Source: Salinibaculum litoreum
GTDB taxonomy: Archaea > Halobacteriota > Halobacteria > Halobacteriales > Haloarculaceae
DNA length: 64,000 bases
Reading direction: 5' to 3'
Assembly (NCBI GenBank): GCA_009789175.1
Contig: CP046866.1
Location: 682,001 to 746,000 of the forward strand
Shown here: positions 1 through 64,000 of the stretch, one piece after another
How the letters are laid out: each line of letters starts with the position of its first letter
Position numbering within the stretch: the first letter of the stretch is position 1
Translations under genes and position numbers: made by a program
The notes under the pieces: generated by a model
Database searches by the model: none
What the model was told of the DNA's origin: nothing
The model's input: the letters and a program-made list of their open reading frames with translations, nothing else

Positions 1-666
1 CTCGGCTGGCGTTCGTCCGTTGAGCGCCTGATTTGGTCGTTCGTGGTTGTAGTGGTATCTGAACCGTCGTAACCATTGTTTCGCGCTTGACTGACTGCCC
101 CGCCAAAACGAGTGAAAGCGGTCGATTCGCATGGTGACGGTATGAAACCATTTTTCGATGTGGTTTCGCTCTCGGTAATCGAGCTGACCGCTCAACTCAC
201 GACGTGCAAGGGCAGTCAGATAGCCCGCAGCATCGACGAGAAACTCTGTGTCGGCGACATCGTGTTTCTCAGTGAGTCGGTGCAAAAACGCCGCCGCGGG
301 GTCGGTCCCGCGGCGACTGAATACGTCAATCTCGAGCAGCAGCCGTGATTCTATGTCGATAGCGGCGTAGAGCCACTTTTTCTCACCGTCAACCTCAATT
401 TGTTTCTCGTCAACCGCGACCTGCGACGGCGACGCCGTCGGCGGGTCGCTCTGTGCCTCAGAGAGCGTATGAACCCAATTCCAGACAGCACCGTGAGACC
501 GATCGACACCCAACAAGTCTAAGATTGCCACCGTCTCCCTGATCGACAGCCCCGCCGTGTGGAGACGCACCCCAAACCGCCGGACGGGTGTCGGGGTGCG
601 CTCGTTCTCCCAAACGTCTTGACTGTCCTCCTCTAACGTCTCTCTGAGCAGGTCTGCGAGTTCCAT
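1..666 (-). CDS. IS6-like DDE transposase, 3' end cut by window edge
   Basis: Reading leftward from the ATG at 664-666, the frame is open for 222 codons to the window edge. The N-terminal part (about residues 1-75) is a helix-turn-helix-like region. The DDE catalytic core follows, with candidate acidic residues D86 (in AVDEKQ), D145 (in FLVDAAG) and E171 (in NHIEKW). The protein ends near the edge with the FRYHYNHERPNQAL block seen at the C-terminus of IS6-family enzymes. It would cut and join DNA at the element's ends during transposition. Only a few residues are likely to be missing. The family is clear; the exact ISH name is not assigned. Confidence 0.88.
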   Translation of the reverse strand, partial: MELADLLRETLEEDSQDVWENERTPTPVRRFGVRLHTAGLSIRETVAILDLLGVDRSHGAVWNWVHTLSEAQSDPPTASPSQVAVDEKQIEVDGEKKWLYAAIDIESRLLLEIDVFSRRGTDPAAAFLHRLTEKHDVADTEFLVDAAGYLTALARRELSGQLDYRERNHIEKWFHTVTMRIDRFHSFWRGSQSSAKQWLRRFRYHYNHERPNQALNGRTPAE

Positions 667-720
667 GAACAGTTCTCGCTACGACCTGCTCACTTCTCAA
701 TCCCTCAACTAGACAGTGCC
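1..720 (-). mobile_element. IS6-like insertion sequence, one end
   Basis: The element runs off the left edge of the window. Its visible end is at 720, where the minus strand begins GGCACTGTCTAGTT, a sequence typical of the terminal repeats of haloarchaeal IS6-type elements. The other terminus and any target duplication lie outside the window. It abuts the phospholipase C-like gene and probably removed that gene's 5' end. Confidence 0.8.
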
Positions 721-1768
721 TAGTTCCCAAAAGAATCAGGCGCGTGAAGATGTCAAGGAGATGTGGGACCGGATAAATATAAAGGAAGTAACAAAGCGTC
801 GGGGAAAAGGCTCTAACAAGACAGAGACGACTGTATACAAATTACAGGGGAGTATCAAACACGCAAATAAGGTACTCCGAGAACTGCAGGAGAAAGACAA
901 AACCGCCCGGAAAGTTAGCACTGCAGATGCCACCGAAGCCAGCGATGTCCATTCCACCATCAACGCTGGAGCAAAAGAACTCTGGAAAGAAGAAGCCGGT
1001 GGTCAAGTTTCAATCCAGTGGAAGGCTGACGATTCCCACCAGATTATGAACTACTTTGCCGGTAAAAATCTGGACTTAGACGAAAACAAGTGTATGACAC
1101 TCCAGTACGCTGGCGACGATCCAGACAACTGGGAGTACAATGTCTCTGGGGTTCCTGAAGCGTGGGAGGAAGCGCTCCAAGAACCGGGCCGGCGGTACAC
1201 TCACGCTCATGACCCAATTACTCAAATCGGCGTTGCCCACCGTTGGGCTCAAGACTATATGGTTAACTCACAGAATGCCGATTCCCAGCTCAGTACGTAC
1301 AAAAATATGGGATATGCATTGCATTTCCTAGCTGACATGGGGAATCCGATGCACACAGGGAACTTCGATGAGCAGATAACTAACCAATGGGTTCACCACA
1401 CTTATGAGATATCGGCTAACGATCATCTCATGTTCGAGTCAGAGAATGAATCTGGGGTCAGGAATTTCCTCCTCAACAACGTCAATTTCGACATGCACCC
1501 CGAATATGGTCCGAACAGCTACGAGGAAGTCAAGGATCCAGGACAGTTCCAATTCTGGGATAAGTGGGCGCACCACGCAGTTCGACTCGCACGCAAGTCT
1601 CACGATTACTCCACTGAGCACGTTCAACGGACGTACAATATCGGCGCGTATAAGGATGTCTTAGAAATAAACACAACACTTGAGACCCAAGTGGAGTATC
1701 TCCACGCAGAGACAATGAAATACATGATGGGGTTCGTCGAGGAGTACAACAGCGACATCTCATACTGA
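716..1768 (+). CDS. zinc-dependent phospholipase C-like protein, 5' end replaced by IS
   Basis: Residues about 200-215 read ALHFLADMGNPMHTGN. This closely follows the zinc-dependent phospholipase C signature (H-[YF]-x-x-D-M-x-x-P-x-H-x-x-N), whose His and Asp bind zinc. Further His residues that could complete the trinuclear site occur upstream (AHRW) and downstream (HHTYE, KWAHH). Known members hydrolyse phospholipids or belong to the related S1/P1 nuclease fold. No signal peptide is visible. The GTG at 716 lies inside the IS terminal repeat, so the first codons come from the insertion and the native N-terminus, perhaps with a secretion signal, is probably lost. Family placement is moderately sure; activity is uncertain because of the truncation. 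Confidence 0.6.
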   Translation: MPSSQKNQAREDVKEMWDRINIKEVTKRRGKGSNKTETTVYKLQGSIKHANKVLRELQEKDKTARKVSTADATEASDVHSTINAGAKELWKEEAGGQVSIQWKADDSHQIMNYFAGKNLDLDENKCMTLQYAGDDPDNWEYNVSGVPEAWEEALQEPGRRYTHAHDPITQIGVAHRWAQDYMVNSQNADSQLSTYKNMGYALHFLADMGNPMHTGNFDEQITNQWVHHTYEISANDHLMFESENESGVRNFLLNNVNFDMHPEYGPNSYEEVKDPGQFQFWDKWAHHAVRLARKSHDYSTEHVQRTYNIGAYKDVLEINTTLETQVEYLHAETMKYMMGFVEEYNSDISY

Positions 1769-1853
1769 CGTATTTGGAATTTTTCTCAAGTGGATTTTTC
1801 ACCACCATAAAATACTTAAATAACTGACTCGAAGCAGACAATATTCGGATTCA

Positions 1854-2330
1854 ATGACGGACCGTTCAACTTGGCAACTTGCCGTCCTCGTCGTGGGCCT
1901 CACCATCTCACTATCGGTAAGTGGGTGCATTGGTGGCGAGGATTACACCGTTTCGGTCAGCGACCCGGAAACCGGCGAGGTCTTCGGAGAGGTGACCGAA
2001 GCGCAAATAGAGACCGTGTGGTCCACCTACGCGTCGGTCGAAATCCGGTATTCGGTCAACGACTCCTGGTTCGACGCCAGCGGTAATTGGACGGGTCCCG
2101 GTAGGAATGGCACCGACCCTGAGAACGGGACGTCCGTCCGGGTTGAGCGAGTTCACTTCGATAACGGCACTGCCAATGTGAGAGGCGTTGAGTCGCTCCC
2201 TGCGAGAGATTCACAGTGGCATGGCGAGTTCGGCGTTCCCGTCTCGGACTCCGTCAGGAAATTTCAGGTCAGAGCTGTCGCAGGTGAGACGGTGATAGAT
2301 GCTGTCAACGTGACGGTACGCGAGCAGTGA
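1854..2330 (+). CDS. small haloarchaeal lipoprotein
   Basis: A 158-residue protein. Residues 8-25 form a hydrophobic export segment followed by a lipobox (LSVSGC), so Cys25 is the likely lipid anchor. There is no twin-arginine motif in the short n-region. The mature part is acidic and predicted to be beta-rich (many alternating Val/Thr), with an N-glycosylation-type WTGPGRNGT stretch. It should sit on the outer face of the membrane. I do not recognise the family. An AT-rich stretch with TATA-like ATACTTAAATAA lies about 35-45 bases before the start. Confidence 0.6.
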   Translation: MTDRSTWQLAVLVVGLTISLSVSGCIGGEDYTVSVSDPETGEVFGEVTEAQIETVWSTYASVEIRYSVNDSWFDASGNWTGPGRNGTDPENGTSVRVERVHFDNGTANVRGVESLPARDSQWHGEFGVPVSDSVRKFQVRAVAGETVIDAVNVTVREQ

Positions 2331-2421
2331 CTGCCTCGGGCCAGACGCGTCACTCGTACGACTGCCGACCCCATTACCCCCGGACCGACGCGGTCCACCT
2401 CCCGATTCAAATCATCCAACT

Positions 2422-2901
2422 ATGACAGCAAACACGACCCAGAACACGTGGTTACCAGACCGGACTCTCGACGTGCTCATCGTCGGGCTGGTCGTCCTCG
2501 GTATCGTCCTCCTCCTGCTCAACGGCCCGTTCGGGCCGATTCGGAGCCTGACGCTCGTAACGACAGTTACGACTGGGATTCCCGTCGTCGTGGCGGTACT
2601 CGGGTACGTCCGCGTCGCTGAGGCCGTCCAGACGTGGGAACCGGTCGCGCTGGCGCTGTGGGGGTACGTCGCCCTCCAAGTCGCTGGTATTCTCGGCTTC
2701 TTCCTGTTCGCCGACTTCTCAGCGTCCTATCCCGGCGCGATGGCAGAGATGATTCGCCACCTGACACAGTTTCTGCTGTGGACTGGTCTCGTCACGGGCC
2801 TCTACGCCGCCGTAGCCACACGTCGCCACAGACCGATTCAAGCGGTAGTCTTGACGGCACTGGTTCCGTTTGTGGCACTGCCAGTCTACGCCGTCGCCTG
2901 A
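2422..2901 (+). CDS. polytopic membrane protein of unknown function
   Basis: A 159-residue protein with about five hydrophobic segments (roughly residues 16-34, 43-62, 73-95, 110-130 and 137-157) separated by short charged loops. No transporter or enzyme signature is visible. It follows the lipoprotein gene in the same direction after 91 bases, so the two may be co-transcribed as an envelope pair. The function is unknown. Confidence 0.55.
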   Translation: MTANTTQNTWLPDRTLDVLIVGLVVLGIVLLLLNGPFGPIRSLTLVTTVTTGIPVVVAVLGYVRVAEAVQTWEPVALALWGYVALQVAGILGFFLFADFSASYPGAMAEMIRHLTQFLLWTGLVTGLYAAVATRRHRPIQAVVLTALVPFVALPVYAVA

Positions 2902-3673
2902 TGGCGTAGCCGGCAAACCGAGTAGCGGGGATGCGCCTCGGTAATAGAAGCAACCGTTGCCGACACATTATGAGCATGGGTAACTATAAGCGTGTTCGAA
3001 TGGTTTTGAGTCTGGGTGGCAGACTAATCCTACGCTGGGTCAATAGGATCGACCATTCCAAAGTGTACAAAACTACTTATTATATTATTGAACACTTCTA
3101 AATCATTGCTATCACATCAAGAAAATCCGTTTGTCGCCGAAAGAATATGGGGAGCAACTGTTGACAATTTCCTGTGTACAGTCTATCCATCAACTACACA
3201 AGGTTGACACCATTGATGAGTGGCAGTTCGTCTCCGTTGACCATATCAACATGCCGTTATTAGCGTATCAGCATTCTATGTCCTCCCCTATCAAGAACTA
3301 TTAATAGGGTAAAGTAGTGTATAAGAACAGATAAAATAAATTGTGATCGGCATATATACGCCGTTAATAGCCCATATTTGGCGCTTCAATTACTGACAGA
3401 AGATATACTATTCTCGCAATATTTTTAAATCCATATCTACATAGACGCAGTAGCTCGAGAGACAAATGCGCGATAAAATGGGACAGGCATAGGACACCTG
3501 TTCCTTGGACTTGCAGCATCATAGGTGTTTGCCCTACCGATGAGCGACATCTCTGTGCTAGAGCCCCGGTGACTGCGAGATCACTGGCGTTGCGGTCTCG
3601 TCACAAATAGCCGCTGGTGTATCAGATGCACCTCTGCATCTGTCATCCCAGCATGACGACCTGTCGCAGGGAA
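2902..3673. other. intergenic stretch, AT-rich, no convincing gene
   Basis: Roughly 770 bases between the membrane protein and the large transposase. The part from about 2990 to 3460 is AT-rich compared with its neighbours and holds only short open frames with no ribosome site or recognisable product. It may contain decayed insertion-sequence remains. I saw no tRNA, CRISPR or clear terminal inverted repeats. Confidence 0.4.
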
Positions 3674-5446
3674 ATGTCACACACGCTCTCCCAATACGTA
3701 ACGAAGCAGGCTGACGAGCTAATTGGGGAGGGAACGGACTGGAAAGCGCTGGCATCAGGACTGGCTGTCAGTGAATGGCAGACCTATGACAGCCATCCCC
3801 AGTGGGCCGAGTCAGCACCCTTCGAACCAATGCTGTTGGCGTATCTGCGAACAAAAGTTGAGGGCGAGAGCCCCGGCACATTCCTGACGAAACTCAGTGA
3901 GGACGCCGAGTTGGCACGCGCTTTCGGGTTCGATCCTGACGATTTACCGTCGGAATCGACGTTCCGACCGTGCCGTCTTGAAGATCGCTTCGAGAATCTT
4001 GAACACCGATTATCAAAAGCCAGTGAAGCCATCCGTGGCCTCGCGACTGAGCGTGGCGCACCGCTTGGGTTCGGTATTGGTGATGAGTACGACCAGGCTA
4101 GCAAGACGACGGGTAGCCCATCCGAACGTACAATCCAGAAATTGCTCCGCAAGCGCGGACGCGAAGTTCTTGAAGAGATGCGAACGGTCGCATTCCCGTC
4201 GATTTCGCTTCCCCGCCCCGACAATCCGATCTACGACAACGAGGAACTGCTGACCTTGGAATCAGTTGCAGCGATTTCTCAGACAGCGGCTAACGACGCT
4301 GGTCAAAGAATAGGTGACAAGAAGAATCCCGACCCAGATGTCGAAGGTGACTGCGAGAAGAGGGCCGATCCGTTTTATGAAGATGGACCCAGCGGAGAGA
4401 CCCTCCTCGAGGCGATAAAAGAACTATCCGTCGACGAGATTGCGGAACTGATGAATTTCGCGCTGCGGAAAACCTACCAGCGAGCTAAACCCCGCCTGCG
4501 GGAGCTGGAACAAGATGACGGCTCCCGCTTTGGGACACGAGCGAAGGTTGCGCTGGATATCACGTATGTTGCCTACTACGGTGACCGTGACGAGATGGTA
4601 TGGGTGCAGGGCACTCCTGAGGATAAGAGCTACAGGTGGTGTCACAAGTTCGCAACAGCAGTCATTGTCGGCGAGAACACTAATTATACGGTTGCAGTCT
4701 GCCCACTGGGTAGTACGGAATACGCGGACACGGAGTCACACCCTGGACAGGACAACACGTATTATGTGGGTGACGTTGCACGACGGCTCCTATCGATTGC
4801 CGATGACTACGTGAATATCCGGATGGTGTATGCCGACCGCGAGTTCCACGCCGCAGATGTCGTCGCAGCACTCGAGTACCGAGGGTTGGACTACATCATC
4901 CCTGCAGTCAGAAACCCTCGGATCAAGCGGCTCACCTCCAATTTTGAGGAACTCAAACGTGGCTACGACGATGAGGGCGATACCGAGTTGTACGTCCAAG
5001 GTGGTCTGGCGATGCACGGGCCGGTGAAAGACCAAGTGACGAACTCGAAGGTATGTACAAATGTAGTTGTGCTACCGCCGGACGAAGACGACGAGACACA
5101 CGATGATGGCTCCCCACAGCCGTTTCTCACGAATCTGGATTTAGACGATGAGACACCATTGGACCGCAAGTGGGCAACCAAACAAATTGAGCAATACAGC
5201 GACAGGGGCGCAATCGAAAACTCCTATTCGTCGATCAAAGAGGCAGCTGCGTGGACAACCTCGAAGGAGTTTGAAGTGCGATGGTTTCACTTTGCATTCG
5301 GCTGCCTCATCTACAATATGTGGCTCTTGGTTGACTTTCTGACTCAAGAACGGATCGGAACCGTCGAAACGCGGAACAAACCGCGAATCAGTCTCCATCG
5401 GTTTCTGGACTGGCTTGACGATGAGGTGGTCAGGCTCCTGGATTAA
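3674..5446 (+). CDS. large IS4-like DDE transposase (haloarchaeal, about 590 aa)
   Basis: The ATG at 3674 is preferred over an upstream in-frame start at 3617 because the first 19 codons look non-native (Cys-rich and basic). The RNase H-like catalytic core shows D in ALDITYVAYYG, D in VYADREF and E in GAIENSYSSIKEA, in the order and context of IS4-type transposases. The first 280 residues are an acidic, helical region with no motif I know, which makes the protein longer than typical ISH transposases. I could not find matching terminal inverted repeats at about 3480-3620 and 5450-5650, so it may be an immobile or domesticated copy. The stop is followed by 230 bases without a gene. Confidence 0.75.
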   Translation: MSHTLSQYVTKQADELIGEGTDWKALASGLAVSEWQTYDSHPQWAESAPFEPMLLAYLRTKVEGESPGTFLTKLSEDAELARAFGFDPDDLPSESTFRPCRLEDRFENLEHRLSKASEAIRGLATERGAPLGFGIGDEYDQASKTTGSPSERTIQKLLRKRGREVLEEMRTVAFPSISLPRPDNPIYDNEELLTLESVAAISQTAANDAGQRIGDKKNPDPDVEGDCEKRADPFYEDGPSGETLLEAIKELSVDEIAELMNFALRKTYQRAKPRLRELEQDDGSRFGTRAKVALDITYVAYYGDRDEMVWVQGTPEDKSYRWCHKFATAVIVGENTNYTVAVCPLGSTEYADTESHPGQDNTYYVGDVARRLLSIADDYVNIRMVYADREFHAADVVAALEYRGLDYIIPAVRNPRIKRLTSNFEELKRGYDDEGDTELYVQGGLAMHGPVKDQVTNSKVCTNVVVLPPDEDDETHDDGSPQPFLTNLDLDDETPLDRKWATKQIEQYSDRGAIENSYSSIKEAAAWTTSKEFEVRWFHFAFGCLIYNMWLLVDFLTQERIGTVETRNKPRISLHRFLDWLDDEVVRLLD

Positions 5447-5678
5447 TCGGTCCGGGATTGCAATTTGTGAGAGCCATCTGTTCTCAGTAGCACTATTCTC
5501 CCCAATCTTATTGCCATTCCACTCCGATTATGTACATCTTTTAGTCGAATAAGCCGATCTTCGCATCGTTTTTTGAGTAACTGAGCCGAAAACTGGCTAA
5601 ACCCGTGAACACTAACGGAGTATTCGTAACTACACTGCCGAAAATCGATATAGCGAGATGCGGTTTACGACAGGCAGG

Positions 5679-6287
5679 TCACTCGTAGTCGAGGTCGAAT
5701 CCGTACGCTGCGAGCATCCCGAACATCTCGTCAGGGTGTAGGGCAGCAATCCGAACCACAGCGTCGGTCAAAAAGACCTTCTTGATTTCATCGTCGAAGT
5801 TGTCATCGACGACCCGCTCGAGTTCAGTGAATGCCTGTTTCGTCGCTGGCTGGACTCGCATAGGAATCTGCTCCGTCCCATTTGTCGCGCGTGGCTTGCT
5901 GGCCAAGAGGCGGCGAATAGGTGGCCGTCGGAGGTCACCACCGTCGCCGTCGCCGTAGGCCGGAGCAGGAGCGGCCGCTTCGTAATCTTCGGCGTGGGCA
6001 GCGAGTTCCTCGTCCCCGAGGAAATCTGCCCAGTCGATACCACCCGATGGTGCAGAGTACGACCCAGGCGAGCCGGTCTCCGACGGCGTCTCTGCGGTCG
6101 GAGCGTCAGGCTCAGTCGTCGCTTCAGCGCTCGTCTCCCCAGTCGCCGGCTGTGGTTCATTGTCGGTGGGGGGTGTCCCAGCATCGTCAGACTCGTCTGC
6201 ATCGCCGTGGTTCGTGCGGGTGAGGCCCTCATCTCCCCAGCCTTCGTCGGTCGCTCCTTTCCCCGGTCCATCGTCGTCGCTACTCAT
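5679..6287 (-). CDS. partner of ParA, putative plasmid partition/centromere-binding protein
   Basis: This is the second gene of the partition operon, overlapping the end of parA by 8 bases if it starts at the MSSDDD methionine. Residues 1-130 are low-complexity and acidic (Asp, Glu, Thr, Pro, Ala). The last 70 residues form a compact helical domain beginning IPMRVQPATKQAF. The layout, a disordered arm plus a small DNA-binding or dimerisation domain next to parA, is that of a centromere-binding adaptor. That role is inferred from position; no ParB nuclease motif is present. It would link the plasmid centromere to the ParA ATPase. Confidence 0.6.
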   Translation of the reverse strand: MSSDDDGPGKGATDEGWGDEGLTRTNHGDADESDDAGTPPTDNEPQPATGETSAEATTEPDAPTAETPSETGSPGSYSAPSGGIDWADFLGDEELAAHAEDYEAAAPAPAYGDGDGGDLRRPPIRRLLASKPRATNGTEQIPMRVQPATKQAFTELERVVDDNFDDEIKKVFLTDAVVRIAALHPDEMFGMLAAYGFDLDYE

Positions 6288-7239
6288 CGTCATCACCTAC
6301 CGTACCGACGACCTCTTCCTCGGTCAACTCAATGGCATCGACGGTGCCCTGTTCGACGAGGACGGCCAGTTCCTGGAAGTAATCGGGAACCCTCTGTTCA
6401 GCAGCCCGCAGGTCTCGGGTCTCCGAGTCATCGATGAACTCTCGCAGCGTCTGGCGCTCCCGCCAGGTGTCCGAGAACAGGTTGAGGTCCGGGACATAGA
6501 ACGGAACTACGTCGAAGTTATCGTCGTGATAGAGGTCGCGCAAACTGGCTCGTTCAGTCGCTCCCAGCTGGCCGTTCTTCGCCCCAGCGTTCGGGACGAC
6601 GCCTATCACGGACAGTGAGATGTCATCGTTGCCCGTCTGCCGACGCAACGCTCGCTGCTTATCCGAAACATACGAATAGAGGCCGCTGACCGACGCCAGG
6701 CCCTTCTCCGACATCTCGACCGGCATCAGGACGTTCCGCGTCGCCGCTATCGCATTCTCGACGATACGCCCGCGTGTCGCCGGTGCGTCGATGAGGATGG
6801 TATCGTACGCCGCTGGCAACCCGGCCTCGGCAAGTGCCTGTCGGAGGACCAGCATCGGATTCTCTGCTGGCCCGAGATTCATCGCCACCTGTGCCCCGAA
6901 GTCCTCGAGTTCGCTGTGAGCCGGGACGATGTCGAAGTTGAGGTCATATGAGTCCCCAACGATGATGTTCTCGTCGATACTGCGGGTATCGTTGAACAGC
7001 GCGGGCGTCAGCTTGAACCGCTCGCGGTTGAGCGTGCTCTCAAAGCCTGCGTGATGGGTCAGGCAGCCGCCCTGTGGGTCCAGGTCGATGACGAGTACGT
7101 CACGACCGTGTTGCCCGAGTTCGTCGGCGGTGTGCAACGTGGTTGTGGTCTTTCCAACGCCGCCGGCGTCACTCCAGACGGTCACGCTCCGTGCGTAATC
7201 CGTTGGTGGTTCCGCAGCAAGTTTTGGTGTCGCTGCCAT
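6280..7239 (-). CDS. parA: ParA-family partition ATPase
   Basis: A 319-residue P-loop ATPase of the ParA/MinD group. It shows the Walker A region SDAGGVGKTTTT near residue 25, Walker A' with VLIDLDPQGG, and the later ILIDAPATRG block. In classical ParA proteins the deviant Walker A begins with a signature lysine (KGGVGKT); here that position is alanine. The start at 7239 (MAATPK) is supported by a TTTTAA element at 7265-7270, giving the 27-30 base TATA-to-ATG spacing of a leaderless haloarchaeal transcript. It should act with the downstream gene to segregate the plasmid. Confidence 0.88.
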   Translation of the reverse strand: MAATPKLAAEPPTDYARSVTVWSDAGGVGKTTTTLHTADELGQHGRDVLVIDLDPQGGCLTHHAGFESTLNRERFKLTPALFNDTRSIDENIIVGDSYDLNFDIVPAHSELEDFGAQVAMNLGPAENPMLVLRQALAEAGLPAAYDTILIDAPATRGRIVENAIAATRNVLMPVEMSEKGLASVSGLYSYVSDKQRALRRQTGNDDISLSVIGVVPNAGAKNGQLGATERASLRDLYHDDNFDVVPFYVPDLNLFSDTWRERQTLREFIDDSETRDLRAAEQRVPDYFQELAVLVEQGTVDAIELTEEEVVGTVGDDDE

Positions 7240-7263
7240 ACAATAGTATGTCGAGCGCGACAA

Positions 7264-7660
7264 CTTAAAACTGCGTCAGACACCCAGGTATCGATGTGTC
7301 GCTGTCTGTGATACACGGACGGTGCCTGTCTTTCTGCACTGTTGCTTTCAATAGACGTTTTTGCACATTTATCTTCACTCGTTTGTTTCAACGCTGCATC
7401 GCATATTCGTTCGCACATTGGTATGAACGGTTGTTACACACAGTGTACGAACAATTGTACAACGCATAGAAGGAAGATAGAGAGTCCCTATGTTGTGGAT
7501 TGGATTTGAGAAACTCGCCGGGTTTTCGTATGTCGGGGCTCTGGGAGATACACAGCGCCCAGCCGATGGACTCCGACAGCTGGGGTGGGTGCAGTACCCG
7601 AAAAGGCACTGGCCCGTTAATAGCTACTATGCCCTGTTGATGGCAACTTTCATACGCGCG
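7264..7660. promoter_or_regulatory. par promoter region with short palindromes
   Basis: The space between parA and the rightward gene carries the parA TATA-like TTTTAA (7265-7270). It also has several short inverted motifs, for example ACAATTGT at 7451-7458 inside the symmetric GTAC-N8-GTAC at 7445-7460, and repeated GTTCG-type half sites. A partition centromere or operator could lie here, but the repeats are too short to be sure. Confidence 0.3.
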
Positions 7661-7707
7661 GAGTGATGGGTCTGTACCAACGGGGTGACGGAAGCGGCAC
7701 CACCTAC

Positions 7708-9426
7708 ATGGAGTTAACTGATACCTACACGAAGCAAACACTGCTGTCGCTAGTACTGTTCTCGTGTCTGCTCATCGTCGGCGTCCCACTACTCGCCACA
7801 CAGCCTATCGATGGCCCTGCCGCCTCACACGCTGTCGTCACCGCCCAGTCAGACGGCGTCGACGATGCCTACAACGAACTCCTTATCAGTGGTTATCACA
7901 ACGACGATTTCCGGCCAGTCATAAATACATACGCCAGTGGGATTCAAACCTATGGCAGCGGCAGGGATACGATTAGGATGGTCGGGCGGACCCACGACGC
8001 CGATAACGATTGGTATGAGGGGAACATCCCGCGGCTGCAACCGGAGCATACCGACTGGTCTGAGCGATACATCGCCACTCGTGATGGAAATACAGTGTAC
8101 GTGATAGACCGCTACGACAAGGAGGTCGTCGGGACGGTCAGTGGTCACGTGTTCGTGTTTGCAATGGGCCATCTCGTCACCGCTGTCGACAACGGTGATG
8201 GGATTGCCGTGGAGTGGTACACGGTGACGAATCTGGACAACCCGATACGGCAAGAAAATTACGATAATACCGGACTGGACCCGCGAGACGACGATAACGC
8301 CGTCTCGAAAGGGGTGATTCTCAACGGTGGAAACGTCGTTTTCATGGATGGAGACTACATTCTGGGCATCGGCCCCCACGGTAACATCAAGTTCGACAAA
8401 CCCGTCAACGCCGACCTCATCGAACGTAGCCGAGCGGGAGATACCTTCTGGATAGCTGATAGAGGAAATATCGGGATAGCCGAATACACGACTGACGGGG
8501 GCAAAAAAACGGGCCGGGGGACGATTGATACTGTCCGTGGATTCGAGCCCCATCCTGACGGTGGGATGGTCTATACGACTGAGCAAAATGGCGACATCCA
8601 CGTCGTCTACGAACCCACTCAAGGCACCCAAAAGTGGAAGACAGAAACACACTCAGACATCCCGACAGGGGGGAGCGGTATCCCAAGTACCAAAGAGTAT
8701 GCAGTCCCCATCACCGTCACGCCGAGCGGTGATGTTGCGATAACGGAAGTCAGCAATTACGAGTTCGACCACAGTGACGGCTATTCAACGATGGCCTCTC
8801 GACCCGCCCTCTATGATGGTGATACCGGACAGTATATCGGGTCAACCGGACCATACACAGCAGGGTCACCAGAAGATATTCTGAGCGCCCGCCGTGACCT
8901 CCGCGAGTCCAAAGCCATACAGAAATTCCTCGCGCCACTCCATCGGCTGGAAACCCTGGCGCGATACTCGGCCATCACGGCAGGTGCCATCGGGCTAGTA
9001 GTCGGCGCGATTGGGTTCGTCATCCAACGCCGGACTCCACATCGTGTACAACGAGCCAAGGAGTACATGCGAAACGGTGGTGCAGCGCTGGTGGCCATCT
9101 ACTCACTTGATGCCATTTACGGCGCGATTTCGTGGGTGATGACCGGATCGTCACAAGCGGTCCCGTACGTGCACGGTGTCCCCCGGTGGACAAACAACAT
9201 CGGCTTCCAGTTCGTCGACCTCTTTGGATTCGTCTCGCTCGGTGCAGGCGTGATGGGGTACATTATGGCACTCGGTGCCTGCCTCCTGTTCTCGCTAGGG
9301 ACACGTGGGTCCAAGCGGTGGTTTGCAGGTAAGAAAGCGACGATGTATGCCCTAGGGATGTTCGGTATCTCCGTGGGTGGCCGCATCTTCTCTGGCGTCC
9401 TGTTCGTCCTCGGCAGCGGCGTCTGA
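7708..9426 (+). CDS. exported propeller-like protein with C-terminal membrane domain
   Basis: The ATG at 7708 places a hydrophobic segment (VLFSCLLIVGVPLLA) near the N-terminus as a signal or anchor; an in-frame start at 7663 would prepend a polar stretch and looks less likely. Residues about 45-400 are polar, Asp-rich and built of repeated short strands with Gly-Asn/Asp turns, as in PQQ-like or Kelch-like beta propellers. The last 160 residues hold about four membrane segments. The topology suggests an extracellular sensing or scaffold domain tethered to the membrane. I do not recognise a named family. It opens the long rightward backbone of the plasmid. Confidence 0.55.
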   Translation: MELTDTYTKQTLLSLVLFSCLLIVGVPLLATQPIDGPAASHAVVTAQSDGVDDAYNELLISGYHNDDFRPVINTYASGIQTYGSGRDTIRMVGRTHDADNDWYEGNIPRLQPEHTDWSERYIATRDGNTVYVIDRYDKEVVGTVSGHVFVFAMGHLVTAVDNGDGIAVEWYTVTNLDNPIRQENYDNTGLDPRDDDNAVSKGVILNGGNVVFMDGDYILGIGPHGNIKFDKPVNADLIERSRAGDTFWIADRGNIGIAEYTTDGGKKTGRGTIDTVRGFEPHPDGGMVYTTEQNGDIHVVYEPTQGTQKWKTETHSDIPTGGSGIPSTKEYAVPITVTPSGDVAITEVSNYEFDHSDGYSTMASRPALYDGDTGQYIGSTGPYTAGSPEDILSARRDLRESKAIQKFLAPLHRLETLARYSAITAGAIGLVVGAIGFVIQRRTPHRVQRAKEYMRNGGAALVAIYSLDAIYGAISWVMTGSSQAVPYVHGVPRWTNNIGFQFVDLFGFVSLGAGVMGYIMALGACLLFSLGTRGSKRWFAGKKATMYALGMFGISVGGRIFSGVLFVLGSGV

Positions 9427-9562
9427 TCCGGCACACTACCGTAGACAGTGCGTCTCCGCTCGGGCAGGACGCCCACATCGCTCGGTGGGATTATCACCGC
9501 ACCAAGAGGTCAGAGCGTGCCTGATAGTCTCATTCCTGATTGACCACCATCGCTCTGAAAAT

Positions 9563-10069
9563 ATGCGAATCGACCCAATAGACAGTCCACCGGTCACTTT
9601 CGACCGATTCCTACCACCAATGCGACCAGTCCCACACCCAGACGATACGTCCACACCGACAGCCGACGGCTTCGCCAGCCAAGCACTCGACGAGCTCCGA
9701 GCAGCGACTAATGCTGACATCGAGCGCGCGGTCATGCGTGCGCTCCCGGACGCCAAGAGAAGCAACGAAGAACTAGTAGCGATGGTCATCGAGACCGTTC
9801 GCGAGCGTCTCCCCGACGAGTTCGACTTCGAGACAGAATACGACGATGGCGACCTCGCGCTCCGGGTGCATTCGGGATGCCCCCACTGTGGGAATGCAGC
9901 CGCCTTTCACGCGAGCATCGTCGAGAGCGTCCAGTTTGTCGCCTACGACAGAGACGGTGACGACACCATCTGCCCCATCGACGACGGTGGCCAAGACATC
10001 GAGTACATCATGTGCAGCAGTTGCGGAACCGATATCTACGATGCAGCAGAAGACCACCGATGTGAGTGA
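9563..10069 (+). CDS. zinc-ribbon plasmid protein
   Basis: The start at 9563 (MRIDPID) is chosen because the region upstream in the same frame is basic and unlike the acidic body. The C-terminal half has two CxxC knuckles (CPHCG near residue 110 and CSSCG near residue 154), forming a single zinc ribbon split by a long acidic insert. The N-terminal half is helical. It may bind nucleic acid or a protein partner. The stop overlaps the start region of the next gene. The family is unknown. Confidence 0.6.
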   Translation: MRIDPIDSPPVTFDRFLPPMRPVPHPDDTSTPTADGFASQALDELRAATNADIERAVMRALPDAKRSNEELVAMVIETVRERLPDEFDFETEYDDGDLALRVHSGCPHCGNAAAFHASIVESVQFVAYDRDGDDTICPIDDGGQDIEYIMCSSCGTDIYDAAEDHRCE

Positions 10070-10071
10070 AA

Positions 10072-10854
10072 ATGGGTGAAGGTGACCAATTCACGCCCTA
10101 TCGCCGGGGAACATGGGTGGCTATGAGTCAGTATTTTGAGTTCGTCAATACCGACCGCGAAGAAGTCATCGTCCCGCCCGATGGTATCGGCCTCAACAAC
10201 ATTCTCAACGACAAAAGCGGGTCAGACCTCCTCGCGTGGGTGTTACTAGATGGGCCAGCTGACGGGACCGGACTCAACTCGGTCCCACTCTCCGCGCTCC
10301 CGGACGAGGCCATTGCCGAAAAGCAAGCGGACATTCAGGACCGCTGTGACGACCTCGAAGAGAGCCCGTACCACGACGGCGAAGCCTGGATAGAAGCCAA
10401 GCTTGCTCGTATCGTCGCTGCGGGCCTACACGTCTCCAACATCTACGACTACGCAGGCCGGTGGGCTGGCGACAGCGTCACCATCGCCGGCGACTACGCA
10501 GACGACACCCCATACGGTGCCTGGCGTGACCACGCCATCGTCACCGTTGACGACGGTACTGGGGGCACCGAAGACGTGGTCCTCAAGCACAGGGGTACCT
10601 GTCGGAAAGTAACCGTCCAGCAGCGTATCGACGGGTCAGAGCAGATAGAACGCCACCAGAAAACAGCCCAACCAGGTGACTACGTGGAGGTAGGAGTCGA
10701 CGACAGCCCGACAGACGAACCACAGGCTGGCGAACTCCAGGGATACGTCGAGACATCGGTATCTAACATCACCAGCGAAGTCGAAGCCGAGCTTGACGCC
10801 GTCCAGACAAGCTCGTACACCCCGGTAACAACCCCGGTAGGGGCAAACGCCTAA
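10072..10854 (+). CDS. plasmid backbone protein of unknown function
   Basis: Starts at ATG 10072 (GTG 10066 is also in frame and would overlap the previous stop by four bases). The acidic 260-residue protein has a helical centre (about residues 80-130) and a beta-rich region with GDYADDTPYGAWRDHAIVTV. No catalytic motif is visible. Tight coupling to the preceding zinc-ribbon gene suggests a shared role in plasmid maintenance. Confidence 0.5.
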   Translation: MGEGDQFTPYRRGTWVAMSQYFEFVNTDREEVIVPPDGIGLNNILNDKSGSDLLAWVLLDGPADGTGLNSVPLSALPDEAIAEKQADIQDRCDDLEESPYHDGEAWIEAKLARIVAAGLHVSNIYDYAGRWAGDSVTIAGDYADDTPYGAWRDHAIVTVDDGTGGTEDVVLKHRGTCRKVTVQQRIDGSEQIERHQKTAQPGDYVEVGVDDSPTDEPQAGELQGYVETSVSNITSEVEAELDAVQTSSYTPVTTPVGANA

Positions 10855-10886
10855 CTGGCCTACGATTCAACAAGAATCTGTCAATC

Positions 10887-11027
10887 ATGGGGAACAAAAA
10901 CGACACCGTTCAGAGCGAGACGCATCACAAACAGCACAATAGCGATACTGCCCAGTTTTCTGGCGTCACACAAGACCGAGTCGGCAGCACCGACCATCGC
11001 TCATTACACGCGGAGACAAAACGATGA
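10887..11027 (+). CDS. 46-aa hydrophilic microprotein
   Basis: An ATG-initiated frame of 46 codons, rich in His, Gln, Asp and Thr, whose stop overlaps the start of the next gene as ATGA at 11024-11027. The overlap matches the architecture of the rest of this operon, which is the main reason for calling it. No domain is recognisable. Confidence 0.45.
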   Translation: MGNKNDTVQSETHHKQHNSDTAQFSGVTQDRVGSTDHRSLHAETKR

Positions 11028-11350
11028 CCGGGCAAGACGGTGTCAAGAATGGTCAACAACAGTGGAACCGCCCACCGTGGCTCAAATCCGCACTCCACCC
11101 CGTCACGCTCGCCACTTGCATCATAATTATCATCTCTATCACTATCCTTACCTATCTTTCTACACAACTCAACCAAACTGGATTTATTTGGCATCTATAT
11201 TCTCTTCTCGCTGCAACAGTAATCGTAGTCAACGTCATACTGATAATGGGGTTGTTAAGGTCGGCAGCCGCCGGTACAACGCCTATTGGAGTACTAGATA
11301 TTCACGATCAAGTCATTGAGGACAAGAATCAGTTGATCACATCGGGTTAG
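11024..11350 (+). CDS. two-TM membrane protein with C-terminus replaced by IS insertion
   Basis: Two hydrophobic segments (about residues 30-47 and 57-78) follow a short polar N-terminus. The ISH3 element enters at 11330, so the reading frame ends in element-derived codons (QLITSG). Removing the element and one copy of the AGAAT duplication restores an ending DYSEQ and a stop at 12722-12724, just before the next gene's start at 12744. The insertion therefore changes only about six residues, and the protein may still work. Confidence 0.6.
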   Translation: MTGQDGVKNGQQQWNRPPWLKSALHPVTLATCIIIIISITILTYLSTQLNQTGFIWHLYSLLAATVIVVNVILIMGLLRSAAAGTTPIGVLDIHDQVIEDKNQLITSG

Positions 11351-12704
11351 AGGGAGTGTCTGCTTTGGGAGGGTGTGCAACAACCCGAAGCAGACAGCGA
11401 GATAGAGGAGGAGCACCTGCTTAATTTTGTCGTCAATAGCCTTGACGAGGAACTTGCGATAGATCTCGGCGAGGACGTTGAAGTCACCACGGAGAAGCTG
11501 TACGAGGTCCTCGCCGGCGCCAGCGCCGGCGGGACCTCGATCAACCACGTCTGCGAAACGACAGACGACTCACCGCACGCCAACACCGTCCGGGGACATC
11601 TCACTGACCAGTTCGATCTTGGCACTGTTGAGGCGGTTGGAGACACGCTCCTCCAACGAGATGCGATTGAGACACTCCCGGATCGACCGGTGGAGGTCGT
11701 CGCCGACCTCCACCTCGATCCCTACTACGGCGACGAAGACGAGACAGAAGCGCTGTACTTCTCAGAGGCGAAACGCGGCACAACGACGTTTCACGCGTAC
11801 GCGACACTCTACGCGCGGGTGCGCAACAAGCGGTACACGCTGGCGGTTCGCCAGCTCGTGGCTGGCGACACCACCAGCGATGTCCTCGCTGAGTTCCTCG
11901 AACTCCTCGACGGCCTTGACCTCGGCGTCAAGGCCGTCTACCTTGATCGCGGATTCTACAACAGCACCTGTCTCGGACTGCTGTACGCGCACAACTACGC
12001 CTACGTGATGCCGATCGTCAAGTGGGGTGAGGCGATTCAGGAAGAACTCAGCAGAGGCTGGAGCCGCGAGATCGAACACGATCTCGCCGGCGAGGTGACC
12101 TTTCCCGTGTTCATCGACTGCGTCTATCAGCAAGGACGATACGACGAACACGGAGTGGCGCGTCACGGCTACGCCGCGGACGCGCCGTTCATCGATACGC
12201 CACGGGATGCGCGAGAGCACTATAGCAAGCGCTTCGGCATCGAGTCGAGCTACCGCTTAGCCAAGCAGAGCCTCGCGTTCACCAGTTCTCAGGACGCTGG
12301 CCTGCGGCTGGTGATGTTTGTCGTGAGCCTGGTGCTCCAGAACAGCTGGCGGTATCTCCACTGGAAGTACGTGGCGGCGCCCCGCCGCGGGGGGCGCCGC
12401 CTCTGGAACTGGTCGTTCACGGAGTTCTGTGAGATGGTGCTGCGGGCCGCCTGGACAGCGCTCGGTGTGCACAGGGTTGTTCCAGCGAATCAGTCACTCG
12501 ACGACCGGTTCTTCCGGTAGCTGTCCACCGGTCCGGACAGCGATCGTGAGTGGCGACGCTGTCGCGTCGGCGGCAGTCCGCCGCCGACAGCGACGGTCCA
12601 TCCCGAAGATCACGCTCACCAGCGCTTCGAAGACGCTCCACGACCAGTTCGATCTGATTCACCGGCATCAGACGAGATTACGCGGCCGCCGATGTGATCG
12701 ACTG
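11330..12704 (+). mobile_element. ISH3-family insertion sequence, copy A (1375 bp)
   Basis: Terminal inverted repeats begin CAGTTGATCACATCGG on the left and CAGTCGATCACATCGG on the complementary strand at the right. The element is flanked by a perfect 5-bp duplication, AGAAT, at 11325-11329 and 12705-12709, which fits ISH3-type elements. It encodes one transposase. About 180 bases between the transposase stop and the right end hold no gene but include GC-rich inverted sequence around 12540-12600. Confidence 0.92.
11375..12520 (+). CDS. ISH3-family DDE transposase, copy A
   Basis: A 381-residue transposase starting at GTG 11375. The DDE residues are visible as D in VVADLHLDPYYG, D in VYLDRGFYNS and E in FGIESSYR. 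The first 100 residues hold a helical DNA-binding region. It catalyses cut-and-paste movement of the 1375-bp element. The second copy at 27609 differs at about 25 residues by eye, so the two are separate arrivals or old duplicates rather than a recent copy. Confidence 0.92.
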   Translation: MQQPEADSEIEEEHLLNFVVNSLDEELAIDLGEDVEVTTEKLYEVLAGASAGGTSINHVCETTDDSPHANTVRGHLTDQFDLGTVEAVGDTLLQRDAIETLPDRPVEVVADLHLDPYYGDEDETEALYFSEAKRGTTTFHAYATLYARVRNKRYTLAVRQLVAGDTTSDVLAEFLELLDGLDLGVKAVYLDRGFYNSTCLGLLYAHNYAYVMPIVKWGEAIQEELSRGWSREIEHDLAGEVTFPVFIDCVYQQGRYDEHGVARHGYAADAPFIDTPRDAREHYSKRFGIESSYRLAKQSLAFTSSQDAGLRLVMFVVSLVLQNSWRYLHWKYVAAPRRGGRRLWNWSFTEFCEMVLRAAWTALGVHRVVPANQSLDDRFFR

Positions 12705-12743
12705 AGAATGACTACAGTGAGCAATGACACAGGAGACAGAACC

Positions 12744-13052
12744 ATGAGCGACGATAAACCCGAAGGAAGCACGAACACCGGTCCAATCCCAATTCAATAC
12801 GCCGACCTCGAATTTGAGATGGACCTGCTACTTGAAGAGATGAACAACCGCTTAGTTGAGAAATCAGACGAACACAGTGGGTGGCGAGACTGTAATCCCG
12901 AGTATCTCGCAGAACTATCAGATGACCAGCTGCAAGACTTCCTCGATGCAGTCGCAGAGGGAGACATAGACGAAGCGCGAGAACAAGCCGGAGACACGGT
13001 GAATTTCTTCCTCATGGCGTTATCACAAATGGAGGCGGACCATGAACAATAG
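12744..13052 (+). CDS. small MazG-like protein
   Basis: A 102-residue acidic protein. The segment HSGWRDCNPEYLAEL, then an Asp/Glu-rich helix, then AREQAGDTVNFFLMAL resembles the helical core of MazG-type nucleotide pyrophosphohydrolases, in which a late E-x2-D pair on the last helix binds magnesium. Here that pair would be E-QAG-D (E-x3-D), and several first-helix acids are not in canonical positions, so activity is doubtful. Such proteins in viruses and plasmids trim nucleotide pools. It overlaps the next gene by 11 bases. Confidence 0.45.
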   Translation: MSDDKPEGSTNTGPIPIQYADLEFEMDLLLEEMNNRLVEKSDEHSGWRDCNPEYLAELSDDQLQDFLDAVAEGDIDEAREQAGDTVNFFLMALSQMEADHEQ

Positions 13053-13173
13053 CTATTCCACGTGTAGCGACTGTGGCTCAGGCAACACAAAGCAGTTGCG
13101 ACGGCACCGGGAGGGTTCCGCTGGTGTCGGTAAGTACGAGTGCCGAGAATGTGGGAACAGGTGGTTTGCGTGA
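13042..13173 (+). CDS. 43-aa zinc-ribbon microprotein
   Basis: Two knuckles, CSDCG and CRECG, are separated by 23 residues and end in NRWFA, the pattern of a minimal zinc ribbon as in TFIIS-like or viral transcription proteins. It overlaps the previous gene by 11 bases and the next by GTGA at 13170-13173. It may bind nucleic acid or a partner protein. Confidence 0.6.
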   Translation: MNNSYSTCSDCGSGNTKQLRRHREGSAGVGKYECRECGNRWFA

Positions 13174-13403
13174 CAGAGAACGAGCAAATCTCAAGCAGCC
13201 GTCTTGCGATTTATTTATTCCTCTCTGGAGCCATCGGGCTACTGTCCATAGTCCTGGTTCTAGGGTGGATTGGATTAACGTCCGACGAGAGCACATTTGG
13301 ATACATCTCTCTCGTTGCGATAGGGGCTCTGTTCATCGGGAAGGGTTTTTACGGCCTGTTAGTGGAAATGTACCGGCTACAGGAGTACCTGCATGGTCAA
13401 TAA
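13170..13403 (+). CDS. two-TM small membrane protein
   Basis: Starts at GTG 13170, which overlaps the preceding TGA, the same coupling used along this operon. The 77-residue product has two hydrophobic helices (about residues 12-34 and 44-64) joined by a short loop and a charged tail. No family is recognised. Confidence 0.55.
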   Translation: MTENEQISSSRLAIYLFLSGAIGLLSIVLVLGWIGLTSDESTFGYISLVAIGALFIGKGFYGLLVEMYRLQEYLHGQ

Positions 13404-13989
13404 CGAGCAAGGGCAACTCACACAAACTGTCGGGGCTGGCTGGAATATTCGCGAAGCAAAGCCTTCTGACCGCTCAGCTGTAGAGCGCGTCTGGAGCGCG
13501 GAGTTCGATGACCCACACGAGGAAGTTCATCAACACGCGCTGGACGAATATTTCGACCCAGACCACAACCTCTACGAGTTTAGCCACGCACTCGTTGCCA
13601 CTGACGCTCGTGGTCGGGTAGTAGGCTTCGGCCTCGTCGAACTGAGAAATACATCTCATATGGCCCGCCATACGACTCTCGACGAATCTGAGTTCTCGGG
13701 ACGAGATGGCTACCTCTATCTCGGTGCAGTTGAATCAGCGTGGCAGGGCAAGGGTATCGGTTCAAAACTATTCGCCCAGCGGTGCCGGTGGTGCGTTGAG
13801 CAGAATGCAAACGCTATCTATGGAGTCGCGTGGCAAAACCCCAAAGGACGGTCGTCGGATTTCCTTTTTAAACGGCTCCAGTTCAGGGAAATAGCCAACA
13901 CGCCTGACGATTACTACCAGGGCCGAGACTGTCCAGTGTGTGAGAATACATGCGACTGTGGCGGAATCATCTACAGGAGGGAACTATGA
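13393..13989 (+). CDS. GNAT-family N-acetyltransferase with Cys cluster
   Basis: The 198-residue protein starts its acetyltransferase domain at about residue 17 (WNIREAKPSD). The acetyl-CoA-binding motif A is at about residues 106-125 (YLYLGAVESAWQGKGIGSKL), with the Q-x-x-G-x-G loop intact. The C-terminus adds CPVCENTCDCGG, a likely metal-binding cluster not typical of plain GNAT enzymes. The acceptor (protein, small molecule or toxin substrate) cannot be read from sequence. It overlaps the membrane gene upstream by 11 bases and the next gene by four. Confidence 0.8.
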   Translation: MVNNEQGQLTQTVGAGWNIREAKPSDRSAVERVWSAEFDDPHEEVHQHALDEYFDPDHNLYEFSHALVATDARGRVVGFGLVELRNTSHMARHTTLDESEFSGRDGYLYLGAVESAWQGKGIGSKLFAQRCRWCVEQNANAIYGVAWQNPKGRSSDFLFKRLQFREIANTPDDYYQGRDCPVCENTCDCGGIIYRREL

Positions 13990-14423
13990 GTGGGCAAAAC
14001 AGTGTCGGGACTCTGCACGACACCTACCACGCCGCACTCCAGCATGGTCACGTCGACCCCAACGACGACGACCTCGTGTTGGGAGTCGTTCGTGAGCCGA
14101 TGTACGGTATCGAAAAGTATATCGACGAAAACTGGCCAGCGTTGGCACCAACAGCAGACCTTCTGGCCGAGTTCAAAACCGCTGCTGATAGGATGGGGCA
14201 CAACCCAGCCGTCGCCGCAGTGAGTTTCCGAGCCCGCTATCGTGATTCGCTCACTGGGACGGCGCAACAGACGAAGATAAACGACATCCTAGCCGCGCTT
14301 GAAGACGGTCAAGATATCTGGCTCGTCTGCTACGAGAACACAGATGAGAAATTCTGCCACCGTGAAATTTTGAGAGAGAAAATCGAGGCAGAGCGCACAG
14401 TTCCACAGGAGACAGACTCATGA
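13986..14423 (+). CDS. DUF488-family protein
   Basis: A 145-residue protein matching the DUF488 pattern: an early strand LVLGVVREPMY, a mid-region FRARYRDSL, and near the end IWLVCYENTDEKFCHREIL, the Cys-Tyr-Glu...Cys-His-Arg block that defines the family. The biochemical role of DUF488 is not established; the conserved Cys-His suggests metal or nucleotide chemistry. It starts in ATGA overlap with the GNAT gene and ends in ATGA overlap with a 33-codon frame. Confidence 0.7.
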   Translation: MSGQNSVGTLHDTYHAALQHGHVDPNDDDLVLGVVREPMYGIEKYIDENWPALAPTADLLAEFKTAADRMGHNPAVAAVSFRARYRDSLTGTAQQTKINDILAALEDGQDIWLVCYENTDEKFCHREILREKIEAERTVPQETDS

Positions 14424-14521
14424 CCGAAAACAAACCCGAACAGCACACTGACGATATGTTTCAATCCCGTTCTGGGTTTTTGCCCGTTGCGACCGGTCCT
14501 GTCAGTTGGGACGATCTCTGA
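14420..14521 (+). CDS. 33-aa microprotein
   Basis: A short frame starting in ATGA overlap with the DUF488 gene and ending at 14521. It is hydrophilic with a Trp-Asp-Asp-Leu end and no recognisable motif. It is called only because of the start-stop coupling. Confidence 0.35.
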   Translation: MTENKPEQHTDDMFQSRSGFLPVATGPVSWDDL

Positions 14522-14614
14522 AATCTCTGAAGATCACTCCTCCGTTTTACTGGGATGCGCACTTTATGAACAGTGGAACCAAATTTTATTACATGGAGCG
14601 TGTTAATAGAATAC

Positions 14615-14857
14615 ATGGGGCTACTAAGTTCCATCTTTTCGGGGAGTAGTGACAGTTCAAGCAGCAGATCCGATTGTGATCACAATTATTTGAAAACAGG
14701 CAAAACAACGAAACGCAGTGGACCTGGTGATAGCGATGATCGAAGACAACACGAAAAGCGATGCCAACATTGTGGTGACACAAAATACGTCTCTTACTCA
14801 GATACCGGAGGTGATAGAAGCTACAGAGTGAGAAGGAAATCCAATAAAATCTGGTGA
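14615..14857 (+). CDS. small Cys/His protein, possible zinc finger
   Basis: The ATG at 14615 is favoured by a TATA-like TTTTATT at 14584-14590, the spacing of a leaderless transcript. The 80-residue product is Ser-rich at the N-terminus. It then has CDHNYLKTGK and, about 25 residues later, CQHCGDTKYV, which together could make a zinc site. It marks a new transcription unit after the ATGA-linked chain. The function is unknown. Confidence 0.5.
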   Translation: MGLLSSIFSGSSDSSSSRSDCDHNYLKTGKTTKRSGPGDSDDRRQHEKRCQHCGDTKYVSYSDTGGDRSYRVRRKSNKIW

Positions 14858-14897
14858 TAGTATCCGTTTCAGCGCAGACGATTCGGACCGCGCATCT

Positions 14898-15278
14898 GTG
14901 GCTGCTATCATCGTCGAGGAATTCGACGCCGACGCGCTGACTCGGTCTGACCGGCACTCCAACAGTTGGCCAGTCAAAGACGGCGTCCCGACCGCGGTTG
15001 CCGTCGACGGGAAGCCTGCTATCGCCGCGTGGCTGTACGTTCGCGGCCGCGAACGCGACGAGATAGCCGAGCTGATGGATGTCGGTGACCGGACGGTTCG
15101 CGAGTACCTGTCTCGCTTCCGTCAGCGTGGCACCGGAATTTCCGACGACGTTGACGCTCCGGAGGTCGGCGAGATCATGCCCGAAGTTCCGGCAGTGTTC
15201 GACCCAACCGAGGACCGTCAACAAATCGTTGCCGATGGCGGCCTGGATTGCTCACTACCAACGGGGAGCAAACAATGA
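14898..15278 (+). CDS. small helix-turn-helix protein
   Basis: Residues about 42-78 (AAWLYVRGRERDEIAELMDVG and following TVREYLSRFRQ) form a convincing helix-turn-helix of the sigma-like or transposase type. The reading frame is open for 16 codons upstream of the GTG at 14898 with no alternative start. The acidic tail ends in ATGA overlap with the next gene. It could be the regulator of this cluster. Confidence 0.6.
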   Translation: MAAIIVEEFDADALTRSDRHSNSWPVKDGVPTAVAVDGKPAIAAWLYVRGRERDEIAELMDVGDRTVREYLSRFRQRGTGISDDVDAPEVGEIMPEVPAVFDPTEDRQQIVADGGLDCSLPTGSKQ

Positions 15279-15415
15279 CCGACACCGAGCAAAGGTGTAG
15301 CAGTCCGTCGTACGCAGCCGACTCAATCGCTCTCAAGTGGATTATCTTGGCAGTCTGGACTGGGCTGATGTTTCTGCTGTTTGTGTTGCTTCCGGTGGTG
15401 ATACTCTATGGTTAG
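15275..15415 (+). CDS. 46-aa single-TM protein
   Basis: ATG at 15275 overlaps the preceding stop. After a polar head of about 20 residues, a single hydrophobic helix (WIILAVWTGLMFLLFVLLPV) ends near the C-terminus. The stop overlaps the next start by eight bases. Confidence 0.5.
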   Translation: MTDTEQRCSSPSYAADSIALKWIILAVWTGLMFLLFVLLPVVILYG

Positions 15416-15518
15416 TGACGAGTCTGGTGTCGAGACGACCCAGAAGATGGTCCAACTGTACTGGTATCACGTCAACAGACAATACGACCGGGCAACATCA
15501 CAGGAGCAAGAACCATGA
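15408..15518 (+). CDS. 36-aa microprotein
   Basis: A hydrophilic frame with a short amphipathic centre (KMVQLYWYHVNRQY), coupled to both neighbours by overlaps (15408-15415 and ATGA at 15515-15518). The coupling is the evidence; no family is known. Confidence 0.4.
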   Translation: MVSDESGVETTQKMVQLYWYHVNRQYDRATSQEQEP

Positions 15519-15598
15519 CAGATAAAGACGAAAAAACTCACAGGACGAGGAGTACCACAACGAAACCATTAACGAAGACCCAGTCCTCGCAGAACTGA
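15515..15598 (+). CDS. 5' part of the next gene, apparently frameshifted
   Basis: This frame starts in ATGA overlap, as its neighbours do, but becomes Arg/Thr-rich after codon 8 and stops at 15598. Adding one base to the A6 run at about 15528-15533 would join it smoothly to an acidic open frame that leads into the ATG at 15601, predicting about 28 extra N-terminal residues ending NEDPVLAEL. It is best read as the true start of the next gene with a single-base deletion or a sequencing error. Confidence 0.5.
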   Translation: MTDKDEKTHRTRSTTTKPLTKTQSSQN

Positions 15599-15600
15599 CC

Positions 15601-16170
15601 ATGACCAACGCCAACGGCATCAACCACGAATCAGCGCCCATTCCAATCCTCGGACCCGGAGACTGGGTCCGTCTCGAACGGCCATACATTGTGGCTCCAC
15701 CGCAGCTTACTAGGCCATTGAAAAACACCCTCGGGACTATCGCCAAGGGCCGCGGGCTAGAAGTCACCGCCTCACTCGATGCAGAAGTGCTGGCCGAGGA
15801 AGCCTATCGGGCGGCCGACTACGAGGACCTCTTCAAGTTCACGCACGGTATCGTCACAGACCTCATTGAGTTCACTCCCGACAGCGAAGGGTTTCCCGAC
15901 GGCATGCCCCCCGACGTCCGCAGCGCCTACCGCGAGGCCGACACACGCCCACCACTCCGTGTCTCACTACACCCGTACAATGCGAAGACCGGCGTGCTGT
16001 ACCACGCCAGCGACCCCACCGAGCAGAGCAGGCCAGTCTCCATCACCACGCATATCTGCAATTTGACGCTGCTACAGAAGGCGGGCAGTCTCCCTGAGAA
16101 GCGGTCCCCTATCTCACTATCCGAGCTCTACGACCGCTGGGGGTACGCGCTCCCTGACGAACTGCCCTGA
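15601..16170 (+). CDS. plasmid backbone protein of unknown function
   Basis: As it stands the frame begins at ATG 15601 and gives 189 residues. It is acidic to neutral, with a beta-rich opening (GPGDWVRLERPYIV), a helical centre and a C-terminal YDRWGYALPDELP. The native start is probably at 15515 in another frame (see the upstream entry). No motif is recognised. Confidence 0.5.
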   Translation: MTNANGINHESAPIPILGPGDWVRLERPYIVAPPQLTRPLKNTLGTIAKGRGLEVTASLDAEVLAEEAYRAADYEDLFKFTHGIVTDLIEFTPDSEGFPDGMPPDVRSAYREADTRPPLRVSLHPYNAKTGVLYHASDPTEQSRPVSITTHICNLTLLQKAGSLPEKRSPISLSELYDRWGYALPDELP

Positions 16171-16637
16171 ACCCTCCAACACGCCCCCACTCCCCAACGA
16201 TGCCCGTGTACGCCGACTGCACAGCGTGTCGCGTCGTCCATCCAATCGCAGGCCGATGAACGCAGTGTCGAACTGTAGAGGTAAACAGCGATTGTGCCAG
16301 TTCTTTTATCTATTGAATCTAGTTACTGATGCCTGCAATGTCTCAAACGGCAAAAGGGCGGTACTAACCATTTTCGTCTATCAGGTAGCAGCGGTAACAG
16401 CAACCATCCCCCAAACGTTTGTCGTACAAACGTTCGTGAACCGCATCCAGACCGCCGGACTGCTATTTAGTTTCCTCTGTGGAGCATTCGCACTGTTCTG
16501 GGTTCTGGTAGCATTATCATCTGGGGGACAATCGGAATCATCTGGCCGTTTCGGACCAACGAAATGCCGTAATAATCCCTGTAACGACCTTCAATCACAC
16601 CCCTTTCTGCCACTACCCACCACGAGCAGGTTCAGCC
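16171..16637. other. region with a possible frameshifted membrane microprotein
   Basis: A TATA-like CTTTTATCTA at 16300-16309 lies about 20-30 bases before ATGs at 16329 and 16338, a leaderless promoter pattern. The frame from them stops after a few codons, but one extra base in the A4G3 run (about 16351-16359) would continue it into a hydrophobic stretch (LLFSFLCGAFALFWVLVAL, about 16460-16515). A 19-codon Cys-containing frame starts at 16200. None of these is secure. Confidence 0.3.
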
Positions 16638-16886
16638 ATGTTTCATACACGATACCTTACCGTCAGCTGTCCCGAGTGTCACGCGACCGAAAGCCACACC
16701 GTCTCCGGTGGCAACCCCATCAGCATTATGCACGGCACCATCCACCTTGAACATGCCCTCACGCACCGAGAGTGTCCAATCTGTGGTAGCGGCCTCACCA
16801 GCCCGCAGACCAATCAGACGCCACAGACACGCGGTCCACGGCCTGCTGCTGTTCACGTTGGCGATGCACTGCGCGCATGTCTGTGA
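16638..16886 (+). CDS. zinc-ribbon protein
   Basis: An 82-residue protein. Knuckles CPECH and CPICG are about 36 residues apart, with several His residues between them, so one zinc site is likely. The tail is Pro/Gln-rich and unstructured. The role is unknown; it is one of several Cys4 microproteins in this backbone. Confidence 0.6.
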   Translation: MFHTRYLTVSCPECHATESHTVSGGNPISIMHGTIHLEHALTHRECPICGSGLTSPQTNQTPQTRGPRPAAVHVGDALRACL

Positions 16887-16937
16887 GTCGTTGAGGTCCA
16901 TCTGATTGACTATCATCGCTCGGAACATCAGTGAGAA

Positions 16938-17270
16938 ATGAGTGACCCAAATCCAAGTGATACATCGGAATCACCGTCAGCAGCCGAGGACAGTGCGTCC
17001 TTCCCTATCGAGACGATGGACATCGCAATGTGTGTCCGTGAGATAGGTATCACCGTCGACGGCCCGGTTCGTCACGCCAACATCGACACCGACACCAACA
17101 ACCCAGTCGCAGCAGTGCCCTTCCACGGCACAGTGTTCCTCGACGACATCCTCGATAGCCAAGGGCCATTGCTTGGCGTCGTCGATGAATACAGCATCGA
17201 GTGGGTCGGGATGAACAACAGCAGTCTGCTCGTCGCCACCGTCCCCATTGCTGGTGGTGAGCAACGATGA
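16938..17270 (+). CDS. acidic backbone protein
   Basis: A 110-residue protein with a disordered Ser/Glu-rich head and a beta-rich body (VAAVPFHGTVFLDDIL, then LLGVVDEYSIEWVGM). It ends in ATGA overlap with the next gene. No family is recognised. Confidence 0.5.
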   Translation: MSDPNPSDTSESPSAAEDSASFPIETMDIAMCVREIGITVDGPVRHANIDTDTNNPVAAVPFHGTVFLDDILDSQGPLLGVVDEYSIEWVGMNNSSLLVATVPIAGGEQR

Positions 17271-17626
17271 CAGCAGCAGCACAACCACGACAGACTGCGA
17301 GTGAGAGAGACTGGAACTTTTCGCCGACAGAACGACGGCGAATCGTCAGTGACATTATCCACTGGAAGGCTGAACTCGAGTACGACACTACCTGGGACGC
17401 GTTCGACGAGTACGTCACCGAACTGCGAGCGCTTCCTGACGGTCAGCTGAAAGCACGCTGGGAGACGACCGTTGGTGAGTGGGTCGCCAGTCGTGATGAC
17501 CTCCCCCGGCCTCTCGGCATCGATTTCGACCAGTATCTGGCAGTCCAGTTCGGGAAACTCATTGCTGGGCACAGTACCGACTACGGCTTCATCACCTCAC
17601 TCGACATGGAGGCATACTATGAGTAA
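17267..17626 (+). CDS. helical backbone protein
   Basis: A 119-residue, mostly helical protein (WNFSPTERRRIVSDIIHWK, then a Tyr/Trp-rich middle). It begins in ATGA overlap and overlaps the TFB-like gene by eight bases, so it is probably translated together with it. The function is unknown. Confidence 0.5.
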   Translation: MTAAAQPRQTASERDWNFSPTERRRIVSDIIHWKAELEYDTTWDAFDEYVTELRALPDGQLKARWETTVGEWVASRDDLPRPLGIDFDQYLAVQFGKLIAGHSTDYGFITSLDMEAYYE

Positions 17627-18104
17627 CAGCCCAGCTACCACAGCGTGTGCTGCCGTCGAAGCGATAGCCGAAAACTGGGCCAAGGAAATGCACGACAGCG
17701 ACAACGACGACCTGCCCGGCCTGTGTGATGACGTTGAGTCGGCCATCGACGCACTCGAACGGCAGGGGAAACTCTTCGTCAAGTATCTCGATTCTCACGA
17801 CGAACTAACCCCCCGGAAGGAAGCCGAGGCCGTCGCCGGTGGCTGTCTCTACGCAGCGGCACGAGTGCTCGCTATCCCATGCAGTGGCGGCGAAGCTGCC
17901 CGTCGCGCTGACAAAGGTGTGAATACGATGCATCGCTACTGTTCGCATATCAAGACGCTCCTGGGTGAAGACCTCACTACAGGAGATGCACCTGACCCAG
18001 ACGAATTCGAGTACCTCGTCGATGAGGCCAGTGCGTTCAACATTCTGCTGCACAGCGATTACAGCGTCGTAAACTTGCTCAACGGCGACATAGCGTTAGC
18101 CTGA
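17619..18104 (+). CDS. TFB-like protein with a single cyclin-type domain
   Basis: Residues about 70-118 (EAEAVAGGCLYAAARVLAI, then a short loop and GEAARRADKGVNTMHRYCSHI) resemble the last helices of a TFIIB/TFB cyclin repeat. In those repeats an AAALYIACR-type helix is followed by a helix-turn-helix that contacts BRE DNA. Archaeal TFB has an N-terminal zinc ribbon and two cyclin repeats; here there is no ribbon and room for only one repeat in 161 residues. It could recruit or compete with the basal transcription apparatus at plasmid promoters. The match is by eye and the rest of the protein is unassigned. Confidence 0.5.
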   Translation: MSNSPATTACAAVEAIAENWAKEMHDSDNDDLPGLCDDVESAIDALERQGKLFVKYLDSHDELTPRKEAEAVAGGCLYAAARVLAIPCSGGEAARRADKGVNTMHRYCSHIKTLLGEDLTTGDAPDPDEFEYLVDEASAFNILLHSDYSVVNLLNGDIALA

Positions 18105-18159
18105 CCAGTAGCACGACCACGTCGAGACCCGCGGCCGCCGACACACACTTCCAACAACG

Positions 18160-19713
18160 ATGTCACCGCCACAGTCACAGCCACAACACCCACCATCCCA
18201 GCCTCGGGCGTCATCTGATACCAGTTCCGAATCCCACGAAATCGAGTATTACTCGATTCGATATAACCAGGACACGTTTCAGAATCGGAAGCTGCGAACG
18301 TGGGTGAAATCACACCTCCCTGCCGGGCCGGTGCTCGATGCCTGCGCCGGCAAGACCGTCCTCGACCACCCAGACCTCCATCGTAACGACATCGATGCGC
18401 CAAGTGCAGACACGCAACTCGACGTCGCAGACCTCTCTGCGTTGCCACAATCCCACTTCGACAGTGTAATCTACGATGCGCCGTACTCGCCCCGGCAGGC
18501 GGATAAGAAGTACGACAGTCCATACCCAGGGTATCACAGTGCTATCAAAGCCGAACTGGCGCGCGTACTCGCACCCGGCGGGCGAGTCATCCAGCTAGGC
18601 TACACTGGCGTCGGGATGCCCGCACAAACATTCGACCGCACAGCAACGGCGATTTTCAACGTCTTCGGCCGCGGGACTGACATCTTCGGCGTCGTCGACG
18701 AACACGCACCAGCCGATGGGACGACTGCACCACGGGCAGACACAGTCTCATCGTCATGGGAGTGTTACACGCCTCGTCACGAAACTGGCGTCGTACTGAA
18801 CGCCGGCGAAGGAACAGCAACTGACAACGGGGCGACTGAAGCCGTCGACATCAGCCTGTCCTACACCGACGAGTCCGTGGCTGACCCACCGTTGACCGAC
18901 GAGCGGGTGCAACGCCACATCAAGCCACACCTCAAAGGGAACGTCCTCGTGGCGATAACGGAGGCCGACATTGACCTAGACTGGGAGCTGCTCGTCACGA
19001 ACGACGGTCGCCTTGACGACAACGTTACACTCACCCAGTTCGGGGTTGGCTCGGCACCAGACACGACCATCGCCATCGGCAACCTTGCGGAGACGTTCGG
19101 AGCAGTCTGGGATACGATTGTGTACGCCCCACCACCGTCGTATTTCTCGCTAAATTATCACGACGATAATGGGACGCCGGTTACAGGCGTCGACTCAGAT
19201 GCACGACAACAATTCGACGACCTGTTACGCCCCGGCGGAAGCGTCATCCAAGTCGGACATACGACCACGAACATGCCAGGAGACCTCGCCTACACCCGCC
19301 AGCGCGTGACCGCGCTCGTCCCCATAACCGAATTCGACCAGGAACCCACTCGCCACGGGCCGAGAGCAACACCGACAGTCACGTACATAACCATCGATGA
19401 GAAGCCCGGCACCCCCAACGGTCGAATGCCGGTCCCGCGTGTCTCACAGGCCTGCCTGTACTGCGGTGAGGAATTCCGTCTTGACCTCCGGAGTCTCCAC
19501 GTAGGCTGTGACACCTGCGGAGCGCGCTATGATGAACGCTGTCGAAGAGAGACCGCCACCGACGATGTCCGTACGCTACGCGGATACACGATGCATCGCA
19601 GTCGCGTCAAGGAGATACTGGCAACGCAAGCTGAACGCAACCCCTGCTCTGCGTCTCCAAGTGGTACGCACGAGTTCGCCGCACCTGCCTTCAACATCGA
19701 CAGCAACGAATAG
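18160..19713 (+). CDS. two-domain DNA methyltransferase-like protein with C-terminal zinc finger
   Basis: A 517-residue protein. Domain 1 (about residues 25-190) has a SAM-binding motif I (GPVLDACAGKT), a catalytic-loop-like DAPYSPRQ motif, and a late VLAPGGRVIQLGYTG strand, as in Rossmann methyltransferases of the DPPY amino-methylase type. Domain 2 (about residues 240-410) repeats the plan, with YAPPPSYFS and LLRPGGSVIQVGHTT in equivalent places, but lacks motif I, so it looks like a degenerate duplicate. The end holds CLYCG and CDTCG knuckles plus a further Cys, likely zinc-binding. It probably modifies or recognises DNA, perhaps the plasmid itself. Substrate and activity are inferred. Confidence 0.6.
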   Translation: MSPPQSQPQHPPSQPRASSDTSSESHEIEYYSIRYNQDTFQNRKLRTWVKSHLPAGPVLDACAGKTVLDHPDLHRNDIDAPSADTQLDVADLSALPQSHFDSVIYDAPYSPRQADKKYDSPYPGYHSAIKAELARVLAPGGRVIQLGYTGVGMPAQTFDRTATAIFNVFGRGTDIFGVVDEHAPADGTTAPRADTVSSSWECYTPRHETGVVLNAGEGTATDNGATEAVDISLSYTDESVADPPLTDERVQRHIKPHLKGNVLVAITEADIDLDWELLVTNDGRLDDNVTLTQFGVGSAPDTTIAIGNLAETFGAVWDTIVYAPPPSYFSLNYHDDNGTPVTGVDSDARQQFDDLLRPGGSVIQVGHTTTNMPGDLAYTRQRVTALVPITEFDQEPTRHGPRATPTVTYITIDEKPGTPNGRMPVPRVSQACLYCGEEFRLDLRSLHVGCDTCGARYDERCRRETATDDVRTLRGYTMHRSRVKEILATQAERNPCSASPSGTHEFAAPAFNIDSNE

Positions 19714-19759
19714 CTACCAATCAGGAAGGCATAATACGCGTGGCAACGATAGGCACGGC

Positions 19760-20311
19760 ATGGACAGTTCGCCGAAGCGGTTGACTCGCCCTGACGTATT
19801 CTCGACTGGGGCTCGAATCGTCATCGAATACACCCCAGTCCAAATTGACCCCAACGCTGGGGCCGAGACAACCGACAAAGCCGATGGCTACATCATCAAG
19901 GACACAGCAGATGTTCTCGCTGTCGAGGAGTACCAGAGCTTGCATCGCATTCACCAGCACCGCCACCTCCTGATCGATTGTCGGACACTAGAAGTGTACT
20001 CACAGACGGCATACGCAACACGGTTAGTGGGAGCAGTCAAAGCGGTCGAGTTACTCGTCCCGCCGTGGGAGGACTACTACCAAGACATCGACGGATACAG
20101 CGCAGCGTTTGCCCCCGTCACGGAGACACAAGGACTCATCCAAGAAGGCGTCTGGAAATTCCCACAGCCAGCTGACCTCAGCGTTCCCGACGAGTGGCCC
20201 AACGAGATGGAGATAACCGATCCACTCCCTACGAAGGTCTACGACCACGCCGGTGCAGAAACAGAACTCCTCACACCTGCCGTCGATTTCTCCGTCCTTG
20301 ACGAGCAGTAA
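19760..20311 (+). CDS. backbone protein of unknown function
   Basis: The start at 19760 (MDSSPKRL) is chosen because the same frame upstream overlaps the methyltransferase-like gene and is basic and atypical. The 183-residue product mixes strands and helices and is acidic, with an HQHRHLLIDCR segment in the centre. No motif is known. It is the last gene before the origin region. Confidence 0.5.
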   Translation: MDSSPKRLTRPDVFSTGARIVIEYTPVQIDPNAGAETTDKADGYIIKDTADVLAVEEYQSLHRIHQHRHLLIDCRTLEVYSQTAYATRLVGAVKAVELLVPPWEDYYQDIDGYSAAFAPVTETQGLIQEGVWKFPQPADLSVPDEWPNEMEITDPLPTKVYDHAGAETELLTPAVDFSVLDEQ

Positions 20312-20912
20312 CAAGTGTGGCTAACCACGCCAACGAGAGTGCAGCGTGAATAGACCGACCTACACCTTGTGAGTGGCCACCGAACCAACAGCCACGAGAG
20401 CGACACCCCCACACCCCATTTCGAGTGTCTTTGAGAAGAGAACAGTAGGGTGAGCATCGACCATCAACAGCCCAATTTAACTTAAAGAAGACTTATCGAT
20501 TATACAGACCCGTTTTGTTCTTGTTGTTGGAGTGTTTATCTACGCACTAACTACTACTAGCGCTAGATTGAAATGCTAGTGTAGTAGTGAGACACAACCA
20601 GCAACACCCACCTGTAGTGCTAGGGTCCGTCACCTCCCGCCGAGGCATCTGTACTGGCTGTTCTGGCCTGTCTCCGGTCTGTTCCCTGTTGATTCCGACG
20701 CTGCCAAGCGCCCGCCAACCCCCATTTCCCGTGGAACCTCCCCCCACGCCTTCCAGCAGAAGACACTCGAAACCCCGTGGGGGTGGGTTGCCGGTCGAAC
20801 AGCACGGAACGCGGTGGTGATGACTGCCGAATCTGTCTCTATATCCAGATGGACTATTAGACTGTTGGGTACGTCCCAATGTCTAAATAGTCCCAATTCG
20901 TTAGCATGGAAT
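20312..20912. other. left part of origin region, no gene
   Basis: An AT-rich stretch (about 20470-20580) holds an imperfect inverted repeat, ACTACTACTAGC at 20550-20561 against GCTAGTGTAGTAGT at 20575-20588, a possible terminator or unwinding element. Downstream is a minus-strand sequence resembling a haloarchaeal origin recognition box (GGTTCCACGGGAAATGGGGG, complement of 20719-20738). The first CACTCGAAACCCCGTGGG box is at 20764-20781. Confidence 0.5.
20763..20783 (+). repeat. isolated origin box upstream of the origin-flanking gene
   Basis: A full copy of the box found nine times in this window, 130 bases upstream of the gene at 20913 and about 1.3 kb from the main array. Its placement could allow the initiator to regulate that gene or could mark a secondary binding site. 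Confidence 0.7.
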
Positions 20913-21992
20913 ATGCGGCCCAATATTGACCTCGACGACAGCTTGCACGGCTCGGTGAAGGAAGTCAAGAAGCGCCACCCCGACATCGAAACAATCGACG
21001 AGGCGTATGACCTCGTCGTCTCGCGTGGCGTCCAGAACCTCTCCATCCCCGACGGCACGGCTCCCGACCTTTCCAAGGCCGTTGGTCATACCGTACGCTG
21101 CCACGCACCGACAGCACGGATGGTGCCTGGCATCACGCACCTGCCATACCCACTTCAGACTGACACTCCGGTCGCTGTGACTGCCGGCCCCTCGTCGGTC
21201 GATGCGCGGTCTGCCCGAGACCTCGTCGGTGTGCTCGATGACCTTTCCAGTGGCTCGCCGGCGCAGCCCGTGGCTACGTTCGCCCAAAGCGAATTTCGCT
21301 GGTTCAGCTGGGGTGCTGACGAAATCGCCACCCAGCTCGAACACATCGCCAGCCGGTGGGACGACATCGAGGGCGACCTCCACCACCACGAGGAGGTCCT
21401 CATAGCGGCGCGTGTCTCCTCGGAGATGACTGCATTTCTGCGCTGTCGCGCGACTGATGACGGCTCAGGGTATGGCGTCCACCTCAGCGACGCCAAACTG
21501 ACGCTGTTGCTCGATGGCTATCCAGTCACGGGCAACCGCGTCGCCGGTATCGTCCGTCGGTTCGGCTTCGACGACTGGCTCCAGGCAACGCCGGTCGAGG
21601 TCACGAGTCAACTCGTGACCGACCCGCCTGCGCCGAATAGAGTCGGGACGATGCGGTTCACTGACGACGACATCAACGAGTACGTTCTCAAAGACGGGAC
21701 TATCGCCGGGACGCCCGTGAAGACGCAGGTGGGATTCCTCGTCGAGAATCCCTTCCCCGACCGTGACTATCTCGAGCGGGCGCTGGCAGGGACGGGTGTC
21801 GTCAACGACGAACTCGTCGAGTTCCTCCTTGCACAAGAGCAGGTGTTCGTGACCGTCCTTGAGAACCCAGTCCATGGTGATGTCCAGAGCGATGCCTACG
21901 AAGTCCAGCGGATGCGATTCACGGGCCTCGGTGAGATTGCGGCCGTCCCAGGCGGGCTCTACAACCTCACCATCGAAGCGCGCCCGGCGTGA
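20913..21992 (+). CDS. origin-flanking protein with putative ribbon-helix-helix N-terminus
   Basis: The ATG at 20913 is chosen; the same frame extends upstream to 20814 but is non-acidic there. Residues 1-45 (NIDLDDSLHGSVKEV, then ETIDEAYDLVVSRGV) have the strand-helix-helix pattern of haloarchaeal ribbon-helix-helix DNA-binding proteins. The remaining 315 residues are mixed alpha/beta with no known motif. It lies between the isolated box and the main origin array. It may assist replication or control copy number; this is inferred from position. Confidence 0.55.
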   Translation: MRPNIDLDDSLHGSVKEVKKRHPDIETIDEAYDLVVSRGVQNLSIPDGTAPDLSKAVGHTVRCHAPTARMVPGITHLPYPLQTDTPVAVTAGPSSVDARSARDLVGVLDDLSSGSPAQPVATFAQSEFRWFSWGADEIATQLEHIASRWDDIEGDLHHHEEVLIAARVSSEMTAFLRCRATDDGSGYGVHLSDAKLTLLLDGYPVTGNRVAGIVRRFGFDDWLQATPVEVTSQLVTDPPAPNRVGTMRFTDDDINEYVLKDGTIAGTPVKTQVGFLVENPFPDRDYLERALAGTGVVNDELVEFLLAQEQVFVTVLENPVHGDVQSDAYEVQRMRFTGLGEIAAVPGGLYNLTIEARPA

Positions 21993-22039
21993 CCACGGGC
22001 ACTGTCGGCCGCCAGCCGCGTACCGTCCGGGTGATAGCC

Positions 22040-22820
22040 ATCCACACGGACACTCGAAACCCCGTGGGTGGGGTGGTGCCGGGAGGTCAGACTCCCTACG
22101 GGTGTTCGAGTGTTTTTCACCCTCCAGATTGTAGCCGTCTAAGACGCTCTCCGTGTCGAAAACACTCGAAACCCCGTGGGGGAGAGGGGGGTGGGGTGCG
22201 AGCCAGGACGATTCACAGAGCGTGGTCACCAGGCCATCAGGAGCGCATTTTCGGTATCAGGAGGAAAAGACACTCGAAACCCCGTGGGGGTGGTGGACAG
22301 CGAGTCCCAGGACCTCTTGGGGTGTTCGAGTGTCTACCAACCCCTCGATTATAGCCGTTTGAGGCCGTCTAAATGCCGAAAACACTCGAAACCCCGTGGG
22401 GGGTGGCGAGGGACGAAGGACGGCTCACGGTGCGTGACAATCAGGTAAGGAAACAAGAGCGCAGAATCCACCATCAAGAGGAAAAGACACTCGAAACCCC
22501 GTGGGGGGTGGCGAGGGACGAAGGACGGCTCACGGTGCGTGACAATCAGGTAAGGAAACAAGAGCGCAGAATCCACCATCAAGAGGAAAAGACACTCGAA
22601 ACCCCGTGGGGGGTGGCGAGGGACGAAGGACGGCTCACGGTGCGTGACAATCAGGTAAGGAAACAAGAGCGCAGAATCCACCATCAAGAGGAAAAGACAC
22701 TCGAAACCCCGTGGGTGGGGTGTGCGGTGAGACGCGGTCAACTGCTACGAGCGGTCCCGCCCCGATAGTGATGAATCAGCTACCATCAAGAGGAAAAGAC
22801 ACTCGAAACCCCGTGGGTGG
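22040..22820 (+). repeat. replication origin: array of eight origin boxes
   Basis: The box (A)CACTCGAAACCCCGTGGG, usually extended by more G, starts at 22050, 22162, 22270, 22382, 22487, 22592, 22697 and 22799, all in the same orientation. Half-boxes in the opposite orientation (GTGTTCGAGTGT) occur at about 22099 and 22322. The GAAAC-N4-5-GGGG core resembles haloarchaeal origin recognition boxes bound by Orc1/Cdc6, and the array ends about 200 bases before the orc1/cdc6 gene. This should be the plasmid replication origin. Its strand-opening element may be in the AT-richer stretches near 22130 and 22350. Confidence 0.85.
22382..22716 (+). repeat. 105-bp tandem repeat within the origin
   Basis: Three complete units of exactly 105 bases (starts 22382, 22487, 22592) and the start of a fourth (22697) are nearly identical. 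Each carries one origin box followed by a shared spacer. Because 105 is divisible by three, both strands stay open across the array, so predicted proteins here are artefacts. The uniformity points to recent expansion by slippage or unequal exchange. Confidence 0.92.
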
Positions 22821-23024
22821 GGTCAGCGGGCCGTAGTAGCCCCACAGCCACAGCCCGGTGCCTCTCTGATACTGGGCGTCTCTGGGCTGTTAACCTGTAA
22901 TTTCAACAGAAACGTGGTGTGTTGCAGGGTGTCAGCGACGCCGGGCAATCGAAACAGATGAAACAGTCGAAACGGGGTCCCATAGTTTTATGGCATTTCG
23001 CGGGGTCACCGCTAGGACAACACC

Positions 23025-24287
23025 ATGGAATCCCCGTTCTCGGAACCAGGGCTGATCTTCGAGAGTAAAGCACCCTTCCGCGAAGGGTATCATCCCGACG
23101 AGATTATTGGTCGAGAAGACGAGATAGACGAGCTTGGCGACGCCTTCCAGGACGTCGTCGAAGGGTTCCCGCCGCCAAACGTCTTCGTGTACGGGCAGGT
23201 CGGCAACGGCAAAACAGTCGTCACGCGGAGCGTGATGCGGCTGATGAAAGCGGAGGCAGAGGCCGAGGGCGTCCCAGTCGAGATTCTGTGGACTAACTGC
23301 AATGCGGCCGATTCCCTGAACGGGGTCTTGACGAAGTTGGTGAACCAACTACGACCGGACGATAACCAGATTCCGGTGTCGGGGCCGAGCAACAAGTACC
23401 TCTGGAAACGGTTCACAGAGGAACTCGACCGCGTCGGCGGCAGTATCATCGTCGTCCTGGACGAAATCGACATGCTTGCCCCGGAAACCGATAAGCTACT
23501 CTACGAACTCCCGCGTGCTCGCTCGCATGGTGCTATCGACGAAGCACGAGTCGGTGTCGTGGGCATCTCCAACGACTATCTGTTCAAGGACGACCTCGAC
23601 CCGCGCGTCCTCTCGACGCTCTGTGAAGTCGAAATCGAGTTCCCGCCCTACGACGCGAACGAACTACAGGACATTCTCGAGTATTACGCTGATATTGCAT
23701 TCAAGCCCAGTGTTCTGACTGATGGGGCTATCCAGCTCTGTGCTGCATATCCAGCCCAGGAGCAGGGTGATGCTCGCCACGCCCTGAATCTTCTCGAGAC
23801 AGCAGGGAACCTCGCTCGCAAGGAGGCGATAGACAGTGGCACCGAACAGGTGACAGAGGCCCATGTCAGGGCAGCCAACGACGTCGTCGAAGAAGAGCGT
23901 ATCAAGGACATCGTCGACAGCCAGTTTGCACCCCAGGTGAAACGGACTCTCCTCGCAGCAACGCTCGTCTCCGTCGACGACACCGCCAAGGCAACGACCG
24001 GGGCAATCCACGACAGATACAACGAGGTCTGTGCGACTATCGGCAAAGACGCGCTCTCGCGGCGGCGGATGATGGATTTCCTGAAGACCATTCGTCTTTC
24101 CGGGGTCTACAAACGCCACGAGAACAATTCCGGTGCACGCGGCGGGCGGCAGATGATTCACGAACCAAATGTCGAACCAGAGCTGATTTTCAAAGCCCTT
24201 GCAGCCGACACCGACCTGCATCCAGCCATACCAGAGACGTACATCGACGCTGACGGCGACGCCGAGGACCACGTCGACATCGTGTAA
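23025..24287 (+). CDS. orc1: Orc1/Cdc6 replication initiator
   Basis: A 420-residue AAA+ ATPase. Walker A is GQVGNGKT at about residues 57-64 and Walker B is VVLDEID at about 147-153. Sensor and lid regions follow (VGVVGISND, then GDARHALNLLETAG), and the C-terminus is a winged helix (about 300-385) that binds origin DNA. Length and order match archaeal Orc1/Cdc6. It lies directly beside the repeat array, as at other haloarchaeal origins, and should load the MCM helicase there. A TATA-like TAGTTTTATGG (about 22985-22995) precedes the start by about 30 bases. Confidence 0.95.
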   Translation: MESPFSEPGLIFESKAPFREGYHPDEIIGREDEIDELGDAFQDVVEGFPPPNVFVYGQVGNGKTVVTRSVMRLMKAEAEAEGVPVEILWTNCNAADSLNGVLTKLVNQLRPDDNQIPVSGPSNKYLWKRFTEELDRVGGSIIVVLDEIDMLAPETDKLLYELPRARSHGAIDEARVGVVGISNDYLFKDDLDPRVLSTLCEVEIEFPPYDANELQDILEYYADIAFKPSVLTDGAIQLCAAYPAQEQGDARHALNLLETAGNLARKEAIDSGTEQVTEAHVRAANDVVEEERIKDIVDSQFAPQVKRTLLAATLVSVDDTAKATTGAIHDRYNEVCATIGKDALSRRRMMDFLKTIRLSGVYKRHENNSGARGGRQMIHEPNVEPELIFKALAADTDLHPAIPETYIDADGDAEDHVDIV

Positions 24288-24360
24288 CCCGTTGCTCCTG
24301 TGTGGCGGTGGCGGTGTCGGTGTCTTCAACATTGATTCGCCCGCCCCATCACCAGGAAAT

Positions 24361-25323
24361 ATGGGTGAGATGTCCTCTGACCAGTCTGACGACTCGACAG
24401 TATCGGCCGCAGACAATCCACACAGTGGAGGCAGGATTGAGAACCCCACCAGTGGTCTGACCGTCGAATATACCGCAACCCTCCACTACGACTCCTCCAA
24501 ACGGCAGGCGAACAACATCGACGAGCAGACCGCTATCGAACTCCTCTGGGAAACACTTGAACAGGAGACACCATCCAACATCGGTGAGTTTTCGGCCCGA
24601 TACACCGAGGACCTGCCGCCAGCCATCGATGCCGTCACAGACGCTGAGGCCCTGATCCGCGACTGGGTGTATGCGGGCGTCGTCACAGACCCCACGTTCC
24701 TTGAGCGAGAAGAACAAGCACGTCCTGCGGGCAAACTGTACACGTGGGAGTACGCCGGTTGGACAGGGGCAGCCCAGGTCGGCGTCTACCGCTCAGATAC
24801 CTACGCCGATGAGGGATACCCGTGGGGCGTCGCCAAGCGCGTGGAAGCAGCCGACGACGGCGACAGCAGTCGGTGGACGTACACGCGGATTGCCTCAGAC
24901 GCCGCCACTGCGGTGGAAGGCGCTCGGATGTGTGCCGATTTCCGGACCTTCCTCATCGAGAGTGAGACCGCAGAATTGTACAGCGACTGGTTCGAGCGGA
25001 CGGGTGGCACCTGCGGCAGCTACCTTGCCGACGACAGCGACGACCAACACACCACCGACGCCGAGAAGCCCGCCCAGGATAGCGACGAGATAGACATCGA
25101 GGCAAGCGACTACGACGCCGACGACATCTACATCTGGAAGCTCGTTACTGGGCGCTTCGCCGAGTTGGTCTTTGCGCCCACCAACGACAAGGAAGAACTG
25201 TGCCAGTGGCTCACGGAACTGACTGATGAGACAGCCGACGACATGGAGATGTTCCTCGAGGGCCATCTTGGCGAGGTCTTCGCGGCCGTCGCCAGTGACA
25301 ACGTTGCGTTCCCGGAAGCGTGA
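24361..25323 (+). CDS. acidic backbone protein next to orc1
   Basis: The ATG at 24361 follows a short gap after orc1; the same frame reads back into orc1 but only as a shadow. The 320-residue protein has a disordered head, an alpha/beta body with several Trp-Tyr-rich strands (KLYTWEYAGWTGAAQVGVYR), an acidic linker near residue 230 and a helical end. No motif is recognised. Its place downstream of the initiator suggests a replication-linked role, but this is only positional. Confidence 0.5.
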   Translation: MGEMSSDQSDDSTVSAADNPHSGGRIENPTSGLTVEYTATLHYDSSKRQANNIDEQTAIELLWETLEQETPSNIGEFSARYTEDLPPAIDAVTDAEALIRDWVYAGVVTDPTFLEREEQARPAGKLYTWEYAGWTGAAQVGVYRSDTYADEGYPWGVAKRVEAADDGDSSRWTYTRIASDAATAVEGARMCADFRTFLIESETAELYSDWFERTGGTCGSYLADDSDDQHTTDAEKPAQDSDEIDIEASDYDADDIYIWKLVTGRFAELVFAPTNDKEELCQWLTELTDETADDMEMFLEGHLGEVFAAVASDNVAFPEA

Positions 25324-25391
25324 GGTAAGGGAAGCTGACCCAACAGTGACAACAACCTTAAAATGACTCAATTCATAGTTTTTATACATAG

Positions 25392-25601
25392 ATGGCCACC
25401 GAACACACCTCGACGGTAGATGGTCAAAGCGCGCTATGGATAGCGCTTGGCTGTCTCTGTATCGTCGCCGGCGTTGGGTCAGTCACTGAAAGCCTCGCGG
25501 CGAGTCTCGTTGCCGTCGGGCTAGGGAACCTCCTGCTCGCTCGCGTGTGGATTCCAGCGCTCCAGCACCGGCACGCAGCCGCCACCCGCCGTCTCTCGTA
25601 A
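25392..25601 (+). CDS. small two-TM protein
   Basis: A 69-residue protein with two hydrophobic helices (about residues 14-30 and 35-55) and a basic His/Arg tail. A TTTTTATACAT element ends about 1-2 bases before the ATG, so the promoter probably lies slightly further upstream or the start is later. Unknown function. Confidence 0.4.
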   Translation: MATEHTSTVDGQSALWIALGCLCIVAGVGSVTESLAASLVAVGLGNLLLARVWIPALQHRHAAATRRLS

Positions 25602-25916
25602 GCTGACAGCCCAGTCCCGACCACCGTCGCAGACGCTTTCTCGGCCGCTGTCGGAACCTGGATTCCAATAGCGAAGCAGTATCGTCACGACGACTTCGTC
25701 CAGTTCAGTGGCGCGAATCAGACACTCGCAACGTTCTAACGCCATCGGCATCCACACCCCACCGCTTCCGCAGTAACATCAGCAGAGAGCCACGCTGCCG
25801 GCAATTCATCAGCGAATCAAAATCACCAATCACGAATCGCTAACCCAGCACCGACTCCGTTTCCCGACACCCACGACTAGCTGGTCTCGTTCCCCAACCA
25901 CCCCGACCAACATCTC
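25602..25916. other. intergenic, nothing recognised
   Basis: No reading frame with protein-like composition, no RNA gene and no clear repeat was seen. The last 60 bases presumably hold the promoter of the DpdA-like gene. Confidence 0.4.
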
Positions 25917-27131
25917 ATGGACAGCGACATCACGTTCTATTGGACCGGCGGCAGCGGAGCTGCAAACAAAGCGCTCCGTATCGCCGCCCTCGACGAGCAC
26001 CCACAGCATTACTTCCTGCGTGACCACCCGCTATCTCCAGAGGACCTGCCGGACATCACGCACGGGATGATTTCATACGCGACGAAGGAGAATACGCCGT
26101 GGGAAGGCGTCCCTCACGGGACGAAACTTGGAAAGCGATATAGCTATCAGGGGACAACCGACATCGACTGGACCGTCGACTGTGGCGGCTATCAGCTCCT
26201 CTCCTCGAAGTCCGCCTACGATTTCAGCATCGCAGACTTCGTCGATTTCATCGCGACGCACGACGATTACATCGACCGCGTCGCCCTCCGAGACTGGGCG
26301 TGTGAACCCGATTTGACCGCCCGCGATGGCCGGTCAGTAGCCCTCCATCAGGCATGGACGCTCGAGGACCACATCGAGATGGTCGACACGCTCGCCGACC
26401 GAGGGGTGACAGCACAACCGATGGCCGTCATCCAGGGGCATCGCCCGGGAGAATACCAGCGCCACATCCAGCAGTTGCGTGACTACGGCCTCATCTACGA
26501 CGACGTCGGCATCGGCTCGGTCTGTGGCCGCGACCGCGTCGAAGAGATAGCAGCTATCATCTCAACCGTGGACACGGCGACGCCACAGCGCTGCGACCTG
26601 CATGGATTCGGCGTGAAAGTCACCGCCCTCGGCCATCCAGATGTCCGAGCAGCGCTTGCGAGTGCCGACTCCGGGGCCTGGGATGGGCGACTCTCGACAG
26701 ATGCGGGCAAGCCTGTCCACAACGGCCCGCGCGTCCGTGACCGCTGGATAGACTACAACAGCCCGACCGACCCATCAGAAGGCTGGCGCAACCAGCTGCT
26801 GGCCCTCGCAGGCTATCACCAGCGACTGACAGCCACCCTCGACGACGATGCTGACGATACCGCCGGTTACACAGCATCGCTCCCATCTGCATCCGGGAGC
26901 ACTGACGAACTGGAATGTGTCTGTGGTAACGTCGTCGACCCCGGCGCTCCCACCGACGAGCGTGACCTCACCTGCCGCCACTGCGAGCGGCTGATGGTCA
27001 GAGCGCTGGACAGACAGCAGGCCAGTCGTGCCGAGTTCACAGCACCGCGTCCCCAACCACAGCCCGAGGACAACCCCAGACAGGCCAACGCCAACACTAG
27101 CCACGAACAAGCAACCCTGGCGAACATTTAA
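25917..27131 (+). CDS. tRNA-guanine transglycosylase/DpdA-like protein
   Basis: A 404-residue protein with marks of the transglycosylase TIM barrel that exchanges guanine for 7-deazaguanine bases. It has DCGGYQ at residues 88-93 (compare DSGGFQ of TGT, where Asp is catalytic), MAVIQGHRPGEY at about 169-180, and GIGSVCGR at about 198-205 in the position of the glycine-rich binding loop. A late SADSGAW block (about 249-255) could supply the second Asp. Residues about 315-345 hold CVCG and CRHC knuckles, a zinc site placed outside the barrel. Viral and island-encoded relatives (DpdA) modify DNA rather than tRNA, and a plasmid setting near the methyltransferase-like gene fits that. No deazaguanine synthesis genes are in the window. 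Confidence 0.65.
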   Translation: MDSDITFYWTGGSGAANKALRIAALDEHPQHYFLRDHPLSPEDLPDITHGMISYATKENTPWEGVPHGTKLGKRYSYQGTTDIDWTVDCGGYQLLSSKSAYDFSIADFVDFIATHDDYIDRVALRDWACEPDLTARDGRSVALHQAWTLEDHIEMVDTLADRGVTAQPMAVIQGHRPGEYQRHIQQLRDYGLIYDDVGIGSVCGRDRVEEIAAIISTVDTATPQRCDLHGFGVKVTALGHPDVRAALASADSGAWDGRLSTDAGKPVHNGPRVRDRWIDYNSPTDPSEGWRNQLLALAGYHQRLTATLDDDADDTAGYTASLPSASGSTDELECVCGNVVDPGAPTDERDLTCRHCERLMVRALDRQQASRAEFTAPRPQPQPEDNPRQANANTSHEQATLANI

Positions 27132-27230
27132 TCCGTACTGAGCGGTGGTAGCTCACACACCTCTCTCAAGCCAGCGTTCAGATACGGCTGTAACAAGAAC
27201 CTTTAGAAACCATCAATAGCTATTAGCACC

Positions 27231-27584
27231 ATGGGCGAGGCCTGCGAGTTCTGTGACACTGCGGAGAACCTAGTCATCACAGGAGAATATTCTATCTGTG
27301 AACCCTGTGCCCAAACGTACAGAAAGCTGCTGACAGACCACGTCGACGATACATCAGATGTCATCGGTCTCGACGCGGTCGGCCGCGATTACGAACCCTC
27401 CAGCGGGGAGCTGATGTACCTCTCGCTAGCCAACCAGTTCTATCGCGTCGAAATTTCACACGGAGGGGAACCGATGATTTACTTTCAGCCGATTCCCATG
27501 AGCGAGCCAGCAGTGCCGATAACCGACCTCGTGGACGACATCCAGGAAGCCATCGCCGAGAATCAGTCGATCACATCGGGTTAG
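27231..27584 (+). CDS. zinc-finger protein truncated by IS
   Basis: The N-terminus has CEFC and CEPC knuckles (residues 5-8 and 25-28), a compact zinc ribbon, followed by a mixed alpha/beta body. The second ISH3 element starts at 27564, so the last residues (SITSG) are element-derived and the native C-terminus is missing. Unlike copy A, the downstream flank does not restore the frame. Function unknown. Confidence 0.6.
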   Translation: MGEACEFCDTAENLVITGEYSICEPCAQTYRKLLTDHVDDTSDVIGLDAVGRDYEPSSGELMYLSLANQFYRVEISHGGEPMIYFQPIPMSEPAVPITDLVDDIQEAIAENQSITSG

Positions 27585-28938
27585 AGGAAGTGTCTGCTTT
27601 GGGAGGATGTGCAACAACCCGAAGCAGACAGCGAAATAGAGGAAGAGCACCTGCTTAATTTTGTCGTCAACAGCCTCGACGAAGAGCTTGCGATAGACCT
27701 CGGTGATGACGTCAAGGTCACGACAGAGACGTTGTACGAGGTCCTCGCCGGCGCCAGCGCCGGCGGGACCTCAATCAACCACGTCTGCGAAACGACCGGC
27801 GACTCGCCACACGCCAATACCGTCCGGGGACATCTCACCGAGCAGTTTGAGCTTGACTCGGTTGAGGCAGTTGGGGACACGCTCCTGCAGCGAGATGCGC
27901 TTGCGACACTTCCAGATCGACCGGTGGAGGTCTGTGCAGACCTCCACCTCGATCCCTACTACGGCGACGAAGACGAGACAGAGGCGCTGTACTTCTCGCA
28001 GGCGAAACGAGGAACCACAACGTTTCATGCGTACGCGACGCTGTACGTACGAGTACGCAACAAACGATACACGCTGGCGGTGCGCCAGCTCGTCGCTGGC
28101 GACACCACCAGCGATGTCCTCGCTGAGTTTCTCGAACTGCTCGACGGCCTTGACCTCAGCGTCAAGGCCGTCTACCTTGATCGTGGATTCTACAACAGCA
28201 CCTGTCTCGGACTGCTGTACGCCCACAACTACGCCTATGCAATGCCGATTGTCAAGTGGGGCGAGACGATTCAAAACGAACTCAACAGGGGCTGGAGCCG
28301 CGAGATCGAGCACGATCTCGCCGGCGAGGTAACGTTCCCTGTGTTCATCGATTGTGTGTACCAGCAAGGGCGGTACGATGAACACGGAGTGGCGCGTCAC
28401 GGCTACGCCGCTGACGCGCCGTTCATCGACACACCACGAGATGCTCGAGAGCACTACAGCAAGCGTTTCGGCATCGAGTCAAGCTACCGATTAGCCAAGC
28501 AGAGCCTCGCGTTCACCAGTTCTCAAGACGCTGGCCTGCGGCTAGTGATGTTTGTCGTGAGTCTGTTGCTGCAGAACAGCTGGCGGTATCTGCATTGGAG
28601 GTACGTGGCGGCGCCCCGCCGCGGGGGGCGCCGCCTCTGGAGATGGCCGTTCGCGGAGTTTTGTGAGATGGTGTTGCGGGCCGCTTGGACAGCGCTTGGT
28701 GTGCGTAGAGCAGTCCCAGCGAACCAGTCACTCGACGACCGGTTCTTCCGGTAGCTGTCCACCGATCCGGACAGCGGTCGTGAGTGGCGACACTGTCGCG
28801 TCGGCGGCGATCCGCCGCCGACAGCGACGGTCCATGCCGAAGATCCCGCTCACTAGCGCTTCGAAGACGCTCCACGACCAGTTCAATCTGATTCACCGCC
28901 ATCAGACGAGGTTACGCGGCTGTCGATGTGATCGACTG
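27564..28938 (+). mobile_element. ISH3-family insertion sequence, copy B (1375 bp)
   Basis: It has the same length as copy A, with ends CAGTCGATCACATCGG on both sides. The left flank is AGAAT, the same five bases duplicated around copy A, but the right flank is AGTCT. The missing duplication suggests a deletion next to the element or recombination between element copies. It separates the plasmid backbone from the metal island. Confidence 0.9.
27609..28754 (+). CDS. ISH3-family DDE transposase, copy B
   Basis: A full-length 381-residue transposase starting at GTG 27609, with the catalytic Asp in ADLHLDPYYG, the Asp in VYLDRGFYNS and the Glu in FGIESSYR all intact. It is roughly 93 percent identical to copy A by eye (about 25 differing residues, clustered near residues 30-80 and 340-370). 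Both elements should be mobile and able to recombine with each other. Confidence 0.92.
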   Translation: MQQPEADSEIEEEHLLNFVVNSLDEELAIDLGDDVKVTTETLYEVLAGASAGGTSINHVCETTGDSPHANTVRGHLTEQFELDSVEAVGDTLLQRDALATLPDRPVEVCADLHLDPYYGDEDETEALYFSQAKRGTTTFHAYATLYVRVRNKRYTLAVRQLVAGDTTSDVLAEFLELLDGLDLSVKAVYLDRGFYNSTCLGLLYAHNYAYAMPIVKWGETIQNELNRGWSREIEHDLAGEVTFPVFIDCVYQQGRYDEHGVARHGYAADAPFIDTPRDAREHYSKRFGIESSYRLAKQSLAFTSSQDAGLRLVMFVVSLLLQNSWRYLHWRYVAAPRRGGRRLWRWPFAEFCEMVLRAAWTALGVRRAVPANQSLDDRFFR

Positions 28939-29027
28939 AGTCTACCTTCCAATTGGTTCTAGTCTGGGTCTCGGCGGTCGCAGTCGAGTTTGATGTCATG
29001 AGTGGTGGTGATGATCGTATCTAGTGG

Positions 29028-30947
29028 TCAGTGGCGAAGCAGTCGCATCCCGTTGAGGATGACCGCGAGGACGCTGGCCTCGTGGACCAACATTCCCGCG
29101 GCGAGGGTGACGTAGCTGGTGAGCACGCCCGCGAGCAGGACGGTCACGGTCAGCACTGCGAGCCCGACGTTCTCGAGGACGTTCCAGCGCGTCGCCTTGC
29201 TGAGTTTGACCGCGTAGGGGATGCGGTCGAGGTCGTCGGCCATCAACGCCATGTCTGCCGTTTCGATGGCGGTGTCCGTCCCGGCGGCACCCATCGCGAT
29301 GCCAACGTCGGCGGTCGCCAGCGACGGCGCGTCGTTGATGCCGTCGCCGACCATCGCGACCACGTGGCCGTCGGCTTGGTAGGCCTCGATGACTGTCTGC
29401 TTGTCCTCGGGGAGGAGTTCGGCGCGGTACTCGTCGATGCCGACTTCCTCGGCGACGGCGGCGGCCGTCCGCTCGTTGTCGCCGGTGAGCATCACCGTCT
29501 CGATGCCGACGTCCTGAAGCGCCGTGACGACCCCAGGAGCTGCCTTCCGGAGCTCGTCCCGCAGTGCGATTGCGCCGATGATGTCCCCGTCCCGGACGAC
29601 GTGGACGACAGTTTCGCCGCGCTCCTCACGCTCGCGGACGTAGTCGGCGATCCGACTGGGGACGTTAATGTCGCGGTCCTCCAGCAGTGCGCGATTGCCG
29701 ACAACAACTTCGGTGCCCTTGGTATGGGCGATAACGCCCTTACCAGCGACCACGTCGAAATCGTCCGGACCGGGAATCGACCTGCTCCCCGCGTCCGTCT
29801 CGTCCGCCTGGGCGACCGTCGCCCCACCGTCCGTCGCAGCAGTCGGGCGCTCGCGGGCTGCGTCGACGATGGCGTCGGCGAGGTGGTGTTCGCTCTTCTT
29901 CTCGGCGGTCGCCGCGAGCGTGAGGACGTCGTCGTCGGCGATACCGAAACCTTCGATATCGGCCACGGTGGTTTCGCCTTTCGTGAGGGTCCCGGTCTTG
30001 TCGAAGGCGACGAGGTCGATTTTGCCGGCGCGTTCGAGGTGTTCGCCGCCCTTCATCAGCACGCCCGATCGGGCGGCGTTGCCGATGGCCGAGACGATGC
30101 TGACCGGTGGCCCGATGACCAGCGCGCCCGGACAGCCGATGACCAACAGCGTCAGCGACAGGATCGCATTCTGCGTGACTGCATACGCACCGATGGCCAG
30201 CACGATGACGGCCGGCGTGTAGTACTTCGCGAACCGGTCGATGAGACTCTCCGTGGGCGACTGGGCCTCTTGGGCCTCCTCGACGCGACGGATGATACGT
30301 TCGAGAGTCGTGTCCGAGCCCGCACCCGTCGTCCGGATTTCTAGCGCGCCCTCCTGGTTGACCGTCCCGGCGTAGACTTCGTCGCCGTCGGCCTTGTGGA
30401 CGGGCGCGCTCTCGCCTGTGACCGGCGCCTGGTTGACGGCGCTTTCGCCGTCGACGACCTCGCCATCGACCGGAATCTTCCCGCCCGGCTTCACGACGAC
30501 GACCTCGCCCGCTTCGACCTCCCGGGCGGGAACCTCTTGGAGTTCCCCGTCGCGACGGACGGTGGCCGTGTCGGGCGTCATCTCCAGCAGCTCCTGGAGG
30601 GCCGTCCGGGTCTTCCGCATGGTCCGGCCCTCGAGGTAGCTGCCGAGGCTGAACAGGAAGACGACGGCGGCAGCCTCCCAGTACTCGCCGATGACGATGG
30701 CACCGATAGCGGCCAGCGTCACCAGCGTCTTGATACCGAGCGTCCGGCTGGTGACCTCGTGGTAGGCGGTCTTGGCGATGTCGTAGCCACCCACGATTGT
30801 CGCCAGGACGAGGATGGCGGCGCTTGCCATCTCGAAACTCGTGAGGTAGCCCAGACTCCAGCCACTGCCGTACAGCAGGCCGCTCGTCGCCGTGACGATT
30901 GCCTTCCGGTGTTTTTGGTAGTACTGCGTGATCGATTGTTTGGTCAT
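29028..30947 (-). CDS. P1B-type heavy-metal ATPase with CPG motif
   Basis: The start at 30947 (MTKQSITQYY) directly follows the HMA gene; the longer in-frame extension overlaps that gene and is spurious. The 639-residue protein has the TGES actuator loop (VTGESAPV), the phosphorylation site DKTGT with D316, the P1B His-Pro-locus equivalent SEHHLADAI, and the hinge GDGIND. The transmembrane metal motif reads C272-P-G instead of the usual CPC. It should export a soft metal ion, such as Cu, Zn or Cd, using ATP. It lacks a fused N-terminal metal domain; that function is supplied by the separate HMA protein four bases upstream. Likely controlled by the divergent ArsR regulator. Confidence 0.9.
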   Translation of the reverse strand: MTKQSITQYYQKHRKAIVTATSGLLYGSGWSLGYLTSFEMASAAILVLATIVGGYDIAKTAYHEVTSRTLGIKTLVTLAAIGAIVIGEYWEAAAVVFLFSLGSYLEGRTMRKTRTALQELLEMTPDTATVRRDGELQEVPAREVEAGEVVVVKPGGKIPVDGEVVDGESAVNQAPVTGESAPVHKADGDEVYAGTVNQEGALEIRTTGAGSDTTLERIIRRVEEAQEAQSPTESLIDRFAKYYTPAVIVLAIGAYAVTQNAILSLTLLVIGCPGALVIGPPVSIVSAIGNAARSGVLMKGGEHLERAGKIDLVAFDKTGTLTKGETTVADIEGFGIADDDVLTLAATAEKKSEHHLADAIVDAARERPTAATDGGATVAQADETDAGSRSIPGPDDFDVVAGKGVIAHTKGTEVVVGNRALLEDRDINVPSRIADYVREREERGETVVHVVRDGDIIGAIALRDELRKAAPGVVTALQDVGIETVMLTGDNERTAAAVAEEVGIDEYRAELLPEDKQTVIEAYQADGHVVAMVGDGINDAPSLATADVGIAMGAAGTDTAIETADMALMADDLDRIPYAVKLSKATRWNVLENVGLAVLTVTVLLAGVLTSYVTLAAGMLVHEASVLAVILNGMRLLRH

Positions 30948-30951
30948 GGTG

Positions 30952-31167
30952 TTAGGCGGGCTGGGGCGTGTACCCCTGGTTTTCGATGGTCTGTGCGAAG
31001 GCGTCGGGGTCAGCGACGCTGTCGTCGTACTCGATTTCGACGCGGCCGGTCGCGTAGTGAACCTCGACGTGCTGGACACCGTCGACGTTCGACAGGGCGC
31101 GTTCGACGGTGCTCGCACAGCTCGGGCAGTCGAAGTCGAGGACGCGGAACTGGGTTGTGTCGCTCAT
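30952..31167 (-). CDS. HMA-domain metal chaperone
   Basis: A 71-residue ferredoxin-like HMA domain with metal-binding DCPSCAST near residues 13-20. It probably delivers metal to the ATPase encoded just downstream, in place of the fused N-terminal HMA domains of other P1B pumps. An AT-rich element (31198-31207) about 35 bases upstream serves as promoter. Confidence 0.9.
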   Translation of the reverse strand: MSDTTQFRVLDFDCPSCASTVERALSNVDGVQHVEVHYATGRVEIEYDDSVADPDAFAQTIENQGYTPQPA

Positions 31168-31331
31168 TACAGTTTGAGGTAGTGCCCGTACCCCAATAAG
31201 TATTTTTTAGATGATATGTTTGAATATGGATGTAGGTGATTGGAACAGTTAAACGGGTCGTCTAGGGCTTTCGGTATCACGAACCCAGCAACCTGAGTTC
31301 AAAGCAGCGTCCCGCTAGCTTTTCCCGCCTG

Positions 31332-31354
31332 CTCATACTCAGTTCTCGTATGAG
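31332..31354. promoter_or_regulatory. inverted repeat over the ArsR start codon
   Basis: CTCATAC at 31332-31338 and GTATGAG at 31348-31354 form a perfect inverted repeat that overlaps the ATG at 31350. It is well placed as the regulator's own operator. Confidence 0.55.
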
Positions 31355-31874
31355 TAGTTCCGGTACCGACCACCGGCTTGAGGACATCGCGGTGCGAGAC
31401 ACCCGGGTTTCGGACGCCATCGACGAACCGATGCGGGCGATGATTCTCGATATCCTCTCTGAGGAGGCGCTCACCGCAACTGAGGTCCACGGCCGTTTGG
31501 AGGACCGCAGCGTCGACCGCACGGAGAACACGGTTCGTCATCACATCAACGAGTTACGGGATGCCGGTCTCGTCGACGTCGTCCGCTTCGAGGAAGGGCG
31601 CGGTGGAACGACGAAGTACTACCACGCGAATACGATCGTCCTCTCGTACTCGCTGCCGGCGTCAGCCGATGACGCTGTCGAGGAGATGATCGAGGCCGTT
31701 CAGCCCCAGATTGGGGATGCACTCGATACTCTCACAGAAGACCACGACGACGCGATAGCGGAGATCGTCGCAGATATGCAGCCGTGTGAGCACTGTCAGA
31801 CCCAGAAGTACGAAACCTACGTGCTCCTGACTGTCCTCCGCCGGGCGTTCGTTCGTGGCCACCGAGATTCTTGA
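31350..31874 (+). CDS. ArsR-type winged-helix metal regulator
   Basis: Residues about 25-95 form a winged helix (MRAMILDILSEEALTATEV, then TVRHHINELRDAGLV and a beta wing with GGTTKYYH). The C-terminal half is an acidic dimerisation helix followed by CEHC (about residues 151-154), a likely metal-sensing site. It is divergent from the HMA/ATPase pair and should repress them until metal binds. Confidence 0.82.
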   Translation: MSSSGTDHRLEDIAVRDTRVSDAIDEPMRAMILDILSEEALTATEVHGRLEDRSVDRTENTVRHHINELRDAGLVDVVRFEEGRGGTTKYYHANTIVLSYSLPASADDAVEEMIEAVQPQIGDALDTLTEDHDDAIAEIVADMQPCEHCQTQKYETYVLLTVLRRAFVRGHRDS

Positions 31875-31894
31875 GCTTGCGCCCTGTACCGCTG

Positions 31895-32551
31895 TCAAGG
31901 CCTCACTTCACCGTGTGTTTTAGTTATCCGGCGATATCCCTCATACACAGCTGGCAATCCGAGGGGAAGTGCGAAGACTCCGAACCCGAGTAGGATGTAT
32001 CCGGCTACGTGCCGGCGTCGCACAGCTAGAACTGTCGCGGCGACGCCGACGAACGCAATCAGATAGGCAAGATTACTCCAGAGCACGTTGTACGAGGAGC
32101 AGTATAGCCAGCAGACGACCGTGTAGGAGGGAGCGTTCCAGGTCGGCGGATGAAGCTTCGGCCAGAAAAACCGGCAGTATGTCGTCCAGCTGAGCATCGC
32201 GAGCGCCGGAAGTCCAGCAAGCCACATCGGTGTTCCGAACGGCATCCAGTCTCCGAATCGTCTATAGCCAGCGAGGAACAGCGCGGGAAAGCCGATAATC
32301 CACAGCCAGATGCCGATAGTGTAGGTCATAGGCCAGTGTTCGATCCGGGGCTGTGCAATCGGTAATCGTAGAGACTCGGGCAGCGTCGCCCACGGGAACG
32401 AGGGATCGGGAACGGGATTCGTGAGGAACGCGACCAGACAGAGTCCAGTCCCGATGAGGAGCCCGTATAACCCCACCGTCGTGTATCGGTCAAGCCACGC
32501 TGGAAGTTGCGAACGGGGAGACTGTTGACGGTGGTCGGGGAAGCCGGTCAT
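31895..32551 (-). CDS. polytopic membrane protein
   Basis: A 218-residue protein with about five membrane helices (residues 29-46, 75-96, 108-124, 158-176 and 182-200) and many Trp, Tyr and Pro in the loops, including a Cys-rich centre (WTTYCRFF, VVCWLYCSSY). No family is recognised. It lies downstream of a SHOCT gene on the same strand, within the metal island. Confidence 0.6.
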   Translation of the reverse strand: MTGFPDHRQQSPRSQLPAWLDRYTTVGLYGLLIGTGLCLVAFLTNPVPDPSFPWATLPESLRLPIAQPRIEHWPMTYTIGIWLWIIGFPALFLAGYRRFGDWMPFGTPMWLAGLPALAMLSWTTYCRFFWPKLHPPTWNAPSYTVVCWLYCSSYNVLWSNLAYLIAFVGVAATVLAVRRRHVAGYILLGFGVFALPLGLPAVYEGYRRITKTHGEVRP

Positions 32552-32577
32552 TCTTCGGTTTTGATGTCTCGTCGTAA

Positions 32578-32949
32578 TCAGGTATCTCGTTCGAGTGCCT
32601 CGCGTCGCTGTTCGTATTCCTCGTCGGTCAGCTCCCCGCGAGCGTAGGCAAGCCGAAGCTCTTCGAGTGCTTGGTCCGAGTCACTCGAATCGCCCGTGAC
32701 TGCGCGATAGATGAGGTACCCACCACCGACGAGGGCAGCGAGGAACAGCAGCTGCATCACGATGCCGACGATGAACATCCAGCCGGGCATCGTCCCGTCG
32801 CCCCACATGTGACCGCTCCACATCCCGCCCATCATCGGACCGAACCCCATCATCCCGAAGCCCATGAAGAACAACGGGACGATGAATACGGCACCGATGA
32901 TAACGAGGAGGAGCGTAACAAGTCGCGTATCGTCTGAATTTGTCGGCAT
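32578..32949 (-). CDS. SHOCT-domain membrane protein
   Basis: A 123-residue protein with two hydrophobic segments. The loop between them is rich in Met and Gly with His (GFGMMGFGPMMGGMWSGHMW), a possible copper-binding patch. The C-terminus is a SHOCT domain (EELRLAYARGELTDEEYEQRR). Such proteins accompany metal-transport genes in haloarchaea; the role is unproved. Confidence 0.8.
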   Translation of the reverse strand: MPTNSDDTRLVTLLLVIIGAVFIVPLFFMGFGMMGFGPMMGGMWSGHMWGDGTMPGWMFIVGIVMQLLFLAALVGGGYLIYRAVTGDSSDSDQALEELRLAYARGELTDEEYEQRREALERDT

Positions 32950-33131
32950 ATTGTGTTCCCTCCGTGAGTTGGGGTTCTCAGATTATACTACGCACTAACT
33001 ATTCAATGCGGTTGTGCCTTTGAACTGCGTGCTCCACCCACCACTATTCTTTTGAATACCTACTCACCACGGCTCTGACCCGAACTATCTGAAGGAAAAC
33101 TGCAATAGATGATCCCTTCGAACTGATACCT

Positions 33132-34517
33132 ATGGTAGCGACGATGATTGATGGCATCTTCGAAGCTCTACGTATCGGTGTGGGCTTCCTCTGGACGGCA
33201 GCGTGGGCGATCATCATGGGCCTCACGATCACGAGCCTCGTCCAGGTCTACGTCTCCAACGAACGGATGGCCCAGGTCCTCGGTGACGGTGATCTGAGCG
33301 GACTCACCAAGGCGACTGCGTTCGGCGCGGCCAGTAGTGGCTGTAGTTTCGGCGCCGTCGCTATCGGGAAGGGCCTGTTCAAGAAGGGAGCGCACGCGGT
33401 GAACTTCCTCGCGTTCATGTTCGCGTCGACGAACCTCATCGTCGAACTCGGATTGATGATTCTGATTCTGCTCGGCTGGGAGTTCCTGGTCGCAGAGTTA
33501 CTCGGCGGACTCATCCTCATCGCCGTGATGGCCGTCATCGTTCATCTCACGCTTCCGGAGAACCTCTTCGATGAGGTGCGAGAGACGCTCAACGAGCGCG
33601 ATCACGAGGCGGGCGTCACCGAGGATCCAACCTGCGGGATGGAAGGCAAAGACGAGTACACGCTTACGACTGACGGCGGTGAGACGCTCAAGTTCTGCTC
33701 GGAGGGCTGTATGGAGACCTACCGCCAGGAGATGTCGAGCCGCGGTGGGTGGCGTGACGAGTTACTGTCGTGGGGTGGCTGGTACAAAGTTGGGAACCAG
33801 TACCGCAAGGAGTGGTCGATGATCTGGAAGGACGTCATCGCCGGCTTCCTGATATCGGGGTTCGTCATCGTGTTCGTCCCCCAGTGGGTGTGGAATACCC
33901 TGTTCATCCAGGGCGACGGGCTACTTGTGACTGCCGAGAACGCGATTATGGGCGTCGCCATCGCCGTTATCAGCTTCGTCGGCAGCATGGGCAACGTCCC
34001 GTTCGCGGTCGCGCTTTGGGGCGGTGGCATCAGTTTCGCTGGCGTCATCGCGTTCGTCTACGCCGACCTCATCACGATTCCCGTGCTGAACGTCTACCGG
34101 AAATACTACGGCTGGAAAGTGATGCTGTACATTCTCGGAGTCTTCTTCGTCACGATGGCGTTCACGGGCTTCCTCATGGAGCTGCTGTTCGACGCCCTCA
34201 ACATCGTCCCTGATCTGGCGGGCGGCGAGACGGCGACCGAGCAGACGTACTTCGAGGTCAACTACACGTTCTACCTCAACCTCATTGCGTTCGCGCTTTC
34301 CGGCTTTCTCCTGTACGTGTATCGTCGCGGCCTCGGTGCGCCTGGCCAGTACCGTGATCCCGTCTGTGGGATGCGAACTGACGACAGCGAGCCATCGGCG
34401 ACCCACGACGGTGAGACGTACTACTTCTGTTCGCAGACCTGTAAGGAGACCTTCGAGGAGGACCCAGACGAATACGCCACCGGGCATCCGATGGTGATGG
34501 AGGGACACGACCACTAA
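33132..34517 (+). CDS. permease (COG0701/DUF318 type) with two YHS metal-binding modules
   Basis: A 461-residue membrane protein. The N-terminal half has about four helices with the SSGCSFGAVA motif typical of this permease family, whose members include ArsP-like exporters. A central cytoplasmic loop carries a YHS/TRASH module (DPTCGMEGKD, then FCSEGC). The second helical half repeats the fold (SMGNVPFAVALWGGG). A second YHS module closes the protein (DPVCGMRTDD, then FCSQTC) before a His-rich tail. It likely binds and moves a soft metal across the membrane. A paralogue is encoded at 37423-38757. Confidence 0.85.
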   Translation: MVATMIDGIFEALRIGVGFLWTAAWAIIMGLTITSLVQVYVSNERMAQVLGDGDLSGLTKATAFGAASSGCSFGAVAIGKGLFKKGAHAVNFLAFMFASTNLIVELGLMILILLGWEFLVAELLGGLILIAVMAVIVHLTLPENLFDEVRETLNERDHEAGVTEDPTCGMEGKDEYTLTTDGGETLKFCSEGCMETYRQEMSSRGGWRDELLSWGGWYKVGNQYRKEWSMIWKDVIAGFLISGFVIVFVPQWVWNTLFIQGDGLLVTAENAIMGVAIAVISFVGSMGNVPFAVALWGGGISFAGVIAFVYADLITIPVLNVYRKYYGWKVMLYILGVFFVTMAFTGFLMELLFDALNIVPDLAGGETATEQTYFEVNYTFYLNLIAFALSGFLLYVYRRGLGAPGQYRDPVCGMRTDDSEPSATHDGETYYFCSQTCKETFEEDPDEYATGHPMVMEGHDH

Positions 34518-34672
34518 CGGACAGTTCGTCGAGGATTCACAGTATCGATTGAGTCCGTCAGTCGTTCTTGGGCACATCCGCTGACGTGGCCATACTGAAC
34601 AAGCTTCCGTGACTCTTGAGCGGAGGGAATTGGAAGCCGAATTTATGATACCCGCCTTTGAATTCCGACTGA

Positions 34673-35122
34673 ATGTACGACCGAATTCTCCTGTCGACCG
34701 ACGGAACTGTTGCGTCTGAAGAGGCTGAAACACACGCACTCGAGCTCGCAGCCGCCAACGACGCAGTCCTTCACGTGCTCTATGTCGTCGACGAGGATGT
34801 CGTGACTGCATACAGCGGGGACGAGTACGTCGACGAAGCCGAAGGACCCGAACACGGTCTCGAGGAACACGGCGAGAAGACGCTTTCGGAATTCCGACAT
34901 CGAGCCGAAGAGGCCGATGTCGACATCGAGACGTCGATGCAACATGGTCGCCCCGCTGAGACTATCGTGAATCACGCAGACGACTGTGACGCCGATCTCC
35001 TCGTGCTCGGTACCAAACGCCGGCCGGACGAATATCGTGCGTTGCTCGGAAGTGTCACCGACCGCGTTCTCCGATTGACGACGCGTCCAGCAACCGTCGT
35101 GAAAACAGAAGTCAGCGAGTAG
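34673..35122 (+). CDS. universal stress protein (UspA family)
   Basis: A 149-residue alpha/beta protein starting YDRILLSTDGT and ending with the nucleotide-binding loop LVLGTKRRPDEYRALLGSVTDRVLR, the G-x2-G-x9-G(S/T)-type region of UspA, although the first glycines are partly replaced. It has a TTTATGATA promoter element about 25 bases upstream. Probably a cytosolic stress adaptor. Confidence 0.88.
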   Translation: MYDRILLSTDGTVASEEAETHALELAAANDAVLHVLYVVDEDVVTAYSGDEYVDEAEGPEHGLEEHGEKTLSEFRHRAEEADVDIETSMQHGRPAETIVNHADDCDADLLVLGTKRRPDEYRALLGSVTDRVLRLTTRPATVVKTEVSE

Positions 35123-35136
35123 GCAACGACCGTCCG

Positions 35137-35526
35137 CTACCGTCCACTTATGAGACGGGCGCGCCGGCGGTCGAACTCTTCGTCGTCGATCTCGCCACGG
35201 GCGTACCGCTCTTGGAGGACGGCGAGTGCGCTATCCTCGGCGGCGCCGTTCGATTGCGACCGCGTCCCCAGCCAGTAGATGAGACCGAGGGGGACGGCGA
35301 CGAGGAGTGCCATCCACAGGAGCCCGAACAGCATCATCCCCCAGCCCCAGCTACCCCATCCGGCCATGTGGCCGTCGTTCCACATGCCGTCGTGCCAGCT
35401 CCACATCATTGCATCCGGGACGGTCGCGTGTGTTAGCGCCATTCCGGCGACGACGGCCAGAGCCAGCGCTCCAACGACGATGAGTCCCAGAGAACGAATC
35501 CCGCGTGCTTGAATTGGATTTTGCAT
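35137..35526 (-). CDS. SHOCT-domain membrane protein, second copy
   Basis: A 129-residue protein with two membrane helices (about residues 10-30 and 58-85). A Met/His/Trp-rich loop (MMWSWHDGMWNDGHMAGW) lies between them and could bind metal. The C-terminal SHOCT domain reads VLQERYARGEIDDEEFDRRR. It resembles the gene at 32578-32949 in plan. Confidence 0.8.
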   Translation of the reverse strand: MQNPIQARGIRSLGLIVVGALALAVVAGMALTHATVPDAMMWSWHDGMWNDGHMAGWGSWGWGMMLFGLLWMALLVAVPLGLIYWLGTRSQSNGAAEDSALAVLQERYARGEIDDEEFDRRRARLISGR

Positions 35527-35554
35527 TGGTGTACTCCCAACGGTCTCGGCGTGG

Positions 35555-36115
35555 TTAGCCGAGGATGTATTCGAGGGCTGGGTAGCGCTCGACGAGCGTC
35601 TCGCCGCCGACGTCGTAGTTCTCGATGTACTGGTCGAGTCCGAGGATGCGGCCCGCGGCGAACGCGGCGACCGCGAGGAACACGAGCATGTACGCGAAGT
35701 CCCCGTTGATGAACCCGTGGCCCATGTCCCAGTTCCCGAAGTAGAACATGAGCATCATGAGCGCGCCGAAGAACGCCGCGAGGCGGACGAACGCGCCGAC
35801 CAGTAGGCCGAGGCCGATGAACAGCTCGCCCCACGGCACGGCGACGTTCGCGAACTCGACGAACCACGGCGTCGAGCCCATCCACGCGAACATCCCTGCG
35901 AGCGGGTTGCCGTTCGTCGCCGCAACGTTCGACAGGTAGCCGCCGGCCGCGAACTCGCCGGTGATCTTCGTGAACCCGGAGTACGCGAACGCGTAGCCCA
36001 TCATGAGACGGAGCGCCAGCACGAACCACGCGCTGAGGCTGTGGACTTTCCCGCCGACGGTCAGGCCGCCGACTCTGCTCTCAAGCTGGTTCATGCCGGA
36101 GTCGAGTGTGGACAT
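35555..36115 (-). CDS. DoxX-family membrane protein
   Basis: A 186-residue protein with four membrane helices. The DoxX pattern is clear: RLMMGYAFAYSGFTKI at the first helix, then the WGELFIGLGLLVGAFVRLAAFFGALMM-type central pair. DoxX proteins are associated with thiosulfate:quinone oxidoreductase or general redox stress. It shares its strand with the SHOCT gene 28 bases downstream, so the two are probably co-transcribed. Confidence 0.85.
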   Translation of the reverse strand: MSTLDSGMNQLESRVGGLTVGGKVHSLSAWFVLALRLMMGYAFAYSGFTKITGEFAAGGYLSNVAATNGNPLAGMFAWMGSTPWFVEFANVAVPWGELFIGLGLLVGAFVRLAAFFGALMMLMFYFGNWDMGHGFINGDFAYMLVFLAVAAFAAGRILGLDQYIENYDVGGETLVERYPALEYILG

Positions 36116-36229
36116 AATTATTGCACCTTCAACTATCAGTAGGCGGGTAGAGACGATATACTAGCGAGCCGGCGTTCTGAGTCAGAAAACCGGGGGGCTA
36201 TATTACCCTCCTGTAGCGAGTACGGACGT

Positions 36230-36580
36230 GTGACTGAGGAGGCCGACCCGTCGGACATCTTCGCCACGCTCGACGACGAGTACGCCCGCGACATCCTCGT
36301 GGCGACGAAGACCGACCGCCTGTCTGCGAAGGAGCTCAGCGAGGAATGCGATATGTCACGCCCGACCGTCTCGCGCCGTGTCACCTGCCTCGTCGAGCAG
36401 GGCCTCCTCGAGGAGTACACGCACGTCGACCCGGGCGGCCGGCACTACAGCGAGTACGAAGCGCGCCTCGAACGCGTCGAAGTGCTCCTGCAGGCGGAGG
36501 GGTTCGACGTGCAGATCGACGTCCGGCCGGACCCCGCCGACCGGATCACGTCCATCTTCGAGGAAATGCGGGGGGACTGA
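36230..36580 (+). CDS. winged-helix regulator
   Basis: Starts at GTG 36230, about 30 bases after a TATA element (CTATATTACC at 36198-36207). Residues 8-80 form an ArsR/MarR-like winged helix (ATLDDEYARDILVATK, then MSRPTVSRRVTCLVEQGLL and a wing with GGRHYSEY). The C-terminal segment is a helical dimerisation tail. It sits divergent from the DoxX/SHOCT pair and just before a small membrane gene, either of which it may control. Confidence 0.8.
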   Translation: MTEEADPSDIFATLDDEYARDILVATKTDRLSAKELSEECDMSRPTVSRRVTCLVEQGLLEEYTHVDPGGRHYSEYEARLERVEVLLQAEGFDVQIDVRPDPADRITSIFEEMRGD

Positions 36581-36583
36581 CCT

Positions 36584-36859
36584 ATGGAACACACGTTATT
36601 CGTCATCGGCAAGCTGTTCACGACCGCCCTGGCGCTGGTCATCGCCTACCAGGCCTATCGCGGATACCAACGGCATCACACGCAGTTACTCCTGTACGTC
36701 GCCGCTGGCTTCGCGCTGGTCGGTCTTGGTGGCCTCCTTGAGGGCGTGCTCTTCGAACTCCTCCAAGTGTCGATTTTCGAAGCAGGATTCGTCGCAGCAC
36801 TCGTCACCGCCGCCGGGATGCTGTCGATCCTCTACGCCCTGTATGCCCCGAACCCCTGA
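36584..36859 (+). CDS. small haloarchaeal membrane protein (DUF7521-like)
   Basis: A 91-residue protein with three membrane helices (about residues 3-22, 34-54 and 65-86). It begins three bases after the winged-helix gene's stop. Pairs of a winged-helix gene and a three-helix protein of this shape are common in haloarchaeal genomes; the role is unknown. Confidence 0.65.
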   Translation: MEHTLFVIGKLFTTALALVIAYQAYRGYQRHHTQLLLYVAAGFALVGLGGLLEGVLFELLQVSIFEAGFVAALVTAAGMLSILYALYAPNP

Positions 36860-36996
36860 GGATTCAGGACGTTCATTCGAAAAACGATTTCTGTGTATCG
36901 TCTTCGGTTCGAAGCCGGTACTGTTCGGTCTCCCATCGTTCTCGGGAGTGTAGGATCACAGCGGGAATTATATCCGTCTCAGTCGTACCGTATCGT

Positions 36997-37392
36997 ATGA
37001 TTCGAACACTCGTGGGTGTCCTTGGCGCTCTCTCAGCGCTGTTCCCGGACGAAATCGTCGAGTTCTTCGAGAAACTCGCGATTGCGAATCCAAGCGAGGG
37101 GACGGTGAGAGGGTGGGTCCGTCCGGCAGTCCGGTCGGAGGGCGTTCTGATAGCTGCGGTTTCCCTGCTTAACGGGCGAGCATACGCGTGGCTGATGAAT
37201 CTTACCGGCCTGTTCGGCGCGATCGTCCTCCTGTTTCCCGATCTGTATCGGAGATTCGCCACCGCGTTCCTGTACGAGCGTCCGGAGTCGATCGAATGGA
37301 ATGAGCCATTCAAATCGGCCGTTCGGGCTATCGGCGCACTATACGTCTTTTTCGCAGCGAAGACGTACAGAGAGCGCCACAACGATACCTGA
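36997..37392 (+). CDS. small membrane protein
   Basis: A 131-residue protein with hydrophobic segments near residues 1-15, 45-60, 63-82 and 108-122 and a charged middle. A TTATATCC element (36968-36975) provides a leaderless promoter. No family is recognised. Confidence 0.6.
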   Translation: MIRTLVGVLGALSALFPDEIVEFFEKLAIANPSEGTVRGWVRPAVRSEGVLIAAVSLLNGRAYAWLMNLTGLFGAIVLLFPDLYRRFATAFLYERPESIEWNEPFKSAVRAIGALYVFFAAKTYRERHNDT

Positions 37393-37422
37393 TCCTACCT
37401 GCCATCGACAGCTGGCCAAGGG

Positions 37423-38757
37423 TCAGTTCATCATCGTCGCGTGGTCTTCACTACTGCGTTCCCCGCCGCCGACTGAATCCTGTTTGTGGAGCCAGTAGAG
37501 GAACAGGAAGAACACAGTCGCGAGGACGTTCAATACGAGCTTGTAGTTGAGTTCGATGGATACTTCGGCAACCTCGGCGGCAGCCCGCGAGGGGATGAGG
37601 CCGACGCTCAGGAAGAGGAAGTGAATCACGAACCCGACGATGACTGCAGCGACGAAGATCATCAGAGACAGCACCGCCGCGAACGTCGTTCCGTAGTACT
37701 CGTCGTAGGCTTTCATTATCGGTGGGACGATGAGATCAGCGAAGATGTACGAGAGCACCGATCCGAATGGCAGACCCCGTGTCCAGAGAACGGTGCCGAA
37801 CGGGACATTCCCGACCGAACAGACGAAGGTGACGACACCAATAATCGCCCCCAACGCAGCCGTCCAGAGGACGTACACCGGCAAGCCGAACGTGGCTCCG
37901 GAAAAGACGCTCGTCCAGACTGATTCGGGGATGAACCCGGCAATGAGGCCGGCGAAGATGAACCCGATGGCGATCTCGTCCCACAGCATCGCCCACTCTT
38001 TCCACTGCTTGTCAGCGAGTCCCTTCCACCCCGACCACGAGGTTGCTTTCTCCGGGATAGAGGTGTTCGCCGCTTCCGGGTCGAAGGAGTCCTTACAGGA
38101 CTGCGAACAGAAGTAATACGTCTGGCCATCGTGTTCGATGGAATAGTCCGTCTCCTCGGGATCGACCTCCATCCCACAGACGGGGTCCTGTACGGTGATC
38201 CCCTCGTCGTCGGTGACATTCTCGCGTGCTTCGTCGAGAATCTTGTCGGGAACGACGTAGACGAAGCCGACCGACATCAGGCCGATGAGGAGCAGCCCAC
38301 CGATAATGTCAGCGAGCAGGAACTCCCAGCCGAGCAGCAGCCAGATGACGATCCCGATCTCGATGACGAGATTCGTTGAGGCGAACTGGAACGCTGCTAG
38401 CGCCGCCGCCGCGGACGCACCCTTCTTGTAGAGGTTCTTTGCCGTAGCGATTGCCGAGTACGAACACGACGAGGAGACGAACCCGAAGAACGTAGCGACG
38501 CCGAGCGATCGCGGACCGTGGCCTTCGAGCAGCTCCGAGATCTGCTGGGTCGAGACCCACGCCTCAACGCCGCCGGCGATAGCGAACCCGATGACGAGCG
38601 CCCACCAGGTGATCCACGCCATCGCGGCGGTCGTTGTCGCGGCCTGCCGCGTGCTCTCCGCGAAGAACGTCCCGAGGGATTGGTTGGTCGTCACAAGGCC
38701 GATAATGACAGTGATTACGGCGATGGCCGTGAGGATCGCGTAATCTGATCTGTCCAT
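37423..38757 (-). CDS. permease (COG0701/DUF318 type) with central YHS module
   Basis: The start at 38757 (MDRSDYAIL) is favoured; 28 codons upstream in frame are polar and unlike a membrane protein start. The 444-residue permease has SSSCSYSAIATAKN in the first half and CSVGNVPFGTVLWTRG in the second, the family's internally repeated pore motifs. A cytoplasmic YHS module lies between them (DPVCGMEVDPE, then FCSQSC). It lacks the second YHS domain of the paralogue at 33132-34517. Likely a soft-metal permease or metal-dependent transporter. Confidence 0.85.
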   Translation of the reverse strand: MDRSDYAILTAIAVITVIIGLVTTNQSLGTFFAESTRQAATTTAAMAWITWWALVIGFAIAGGVEAWVSTQQISELLEGHGPRSLGVATFFGFVSSSCSYSAIATAKNLYKKGASAAAALAAFQFASTNLVIEIGIVIWLLLGWEFLLADIIGGLLLIGLMSVGFVYVVPDKILDEARENVTDDEGITVQDPVCGMEVDPEETDYSIEHDGQTYYFCSQSCKDSFDPEAANTSIPEKATSWSGWKGLADKQWKEWAMLWDEIAIGFIFAGLIAGFIPESVWTSVFSGATFGLPVYVLWTAALGAIIGVVTFVCSVGNVPFGTVLWTRGLPFGSVLSYIFADLIVPPIMKAYDEYYGTTFAAVLSLMIFVAAVIVGFVIHFLFLSVGLIPSRAAAEVAEVSIELNYKLVLNVLATVFFLFLYWLHKQDSVGGGERSSEDHATMMN

Positions 38758-39111
38758 TATCTTGGTACTCTTAGATACGGGTCCTCTCCCTAATGCGCTT
38801 GTGGCTTCTATTGCGGACTCCCTCGTGTGTTGGCCTTTCAATTCCAGTGGTGAGATTCGGGGGAAATTTGGAATCTGAAAGCGGGCCCTTCAGCGGGGTA
38901 TTACGGAGTTGTAGCTGGCTGGAGTGAGCGGTTACAAACTCTTCTCCCTCAGCGAGACGGTAATCTGATTGGTGAATTACCGGGTCTCCCCGTCAAGAAT
39001 CACAGCTGTGGTATGCTCCGAATACGAAATCTACAAACCGATATTCGTTTTGAATATAATTTTGTGATGGCCAGATACTGAGGTTTTCTAAGAGAAATCG
39101 CATTAGAATAT
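38758..39111. promoter_or_regulatory. divergent promoter region
   Basis: No gene. AT-rich sequence at 39025-39070 (ATATTCGTTTTGAATATAATTTTG) probably serves the ABC operon. A symmetric TATGT-N6-ACATA lies at 39110-39125, just before its start, and could be an operator. Confidence 0.4.
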
Positions 39112-39132
39112 GTGTGCGTACATACGAATGTG

Positions 39133-39951
39133 ATGAACATAGCTTCCAAGGGTGACGACGCCGGAGGTACCGCGAACAGTTCCGGTGACACCGTCGTTAG
39201 TGCGAACAGCGTCGAGAAAACCTACGACTCTATCCTCCCGTTTACCCGGTCCGTCGAAGTACTCGACGGCGCGACCCTCCACGTCGAGCGTGGACAGGTT
39301 GTCGGGATAATGGGCGAGAACGGGAGCGGGAAGTCGACGCTCATGGGCATCCTCGCCGGTGTCCTTGACCATGACGCCGGCGAGGTTGAACGGGCGGGCT
39401 CTATCGGCTGGTGTCCGCAGGAGCCGCGGCTATACGACCGGCTGACCGTCGACGAGACCTTCCAACTGTTCGGAACTGCCTACGGGATGAGCGACGACGA
39501 GATCGTCGACGCCAGAGCGTGGCTGACCGACGTGCTGGACTTCGAGCGCTTCCGTGACAGGCAGATCCGCCACCTCAGCGGGGGGAACCGGCAGAAAGTC
39601 AACCTCTCGGTCGCGTTGATGCACGAGCCCGACCTCCTTCTGCTGGACGAACCGTACACCGGGTTCGACTGGGAGACGTTCTTAGCCTTCTGGGACTTAA
39701 CTGAAGAGCTTCGGGCCCGCGGCGTCGGCGTCGCCATCATCTCTCACATCATCAACGAGCGCGACCGGTTCGACGTCGTCTACGAGCTCCACGAAGGCCA
39801 CCTCCACAGACAGGAGATCGGCGACGACGATGGCCTCAGCTCGGAGCCGACAGACGACGACGTCGCCTGCGAGCGGACCGCCTCATTTATCGACGAGGCT
39901 GGCGCCGGGAGCGGTCAGCGAGCGACCGCCGGCCAGGAGGAAAGCGAATGA
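39133..39951 (+). CDS. ABC transporter ATP-binding subunit
   Basis: Starts at ATG 39133 (a GTG at 39112 is also in frame). The 272-residue ATPase shows Walker A GENGSGKST (about residue 67), the Q-loop in CPQEPRLY, signature LSGGNRQKVNLS, Walker B LLLLDEPYTGFD and the switch His in IISHII. It drives the two permeases encoded downstream, which overlap in ATGA fashion. The acidic tail after residue 230 is long and probably disordered. It lies between metal genes, so metal or copper-related export is plausible. Confidence 0.92.
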   Translation: MNIASKGDDAGGTANSSGDTVVSANSVEKTYDSILPFTRSVEVLDGATLHVERGQVVGIMGENGSGKSTLMGILAGVLDHDAGEVERAGSIGWCPQEPRLYDRLTVDETFQLFGTAYGMSDDEIVDARAWLTDVLDFERFRDRQIRHLSGGNRQKVNLSVALMHEPDLLLLDEPYTGFDWETFLAFWDLTEELRARGVGVAIISHIINERDRFDVVYELHEGHLHRQEIGDDDGLSSEPTDDDVACERTASFIDEAGAGSGQRATAGQEESE

Positions 39952-40694
39952 GCACCGTTCACCGGACGCTCGCGGGAATCCAAGCGAGCACGCGTTCGTT
40001 CGTCCGAGAGCCGTTCACCGTCGTGTTGCTGGTTGTCCTCCCGGCGCTGTCGATCCAGATTTACGGGATCGGCATGGGGCAGTTCCCCGACGTAGGGGTC
40101 TTCGCGGTGAGCGGGTCGGTCGCAACAGTGGGACGGATCACCGGCGCCGTGTTCGCCACCGGCGCGCTCGCGGGCGTCCTCGGCCTCTTCCAGATGATTA
40201 GCGCCCGGCACGCCGACCGCAGACTCGCCATCTGTGGCTTTCGCGGCGTTGAACTCGTCACCGCACGGTTCGCGACCGTCGCCGTCGCGAGCGCCGTCGT
40301 CAGTGTGGTCGCCACGCTCTCTCTGATTGTCCTCGTTGACGACCCGATTGGAGCACCGCTCGCCGCGTTCGGTGGGTTCGCGATAGCCGGTGCCATTTAC
40401 GGCTTGCTCGGCATCGTCGTCGGCAGCGTGCTCCCGAGGGAACTCGAGGGCTCGCTGTTGCTCGTCATCCTGGCCGACGTGGACAACGTGTTCGCGAGCG
40501 GCCTGTTCGGCATCGAGGACAGCGTCACGCAGTTCGCACCGCTCGCGCACCCGCACACCATCGTGACGCAGGCCGTCGTCGAGGGCTCGCTAGCGACCGA
40601 ACACCTCGCCCCGGCTCTCGGTCACCTCTCGCTGTTTGCCCTCCTGAGCGTGGCCGCGTACACGTACCAGCTCGAGTCAGGAGGTGACGCCTGA
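39948..40694 (+). CDS. ABC-2-type permease subunit 1
   Basis: A 248-residue protein with six hydrophobic helices and the layout of ABC-2 exporters: one helix near residue 28, then pairs around 57-85, 110-128, 138-162 and a final helix near 225. It overlaps the ATPase gene by four bases. It should form half of the membrane channel with the next gene's product. Confidence 0.82.
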   Translation: MSTVHRTLAGIQASTRSFVREPFTVVLLVVLPALSIQIYGIGMGQFPDVGVFAVSGSVATVGRITGAVFATGALAGVLGLFQMISARHADRRLAICGFRGVELVTARFATVAVASAVVSVVATLSLIVLVDDPIGAPLAAFGGFAIAGAIYGLLGIVVGSVLPRELEGSLLLVILADVDNVFASGLFGIEDSVTQFAPLAHPHTIVTQAVVEGSLATEHLAPALGHLSLFALLSVAAYTYQLESGGDA

Positions 40695-41428
40695 TGAACC
40701 GCCGCGTCACGACCGCCGTGCGGATGGGCGTTCGCGAGTTCCGCCGGACGCCGGTCCTCCTGGCGCTGCTCGTGTTCCTGCCGGCGTACATCATCGGCGC
40801 GTTCGTCCTGCTCGTCCCGGATGTCGACGTCCCCGCGACGATTGACGGAACGAGGGTTGCTGTCCCCATGACGGACTTCGCGGCGGCGTTCATGACGCCC
40901 GTCACTGTCGCCATTCTCTCGGGTATCGTCGGACTGTTCCTCGTCCAGACGTCGCAAGCGGCCGACGACAGGCTCCGGCTGGCCGGCTATACTGCGACTG
41001 ACCTCGTCGTCTCACGGGTCGGTACGCTCGGACTCGGGATCGTCGTCGTCACGATGGCGTCGGTTGTGGTCGCCGTGTTCGCGTTTACGCCCGAATCGAC
41101 CGTTCCGTTCGTCGCCGCGACGCTGCTGGTCGGGCTCACGTACGGTATCCTCGGCGTTGTTGTCGGCATCGTGTTGGGTCGACTGGGCGGGGTGTACGTG
41201 ATGCTGTTTTCGCCGATGGTCGACGTCCTCCTGTTCCAGAATCCGCTCGCTACCGACGCGCCTGAGTGGACGAAACTACTGCCGAGCCACTACGCGACGA
41301 ACGCGCTCTTCGACGCGGCATTCACGTCGAGCATCGACGTGTGGGATTTCGGCGGTGCCGTTGTATATACCGTCGGCCTCCTCGTAATCGGCGTGCTGGT
41401 CTTCTATCAGGCGACGGACGTCGAGTGA
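40694..41428 (+). CDS. ABC-2-type permease subunit 2
   Basis: A 244-residue, six-helix protein similar in plan to subunit 1 (early RVGTLGLGIVVVTMASVVVAVF pair, final VYTVGLLVIGVLVFYQ helix). Its ATG shares one base with the previous TGA. The pair likely makes a heterodimeric exporter. The substrate is not visible; the neighbouring copper genes are the only clue. Confidence 0.82.
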   Translation: MNRRVTTAVRMGVREFRRTPVLLALLVFLPAYIIGAFVLLVPDVDVPATIDGTRVAVPMTDFAAAFMTPVTVAILSGIVGLFLVQTSQAADDRLRLAGYTATDLVVSRVGTLGLGIVVVTMASVVVAVFAFTPESTVPFVAATLLVGLTYGILGVVVGIVLGRLGGVYVMLFSPMVDVLLFQNPLATDAPEWTKLLPSHYATNALFDAAFTSSIDVWDFGGAVVYTVGLLVIGVLVFYQATDVE

Positions 41429-41485
41429 CTTCTCCAACGACCAAAGTCGAGGGAGAAGTCATGAAGCGCGGCGCGTAATCCCGAA

Positions 41486-42085
41486 TCAGTCAGCCTCTTC
41501 TCGGAGTTGCTCGTACTTCTCCTCAAACCGAGCCTCACACGATGGACAACAGAACTGGTACAGATCTCCATCGATGCGGGTGGCTGTTCCTTCACTGTCA
41601 ACTGTATTCCCACACTGAGCGCAGGAGAGCGCGAACTCCGTTTCCCCCAATTCTGGTGCCCAGTTAGCGCCCGCGAGAAGGGTTACCTCAAAGTCATCGA
41701 CTGCTCCAGTATCGATGGTATCCGCAAGCCAGCTTGCGATGTCTGTATCTGGAACTCTGGCGTACAGGACTAGATCAGCTTCGGCTGTGGTGAATACGTG
41801 TTCGATGGCGCCTTCGTCGATGAGATCGTCTTTGATCGATGCAGCGCTATGGCTGGCTGATTCGACATCGAGCGTAATCAGGACCGGAATTCCGCCTCGG
41901 AGCTGTGAGCGATCGACGTCAAGCGTGAATCGATTAATAATTCCCATCTCTTGTAGCCGTTCGACTCGGTCCGACACAGCTGGCGCTGAGAGGTCTACAA
42001 CATCTGCGATATCACTGTACGGTCGACGAGCGTCCAACATCAGTAGCTGAATGATCTCGAGGTCAGTTTCGTCCAAGTCGCGCAT
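41486..42085 (-). CDS. Lrp/AsnC-type regulator with TRASH metal-sensing domain
   Basis: A 199-residue regulator. Residues 1-60 are the Lrp winged helix (ETDLEIIQLLMLDARRPYSDI, then SAPAVSDRVERLQEMG). The middle is an Lrp-like effector domain. Residues about 150-195 form a TRASH domain (CAQCGNTVDSEG, then YQFCCPSCEARF) that binds a soft metal. A protein of this architecture controls the copper response in Halobacterium. It lies convergent to the ABC operon and divergent from copZ, which it probably regulates together with the copB pump. Confidence 0.9.
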   Translation of the reverse strand: MRDLDETDLEIIQLLMLDARRPYSDIADVVDLSAPAVSDRVERLQEMGIINRFTLDVDRSQLRGGIPVLITLDVESASHSAASIKDDLIDEGAIEHVFTTAEADLVLYARVPDTDIASWLADTIDTGAVDDFEVTLLAGANWAPELGETEFALSCAQCGNTVDSEGTATRIDGDLYQFCCPSCEARFEEKYEQLREEAD

Positions 42086-42208
42086 AGTAGCACGCCGTTG
42101 GCGAGTACCTAAAGAATCATGACAATCCCTATTTTGATTCTAAAGTCAAACCGAACCTCATACCAGCCTATCGAAGGAGAAATCCGCTAAAGGGAGGAGG
42201 ACATACAT

Positions 42209-42220
42209 TCATACGTATGA
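42209..42220. promoter_or_regulatory. 12-bp palindrome at the copZ start
   Basis: TCATACGTATGA is a perfect palindrome whose right half contains the copZ start codon (42217). It shares the CATAC/GTATG half-site with the repeat at the ArsR start (31332-31354), so a common type of operator is possible. Confidence 0.45.
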
Positions 42221-42414
42221 CGACGACCATCAGCGTTGAGGGGATGACCTGTGGCCACTGTGAACAGACAGTAGAAGAAACGCTTCAAGAGGTACCTGGT
42301 GTGACCGACGCAACCGCAGACCGGGAAGCTGAACAGGCGAAGGTTGATGGTGACGCCGACGCCTCGGTCCTCGTTGAGGCTGTCGAAGACGCCGGATACA
42401 CTGCCCACGCCTGA
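42217..42414 (+). CDS. copZ: copper chaperone, HMA domain
   Basis: A 65-residue HMA domain with the GMTCGHC metal-binding loop at residues 9-15, typical length and fold for CopZ. It should bind Cu(I) in the cytoplasm and hand it to a pump, most likely the CopB-type ATPase encoded 150 bases downstream, and may signal to the adjacent TRASH regulator. Confidence 0.92.
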   Translation: MTTTISVEGMTCGHCEQTVEETLQEVPGVTDATADREAEQAKVDGDADASVLVEAVEDAGYTAHA

Positions 42415-42562
42415 GTAGTGTAGCTCTGGGGATAGCACATCACGCTCCTAGGTGAACGGTCCACCGTTCTCTTCGGAGTTTGCCCACCTTGACCCTGCTG
42501 TACGGTTTCAGGGCCGAAGATTCAGGAAGCCGGCGGAACCACCTCAAAAGAGAACATGACTC

Positions 42563-44887
42563 ATGGACGACCACAAAGATACAGCTGAGAATTCCCCGGG
42601 AGGAGAGGACCAGCCGGACACCACCAGTCACCAGCACGAACACGGTGAGCACGATGAAGCGGTCGCGGAATCGGACGAGGAAGGGATAGAACAGGAGCTA
42701 CTAGAGGAGGAAGCTCACCCTGCTGCGGCAGGTGAGATGGCGTCCCACGAGCAGCACGAACACGCCGGACACGAGGGCGACGGGCACGGCCACGGTTCCC
42801 ACGAAGGACACGGCGAGGGGCATGGCGGGATGCACGAAGGCCACGAACAGATGTTCCGCCGGCGTTTCTTCATTTCGACGCTCCTGTCGATTCCCGTTCT
42901 CCTGTACAGCGAAATGCTACAGGAGTGGCTCGGCTTCTCCGTCCCTGTATTCCCGGGCAGCGACTGGATCAACCCTGTCTTCGCGGTCATCGTCTTCGCG
43001 TACGGTGGCGTTCCATTCCTCCAGATGGCACTCCCGGAGCTGAAAGACCGGTCGCCGGGGATGATGACGTTGATCTCGATGGCGATCACCGTCGCGTTCG
43101 TCTACAGTCTCGCGAGCGTGATTTTCCCCACACAGTCGGCGTTCTTCTGGGAGCTCGTCACGCTGATCGACATTATGCTGCTGGGCCACTGGATCGAGAT
43201 GCGGTCGGTCCGGCGGGCCTCCAGTGCGCTCGACGAACTGGCGAAACTGATGCCAGACACCGCCGAGCGTATCACCGACGACGGGGAGACCGAAGAAGTT
43301 CCCGTCAGTGAGCTCTCGGAAGGCGATCTCGTGCTCGTCCGGCCGGGCGCAAGTGTCCCTGCTGACGGCACCGTCGAGGAGGGTGACTCCGACGTCAACG
43401 AGTCGATGATCACCGGCGAGTCCAAGCCCGTCTCGAAAGAGCCTGGCGACGAGGTCATCGGCGGCACCATCAACGGCGACGGCAGCCTCCGTGTTCGCGT
43501 CGGTGCGACGGGCGAGGAGACAACACTTGCGGGCATCATGCGCCTCGTCGAGGAAGCTCAACAGAGCAAGTCCAAGACGCAAGTGTTGGCCGACCGCGCG
43601 GCCGGCTGGCTATTCTACGTCGCGCTCGGGGCGGCAGTCGTGACCGCGATTGCGTGGACGGTCGCAGTCTCGTTCGACGCGACGGTCATCGAACGAGTCG
43701 TGACGGTGCTCGTCATCGCCTGCCCACACGCTCTCGGGCTCGCTATCCCGCTGGTCGTCGCGATCAACACCTCACTTGCAGCGCGCAACGGGATGCTCGT
43801 CCGCGACCGAATCGCGATGGAGGACGCACGGAACCTGGACGCCATCATCTTCGACAAGACAGGGACGCTCACCGAAGGCGAACACGGCGTCGTGGATATG
43901 GCGACCGTCGACGGCGTCGACGAGGATGACGCGCTCGGGCTGGCGGCAGCCGTCGAGAGCGACTCCGAACACATGATCGCCCGAGCGATCCGCGAGGCCG
44001 CCGACGAGCGAGACCTCAGTGCCCCTGATGCGTCCAGCTTCGAGGCGATCAAAGGTCGAGGGGTTCGCGCAAACGTCGACGTCTCCGGCTTCGCCGGAGG
44101 CTCGTCGGACGAGTCCGACGGTGGAAACGAGGTGTACGTCGGTGGGCCGAACCTGTTGACCCAGCTCGATAGCGAGATCCCCGACCACCTCCAGCGCTTC
44201 GCTGACGAGGCCGGCCAGAACGCTCAGACCGTGGTATATCTCGTTCGTGACGGAGAGCTAATTGCCGCCTTCGCGATGGCCGACGTGATCCGCGAGGAGA
44301 GTTTCCGCGTCGTCGACGCGCTCCACGATCTGGGTATCGAGGTGGCGATGCTGACGGGGGACTCCCAGGACGTCGCCAACGCCGTCGCCGACGAACTGGG
44401 CATCGACACGGTGTTCGCGGAGGTCCTCCCCGAAGACAAAGACGAGAAAGTCCAGGAACTCCAGGACCAGGGCAAGCTCGTGGGGATGGTCGGCGACGGT
44501 GTGAACGACGCGCCGGCGCTAACGCGAGCCGACGTCGGCATTGCGATCGGGAGTGGCACTGACGTCGCGGTCCAGTCGGCGGATGTTATCCTCGTTCAGA
44601 ACAACCCGATGGACGTCGTTCGGCTGGTGAAGCTCAGTAAGGCGAGCTACCGGAAGATGCAGGAGAACATTGTCTGGGCGGCGGGGTACAACGTGTTCGC
44701 GATTCCGCTCGCAGCGGGCGTGTTGGCACCGATCGGGATTCTGCTGTCTCCCGCCGTGGGCGCGCTCCTGATGTCACTGAGTACGGTCATCGTTGCCATC
44801 AACGCTCAGCTGCTCCGCCGCGTGGACTTGTCCATTCCCGAGCTTCCGGGCGGGACACCAGCGACTGACGCACAACCTGCAGACTGA
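42563..44887 (+). CDS. copB: CopB-type copper P1B-3 ATPase
   Basis: A 774-residue pump. The first 95 residues are acidic and then very rich in His (repeated HEG, HGH), as in CopB proteins. The transmembrane metal motif is C387-P-H, diagnostic of the P1B-3 subgroup. Also present are the ITGES actuator loop, DKTGT with D431, the SEHMIARAI nucleotide site and the GDGVND hinge. It exports copper or silver from the cytoplasm. A GC-rich hairpin with T-rich tail follows the stop. Confidence 0.93.
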
Positions 44888-44890
44888 AAC

Positions 44891-44918
44891 GCTCCCGAAC
44901 GCTTCGGAGCTTCTTTCA
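44891..44918 (+). terminator. hairpin terminator after copB
   Basis: GCTCC...GGAGC with inner CGAA/TTCG pairing, followed by TTCTTTC, four bases after the copB stop codon. Confidence 0.55.
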
Positions 44919-45102
44919 ATTGAGTCCGGTTGGTGGACAGCAAATGGCGACACTGCGAAATTTCGGTGAGTATCGCTACGCGGTCACCGGTTCCACAGTT
45001 TTCCCGAAGGGTGCATAGTCCGGTATACACAGACGCTCGTCTGATGGGCTACATTGCTGCGCCAGCACTAGGTTTATACCGTTAGACGGGTTTCTTTCCA
45101 AT

Positions 45103-45207
45103 ATGAGCCTCGAAGAGACGGTTGACTACCTCGCCGAGGAACTTGACCTCGAGCGAAGTGAACACGTTCGCGAGGTCGGACAGTCGGTCGCCGAGCTTCG
45201 CGACTGA
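45103..45207 (+). CDS. 34-aa ORF convergent with Doc-like gene, copy 1
   Basis: A 34-codon frame with its own TATA element (TTTATACC at 45073-45080), 25-30 bases before the ATG as for leaderless transcripts. It ends one base before the stop of the Doc-like gene on the opposite strand. The product begins MSL-Glu-Glu, has R18-S19-E20, G26, V29-A30 and ends in Asp. It aligns without gaps to the 34-codon frame beside the second Doc-like gene (13 identical positions by eye). Candidate antitoxin or regulator peptide. Confidence 0.6.
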   Translation: MSLEETVDYLAEELDLERSEHVREVGQSVAELRD

Positions 45208-46095
45208 TCAGAACATTTCTCTGAAGTCCCGTTCGACCAGTCCGTCCTCCAGATACGTGATGAACTCTTGTTTCGTTGGTCCTTGACGGTCAAGCAGATC
45301 GTCCCGCTCTGCTCGTTCGAGAACTGACTGTGCAAAGTCCGTACAGTGGGATTCGTGCTGTTCAGCGTACTCTGAGAGGGCTTCTCGCCAGTGCATATCC
45401 AGCTCGAACTGGGCTAATCGGATTTGGATTCCGTCTTTCCGTTCGACGAGATCAACGTCCAGCTCTTCGAGTTGCTTGAAACGGAGGTTGTTCCGGCGGA
45501 CCGTGATGAGCCGCTTAGAATCAACAATATAGGGATCAACCCACTCTCGCCAGGTATCGTCGTCGACGTGCGTTCGTGGCATCTCAAAATCCGGCTCCAC
45601 ACTCTCAATACAGAACTGGAGCATCGCGATGCCAGTTCGATGATTCGCATTTGGGAGGGAATGTCGGAGGATCAAATTCGACATCACCTCTCCAGCGACG
45701 GTCGACAGTGGTGCTCCCCAGGAGACGTGATCGAGTGCCTGCTGGATCTTTTGCGGTTCGAACTCCTTGTAGAGCCGGAACTCATCCTCATCTCGAACAT
45801 CGACCGCGGCTTCGAGCAACTCTACTAATCGGAATGCGACAACCTGCCCAGCACGGGGGAGGTCACGAATACGGTCGCTCAGCCATTCCTGATCGAAGTC
45901 GACCTCTTGGGCAGATTCGATCTCTGACTTGCCTTCATAGAGCACATAGACCGGTGTGTCAAAGGGGTACCCGATGAGCTTTGTCGACTCGTCGGATTGC
46001 TCTCGCTGAGACAGGATTTCTGCCACCGATGCCGAGCTAAATTTGAGGGAGAAATTCTCGGCCTGGGGGTGGTGATAGAAGACGAGCCGAGCCAT
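45208..46095 (-). CDS. Fic/Doc-like toxin candidate, copy 1
   Basis: A 295-residue protein. The centre carries H145-S-L-P-N-A-N-H-R-T, close to the Fic/Doc active-site pattern HxFxxxNxRT (Doc proteins have NANKRT). Doc phosphorylates elongation factor Tu, whereas Fic enzymes AMPylate targets; which applies here is unknown. The N-terminus (FYHHPQAENFSLKF) and long C-terminal helical part are shared with the protein at 61777-62652, making a distinct subfamily longer than Doc. A PadR gene precedes it on the same strand and a 34-codon ORF meets it tail to tail. Confidence 0.7.
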   Translation of the reverse strand: MARLVFYHHPQAENFSLKFSSASVAEILSQREQSDESTKLIGYPFDTPVYVLYEGKSEIESAQEVDFDQEWLSDRIRDLPRAGQVVAFRLVELLEAAVDVRDEDEFRLYKEFEPQKIQQALDHVSWGAPLSTVAGEVMSNLILRHSLPNANHRTGIAMLQFCIESVEPDFEMPRTHVDDDTWREWVDPYIVDSKRLITVRRNNLRFKQLEELDVDLVERKDGIQIRLAQFELDMHWREALSEYAEQHESHCTDFAQSVLERAERDDLLDRQGPTKQEFITYLEDGLVERDFREMF

Positions 46096-46148
46096 CTTAC
46101 TGTGGATTCGTGGGAAGTGGGTAAAGCAGTCCCGCTTTTATAATGGTT

Positions 46149-46445
46149 CTACGACGGAGTGGGTGCGTTCACGTCTTCTAAATACTGACTTTCCCACTCA
46201 CGTCGCGCCTCGATTTCCCGTAATCCCCGTTGCGTGACTGTGTACACGTTCGTCCGCTTGTCGAGTTCACCCTTCTCCAGCAGTCTTTTGTTGACTAGAT
46301 CGTCGAGATTCGGATAGAGGCGGCCATGATTGATCTCCTGCTCGTAGTAGTCGTCGAGTTCGTCCTTGATTGCGAGCCCATGTGGTTCCTCGAGCCCGGT
46401 GGTTACGTACAAGATATCCCGCTGGAACCCAGTTAGATCGTGCAT
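46149..46445 (-). CDS. PadR-type winged-helix regulator
   Basis: A 98-residue PadR protein: LTGFQRDILYVTTGLEEPHGLAIKDEL, then the conserved GRLYPNLDDLVNKRLL recognition region and a short wing (TNVYTVTQRG). It lies 53 bases upstream of the Doc-like gene on the same strand and is therefore a candidate transcriptional repressor or partner of it. Confidence 0.88.
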   Translation of the reverse strand: MHDLTGFQRDILYVTTGLEEPHGLAIKDELDDYYEQEINHGRLYPNLDDLVNKRLLEKGELDKRTNVYTVTQRGLREIEARREWESQYLEDVNAPTPS

Positions 46446-46579
46446 CTGCCTGTTGCCTATTTTTGAGGGGTGGCATATGTTCTCTCTGGTACTCAGAGGC
46501 GAATTCGGCGTGACTGGCGAGGAAGACTACGTGAGAACTTCGAACCTTTATATGGTGGACAAGAGAAGTCCGCGATGGA

Positions 46580-46747
46580 ATGTCTGACCTGATCGTCAAA
46601 GCAGCCGTGAAGGACGCACTTTCGGACCACAACGTCTCGGCAGATTTCTACGACGCCCTCAACGAAGAGGTCGCCGAACTGCTCGACGACGCCGCAGAGC
46701 GTGCTGAGGCCAACGACCGGAAGACGGTCCAGCCCCGCGACCTGTAG
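46580..46747 (+). CDS. histone-fold-like small protein
   Basis: A 55-residue protein preceded by TTTATATGG (46548-46556). The sequence SDLIVKAAVKDAL, then AELLDDAAERAEANDRKTVQPRDL follows the histone-fold helix and the conserved R-T-V/I-x-P-x-D-L end of archaeal CBF/NF-Y-like proteins (DUF1931). It should dimerise and bind DNA. Confidence 0.7.
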   Translation: MSDLIVKAAVKDALSDHNVSADFYDALNEEVAELLDDAAERAEANDRKTVQPRDL

Positions 46748-46822
46748 GCCTGCGTAACGCTGTCAATCCTACCACTCGAACGTAGCTTTTTGGGGTTCCT
46801 GTTCAGAAGTTAGGAAACGGAG

Positions 46823-47059
46823 ATGGCGGACGCACCGGATACCGAACGGCAGGCGGTCGAACCCGATGCGAGAGAGGTCCTTAGCGTGTCCCAGCTGAAC
46901 GACCGGATCGCGTCGGTCGTCCAGGACACGCCTGCCCTCAACGGCGTCCGTTGGATTGGCGAAATCACTGGCCTCCACTAAGGCAGTACGGCACTCTATT
47001 TCACGCTCACCGGCGGCGACGACGAACTCCCCTGTATGGTCTTGGAAAGCCGGTACTGA
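46823..47059 (+). pseudogene. xseA: N-terminal remnant of exodeoxyribonuclease VII large subunit
   Basis: The frame begins MADAPDT and reads VLSVSQLNDRIASVV and GVRWIGEITGLH, the OB-fold start of haloarchaeal XseA. A stop codon interrupts at about 46979. The same frame then continues STALYFTLTGGDDELPCMV, the next strands of the domain, before a second stop at 47057-47059. The rest of the gene is gone. Confidence 0.8.
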
Positions 47060-47093
47060 GACATGGACGCGGAATTTAAACACGGAAGCGAGG

Positions 47094-47549
47094 TTATTCC
47101 GTTCTACGACAATCTTCGATATCTGCGATGAGGGCTTCTGCTTGTGCTTCTGCCGTTTCGGAGTTCCCCTCCGGGGCATCTGCTTTTCCATCTGGATCGA
47201 AGGTCGGGAGTTCCTGTTCCCAGTCCTTCTCGGCGTAGCTGTCGTCGGGGGCTGACTCGAAGAATTGAACGAGTGAATCGAGCGATTCGAGTCGTCGCTT
47301 TAGCTCACTGGCTCGGCTTGGGTCAACGTAATAGACGTTGTCTACTCGTTCGATAAGCCCGTGCTCGAAGAGACGATCCATCGTGTTCGACACGGCGGTC
47401 TTGCTGAGGGCTGTTCGATCTGCGATTTCGCGTGGAGTGAAGCCGTATTCGCGGTGTGCAATAAGGAAGCTGAGAGCGCAGTACTCGTTCGTGTCCGGCT
47501 TGATCGGGAACCGATCGTCACTCGTGAGTTCGTCAACCGGAACGGGCAT
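47094..47549 (-). CDS. MarR-like winged-helix protein
   Basis: Starts at ATG 47549 (MPVPVDELTSDDRF). Residues 15-85 form a winged helix (LSFLIAHREYGFTPREIADRTALSKTAV, a recognition helix, then VYYVDPSR). The C-terminal half is acidic and disordered. In haloarchaea such proteins often precede a toxin-type gene; none follows here, because the downstream sequence is the xseA remnant. It may be an orphan antitoxin or regulator. Confidence 0.72.
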   Translation of the reverse strand: MPVPVDELTSDDRFPIKPDTNEYCALSFLIAHREYGFTPREIADRTALSKTAVSNTMDRLFEHGLIERVDNVYYVDPSRASELKRRLESLDSLVQFFESAPDDSYAEKDWEQELPTFDPDGKADAPEGNSETAEAQAEALIADIEDCRRTE

Positions 47550-47692
47550 CCGTACCAATATCTGTCGGCGGACGATAATACGGTTTTCGCAGATGGATAT
47601 GCCTCAGCAGATATCCGAAGAACATTTCAGAGAATTTCGCTCCTGGCCAGTAGAAGTATAATTCGAAACTCGCTGTCCAATCCTGTAGAGAG

Positions 47693-48739
47693 TTAATGAC
47701 CAGCAGCGGGATGCGCATCGTCATCCCGATCATTCTCGATCGGTTCGTAGTCGGCGTCGTTGCCGACTGGCTTGAACCCGGCGACGTAGCTGAAGCGTTT
47801 CCCTGGCTCGCTGCGGAACATCAACGGGAACATGCCACGATGCTCGCGAGCGCGGTACTGTGGCTCCCATTCTCGGAATTCCATCGTTGGTTTGGCAATC
47901 TGTGGGGCAGGCAGCTCTGCACGCTCCAGATCTGGTAGCTCAAGCACGCGCACCTCGAGTTCACGCGCCAGTTTCTCGGTCCGAGGCGTCAACTCGGTCG
48001 TGTGACAGAGCACCGGCATCGCACGACAGGCAAACGCCACGGTACACAACCGGAAGAGAGCCGTCGGTGTGATTGGGTCGTCTGTCCAGTCTTTACACTG
48101 GGCGACAATCCAGTCGCTGGGCTGCTGCTGTTTCTCCTTCCGTTTAGCGACGACATCAATCTCCATACTATAGAGGTGTTGGCGTGTCGCTGCACGGTAT
48201 CCCCAGCGCCCCAGTGCACGCTCGAGTTGATACTCCAGCCACCGCCCATCACCATTCCCACGCCCCCCGACGTGCGGGTCAACGTTGTCGAGGTTGATGT
48301 CCTCTATGTCGGCGAGAACCTGGCTGTCTTCGGGAACCGCTGGCAGGATATCTCGGAGGGCTGTCGCGTACTCGAGGGCTGTTGTGAACTTCTCGGCGGG
48401 TGTTTCGTCGTAGTGGTGGGCTGCCGGCTGTACAGCACGGAGTGAGCGAATCAGCCAGCACAACTGCCGTTCGATATGGGTGACTGCATCCGCGTAGTCA
48501 TCCCATGCATCAGGAGTCCAATCTTCCGCTGGGTCAGTGTCTTGCTCTGGGTCGGGCAGAATCTGTTCGGCTTCAGTGATCGGCTGGCTCGCGAGGAAGA
48601 GGAGCCGGCGGGCGAACATCCGTTGGTCAGTGGAAAGCGAATGATCGCGCTCAAGTGTTTCACGGAGTGCCTCGATTGTCTCCGTCAGCAGGCTCATATG
48701 GTCCTCGTACCCATCGAGAGTTGCCTCATCTGTCGTCAT
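47693..48739 (-). CDS. PD-(D/E)XK nuclease-like protein
   Basis: A 348-residue protein. Residues 1-150 are helical and acidic. The nuclease core lies at about residues 165-240: GRWLEYQLERALGRWGY (helix with Glu), then a strand SMEIDVVAKR with the Asp, then WIVAQCKDW, where Gln-x-Lys replaces Glu-x-Lys, as in many Mrr-like restriction enzymes. The following strands and Cys residues complete the fold. It is the last gene of a four-gene minus-strand operon, overlapping the previous gene by 14 bases. Probably a DNA-cleaving defence effector; target unknown. Confidence 0.7.
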   Translation of the reverse strand: MTTDEATLDGYEDHMSLLTETIEALRETLERDHSLSTDQRMFARRLLFLASQPITEAEQILPDPEQDTDPAEDWTPDAWDDYADAVTHIERQLCWLIRSLRAVQPAAHHYDETPAEKFTTALEYATALRDILPAVPEDSQVLADIEDINLDNVDPHVGGRGNGDGRWLEYQLERALGRWGYRAATRQHLYSMEIDVVAKRKEKQQQPSDWIVAQCKDWTDDPITPTALFRLCTVAFACRAMPVLCHTTELTPRTEKLARELEVRVLELPDLERAELPAPQIAKPTMEFREWEPQYRAREHRGMFPLMFRSEPGKRFSYVAGFKPVGNDADYEPIENDRDDDAHPAAGH

Positions 48740-49427
48740 TGGTGAGTGGACTTGGAGTGAAGTGCAGGCGCGTCAGCGGCGTCTCTGAGAGCGACTGGAC
48801 GGCTGGCTGGCCCTGCTGCTGGAGGTGGTGGTAGAGTTCCTCCTCGTCGGTGACAGTGTACCACTGGTGGCTATCCTGCTCGCGGTACCGCAGTTCATCG
48901 TCGACAGCCGCAACTACGCCTTGTTCACCCGTCGCCGTCGCATCGAAAACGAGAACATCCGGATCAGGGTGCGTCCACGTGCCGCGAATCCATTCGAGGA
49001 GCATGTCGAGTGTCGGAGGATTCACGGGGTCTGGATAGCGTGGCTCTGCGGGGACACTGATCGCAACATCATGGACAGTATCGTGTCCGCACATCCGCCA
49101 GCCGTTGCCAGTCCACTCGAGTTCACGGCGAGTCCAGCAGTCGCCATCGCCGTCAGAATCGAGGACCAGTCGCCGCGGCGGAGTACCGGTTGGATTCCAT
49201 TGGAGAATACACGACTCACCGCCGGGACGTATGTCATCGGCTGTTTGGCGCTGGTGTTCGAACAGCGTAGCATCGATCTGCGAGCGTGCGCGCCGTAGTA
49301 TGGCAAGCGGATCTTCTACTGGTGTCGACGCAGTCGCTCCGTCCTCAGCGACCGCCTCAAACAATCGGTGGAAGCTGGCATCGATGTCTCGAAGCGTCGC
49401 GAGTGCGCGTTGTTGGCTGTCCGTCAT
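48726..49427 (-). CDS. operon protein next to nuclease, unknown
   Basis: A 233-residue acidic protein: helical start, a beta-rich centre with Cys and Trp (GESCILQWNPTG, CWTRRELEWTGNGWRMCG), and a C-terminal HHLQQQGQ. No motif is known. The stop overlaps the nuclease start by 14 bases and the start overlaps the previous gene, so the products are probably made in fixed ratio. Confidence 0.6.
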   Translation of the reverse strand: MTDSQQRALATLRDIDASFHRLFEAVAEDGATASTPVEDPLAILRRARSQIDATLFEHQRQTADDIRPGGESCILQWNPTGTPPRRLVLDSDGDGDCWTRRELEWTGNGWRMCGHDTVHDVAISVPAEPRYPDPVNPPTLDMLLEWIRGTWTHPDPDVLVFDATATGEQGVVAAVDDELRYREQDSHQWYTVTDEEELYHHLQQQGQPAVQSLSETPLTRLHFTPSPLTNDDR

Positions 49428-49810
49428 CAGATATCCCCCGTATCTGGCTTGTAGCAGGCCGTCTGCAGCCGACGGATATATTCGGCGAGCGGTTCGGTCG
49501 CATCCGTTGCAGTAACGGTCTTAGATCGGTCATCATAGTCGACAGCACCGCACTCATCGAGTGTCTCAAGATGCGATTGGGTGAGCGTGATGTAGACGGA
49601 CGTGCGCTCGTCACTGCCAACTTTGCTGGGGTCGATCGCGTTCTCGATAGCTGCGATTTCGGCTGCGAGCTCGTTGGCGGTGAGCTCACCGTGGGTGCGT
49701 GACAGCGACAACACGACGCGGCGACGGCGACTATTTCCGAGCGCCTCGAACGCGACGTCGGGATCCATCGGGATGGCGAGTGATGCCGTCTCGTCGCTCG
49801 AAGCGGTCAT
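49427..49810 (-). CDS. helix-turn-helix protein (DUF7344-like)
   Basis: A 127-residue protein with a winged helix in residues 18-100 (VAFEALGNSRRRRVVLSLS, then ELAAEIAAIEN and YITLTQSHLETLDECGAVDYD), a pattern common in haloarchaeal regulators. It is the second gene of the nuclease operon and probably its regulator. Confidence 0.72.
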   Translation of the reverse strand: MTASSDETASLAIPMDPDVAFEALGNSRRRRVVLSLSRTHGELTANELAAEIAAIENAIDPSKVGSDERTSVYITLTQSHLETLDECGAVDYDDRSKTVTATDATEPLAEYIRRLQTACYKPDTGDI

Positions 49811-50098
49811 TCAGATCGCCTCCGTTGTCAGTGTCGCCTTTCGACGCGACTGTAGCGTTCTCGTGGATACGCTCTCGTCGATTAGATACTCGTCCGCACT
49901 ATCCTGCTGACACGTCTGTGACTCCGTAGTCACTTCACCGAGTCGATCAACTGTGCTATCGACGTCGGTGCTGCTAGTCGCCTCATCGAGCTGGTGTGGA
50001 AACTGTACGACTCTGGGTGTCAGTGGGTCGGTTTTCGAACTCTCGCTCTGAGAGACAGAGTTATCACTGCTGACCCTGGTAGTGTGACTTGCTGTCAT
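49811..50098 (-). CDS. first gene of nuclease operon, low-complexity 95-aa protein
   Basis: A Ser/Thr/Asp-rich, probably disordered protein whose stop directly abuts the next gene. It has no recognisable domain and could be a leader or adaptor. Its start follows the hairpin leader at 50108-50159. Confidence 0.45.
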   Translation of the reverse strand: MTASHTTRVSSDNSVSQSESSKTDPLTPRVVQFPHQLDEATSSTDVDSTVDRLGEVTTESQTCQQDSADEYLIDESVSTRTLQSRRKATLTTEAI

Positions 50099-50107
50099 AG
50101 CGCTGGC

Positions 50108-50159
50108 AGCACGATTCCTCCGGCGTCCTAGCGCCGGGGGAGTTCTTCAGAATCGTGCT
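50108..50159 (-). promoter_or_regulatory. hairpin 5' leader of the nuclease operon
   Basis: AGCACGATT (50108-50116) pairs perfectly with AATCGTGCT (50151-50159), and an inner stem CCGGCG/CGCCGG (50120-50125, 50132-50137) sits inside. A TATA-like GGATATAAAAG on the minus strand (about 50185-50195) would start transcription near 50163, making this the 5' leader just before the ATG at 50098. The hairpin also resembles the right ends of IS200/IS605-type elements, so a relic is an alternative. Confidence 0.5.
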
Positions 50160-50580
50160 ATTCCGGTGTAGGATCTATTGTGACTTTTATATCCGTGCCA
50201 CAAATCGCGTAGGACGTATTCGTGTATTTGAGCTCCTGTAACGCACAAATTAGTCTATATTTTAATTATTTCTTAAATGTCACTCCACTCTCTCCGGTAG
50301 CTAAAAATAGTTCTCTCTCAGCCACACATAAGTGTCATAATACCGACCTCAATCACGGCTTGCCGATATATTCTGATTTCATCATCCCGTCGCCCCGATA
50401 TTACCGGTAGAGGTACGGCTGGGGAATACCCTGGGAATTCCCGCTGGCACATTTACAACTGTCATTAACACATTTTACTTTCTCTATGACGACGGTTGCT
50501 TTGGCGGACGTATCGGAATCATCGACAGTTCAGTTGATTCCTAGATTTTCACCTCGACTGTGATAAAGACATATTAATTA
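50160..50580. other. AT-rich intergenic, no gene seen
   Basis: Apart from the promoter elements near 50190, I see no protein-like frame and no RNA gene. The base composition drops here and stays low to about 52.9 kb, marking the integrase module. An attachment site may lie here but was not identified. Confidence 0.4.
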
Positions 50581-51687
50581 TCAGTACGATTTTAAACTAT
50601 TATTGAAAAGATTTGGAATGTTATCTTCAAAGACTTGCCTGTAAGGCTTTGTTGAGCCGTCGTAGATGAATTCCCAATCCTGTGTATAAGTCTCGATTAC
50701 GTCACTACCTGAATCACCTCGTATCCCTTTGACGTACGACTTGGGTGTCCCAAGAGCCACCTCTTTAGGTGAGATATTGGCTCTGAGCATAGTTGTTGCC
50801 CAGTGCCGACACCAATGATAGTCAAGGCCGAAGTGGGTGTGTTCGGGACTATTCACTCCCATCTCTCGGCTGAAGTTTGTCATGTATTTGTTCGTAGTCT
50901 GGTCTCTCGGGCGCCCTCCATTAAATGTAGTGACCATTCTTACCACTGGTTTTGCCGGAGAGGTAGTCGGGGGGGATATAACAGCCCACCAGACGAGAAG
51001 ATTCTTCAGCTCATTATCAAGAGGGATAGTCCTCGAGGACATTGGCTTGTTACCTGTCCGTCTTTTTTCTCCATTTACAACATCACCTTTATCGATAGAA
51101 GAGTCGACATACAGCGAATCAGGGTGATTGAATACTTCTTGCCTAGGTTCAGGAAGCTTCTCTGAGATGGGATGAGTGAGATGAACATCACGCCAATCCA
51201 AGTTTATAGCCTCCCCATGCCTCAGACCAGTTTTCAGGCAGATACACATGGTAACGAAGAGGGTGAGATTGTAACTCTTAGCTTCTTTCACAATTTCCCT
51301 GAGACGTTCTAATGGAATCTCCATTTTCCCCTTGTCATAATCGGTGTCGAAAAACGACTTGTGTTCCCGAAATGGGTTAAAATCTGTTTCACCTGCTACA
51401 TTAATTAGCCAGTCACAGGTTCTACTGAGAGTATCTATCAAGTGTTTCGCTTGGAAACTTGAAAGGTCGTCATCTTCCTCCCAATCGTGACAGAGTTCTC
51501 CAACGTCACTATGTGTTAGATTATCAAGGTCAATGCCATTTTCATCACACCACCAACGGAGTCGTCTCCAAGCCCACCTGTAGTTTTGTTCAGTCGAGTC
51601 CGCATAGTTGTGGTGATCCAAGTAGTAATCGATGTAGGACTCGTCGTCACGTTTGCTTCTTGTCTTATCGTCCGAATCACCCTTCAT
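50581..51687 (-). CDS. tyrosine recombinase/integrase
   Basis: Starts at ATG 51687 (MKGDSDD), overlapping the previous gene as ATGA. The N-terminal core-binding domain covers about residues 20-110 (YIDYYLDHHNYADSTEQNYRW). The catalytic domain shows Arg in KTGLRHGEAI, the HxxR box in YHWCRHWATTML, and the nucleophile Tyr in VIETYTQDW near residue 345. It should integrate or excise a mobile unit or resolve multimers. Its base composition is clearly more AT-rich than the backbone. Confidence 0.9.
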   Translation of the reverse strand: MKGDSDDKTRSKRDDESYIDYYLDHHNYADSTEQNYRWAWRRLRWWCDENGIDLDNLTHSDVGELCHDWEEDDDLSSFQAKHLIDTLSRTCDWLINVAGETDFNPFREHKSFFDTDYDKGKMEIPLERLREIVKEAKSYNLTLFVTMCICLKTGLRHGEAINLDWRDVHLTHPISEKLPEPRQEVFNHPDSLYVDSSIDKGDVVNGEKRRTGNKPMSSRTIPLDNELKNLLVWWAVISPPTTSPAKPVVRMVTTFNGGRPRDQTTNKYMTNFSREMGVNSPEHTHFGLDYHWCRHWATTMLRANISPKEVALGTPKSYVKGIRGDSGSDVIETYTQDWEFIYDGSTKPYRQVFEDNIPNLFNNSLKSY

Positions 51688-52025
51688 TTGTAGACCAACC
51701 ACCCATCACGGACAATTTCAGGATCGTTATCTACGATATCGAGGAGGTCATCCTCAATCATTTCAGGTAACTCATCGCGAACATCAACAGCATTTTCTTT
51801 GCCGTCGGGAATGAGGTCTCTGATTGTGACGGCATCAGGTGCTTGAGAGTTTGAATCCACTTCGTGAGGGTCCAAGTGTTCCATAGTAGCAATGCCTGCT
51901 GAGAGAGCGGCCCGGAAGAAAGCAGCTTTACTTGGGAACCCATATTTTTCGACGTACTCCTCGATCTCGTCCTTCCTTATTGTCTCGTAGCCGCCTAATC
52001 CTGTGGAAACGTGGTCAGGAGTCAC
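51684..52025 (-). CDS. integrase-linked small protein
   Basis: A 113-residue protein. Residues 10-45 (YETIRKDEIEEYVEKYGFPSKAAFFRAAL) look like a ribbon-helix-helix or similar DNA-binding unit, followed by an acidic tail. It overlaps the integrase start and may act as excisionase or regulator. Confidence 0.55.
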   Translation of the reverse strand: MTPDHVSTGLGGYETIRKDEIEEYVEKYGFPSKAAFFRAALSAGIATMEHLDPHEVDSNSQAPDAVTIRDLIPDGKENAVDVRDELPEMIEDDLLDIVDNDPEIVRDGWLVYK

Positions 52026-52293
52026 ACTTACTGTGTCTTACTGCGTGGTATTAATAAAATTTTGGACCGTTGTATAAGGACGCCCATATACTGTGTAAAT
52101 AGCACATACAGCTTAGGGACTTGTGAACTACTGACCCTCCCGAAATGAATATTCGCCATACGGAACGGAGGTATGATTTCAATGTTGTGTAGGCCCGTCA
52201 TAGAACGGAACCATGTATTATTTACTCATCCAGACTGAGAACGCTCAATTAGTTCCCAGTAAAACTAAGTAAGATTACACCATACAGTGGCTT

Positions 52294-52461
52294 ATGGGAA
52301 AAGAAACGCCGGAATCAGCTACTACGACACTAAAAGTGGGACCGCCGAAATTTCAGACTACAATCCCCGAGGAAGTCAGGGAGATATTCGAAATTGATGA
52401 CTTAGAGAGGGGAGAAAAAGCCATTTTAGAGGCTGAGATAAGGCTAAAGAAAATCAAGTAA
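52294..52461 (+). CDS. AbrB/SpoVT-like small protein
   Basis: A 55-residue protein with LKVGPPKFQTTIPEEVREIF, the swapped-hairpin DNA-binding motif of AbrB/MazE-type proteins, followed by a short strand pair. It is divergent from the integrase operon and similarly AT-rich. Likely a regulator or antitoxin; no toxin partner lies next to it. Confidence 0.65.
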   Translation: MGKETPESATTTLKVGPPKFQTTIPEEVREIFEIDDLERGEKAILEAEIRLKKIK

Positions 52462-52958
52462 ACCACTCAAGGAGAGTGTCGTAATTACGTCCAAGATACT
52501 AACCGCGTTTAGAATACATTTTAGGCACCAAAGAGATTCATTATATCCATACTAAGGATGATAGTCAGTATCATTACATATTGCATGGCGTAGATATTCA
52601 CGGCATTTCTCCTCAGAGAGGTAATTCCGAAACACCAACATCGGATCACTGCTTCCTTATTCCTGAGCGACACTCTGGAGGGGCTCGATAACCGTCTCAA
52701 CGGCATCGGGATATGCGCTGTACCAGAAGCGGCGCCCCATGTTACTGGTGCGTGGGAGTGTGACCGCCTACGCACCTGTAGGGGGTTTCGGTCATTGACT
52801 ATGCGGGACACCTAACACCACTAGACGCTGAAGGGGTTCGGCGGGTCGGGACACAGGAGGTGTACTACATCTCCAAACGTGCCCATAATGGTCCTGAGCG
52901 TTCCGGTGAAGAACAAGGGTCAAGCAAGACCAAGAAGCGCCACAGCTCGTCGGCCATT
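52462..52958. other. intergenic, no gene assigned
   Basis: AT-rich on the left and GC-richer from about 52650. Short open frames on both strands lack coding character. The composition change near 52.65 kb is a candidate boundary of the integrated unit. No tRNA was recognised. Confidence 0.35.
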
Positions 52959-53417
52959 TCAGTCTCGGATGTGGGAGTCTTCGACCCGGATCAGTTGGAG
53001 AGACGGGAACGGTGCGAAGGGGATTTCCTCTTCAAGAAGTTCGTCGAGTGGGATTGCAGCTTCTCGGTCACTCCATCTCGTGATGTGCTTTTCGAGCACA
53101 TCGAGTGGGGTAACTATGATGACCTCGTCGTCATCCGGATACTTCGGAGTCTTGTCGGCCAGCGTGTCTCCGTCCTCAAACTCCCACTCGTCAGTTTCCA
53201 GTCCGGGGACGTTCACCACGACCAGGGCGATCGGTTCGTCGGCCTCGGTGTCATGAACGATGTCTCCGTAGATGAATTCCGGGTCTTCTTCCTCGTCGTC
53301 CAGTTCGAGTTCCAGGGCTATATCGAGAGACCGTTGGAGCGGTTCCTCTCGTCCCGGTGGCTGCCATTGTTCTTCGTCGGTGCGTCCTTTCGGTGGTCCG
53401 CCGGTTTTGCGTGGCAT
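52959..53417 (-). CDS. acidic protein, second gene of a two-gene operon
   Basis: A 152-residue, highly acidic protein with a polar head and a beta-rich body (EFIYGDIVHDTEADEPIALVVV). It starts one base into the previous stop. No motif is recognised. Its operon is divergent from the CARF-domain gene, suggesting a common system. Confidence 0.55.
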   Translation of the reverse strand: MPRKTGGPPKGRTDEEQWQPPGREEPLQRSLDIALELELDDEEEDPEFIYGDIVHDTEADEPIALVVVNVPGLETDEWEFEDGDTLADKTPKYPDDDEVIIVTPLDVLEKHITRWSDREAAIPLDELLEEEIPFAPFPSLQLIRVEDSHIRD

Positions 53418-54223
53418 TATTGGCTCACCATGAATTCGTCAAGTGCTGTTTGCGAGCTGTGTAGGGCCTCGATCCTCCAGTTGATAGTCTCGGTTAACCG
53501 TTTGGGGTCGTGTTCCCCGTTCGGTTGCCTGCACTCGTCCAGGATTGACGTCTTCCCGGAGAACGCAACGACCTCGTCTGGGGCGTGGAGGAGATGTTCG
53601 TGTGAGACCCGACCGTTGAGGTAGATCCGATCCGGGCCGAGCGTCTCGACCAGGGCCTCCAGATCGTCCCAGAGGTTGAACTTCGAATTGTACTCGGTTC
53701 CGTCGAAGGCACACGACTTCGTGCCGAAGACCTCGAACAGCTCCCGGCAGTGCTCGTAGTGCCACGGCTTCCACCCCACGATGATGGGATAGATCTCGAC
53801 GTCGAGTCCGGCATCCTCGACCATCCGGTAGAGCGTCTTCTGTCCCTCGACCGATCGCTCAATTTCGCTCAGGAGCTCGCGACGGTCCATCTCGTCGCTT
53901 TCCATGACCCAGCGGTCGCCTGGAAAGTAGACATCGACAATCCCGTCCAGTTCCTGCAGTCGCTCGAACTCGTCCTCGGGAGTTCTACCGACCAGGAACT
54001 TGTTCTGTTCCATCGAGTTGATGATGAGCGTCTGGTCGGGGTGCATGAACGCCTCTCGTGGATGGTTCACGAACCAAGTCGACCGACGGAACGGTGCTTG
54101 GAGGGCCGAGAACTCCTCGATGTTGTAGCCGAAGAGGCGTCTGTCAGTGGAAGCTCCGGGTTTGGTCTTCGGTACGAATTCGTGGGGAAATCGGTCGCCG
54201 GGCATGTCGGGTCTCTCAGGCAC
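53417..54223 (-). CDS. TIM-barrel-like protein of unknown function (possibly DUF6610-like)
   Basis: A 268-residue alpha/beta protein with evenly spaced strand-helix units: TLIINSMEQNKFL, IVDVYFPGD, DVEIYPIIVGW, then HYEHCRELFEVFGTKSCAFDGT and DRIYLNGRVSHEHLL. The rhythm suggests a TIM barrel, loosely reminiscent of transglycosylase-like proteins, but no catalytic signature is certain. It heads an operon divergent from the CARF-domain regulator. Confidence 0.45.
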   Translation of the reverse strand: MPERPDMPGDRFPHEFVPKTKPGASTDRRLFGYNIEEFSALQAPFRRSTWFVNHPREAFMHPDQTLIINSMEQNKFLVGRTPEDEFERLQELDGIVDVYFPGDRWVMESDEMDRRELLSEIERSVEGQKTLYRMVEDAGLDVEIYPIIVGWKPWHYEHCRELFEVFGTKSCAFDGTEYNSKFNLWDDLEALVETLGPDRIYLNGRVSHEHLLHAPDEVVAFSGKTSILDECRQPNGEHDPKRLTETINWRIEALHSSQTALDEFMVSQ

Positions 54224-54411
54224 GGTTGTGTCTCGGTGGTGCCTATCGTGACACTATGCAACGCACAGGGATAAGTTTTGTTCGAAATTTCTTCTACAAG
54301 TAGGCGATTCTTAGGTATGCCGAAACACGGCTGGCCACCAAATCCATAAATCGACACACATAGATAGCAGATAACGAAGGTCTTTAGCATGAATCACAGG
54401 CAGAGGGGACT

Positions 54412-55314
54412 ATGACCGAACGAGTTCATTTCATCCCGGTCGGATTCGATTTCGACCGGCTCATCTATCCGATTTCGAAGGGACAGATGGACGCTGACCG
54501 GGTTGTACTCATCACGCACGAGGGAGATCCAGATGATGACGCGACGGATCGTGCTGCGGAGTTGGCGTCGAATATGACCAACAGACTTGAGAACTCCTTT
54601 GAGCTGATCGATGTCGAAGTCGAACGAGAGCCCATCGATATCGAGGAGCTGTACGAGTACGAGACTCTCTATCCCATGGCTCACGAGTACATTCTCGACG
54701 AGCTCGAAGCTGGAAACGAGGTCTTCGTCAACATCTCCTCGATGCCCCGGACGACTGCATTCGCTTTTGCTACAGCAGCCAATTCGATTATTGCCGAGTA
54801 CCAGTCCGAGGTCGAGGGAATCCGAGATATGCTCCACACCTACTACGTCGCCCCTGACAAGTATCTCGTCCTCGAAATGATCGATGCCCTGGAAGACGCG
54901 AAGGATCTCTTCGAGGAGATGAGCGAGGACATCCGAGTCCATCCGCAGTACACGAACATTCAGGACCTGCTCAACAAGATCGACGAGAACGGCGTGACCA
55001 AGGGTGCCCGGGACCTCGACGGGCAGATGTATGTCGAGTTCCCGTCGTCGCCTGGCAGCGACGTTGAGGCCTTCGAAGAGACCATCCTGAACTTCCTCTT
55101 TGAGAAGGATCCGATCTCATCGACATCGGCGCTCGCCGAACAGTTGGCCGAAGAAGAGGGAGAAGAGTATGACGAGTCGTTCCGGAGCCGAGTCCAGTAC
55201 AACGTCTCGAAACTCGACGAAAAGGGGTATGTGAACCGCGAGAAAGAGGGGAACCGCCTCGAAACGCAACTCTCGACGATGGGGCGGATGTGGGTGGAAA
55301 CTCACTGGGATTGA
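54412..55314 (+). CDS. CARF-like domain plus winged-helix regulator (DUF6293-like)
   Basis: A 300-residue protein. Residues 1-140 form a Rossmann-like domain (VHFIPVGFDFDRLIYPI, VVLITHEGD, EVFVNISSMPRTTAFAFATAA) with the conserved features of CARF-type ligand sensors, including the NISSMPRT loop where cyclic oligonucleotides bind in relatives. Residues about 220-295 form a winged helix (ILNFLFEKDPISSTSALAEQL, then VQYNVSKLDEKGYV). In CRISPR-linked relatives, cyclic oligoadenylate controls transcription. There is no CRISPR locus in the window; the divergent two-gene operon at 52959-54223 is the likely target. Confidence 0.7.
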   Translation: MTERVHFIPVGFDFDRLIYPISKGQMDADRVVLITHEGDPDDDATDRAAELASNMTNRLENSFELIDVEVEREPIDIEELYEYETLYPMAHEYILDELEAGNEVFVNISSMPRTTAFAFATAANSIIAEYQSEVEGIRDMLHTYYVAPDKYLVLEMIDALEDAKDLFEEMSEDIRVHPQYTNIQDLLNKIDENGVTKGARDLDGQMYVEFPSSPGSDVEAFEETILNFLFEKDPISSTSALAEQLAEEEGEEYDESFRSRVQYNVSKLDEKGYVNREKEGNRLETQLSTMGRMWVETHWD

Positions 55315-55332
55315 ACTGGATCTTCGCATAAC

Positions 55333-55349
55333 GGGAACTTCGCGTTCCC
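55333..55349. terminator. short hairpin after the CARF gene
   Basis: GGGAAC and GTTCCC separated by five bases, 19 bases after the stop codon at 55314. The run of T expected of a terminator is absent, so the role is uncertain. Confidence 0.3.
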
Positions 55350-55439
55350 AGGCTTAGATGGCCGACCGACTCGGCATGAAGTAGTCGTCAAGTAAAATCC
55401 CAAATCCTATTTATATAGTTGGGGTTTAGAAAGACCCAG

Positions 55440-56390
55440 ATGATTACAAAGGCTGGACTCGCCGTGCTTGACGCGCTGAGTACCGGCCGTGAAGCGACAC
55501 CGGAAGAACTCACGGCCGAAACCGAGTACTCACGAGAACATCTGTACGACGTACTCGACGAATTGCTCGCAGCGGGATTGCTCGCAGAAACCCGTGGCTC
55601 CAGCAATCAGCGTCGAGTCCGCATCGCAGAACATCCCGTCACCGAAGCGTATCGAACGCTCCAGTCGCAGTTCAGCCACGTAGACTGGACGGAACTGCTC
55701 TCGCCAGCCACACTCCGCGTGTGTTGGTATCTCGATAGACCACGACACATCGCTGATATCGCAGACCGACTCGGAATCACCCGACAAGGTGTCCACAGCG
55801 CGTTATCGCCGCTCAAGCACCGAGCGTTACTCTCCCAATCCGATTCGAAGTACGCCCTCCGGGACGAGGTCTCGCCGCTGTTGGCGTTCGCTCAGGCCGC
55901 CGTAGAACACGAACATCGAGCCCGAGTCCGGGACATCGCCCCCAGCGCCACGATCGCGTGGTGCGATCCGAAGCGATCCCTCGTCCGCCTACAGACCGCT
56001 GAGGATACGGACGCACTCCAAGCAGCTCCGGACTGGGAGATGACCGGACTGGGTCGGTTTGCAGCGTATGGTCTACAGTTTTTCCTCGCCGGCGAGCCTC
56101 CGTTCTGGTATGCGCCGGACGAAGACCTAACGCCTGCTGAAGTCGTATGCCATACGCTCCTTCTGGATAGCGGATCCCGGCGCGTCAGCTATTCGATGCT
56201 GCTGATCGAGGCGGAGGATATCGATCAGGAGACACTCGTCGAGACCGCACGGTGGTACGACCTGGAATCCACTATGAAAGCGTTGTATCGGCCACTTCGG
56301 GGCGACTTCGACAGGACAGATGATCTGCCAGTCATCCTCCCAAAGAAGGACGAATATCTGGCACTCAAAGAGCAGTACGGTGTCTCGTAA
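55440..56390 (+). CDS. two winged-helix domain regulator
   Basis: The ATG at 55440 lies about 30 bases after TTTATATAG (55409-55417), a leaderless promoter. Residues 1-70 are one winged helix (TKAGLAVLDALSTGREATPEEL, then YSREHLYDVLDELLAAGLL). Residues 90-150 are a second (LRVCWYLDRPRHIADIADRLGITRQGVHSAL). The remaining 170 residues are mixed alpha/beta with unknown ligand function. Such proteins act as transcription regulators; here it lies between defence genes. Confidence 0.75.
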   Translation: MITKAGLAVLDALSTGREATPEELTAETEYSREHLYDVLDELLAAGLLAETRGSSNQRRVRIAEHPVTEAYRTLQSQFSHVDWTELLSPATLRVCWYLDRPRHIADIADRLGITRQGVHSALSPLKHRALLSQSDSKYALRDEVSPLLAFAQAAVEHEHRARVRDIAPSATIAWCDPKRSLVRLQTAEDTDALQAAPDWEMTGLGRFAAYGLQFFLAGEPPFWYAPDEDLTPAEVVCHTLLLDSGSRRVSYSMLLIEAEDIDQETLVETARWYDLESTMKALYRPLRGDFDRTDDLPVILPKKDEYLALKEQYGVS

Positions 56391-56426
56391 CACCAACCCC
56401 GCAGTCTGGCGGAAAATTGCGACGGG

Positions 56427-57791
56427 TTAGATGATGCCGCCGATCACGAGTAGTCCGACGACGAGCAGCAGCGTCGCAACCACGCTCCCGCCAGCCAGTA
56501 GCTTGTTCTCCATCGCCTTCTCGTGTAGGGGCATCTCGGCGTACTCCTTGCGGAACGCGTCGAGATTCTGTTCGTCGTAGAAGTACTTCCTCTTCAGCGC
56601 GAACCGTTCGGTCACCGCACAGCCGGTACAGACCGGCTCCCCTTCGAGCCGTTCGGTCTTGATGTGGCTGTCGCAGGCGATGGCCCCGCAGTTCGGACAG
56701 TAGGTGTACGTCTCGTCGACGCCGCTCGTCTCGCAGTGGACGCAGCGATGAATCCCGTCCTCCAGAGTGACCCGTGAGGGGCCAGCAGCATAGTATTCGT
56801 ACGGATACGAGTACTCCAGTATCTCTGTCGTCTGCCGAACCTCAGGTAGATACACCGGCTCAATCGATTGCACTGAGATGTCCGAGAGATTGGGCTCACA
56901 CGTCTTGTTGTACGTGACGTTATTGTCGCCGGTGTAGGTCACCGTCGTCGTGTGGTAATCCTGGAGGCGGTCAACAGCCCACTCCTTGTACTCCGTTTGG
57001 GTCTGGCCGAACCGTCGTTCGTCGACGTCGTCGAATACTTCGGTAAACTGCCCGGTATCGAGGGGAACCGTCGCGTGGAAATTCTCGGTGACCAGCGTCG
57101 CGACCTCGTCGTCAGCCACCTTTGGATGGCCGCGCTCAGCGTGGACAACGAACTGTGTGCGGTCGTTGATCCGGTGGATGACACCGACTGAGGTCTCGAA
57201 GACAGCGTTCGTGTCGGCGGTGATCGCAACCACCGGTCGGAACGTCACTTGCGAGTGCGGCACCGGCAGATCCGCGGCCTCGATGTTCTCGATGTCGCGG
57301 AACGCCTCCTGGACAGGTGCGTCGACATCCGCCGCCGGATCGTACGGTCGGAGCGTCTCGTCACAGAGGATCTCGATGCGCCCGTTGTAGAGATCGAGAC
57401 CGATTTCGTCGGCGATCTCCCGAAGGTCCTCGCCGTCGATCAGCTCGATGGGATAGGGATCGTCGTTCCGCTGGAGCCGGTCAGCGTACTCCTCGGCAGG
57501 GTTCGTAAATCGACCTGTGGTGGCGACCATCCCTCGCTTCGGGCCGTCGAAGTCGAACGTCGCGATGGCCGAGTGCAGCTTCTGGACGACCGGCCGGCCG
57601 ACCGTCCCGGTGTGCTTGCACTCGACGATGATCGCCCGTCGCGTGCCGTCAACGACCTCCTCCATGATGACGTCGCGACCCTCGTCGGCCGTCCGCTCGG
57701 CCTGGCGGACGTTTTCGTAGCCGAGGTTCCGGAAGACGTCCTCCATCAAGTCCTCGAACTCGAATCCCGAGAGGTCGTCCAGTACAGCCAT
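56427..57791 (-). CDS. Mrr-like nuclease with zinc fingers and C-terminal membrane anchor
   Basis: A 454-residue protein. Residues 1-110 are the Mrr-type PD-(D/E)XK domain: FEFEDLMEDVFRNLGY, DEGRDVIME (catalytic Asp) and IIVECKHT (Glu-x-Lys). A long middle region (about 120-350) is beta-rich and unassigned. Two zinc knuckle pairs follow (CVHCETSG, CPNCGA, then CTGC). The last 25 residues are a hydrophobic helix (VVATLLLVVGLLVIGGII), so the protein is probably held at the membrane with its nuclease in the cytoplasm. Mrr enzymes cleave modified DNA. Confidence 0.8.
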   Translation of the reverse strand: MAVLDDLSGFEFEDLMEDVFRNLGYENVRQAERTADEGRDVIMEEVVDGTRRAIIVECKHTGTVGRPVVQKLHSAIATFDFDGPKRGMVATTGRFTNPAEEYADRLQRNDDPYPIELIDGEDLREIADEIGLDLYNGRIEILCDETLRPYDPAADVDAPVQEAFRDIENIEAADLPVPHSQVTFRPVVAITADTNAVFETSVGVIHRINDRTQFVVHAERGHPKVADDEVATLVTENFHATVPLDTGQFTEVFDDVDERRFGQTQTEYKEWAVDRLQDYHTTTVTYTGDNNVTYNKTCEPNLSDISVQSIEPVYLPEVRQTTEILEYSYPYEYYAAGPSRVTLEDGIHRCVHCETSGVDETYTYCPNCGAIACDSHIKTERLEGEPVCTGCAVTERFALKRKYFYDEQNLDAFRKEYAEMPLHEKAMENKLLAGGSVVATLLLVVGLLVIGGII

Positions 57792-57844
57792 CCGAATATA
57801 ATTGGACAGTATCTTGCTATAACTAAATACGTTGCCGACGGTGA

Positions 57845-58069
57845 GACGACGAGCGCGAGCGCGCGAAACGCGAGGTCGAAGCCGAAGCCGTTGCGTACAT
57901 CGTCGGGCGGTATTCCGACCTAGATATGATCGGATCAGAGTTCTATCTTCCCGCGTGGCAGGACGACCATGCGGAGAGCATTCAGGAGCGGCTCGGCCGG
58001 ATCAGTTCGGCCACGCAGGAGGTCATCGGGACAGTCGCCAAGGCTGAACACGCCTTCCTTAGCTGTTAA
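57845..58069 (+). pseudogene. C-terminal remnant of an ArdC/ImmA-like antirestriction or metallopeptidase gene
   Basis: An open frame without a start codon, preceded by a stop, reads EVEAEAVAYIVGRYSDLD and SEFYLPAWQDDHAESIQERLGRIS, the C-terminal pattern of plasmid ArdC/M78-type proteins. It ends at 58067-58069, inside the first inverted-repeat site. Only the last 75 codons remain. Confidence 0.65.
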
Positions 58070-58106
58070 CCAACGCAGAGGGTACTTTGTTCACTCAGTT
58101 GGTTAA
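58066..58106. repeat. TTAACCAAC/GTTGGTTAA site 1
   Basis: Nine-base arms separated by 23 bases. It begins at the stop codon of the ArdC-like remnant. The left flank (CCTTCCTTAGCT) resembles the inverted right flank of site 3 (AGCTAAGAAGG), hinting that sites 1 and 3 bound a mobile cassette. Confidence 0.7.
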
Positions 58107-58171
58107 TCCGTTCGGCGTCCGATCCTGCGGGTTTCGATCGGCCCCGAGACATACCCCACCGACAGTCGATG

Positions 58172-58867
58172 TTATAGTTCAGAATCGATTCGGCGCTGCT
58201 GGTCACGAAGGAACTCAACGACGGCATCGATATCCTGTTCGGGAACCGTTTGCTGTTCGAAGACTCCTTTGAATGCGTCCGCGAAATCCTCCGATGTGAG
58301 TCGGTCGAGGACAGTCTCGATGCGACCAGCGAGCTTCTCAGACTCCCCGCGATGTAGATGAGTCGCGATCCGGTCAAAATCCGCGTCAGCAGCCAGCACC
58401 ACCAGATCCCGGGAATCTGCCTTGCGGCCACTGTGAAGTTTCACGGCAAACAGCAACTCCCGTTCCGGAATCCTGGCTGTTACCGGGCGCCCGGTTCGCA
58501 GTTCCTGGGTGACAGAGTGCTGGGCCAGATAGCGATACGACCATTCAGCTTCCGTCTGGCGACAGCCCAACGCGTCGACCATCGCGTCGAACCGAACCGG
58601 ATTCCCGATGTCTTTCGTAAACCGGATAGTACGGCCCTCGTAGAGTTCGTTTCGCTCGACATCAGCCGTTTTCTCGTAGCCGCGGTCGGTGAGAAGGTCG
58701 GTGTAGTCGTCGACCGATTGCGCCGGAATGACGACATCGACATCCGTGGTGAAGCGCTGATTGAACGCCGCAATCGCCCACCCACCGACGAGGACGTACG
58801 GCAGGCCAGCGTCAATGACGGCCTCCAGAGTGTCCAGCAATTCGTCTTCGCGTTCACCGAGACTCAT
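58172..58867 (-). CDS. nucleotidyltransferase (AbiEii-like toxin candidate)
   Basis: A 231-residue protein. Its VGGWAIAAFNQRFTTDVDVVI segment (about residues 27-47) matches the GG(S/W)-x9-13-D-x-D active site of DNA polymerase beta-like nucleotidyltransferases, as in AbiEii toxins. The central AVKLHSGRKADSRDLVVLA is the usual Lys/Asp-rich motif of the group. It overlaps the upstream winged-helix gene as ATGA, giving a typical two-gene toxin-antitoxin layout in which the product would inactivate tRNA or another RNA. Confidence 0.78.
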   Translation of the reverse strand: MSLGEREDELLDTLEAVIDAGLPYVLVGGWAIAAFNQRFTTDVDVVIPAQSVDDYTDLLTDRGYEKTADVERNELYEGRTIRFTKDIGNPVRFDAMVDALGCRQTEAEWSYRYLAQHSVTQELRTGRPVTARIPERELLFAVKLHSGRKADSRDLVVLAADADFDRIATHLHRGESEKLAGRIETVLDRLTSEDFADAFKGVFEQQTVPEQDIDAVVEFLRDQQRRIDSEL

Positions 58868-59538
58868 GCATTGAGACGCGGATCCTTGTGGGACGCGTCG
58901 ATATCGCGGTCGTACTCATCGGCGATCATCTCCAACGCCGGCTCGTAGTTCACCCGGTACTCCAACATGTGCTCGATTGCCTCATCCAACGGAATGACGG
59001 GATTGCCGTCGACCCACTCGCGAGTGATCTCCCCACTCGCCGGGAACAACACGTACGAGACTGTGGCGTCGTAGTCGCTCGCATCCGGCCGCTCTTCGAT
59101 CCGGCTCGGAATCCCGAATTCATCGAAGAACGCCGTCCACTGCTCGACATCTTGGTCGGCGACCTGGATGAAGATCGGATAGTCGTCGTGGCCACGGGCG
59201 ATCTGATAGCCGCCGTGGGTCCAGACGTAGACGCCGTCGATTTTCGTGTACGCAAAGGGCATCCCGGCGAAGTGCGGAATGACGTAGCCGTCGTCGATCG
59301 AGGGGGGAACAGCGCGAGAAATGGCCGCGACGAGATCGTAGTAGCGATCCCTGACAGCGTAATTCTCGATGTAGACGCCGTCCTCACGTCGGATGAAGCC
59401 TGCGTCCTCCAACCGCTCGATCCAGTCGTAGACCCACGAGTAGGAGCCGTCGATCTTCTGGGCGATCCGACGAATCGAGTCGCCCGGCCGGGCCGCGACC
59501 ATGATCTTCGCCGCGGTCTCGTCGACGTACTCCATCAT
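58864..59538 (-). CDS. winged-helix protein, antitoxin candidate for the nucleotidyltransferase
   Basis: A 224-residue protein. Residues 5-60 form a winged helix (AAKIMVAARPGDSIRRIAQKI, then YSWVYDWIERLEDAGFI). The rest is alpha/beta, similar in plan to the C-terminal domains of AbiEi-type antitoxins. It is followed by and overlaps the nucleotidyltransferase gene, so it probably represses the operon and neutralises the enzyme. The promoter should lie right of 59538, near the second inverted-repeat site. Confidence 0.72.
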   Translation of the reverse strand: MMEYVDETAAKIMVAARPGDSIRRIAQKIDGSYSWVYDWIERLEDAGFIRREDGVYIENYAVRDRYYDLVAAISRAVPPSIDDGYVIPHFAGMPFAYTKIDGVYVWTHGGYQIARGHDDYPIFIQVADQDVEQWTAFFDEFGIPSRIEERPDASDYDATVSYVLFPASGEITREWVDGNPVIPLDEAIEHMLEYRVNYEPALEMIADEYDRDIDASHKDPRLNA

Positions 59539-59670
59539 CGCTAGTTATCGGTATCGCATCTAACTGTATTAGTCTTGTCCCCCCGTATTTCCTATTGAAT
59601 TATCTCTATACAGATATACTACTCTTGGCTCCGGTAATCCGATCCGGCTCAGCATTCGAGCAGAGATGAA

Positions 59671-59712
59671 TTAACCAACAGAGGATACGACTGATCGCTA
59701 TTCGTTGGTTAA
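59671..59712. repeat. TTAACCAAC/GTTGGTTAA site 2
   Basis: Nine-base arms separated by 24 bases. The right arm is also the outer end of the IS1595-like element; the left arm lies in the flank, 133-174 bases upstream of the winged-helix gene. Confidence 0.75.
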
Positions 59713-60781
59713 GTCTATCCGGGCTTATGTAGAGCTGTGGAATCCCCCCATAACGAGGCAGTCAACGAGGATTTCGAGGGATGCGCCGACAAGGTTCAAC
59801 GAGCAAACGACCCCGAAGGTGTGAGCGGCCTGCTCCAAGCCGTGCTTGGACAGGCCGCGAAATTTCCGTAGCCACGGCTTGACGAGTGAATAGAGGCACT
59901 CAGCCTGGTTGATATGGACACCCTCGGGCGAGACATACGTCTCCTTGTGAAAGACGGTTTTGTGGTCATGCTCCATTTGGCGATAGGCTTGGAGCCCGTC
60001 GGTCCAGACCTCTCCCAGCGGCTGGGAGAGATCTTCAGTCTTCTCCAGCACCGGCTCTAAGTCCGTCTCGTATTGGATACCAAGCTGTCCACGGATTACT
60101 CGGAGCACGTCGCGGCAGGCCGCGACGAGCGTTAGTTGATCACCGTGCCGTCGTCGCCAGCGTGAGCGACCCCTTCGGGATGACCCGCCGCGGTGACGGC
60201 TGTCCCGCGGCGGGTTGTGACCTTTGTAGCCGGAACATACCTTGCCTGATTCGTCGATCTGTGTCGGTCCAGAAATTGTGTCTTGGAATTGATCCCAGAC
60301 GACCGGGAAGCCACGGTGTACGGCGGCTTCCACCTCTCGAATGGCATAGAAAATCGTCTTGTACGCGCGGTCAAACACCGTTACAATCTGTGAGATGGTC
60401 AACAACGTGTCCGCATAGAGAATGAACGCGAGAAACACCTCTCCGCAGGAGAGGTGCTTCTCGTGAAACGGTGTTCCGTAGGTGTATACCGGCTTAAAAT
60501 CGTAGTTACGGCAGCAGACCCGGTCGGACGATTCCCACGTTCGGATGCTTGGGTTGCCGCAGCGTGGACACGTCGTGTGCCCCCAGAAGTGCTTGAGTCG
60601 CCGCCCGATGGCCTCATCGAGCGGCTCCGTGTTGAGGTCGAACACACCGATGTCGACGAGCTGGCGAAGCATCCGACCGAACGCCGGCTGCGACAGAGAC
60701 AGATCTCCTCATTCGCGCCGCTACACCGTAGAAATACGGCCGTTCCGCGTTTCTACATAAGAGCGACAGTTCTTAACCAAC
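59704..60781 (-). mobile_element. IS1595-like insertion sequence (1078 bp)
   Basis: Both ends read GTTGGTTAAG-N10-CTTATGTAGA inward (59704-59733 and the complement of 60752-60781), with the same ten-base gap, defining the terminal repeats. The eight bases next to each end differ (CGCTATTC and ACATATCC), so no target duplication is visible. A copy of the outer nine bases, inverted, lies 23-24 bases beyond each end. Confidence 0.82.
59725..60672 (-). CDS. IS1595-like transposase
   Basis: A 315-residue protein. An N-terminal zinc ribbon (CPRCG, then CCRNYDFKPVYTYGTPF) is followed by the DDE-type core: D in QIDESGKVCSGYKG, D in VWTDGLQAYR, and the HINQAECLYSLVKPWLRKFRG segment that carries the third residue in this family. 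A basic loop (RHRGGSSRRGRSRWRRRHG) interrupts the core. Length and order fit the IS1595/ISH4 group. The stop codon lies within the terminal repeat. Confidence 0.85.
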   Translation of the reverse strand: MLRQLVDIGVFDLNTEPLDEAIGRRLKHFWGHTTCPRCGNPSIRTWESSDRVCCRNYDFKPVYTYGTPFHEKHLSCGEVFLAFILYADTLLTISQIVTVFDRAYKTIFYAIREVEAAVHRGFPVVWDQFQDTISGPTQIDESGKVCSGYKGHNPPRDSRHRGGSSRRGRSRWRRRHGDQLTLVAACRDVLRVIRGQLGIQYETDLEPVLEKTEDLSQPLGEVWTDGLQAYRQMEHDHKTVFHKETYVSPEGVHINQAECLYSLVKPWLRKFRGLSKHGLEQAAHTFGVVCSLNLVGASLEILVDCLVMGGFHSST

Positions 60782-60813
60782 ACATATCCATTGGATGATT
60801 TTGTGTTGGTTAA
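60773..60813. repeat. TTAACCAAC/GTTGGTTAA site 3
   Basis: Nine-base arms separated by 23 bases. The left arm is the outer end of the IS1595-like element and the right arm is in the flank, about 70 bases before the AbiEi-like gene, where an operator would be expected. Confidence 0.75.
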
Positions 60814-60881
60814 GGAAGCTAAGAAGGATGAGGCAAGGCTAAAGCAGGTCTGAGACTATATTCTATGTAAGAAACGCAGGT

Positions 60882-61712
60882 ATGAGTATCATAGAACAAT
60901 CGCAAAATATACGCCAGGGTCTTTCGACTCGAGAAAGTCGACTCCTTACACAACTCGCTGGCGCGGGGCACCAGATCATCTCCGTTGACGATATCGAGAC
61001 GACGCTGGAGGTTCCCCCAAACACCGCCCGCGAGATCGCCTCCCGGCTCACCGGGAAGGGCTGGCTCGACCGACTGTTTCCCGGCCGATACCTCATCATC
61101 CCACTCGCAGCCGGCGAAGAGGACCGGTACACAACCCACGAGTACCTCATCGCTGCCCACGTCGCCGAGCCGATGTACATCGGCTACTACAGCGCCCTCA
61201 GCCACCACGGGCTGACCGAACAAGTACCTCGGACGGTGTACGTCGTCACGCCGACCCGAGCGCAAAGCCGAGAGATCCATGGCGTCTCGTACCGCGTCAC
61301 GACAGTCACCAAGCAGAAATTCTTCGGCTTTGAGCCGACATCGGTCGAGGGCACGACCGTGCAGGTCAGCGACCTAGAGAAGACGTTGGTCGACTGTGCG
61401 GACCACCCCGAGTTCTGTGGTGGCCTTCGGGAACTCGCAACCGCGATGCGCACCGCCGACGAACGGGGTTGCGACTGGGACACGGTCGGCAAGTACCTCG
61501 AGCGCCTCGACAACGGCGCTGCGACCAAGCGGATCGTCTACCTCGCCGACCAGCTCGGCATCGACCTCCCGGCGCGTGAGACGCTCCTCAAGTCATTCAC
61601 GAGCGGGTATCCGCTTCTCGACCCAACGCGAAGCGAACAGGGACGCTACGACAGTGAGTATCATCTCCGAATCAACGTCGACTGGGAGAGACTCGATTCG
61701 ATGGAATCCTGA
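60882..61712 (+). CDS. AbiEi-like winged-helix antitoxin protein
   Basis: A 276-residue protein. Residues 15-75 form a winged helix (ESRLLTQLAGAGHQIISVDDI, then NTAREIASRLTGKGWLDRLFPGRY). The middle and end match AbiEi: YTTHEYLIAAHVAEPMYIGYYSALSHHGL, then VQVSDLEKTLVDCADHPEFCGGL. AbiEi proteins repress their operon and neutralise an AbiEii nucleotidyltransferase. Here no AbiEii follows; instead a Doc-like gene starts 64 bases downstream. Its AbiEii partner may be lost, or it may act on the Doc-like protein. Confidence 0.82.
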   Translation: MSIIEQSQNIRQGLSTRESRLLTQLAGAGHQIISVDDIETTLEVPPNTAREIASRLTGKGWLDRLFPGRYLIIPLAAGEEDRYTTHEYLIAAHVAEPMYIGYYSALSHHGLTEQVPRTVYVVTPTRAQSREIHGVSYRVTTVTKQKFFGFEPTSVEGTTVQVSDLEKTLVDCADHPEFCGGLRELATAMRTADERGCDWDTVGKYLERLDNGAATKRIVYLADQLGIDLPARETLLKSFTSGYPLLDPTRSEQGRYDSEYHLRINVDWERLDSMES

Positions 61713-61776
61713 TGCCAGGTCGGTCCGAAAGGTAGCGTGAATTAAGGTGCTCCTCCAAGTACAGCGAATCAGGTAG

Positions 61777-62652
61777 ATGGGTCACGTCTATTATCACCAT
61801 CCGGGCGACAATCAGTTCTCTCTTGATTTTGTCCACGAGGCTCCATCAGAGATCGTTGCCAGGATTGTCGACTACGACGATGACGTGGCGGTGAAGGTTC
61901 GCAAGTACGATCTTGACAGCGAGTTTTTCGGTATCTATACCTCCCGCGTCGGTGGTGGGGACGTCGGCGATCTCGAATTCGATCTTGGCGAGGCACTCTC
62001 TGAGATGGGTGCTGATAACGGTACCATCGTTGCCCGGCTCCTCGAGATCTATCAAGCGCTCATAGCCCAGAACGAGGAAGAAGAAGGAGTTCCTGTTGAA
62101 GCGTACAAGAACATCGACATCGATGCACTCCCAGACGCGCTCAACCGGGTGTCGTGGGAGGGCAACGCGACTGATGTTGCAGGCCGTCTCGCCTCAAATC
62201 TCATTCTCATACACGCGCTTCCGAATGCGAACCATCGGACTGCTGTTGCCCTGGTTCAGTTCTACCTCCGTCGGATTGCTCCCGATTTCTCGATGCCAGA
62301 GACCTCCGTGGAAATCGACTCAGAGATATACGACTGGCGGGAGTGGGTAAACACGTATATTAACGAGTCAAAGCGTCTCTTGACGGTTCGTCGGAAGAAT
62401 GTGCTCCTCAAACATCTCTCTGACTTCGGAGCGACAACGCTTGAGCGGAAACACGAGGTCCAGATCGACTTGACGGCATACGAGCTGGATATGTATCCTG
62501 CAGAAGCGAAAACAGTCTACGCAACAGCGCACGAGGAACTCTGGATCGAATTCGTCGAAGAGGCAGTTGAGCGCACCGACAACCCCGAGCTGATGGAGGC
62601 CCCTGGACTATCGAAGACGGAGTTCGCAGAGAAAATTCGGACCCTCGAGTAA
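61777..62652 (+). CDS. Fic/Doc-like toxin candidate, copy 2
   Basis: A 291-residue protein homologous throughout to the product of 45208-46095. The active-site-like block is H146-A-L-P-N-A-N-H-R-T, in the same position as in copy 1. Both begin with a YHHP segment and share ESKRLLTVRRKN and SDFGATTLERK-like regions after the motif. The AbiEi-like gene lies upstream on the same strand, and a 34-codon ORF meets it tail to tail ten bases after its stop. Likely a growth-inhibiting enzyme acting on the translation machinery by analogy with Doc; this is inferred. Confidence 0.7.
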   Translation: MGHVYYHHPGDNQFSLDFVHEAPSEIVARIVDYDDDVAVKVRKYDLDSEFFGIYTSRVGGGDVGDLEFDLGEALSEMGADNGTIVARLLEIYQALIAQNEEEEGVPVEAYKNIDIDALPDALNRVSWEGNATDVAGRLASNLILIHALPNANHRTAVALVQFYLRRIAPDFSMPETSVEIDSEIYDWREWVNTYINESKRLLTVRRKNVLLKHLSDFGATTLERKHEVQIDLTAYELDMYPAEAKTVYATAHEELWIEFVEEAVERTDNPELMEAPGLSKTEFAEKIRTLE

Positions 62653-62662
62653 GCGGCGTGCG

Positions 62663-62767
62663 CTAGTCTTGGAGCGTCGCGACCGTGCGGCCGGTTTCTT
62701 CGGCCTCTTCGCTCCGCGACATCCCGTATGTTGCGAGAGCCTCCTCAACCGCGTCGTCCAGACTCAT
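62663..62767 (-). CDS. 34-aa ORF convergent with Doc-like gene, copy 2
   Basis: Exactly 34 codons, as in copy 1. The product starts MSL-Asp-Asp, shares V7, R18-S19-E20, E24, G26, V29-A30, L32 and final D34 with copy 1, and is acidic and helical. On its strand a TTTATCC element lies 35-40 bases before the ATG. Conservation of length, sequence and convergent position next to two diverged Doc-like genes argues that it is a real gene. Confidence 0.6.
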   Translation of the reverse strand: MSLDDAVEEALATYGMSRSEEAEETGRTVATLQD

Positions 62768-63043
62768 TGGTCAGGCAGATCTTGGCTCTGCCGACGGATA
62801 AAGTCTCGCACGATTTGGGTTTAATGTTGCATCGGCTAACTCGCCAACCGTGCAGGACCGATCCCGCAAATAGTCGATAACCCGTAGCTCCGTCCCCTCT
62901 CATAGATTCCAATCTCTCCGATGTATTCATAATCATATCGAGTAGAGTGGAATACAGACTCTTGGCGCTCAGATCGAGTGGTCAAATAGTGAGACAGTTG
63001 TGCAACCGTATTTTGGAGAGGCAATTCGATCTGCGAGTCCGAA

Positions 63044-63664
63044 CTACTCGGGAGGCGACGTGAACAGGCGCCGATACTCGTTAAGCCACTCAATCTCGTG
63101 GTATGCCACGTCGTTCTGAATGTCGTATTCAAGCGGGAGTGGATCCGAACGGTGGGCTGTAAACGTGAGGTTGATCTCGATACAGGGTCCGTGCTCGGAG
63201 ACGCACTCGAAGCCATCGTCAACGGGGTATACAACGCTAAACCAGCGAATCTGGAACCCAAAGTGGTCACACACATCTCTGACGACGGCAGCGTCACAAT
63301 AGGGCGTGTGGACCCACAGTTCCCCGCCAGCGTACGCCTGATCTTTGACACACCAGACCGCATCGAGTGACCGGAGAAACTTCGCAGCGCGATTGTAGTG
63401 CGCTTCAGTCAGGCGGTCCCACCAGTGGTACTCCTCGACGTCGTCAACGAGGAGCTGGAGGCAATCACCACACACATCATACGCCCGCTCACCAAGGGAG
63501 ATTTCGTGGAGTTTGTCGGACTGGGTGGTGTTACACGCATCGCACGGAGGGGAAGCACCACTGCACTGGCATCCGGGGGATGATCGCTGTTCGGTGTGGT
63601 TGGAATACCCGCTGTTTGCACTCTCTGGCTTCTGAGATTCGTTTGAGTCGGTATTCTCGGTCAT
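63044..63664 (-). CDS. Cys-rich plasmid protein of unknown function
   Basis: A 206-residue protein. A disordered Ser-rich head leads into a Cys cluster (CQCSGASPPCDACN, then CGDCLQLL) at about residues 33-70 that could bind zinc. The following alpha/beta domain has ELWVHTPYCDAAVVRDVCDHFGF. No family is recognised. It lies between the Doc-like module and the window edge. Confidence 0.55.
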   Translation of the reverse strand: MTENTDSNESQKPESANSGYSNHTEQRSSPGCQCSGASPPCDACNTTQSDKLHEISLGERAYDVCGDCLQLLVDDVEEYHWWDRLTEAHYNRAAKFLRSLDAVWCVKDQAYAGGELWVHTPYCDAAVVRDVCDHFGFQIRWFSVVYPVDDGFECVSEHGPCIEINLTFTAHRSDPLPLEYDIQNDVAYHEIEWLNEYRRLFTSPPE

Positions 63665-63739
63665 TGGTATCCAACCGAGAACCGTCAGTCACGCCGTGTG
63701 ACTGGGCTCCCGGCTAGAACCGAACCGACGATCGGCCAC

Positions 63740-64000
63740 TCATCTATCGTCACAGAGAGCAGGTTGGTGTAAATAGTTTCTGTGAATCCAATCGAGGACA
63801 CCGGCCAGCACCCGGCTATCGACGACAGCCGATCCTAGACGATGAACGTCATATGTAACCGTATCTCGAAGTGTGACTGCCGTGCCTGTGAGTAACACAC
63901 CCAAACTAATTTTAATACAATTGCCACGATATTGTCTGCTGACGTTCGATACACTCCTCAAACCGAGAGAGTTCAACACGATGATCATCACTCGCCTCAC
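63740..64000 (-). CDS. open frame at window edge, doubtful
   Basis: An 86-codon frame beginning at the very edge (GTG). The composition is neutral to basic and unlike the acidic neighbours. It could be a fragment of a gene continuing beyond the window or a chance frame. Confidence 0.2.
   Translation of the reverse strand: MRRVMIIVLNSLGLRSVSNVSRQYRGNCIKISLGVLLTGTAVTLRDTVTYDVHRLGSAVVDSRVLAGVLDWIHRNYLHQPALCDDR

Follow-up and report, generated by a model that had tools for sequence, protein, structure and literature searches.

A conserved convergent pair of a Doc-like gene and a 34-aa gene in Halobacteriales, a candidate toxin-antitoxin module beside an orphan AbiEi

The main finding from the window, the whole 64,000-nucleotide stretch of Salinibaculum litoreum DNA that was analysed, is a convergent module made of a Doc-like gene and a 34-aa gene, which many Halobacteriales carry and which the examined records leave unannotated. 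Relatives of the Doc-like protein were found in 148 of the 392 sampled Halobacteriales genomes, with carriers that include the laboratory organisms Halobacterium salinarum R1 (plasmid PHS3, gene OE_RS13105) and Haloarcula marismortui (pNG600). Annotated plasmid records list this protein as 'hypothetical protein', and the 34-aa gene is missing from the annotation of all five records examined. Judged from sequence, the module is best read as a putative, unrecognised haloarchaeal Fic/Doc-type toxin-antitoxin (TA) system with a tiny convergent candidate antitoxin. We consider it probable that the two genes constitute a TA-like module on their own, confined to Halobacteriales among the sampled genomes, and that the neighbouring AbiEi gene lies outside it. 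If this is true, a Fic/Doc-type addiction module would be abundant in archaea and would rely on one of the smallest protein antitoxins, and the module could be tested in tractable strains. No description of the AbiEi-Doc pairing or of the palindromic site upstream of it was found in the open-access literature.

The window carries two copies of the module (Table 1). Our analysis confirmed the order and coordinates that the first-pass annotation had given for copy 2, namely an AbiEi-like gene, 64 bp, a Doc-like gene and the convergent 34-aa ORF, as well as the PadR-Doc-34aa arrangement of copy 1 (45103-46445). The Doc-like proteins of the two copies are 36-37% identical and their 34-aa genes are homologous.

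Table 1. Features of the two module copies and of the palindromic sites (positions in the window unless a contig is given)
Feature	Position	Strand	Remarks
Copy 1, 34-aa gene MSLEETVDYLAEELDLERSEHVREVGQSVAELRD	45103-45207	+	
Copy 1, Doc-like gene, 295 aa	45208-46095	-	motif HSLPNANHRTG
Copy 1, PadR-family regulator upstream of Doc	46149-46445	-	one Doc clade only
Palindromic site	58066-58106		
Palindromic site	59671-59712		
41-bp palindromic site TTAACCAAC-N23-GTTGGTTAA, upstream of AbiEi	60773-60813	.	belongs to a site family that is dispersed among haloarchaea
AbiEi-like gene, 276 aa, orphan antitoxin	60882-61712	+	PADLOC, Pfam; chimeric: free-standing AbiEi to about 61517, Doc-linked AbiEi remnant from about 61577
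Crossover interval of two AbiEi copies	61518-61577	.	about 2.5 kb removed relative to locus L056
64-bp intergenic stretch with Doc promoter region	61713-61776	+	
Copy 2, Doc/Fic-like gene, 291 aa	61777-62652	+	toxin candidate
Codons of Fic/Doc-like motif HALPNANHRTA	62212-62244	+	residues 146-156
Copy 2, 34-aa gene MSLDDAVEEALATYGMSRSEEAEETGRTVATLQD	62663-62767	-	convergent with Doc, 10 bp from it; antitoxin candidate
TATA-like element, 34-aa gene promoter, CTTTATCC on minus strand	62796-62803	-	
Palindromic sites, rest of genome	C1:752172, 755332, 759404, 765112; nine on C2		

The Doc-like gene and its 34-aa partner

We collected 158 Doc loci, which comprised 128 distinct intact Docs. Under a strict ORF limit, a profile of the 34-aa protein revealed a convergent gene in 131 loci, mostly less than 20 bp from the Doc stop codon. 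When longer frames were allowed, the gene accompanied 123 of the 128 distinct intact Docs, and at three more loci (L130, L133 and L153) it lay about 1.5 kb off, apparently behind an insertion, which raised the total to 126. Docs lacking the gene decreased from 7/128 to 2/128 once these three displaced genes and two full-length but diverged ones were counted as present; the two cases in which no 34-aa gene was found beside the Doc, L137 and L140, are distant members of the sample. The tail-to-tail gap between the two genes was mostly -4 to +18 bp. At 126 of 128 distinct intact loci, the pairing in Halobacteriales is far beyond chance.

The 34-aa frame was the only stop-free frame in 99 of 99 distinct sequences. 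Its median pN/pS was 0.17, and the value pooled over pairs was 0.37 compared to about 1.5 in the other two sense frames; these codon statistics led us to reject the ORF as a spurious or RNA-only feature. Residues M1, L32 and the C-terminal D34 of the protein are invariant, its C-terminus bears the signature R-[ST]-[VN]-A-x-L-[QR]-D, and AlphaFold predicted one helix spanning residues 3-33 (pLDDT 88). The gene also has its own conserved TATA-like promoter element, which points at doc. All in all, the linkage and the protein-level selection in this frame strongly support the proposal of the first-pass annotation that the core consists of the Doc-like gene and its 34-aa partner ORF.

Antitoxin genes can persist where the toxin has been lost, and the reverse is rare. 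We ran the 34-aa profile across 195 genomes and read the 30 best loci. A full Doc was present in 18 of them and a Doc without a start in one, and in the other 11 the Doc was truncated, frameshifted or gone. Thus, 11 of the 30 top 34-aa loci had no intact Doc, against 2 of 128 Docs without a 34-aa gene, in two samples that were drawn differently. The partner is lost less often than the toxin candidate, which is the pattern expected of an antitoxin within a TA pair. Further solitary copies exist beyond those 30 loci, and such genes might have another function. One of them is a third 34-aa gene of the Salinibaculum litoreum genome, located without an adjoining Doc at C1:605164-605265 (L311). We also observed 34-aa genes, intact or decayed, that face AbiEii tail to tail across a 5-bp gap like the one seen with Doc (L309, 34-aa gene at 6108-6228; L320; L319; relics in L245, L246 and L253), as if AbiEi-AbiEii had taken the place of Doc.

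Assignment of the Doc-like protein to the Fic/Doc group came from several weak similarities around the motif. The copy 2 protein alone scored below the cut-offs of Fic (0.037) and DOC_P1 (TIGR01550, 0.0025) in Pfam/NCBIfam. PHROG 577, 'Doc-like toxin', was matched by 22 of 47 family members (best 3.5e-6), the family profile matched a solved death-on-curing protein (PDB 9vzc, E=0.0044), and hhalign of the family against a bacterial Doc profile gave E=3.8e-4 and a probability of 36% over about 56 columns covering the motif. Where HxFx[D/E]xNxR requires Asp or Glu, all 47 aligned haloarchaeal Docs have Asn, in contrast to none of seven bacterial Docs, all of which carry Asp or Glu. An Asn at this metal-binding acid position may mean altered catalysis or none; the solved protein 9vzc also has Asn there, and we did not take the D-to-N change to prove that the protein is inactive. 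The structure model of the Doc-like protein was poor (pLDDT 66) and Foldseek searches with it gave no match, so that the Fic fold assignment rests on sequence. A TATA-like element lies about 35 bp before the Doc start in relatives, indicating that Doc has its own promoter. All named relatives belong to Halobacteriales, for example Halorubrum, Haloferax and Halobacterium. None were found in viral contigs, and a viral origin of the module was rejected on that basis.

These data can be set against the alternative that the 34-aa protein acts on its own, as a small regulator or in anti-addiction, and neighbours Doc by chance, Doc being a non-toxic Fic-like enzyme for housekeeping or defence. Such a protein would fit the solitary intact genes, some of them beside AbiEii with the 5-bp gap (L309, L320), and a non-toxic Doc would fit the Asn at the metal-binding position. 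However, linkage is near-perfect and in one fixed orientation among Docs that have diverged widely (29-97% identity), and a Doc almost never occurs without the 34-aa gene, which makes this alternative unlikely.

AbiEi and other genes upstream of Doc

The AbiEi-like protein matched PADLOC AbiEi with E=6.7e-98 and Pfam AbiEi_1 and AbiEi_4 with 2.8e-12 and 1.1e-6, and it has, as seen with Pfam and PADLOC, both parts typical of the AbiE family, a winged helix at the N-terminus and an antitoxin domain at the C-terminus. It is thus a bona fide member of AbiE, the type IV TA system AbiEi-AbiEii, and its close relatives elsewhere are found in AbiEi-AbiEii operons, mostly preceding AbiEii by 8-35 bp. 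In contrast, AbiEii is absent from the window locus, where the gene downstream of AbiEi is Doc-like and not a DUF1814 nucleotidyltransferase. No match to AbiEii (DUF1814, PF08843) was obtained anywhere in the Salinibaculum litoreum genome, and we rejected the idea of an AbiEii hidden elsewhere in the host. Since the relatives mostly precede AbiEii and this genome has none, loss of AbiEii is the right account of the AbiEi gene, which is an orphan type IV antitoxin.

We tabulated the upstream neighbours of 130 distinct Doc loci from mechanical gene calls, so that the numbers are approximate. The nearest upstream call was on the other strand in 57 of the 130. Tandem neighbours were PadR (12), ADP-ribosylglycohydrolase (4), AbiEi (4), HhH-GPD proteins (3), PglZ, DUF790 and others, and no conserved upstream partner, such as an antitoxin of the Phd type, was found across these loci. 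The first-pass annotation had suggested an exchangeable winged-helix slot before Doc. Carried further, AbiEi in copy 2 and PadR in copy 1 would be interchangeable winged-helix antitoxins or repressors of Doc in a phd-doc-like manner, with AbiEi acting through the TTAACCAAC/GTTGGTTAA site. The spacing is regular in the loci that fit, with 63-64 bp between AbiEi and the downstream Doc in four genomes and 53-68 bp between PadR and Doc in 12 distinct loci, and an antitoxin-type or other small gene lies directly upstream in 6 of 6 bacterial Doc relatives examined. However, these tandem fits come from one Doc clade for PadR and one for intact AbiEi, most upstream genes are unrelated or on the opposite strand, Doc has its own TATA-like element, and the palindromic site is not specific to AbiEi. 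Together with the decay of AbiEi beside intact Docs and the recent deletion at the window junction, both described below, these observations speak against a slot and make such a role for AbiEi and PadR improbable.

AbiEi adjoins Doc in a single Doc clade of 14 genomes, whose Docs are at least 94% identical. The gene is intact in four of them, Salinibaculum litoreum, Halobaculum magnesiiphilum, Halorussus marinus and Halolamina sp. CBA1230 (relatives at L007/L219, L008/L037 and L010/L217). In the other 10 it has decayed to a C-terminal remnant placed exactly at the expected gene end, and Doc is intact (L004/L033, L005/L034, L006, L009, L011, L035, L036, L038/L039, L056 and L229). The objection that AbiEi and Doc might not be neighbours elsewhere is therefore answered by three other genomes with intact genes and ten with remnants. 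Several of the ten have a second, intact AbiEi about 2.5 kb upstream. No intact AbiEi was found in the 4.5-5.9 kb read at L034, L035 and L229, and AbiEi accordingly appears dispensable for Doc. Purifying selection on Doc was similar with and without an intact AbiEi (pN/pS 0.17 and 0.12).

Comparison of the window with these loci pointed to a composite AbiEi gene. Over positions 60858-61517, identity to the free-standing AbiEi of L056 and L036 is 85-100%, and identity to the Doc-linked remnant, where that exists, is 55-68%. After about 61577 the relation is reversed, with 55-67% identity to the free-standing AbiEi and 88-98% to the remnant. This switch is explained by a single crossover between two AbiEi copies. 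The matching points are about 2.47 kb apart in L056, in an interval that spans two wHTH genes with a 271-aa gene between them, followed by the 5' part of the AbiEi remnant. The window AbiEi is thus a chimera, and recombination between the two copies deleted about 2.5 kb and set AbiEi directly before Doc. The suspicion that an AbiEii gene has simply been deleted here is correct for the lost partner of AbiEi, whereas the present AbiEi-Doc junction is a secondary deletion. An adjacency that arose once and has often decayed, together with the deletion at this locus, indicates that AbiEi beside Doc is most probably a passenger and not part of the module. The locus shows how recombination can bring an orphan AbiEi next to an unrelated putative toxin gene, and it cautions against taking such neighbours for partners.

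Two further features of this region were observed. In L231-L243 AbiEi is kept and the following gene switches almost exactly at the AbiEi stop codon, to AbiEii, a wHTH-nucleotidyltransferase, the wHTH/271-aa block or Doc. Furthermore, the AbiEi remnant, at the end where it is truncated, directly adjoins the C-terminal part of a 34-aa gene of the copy-1 type in antisense orientation (DLERSGYVREVGQS; L056 4495-4824, also L004, L006, L009, L033-L036, L038 and L039), which is a relic of an older rearrangement.

A proposed mechanism and its relation to known systems

In the mechanism that we propose, the Doc-like protein of about 290 aa would be the toxin and the helical 34-aa protein its antitoxin, each transcribed from its own TATA-like promoter. 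The Doc-like enzyme would stop growth by attaching a nucleotide or phosphate to an essential target, and the 34-residue helix would bind the enzyme and block its active-site cleft, in the manner of the FicA/VbhA helices or the Phd tail. A cell that lost the module would face an unopposed toxin, which would stabilise the carrier plasmid or island. Toxicity, neutralisation and the Fic fold and chemistry are what we infer for this module, and the block by the helix is proposed by analogy with Phd-Doc and FicT/FicA (PMC5033356).

With Phd-Doc of phage P1 and the death-on-curing family, the haloarchaeal proteins share the motif region H-x-x-x-N-A-N-x-R-T, a weak profile similarity and a frequent location on plasmids. 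They differ in size (about 290 aa compared to 126), in having no Phd or other antitoxin overlapping upstream, and in an antitoxin candidate that is 34 aa long, downstream and convergent. A separate, very small helical partner is also found in class I Fic TA systems (VbhT/VbhA, EcFicT/EcFicA), whose alpha-inh antitoxins are separate, very small proteins (PMC5033356). In contrast to the gene order here, the partner gene in those systems is immediately upstream. In addition, the haloarchaeal motif is not HxFx[D/E]GNxR, and inspection of 26 aligned 34-36-aa sequences detected no [S/T]xxxE[G/N] inhibitory motif. With no such motif in the partner and an Asn in place of the metal-binding acid, the module may use a different chemistry and a different inhibitory contact. 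We tentatively suggest that the module might even represent a new haloarchaeal TA type, combining an Asn-site Fic/Doc-like enzyme, possibly of different transfer chemistry, with a convergent single-helix 34-residue inhibitor that has its own promoter and is kept as a free-standing immunity gene after toxin loss. That the convergent transcript from the 34-aa promoter, and not the peptide, controls doc as a type I-like antisense RNA would suit the strict tail-to-tail layout and the promoter orientation, but it is highly improbable, since protein-level selection in the 34-aa frame is clear and the frame persists intact where doc is gone, neither of which a transcript-only role needs.

The dispersed palindrome

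A search for TTAACCAAC-N21-26-GTTGGTTAA detected 16 copies in the Salinibaculum litoreum genome and none with the reversed control; the sites are 39-45 bp long and have diverse spacers. Copies were present in 246 of 382 Halobacteriales genomes, with up to 33 in one genome, and in no genome of a phylum sample outside this order. Orientation with respect to genes was near random (15 convergent, 49 tandem and 19 divergent), the type of site found at 60773 recurs far from AbiEi genes, unlike the inverted repeats in the AbiEi promoter through which AbiE systems are autoregulated, and the edge of a site is often where homology between genomes ends. The copy number, the distribution and the near-random orientation led us to reject a dedicated AbiEi operator. 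We also set aside the idea that the palindromes are only the ends of an IS1595-type element, as there are hundreds of sites with varied neighbours. More than an AbiEi operator, the palindrome resembles a site at which exchangeable cassettes end or recombine.

Several gene units lie between two such sites. In L236 and L240, AbiEi-AbiEii units are located between sites at -120 and about +1696 (span -120 to about +1737 from the AbiEi start), and sites on both sides were also seen in L239 and in L237, where AbiEi occurs with a wHTH-nucleotidyltransferase. In the window, an operon of a wHTH (224 aa) and a nucleotidyltransferase-like gene (231 aa) at 58172-59538 is enclosed by two palindromic sites; its layout is AbiE-like, its product is not PF08843, and homologues occur near other Doc loci. 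Next to it, at 59713-60772, an IS1595-family transposase gene extends all the way from one site to the next.
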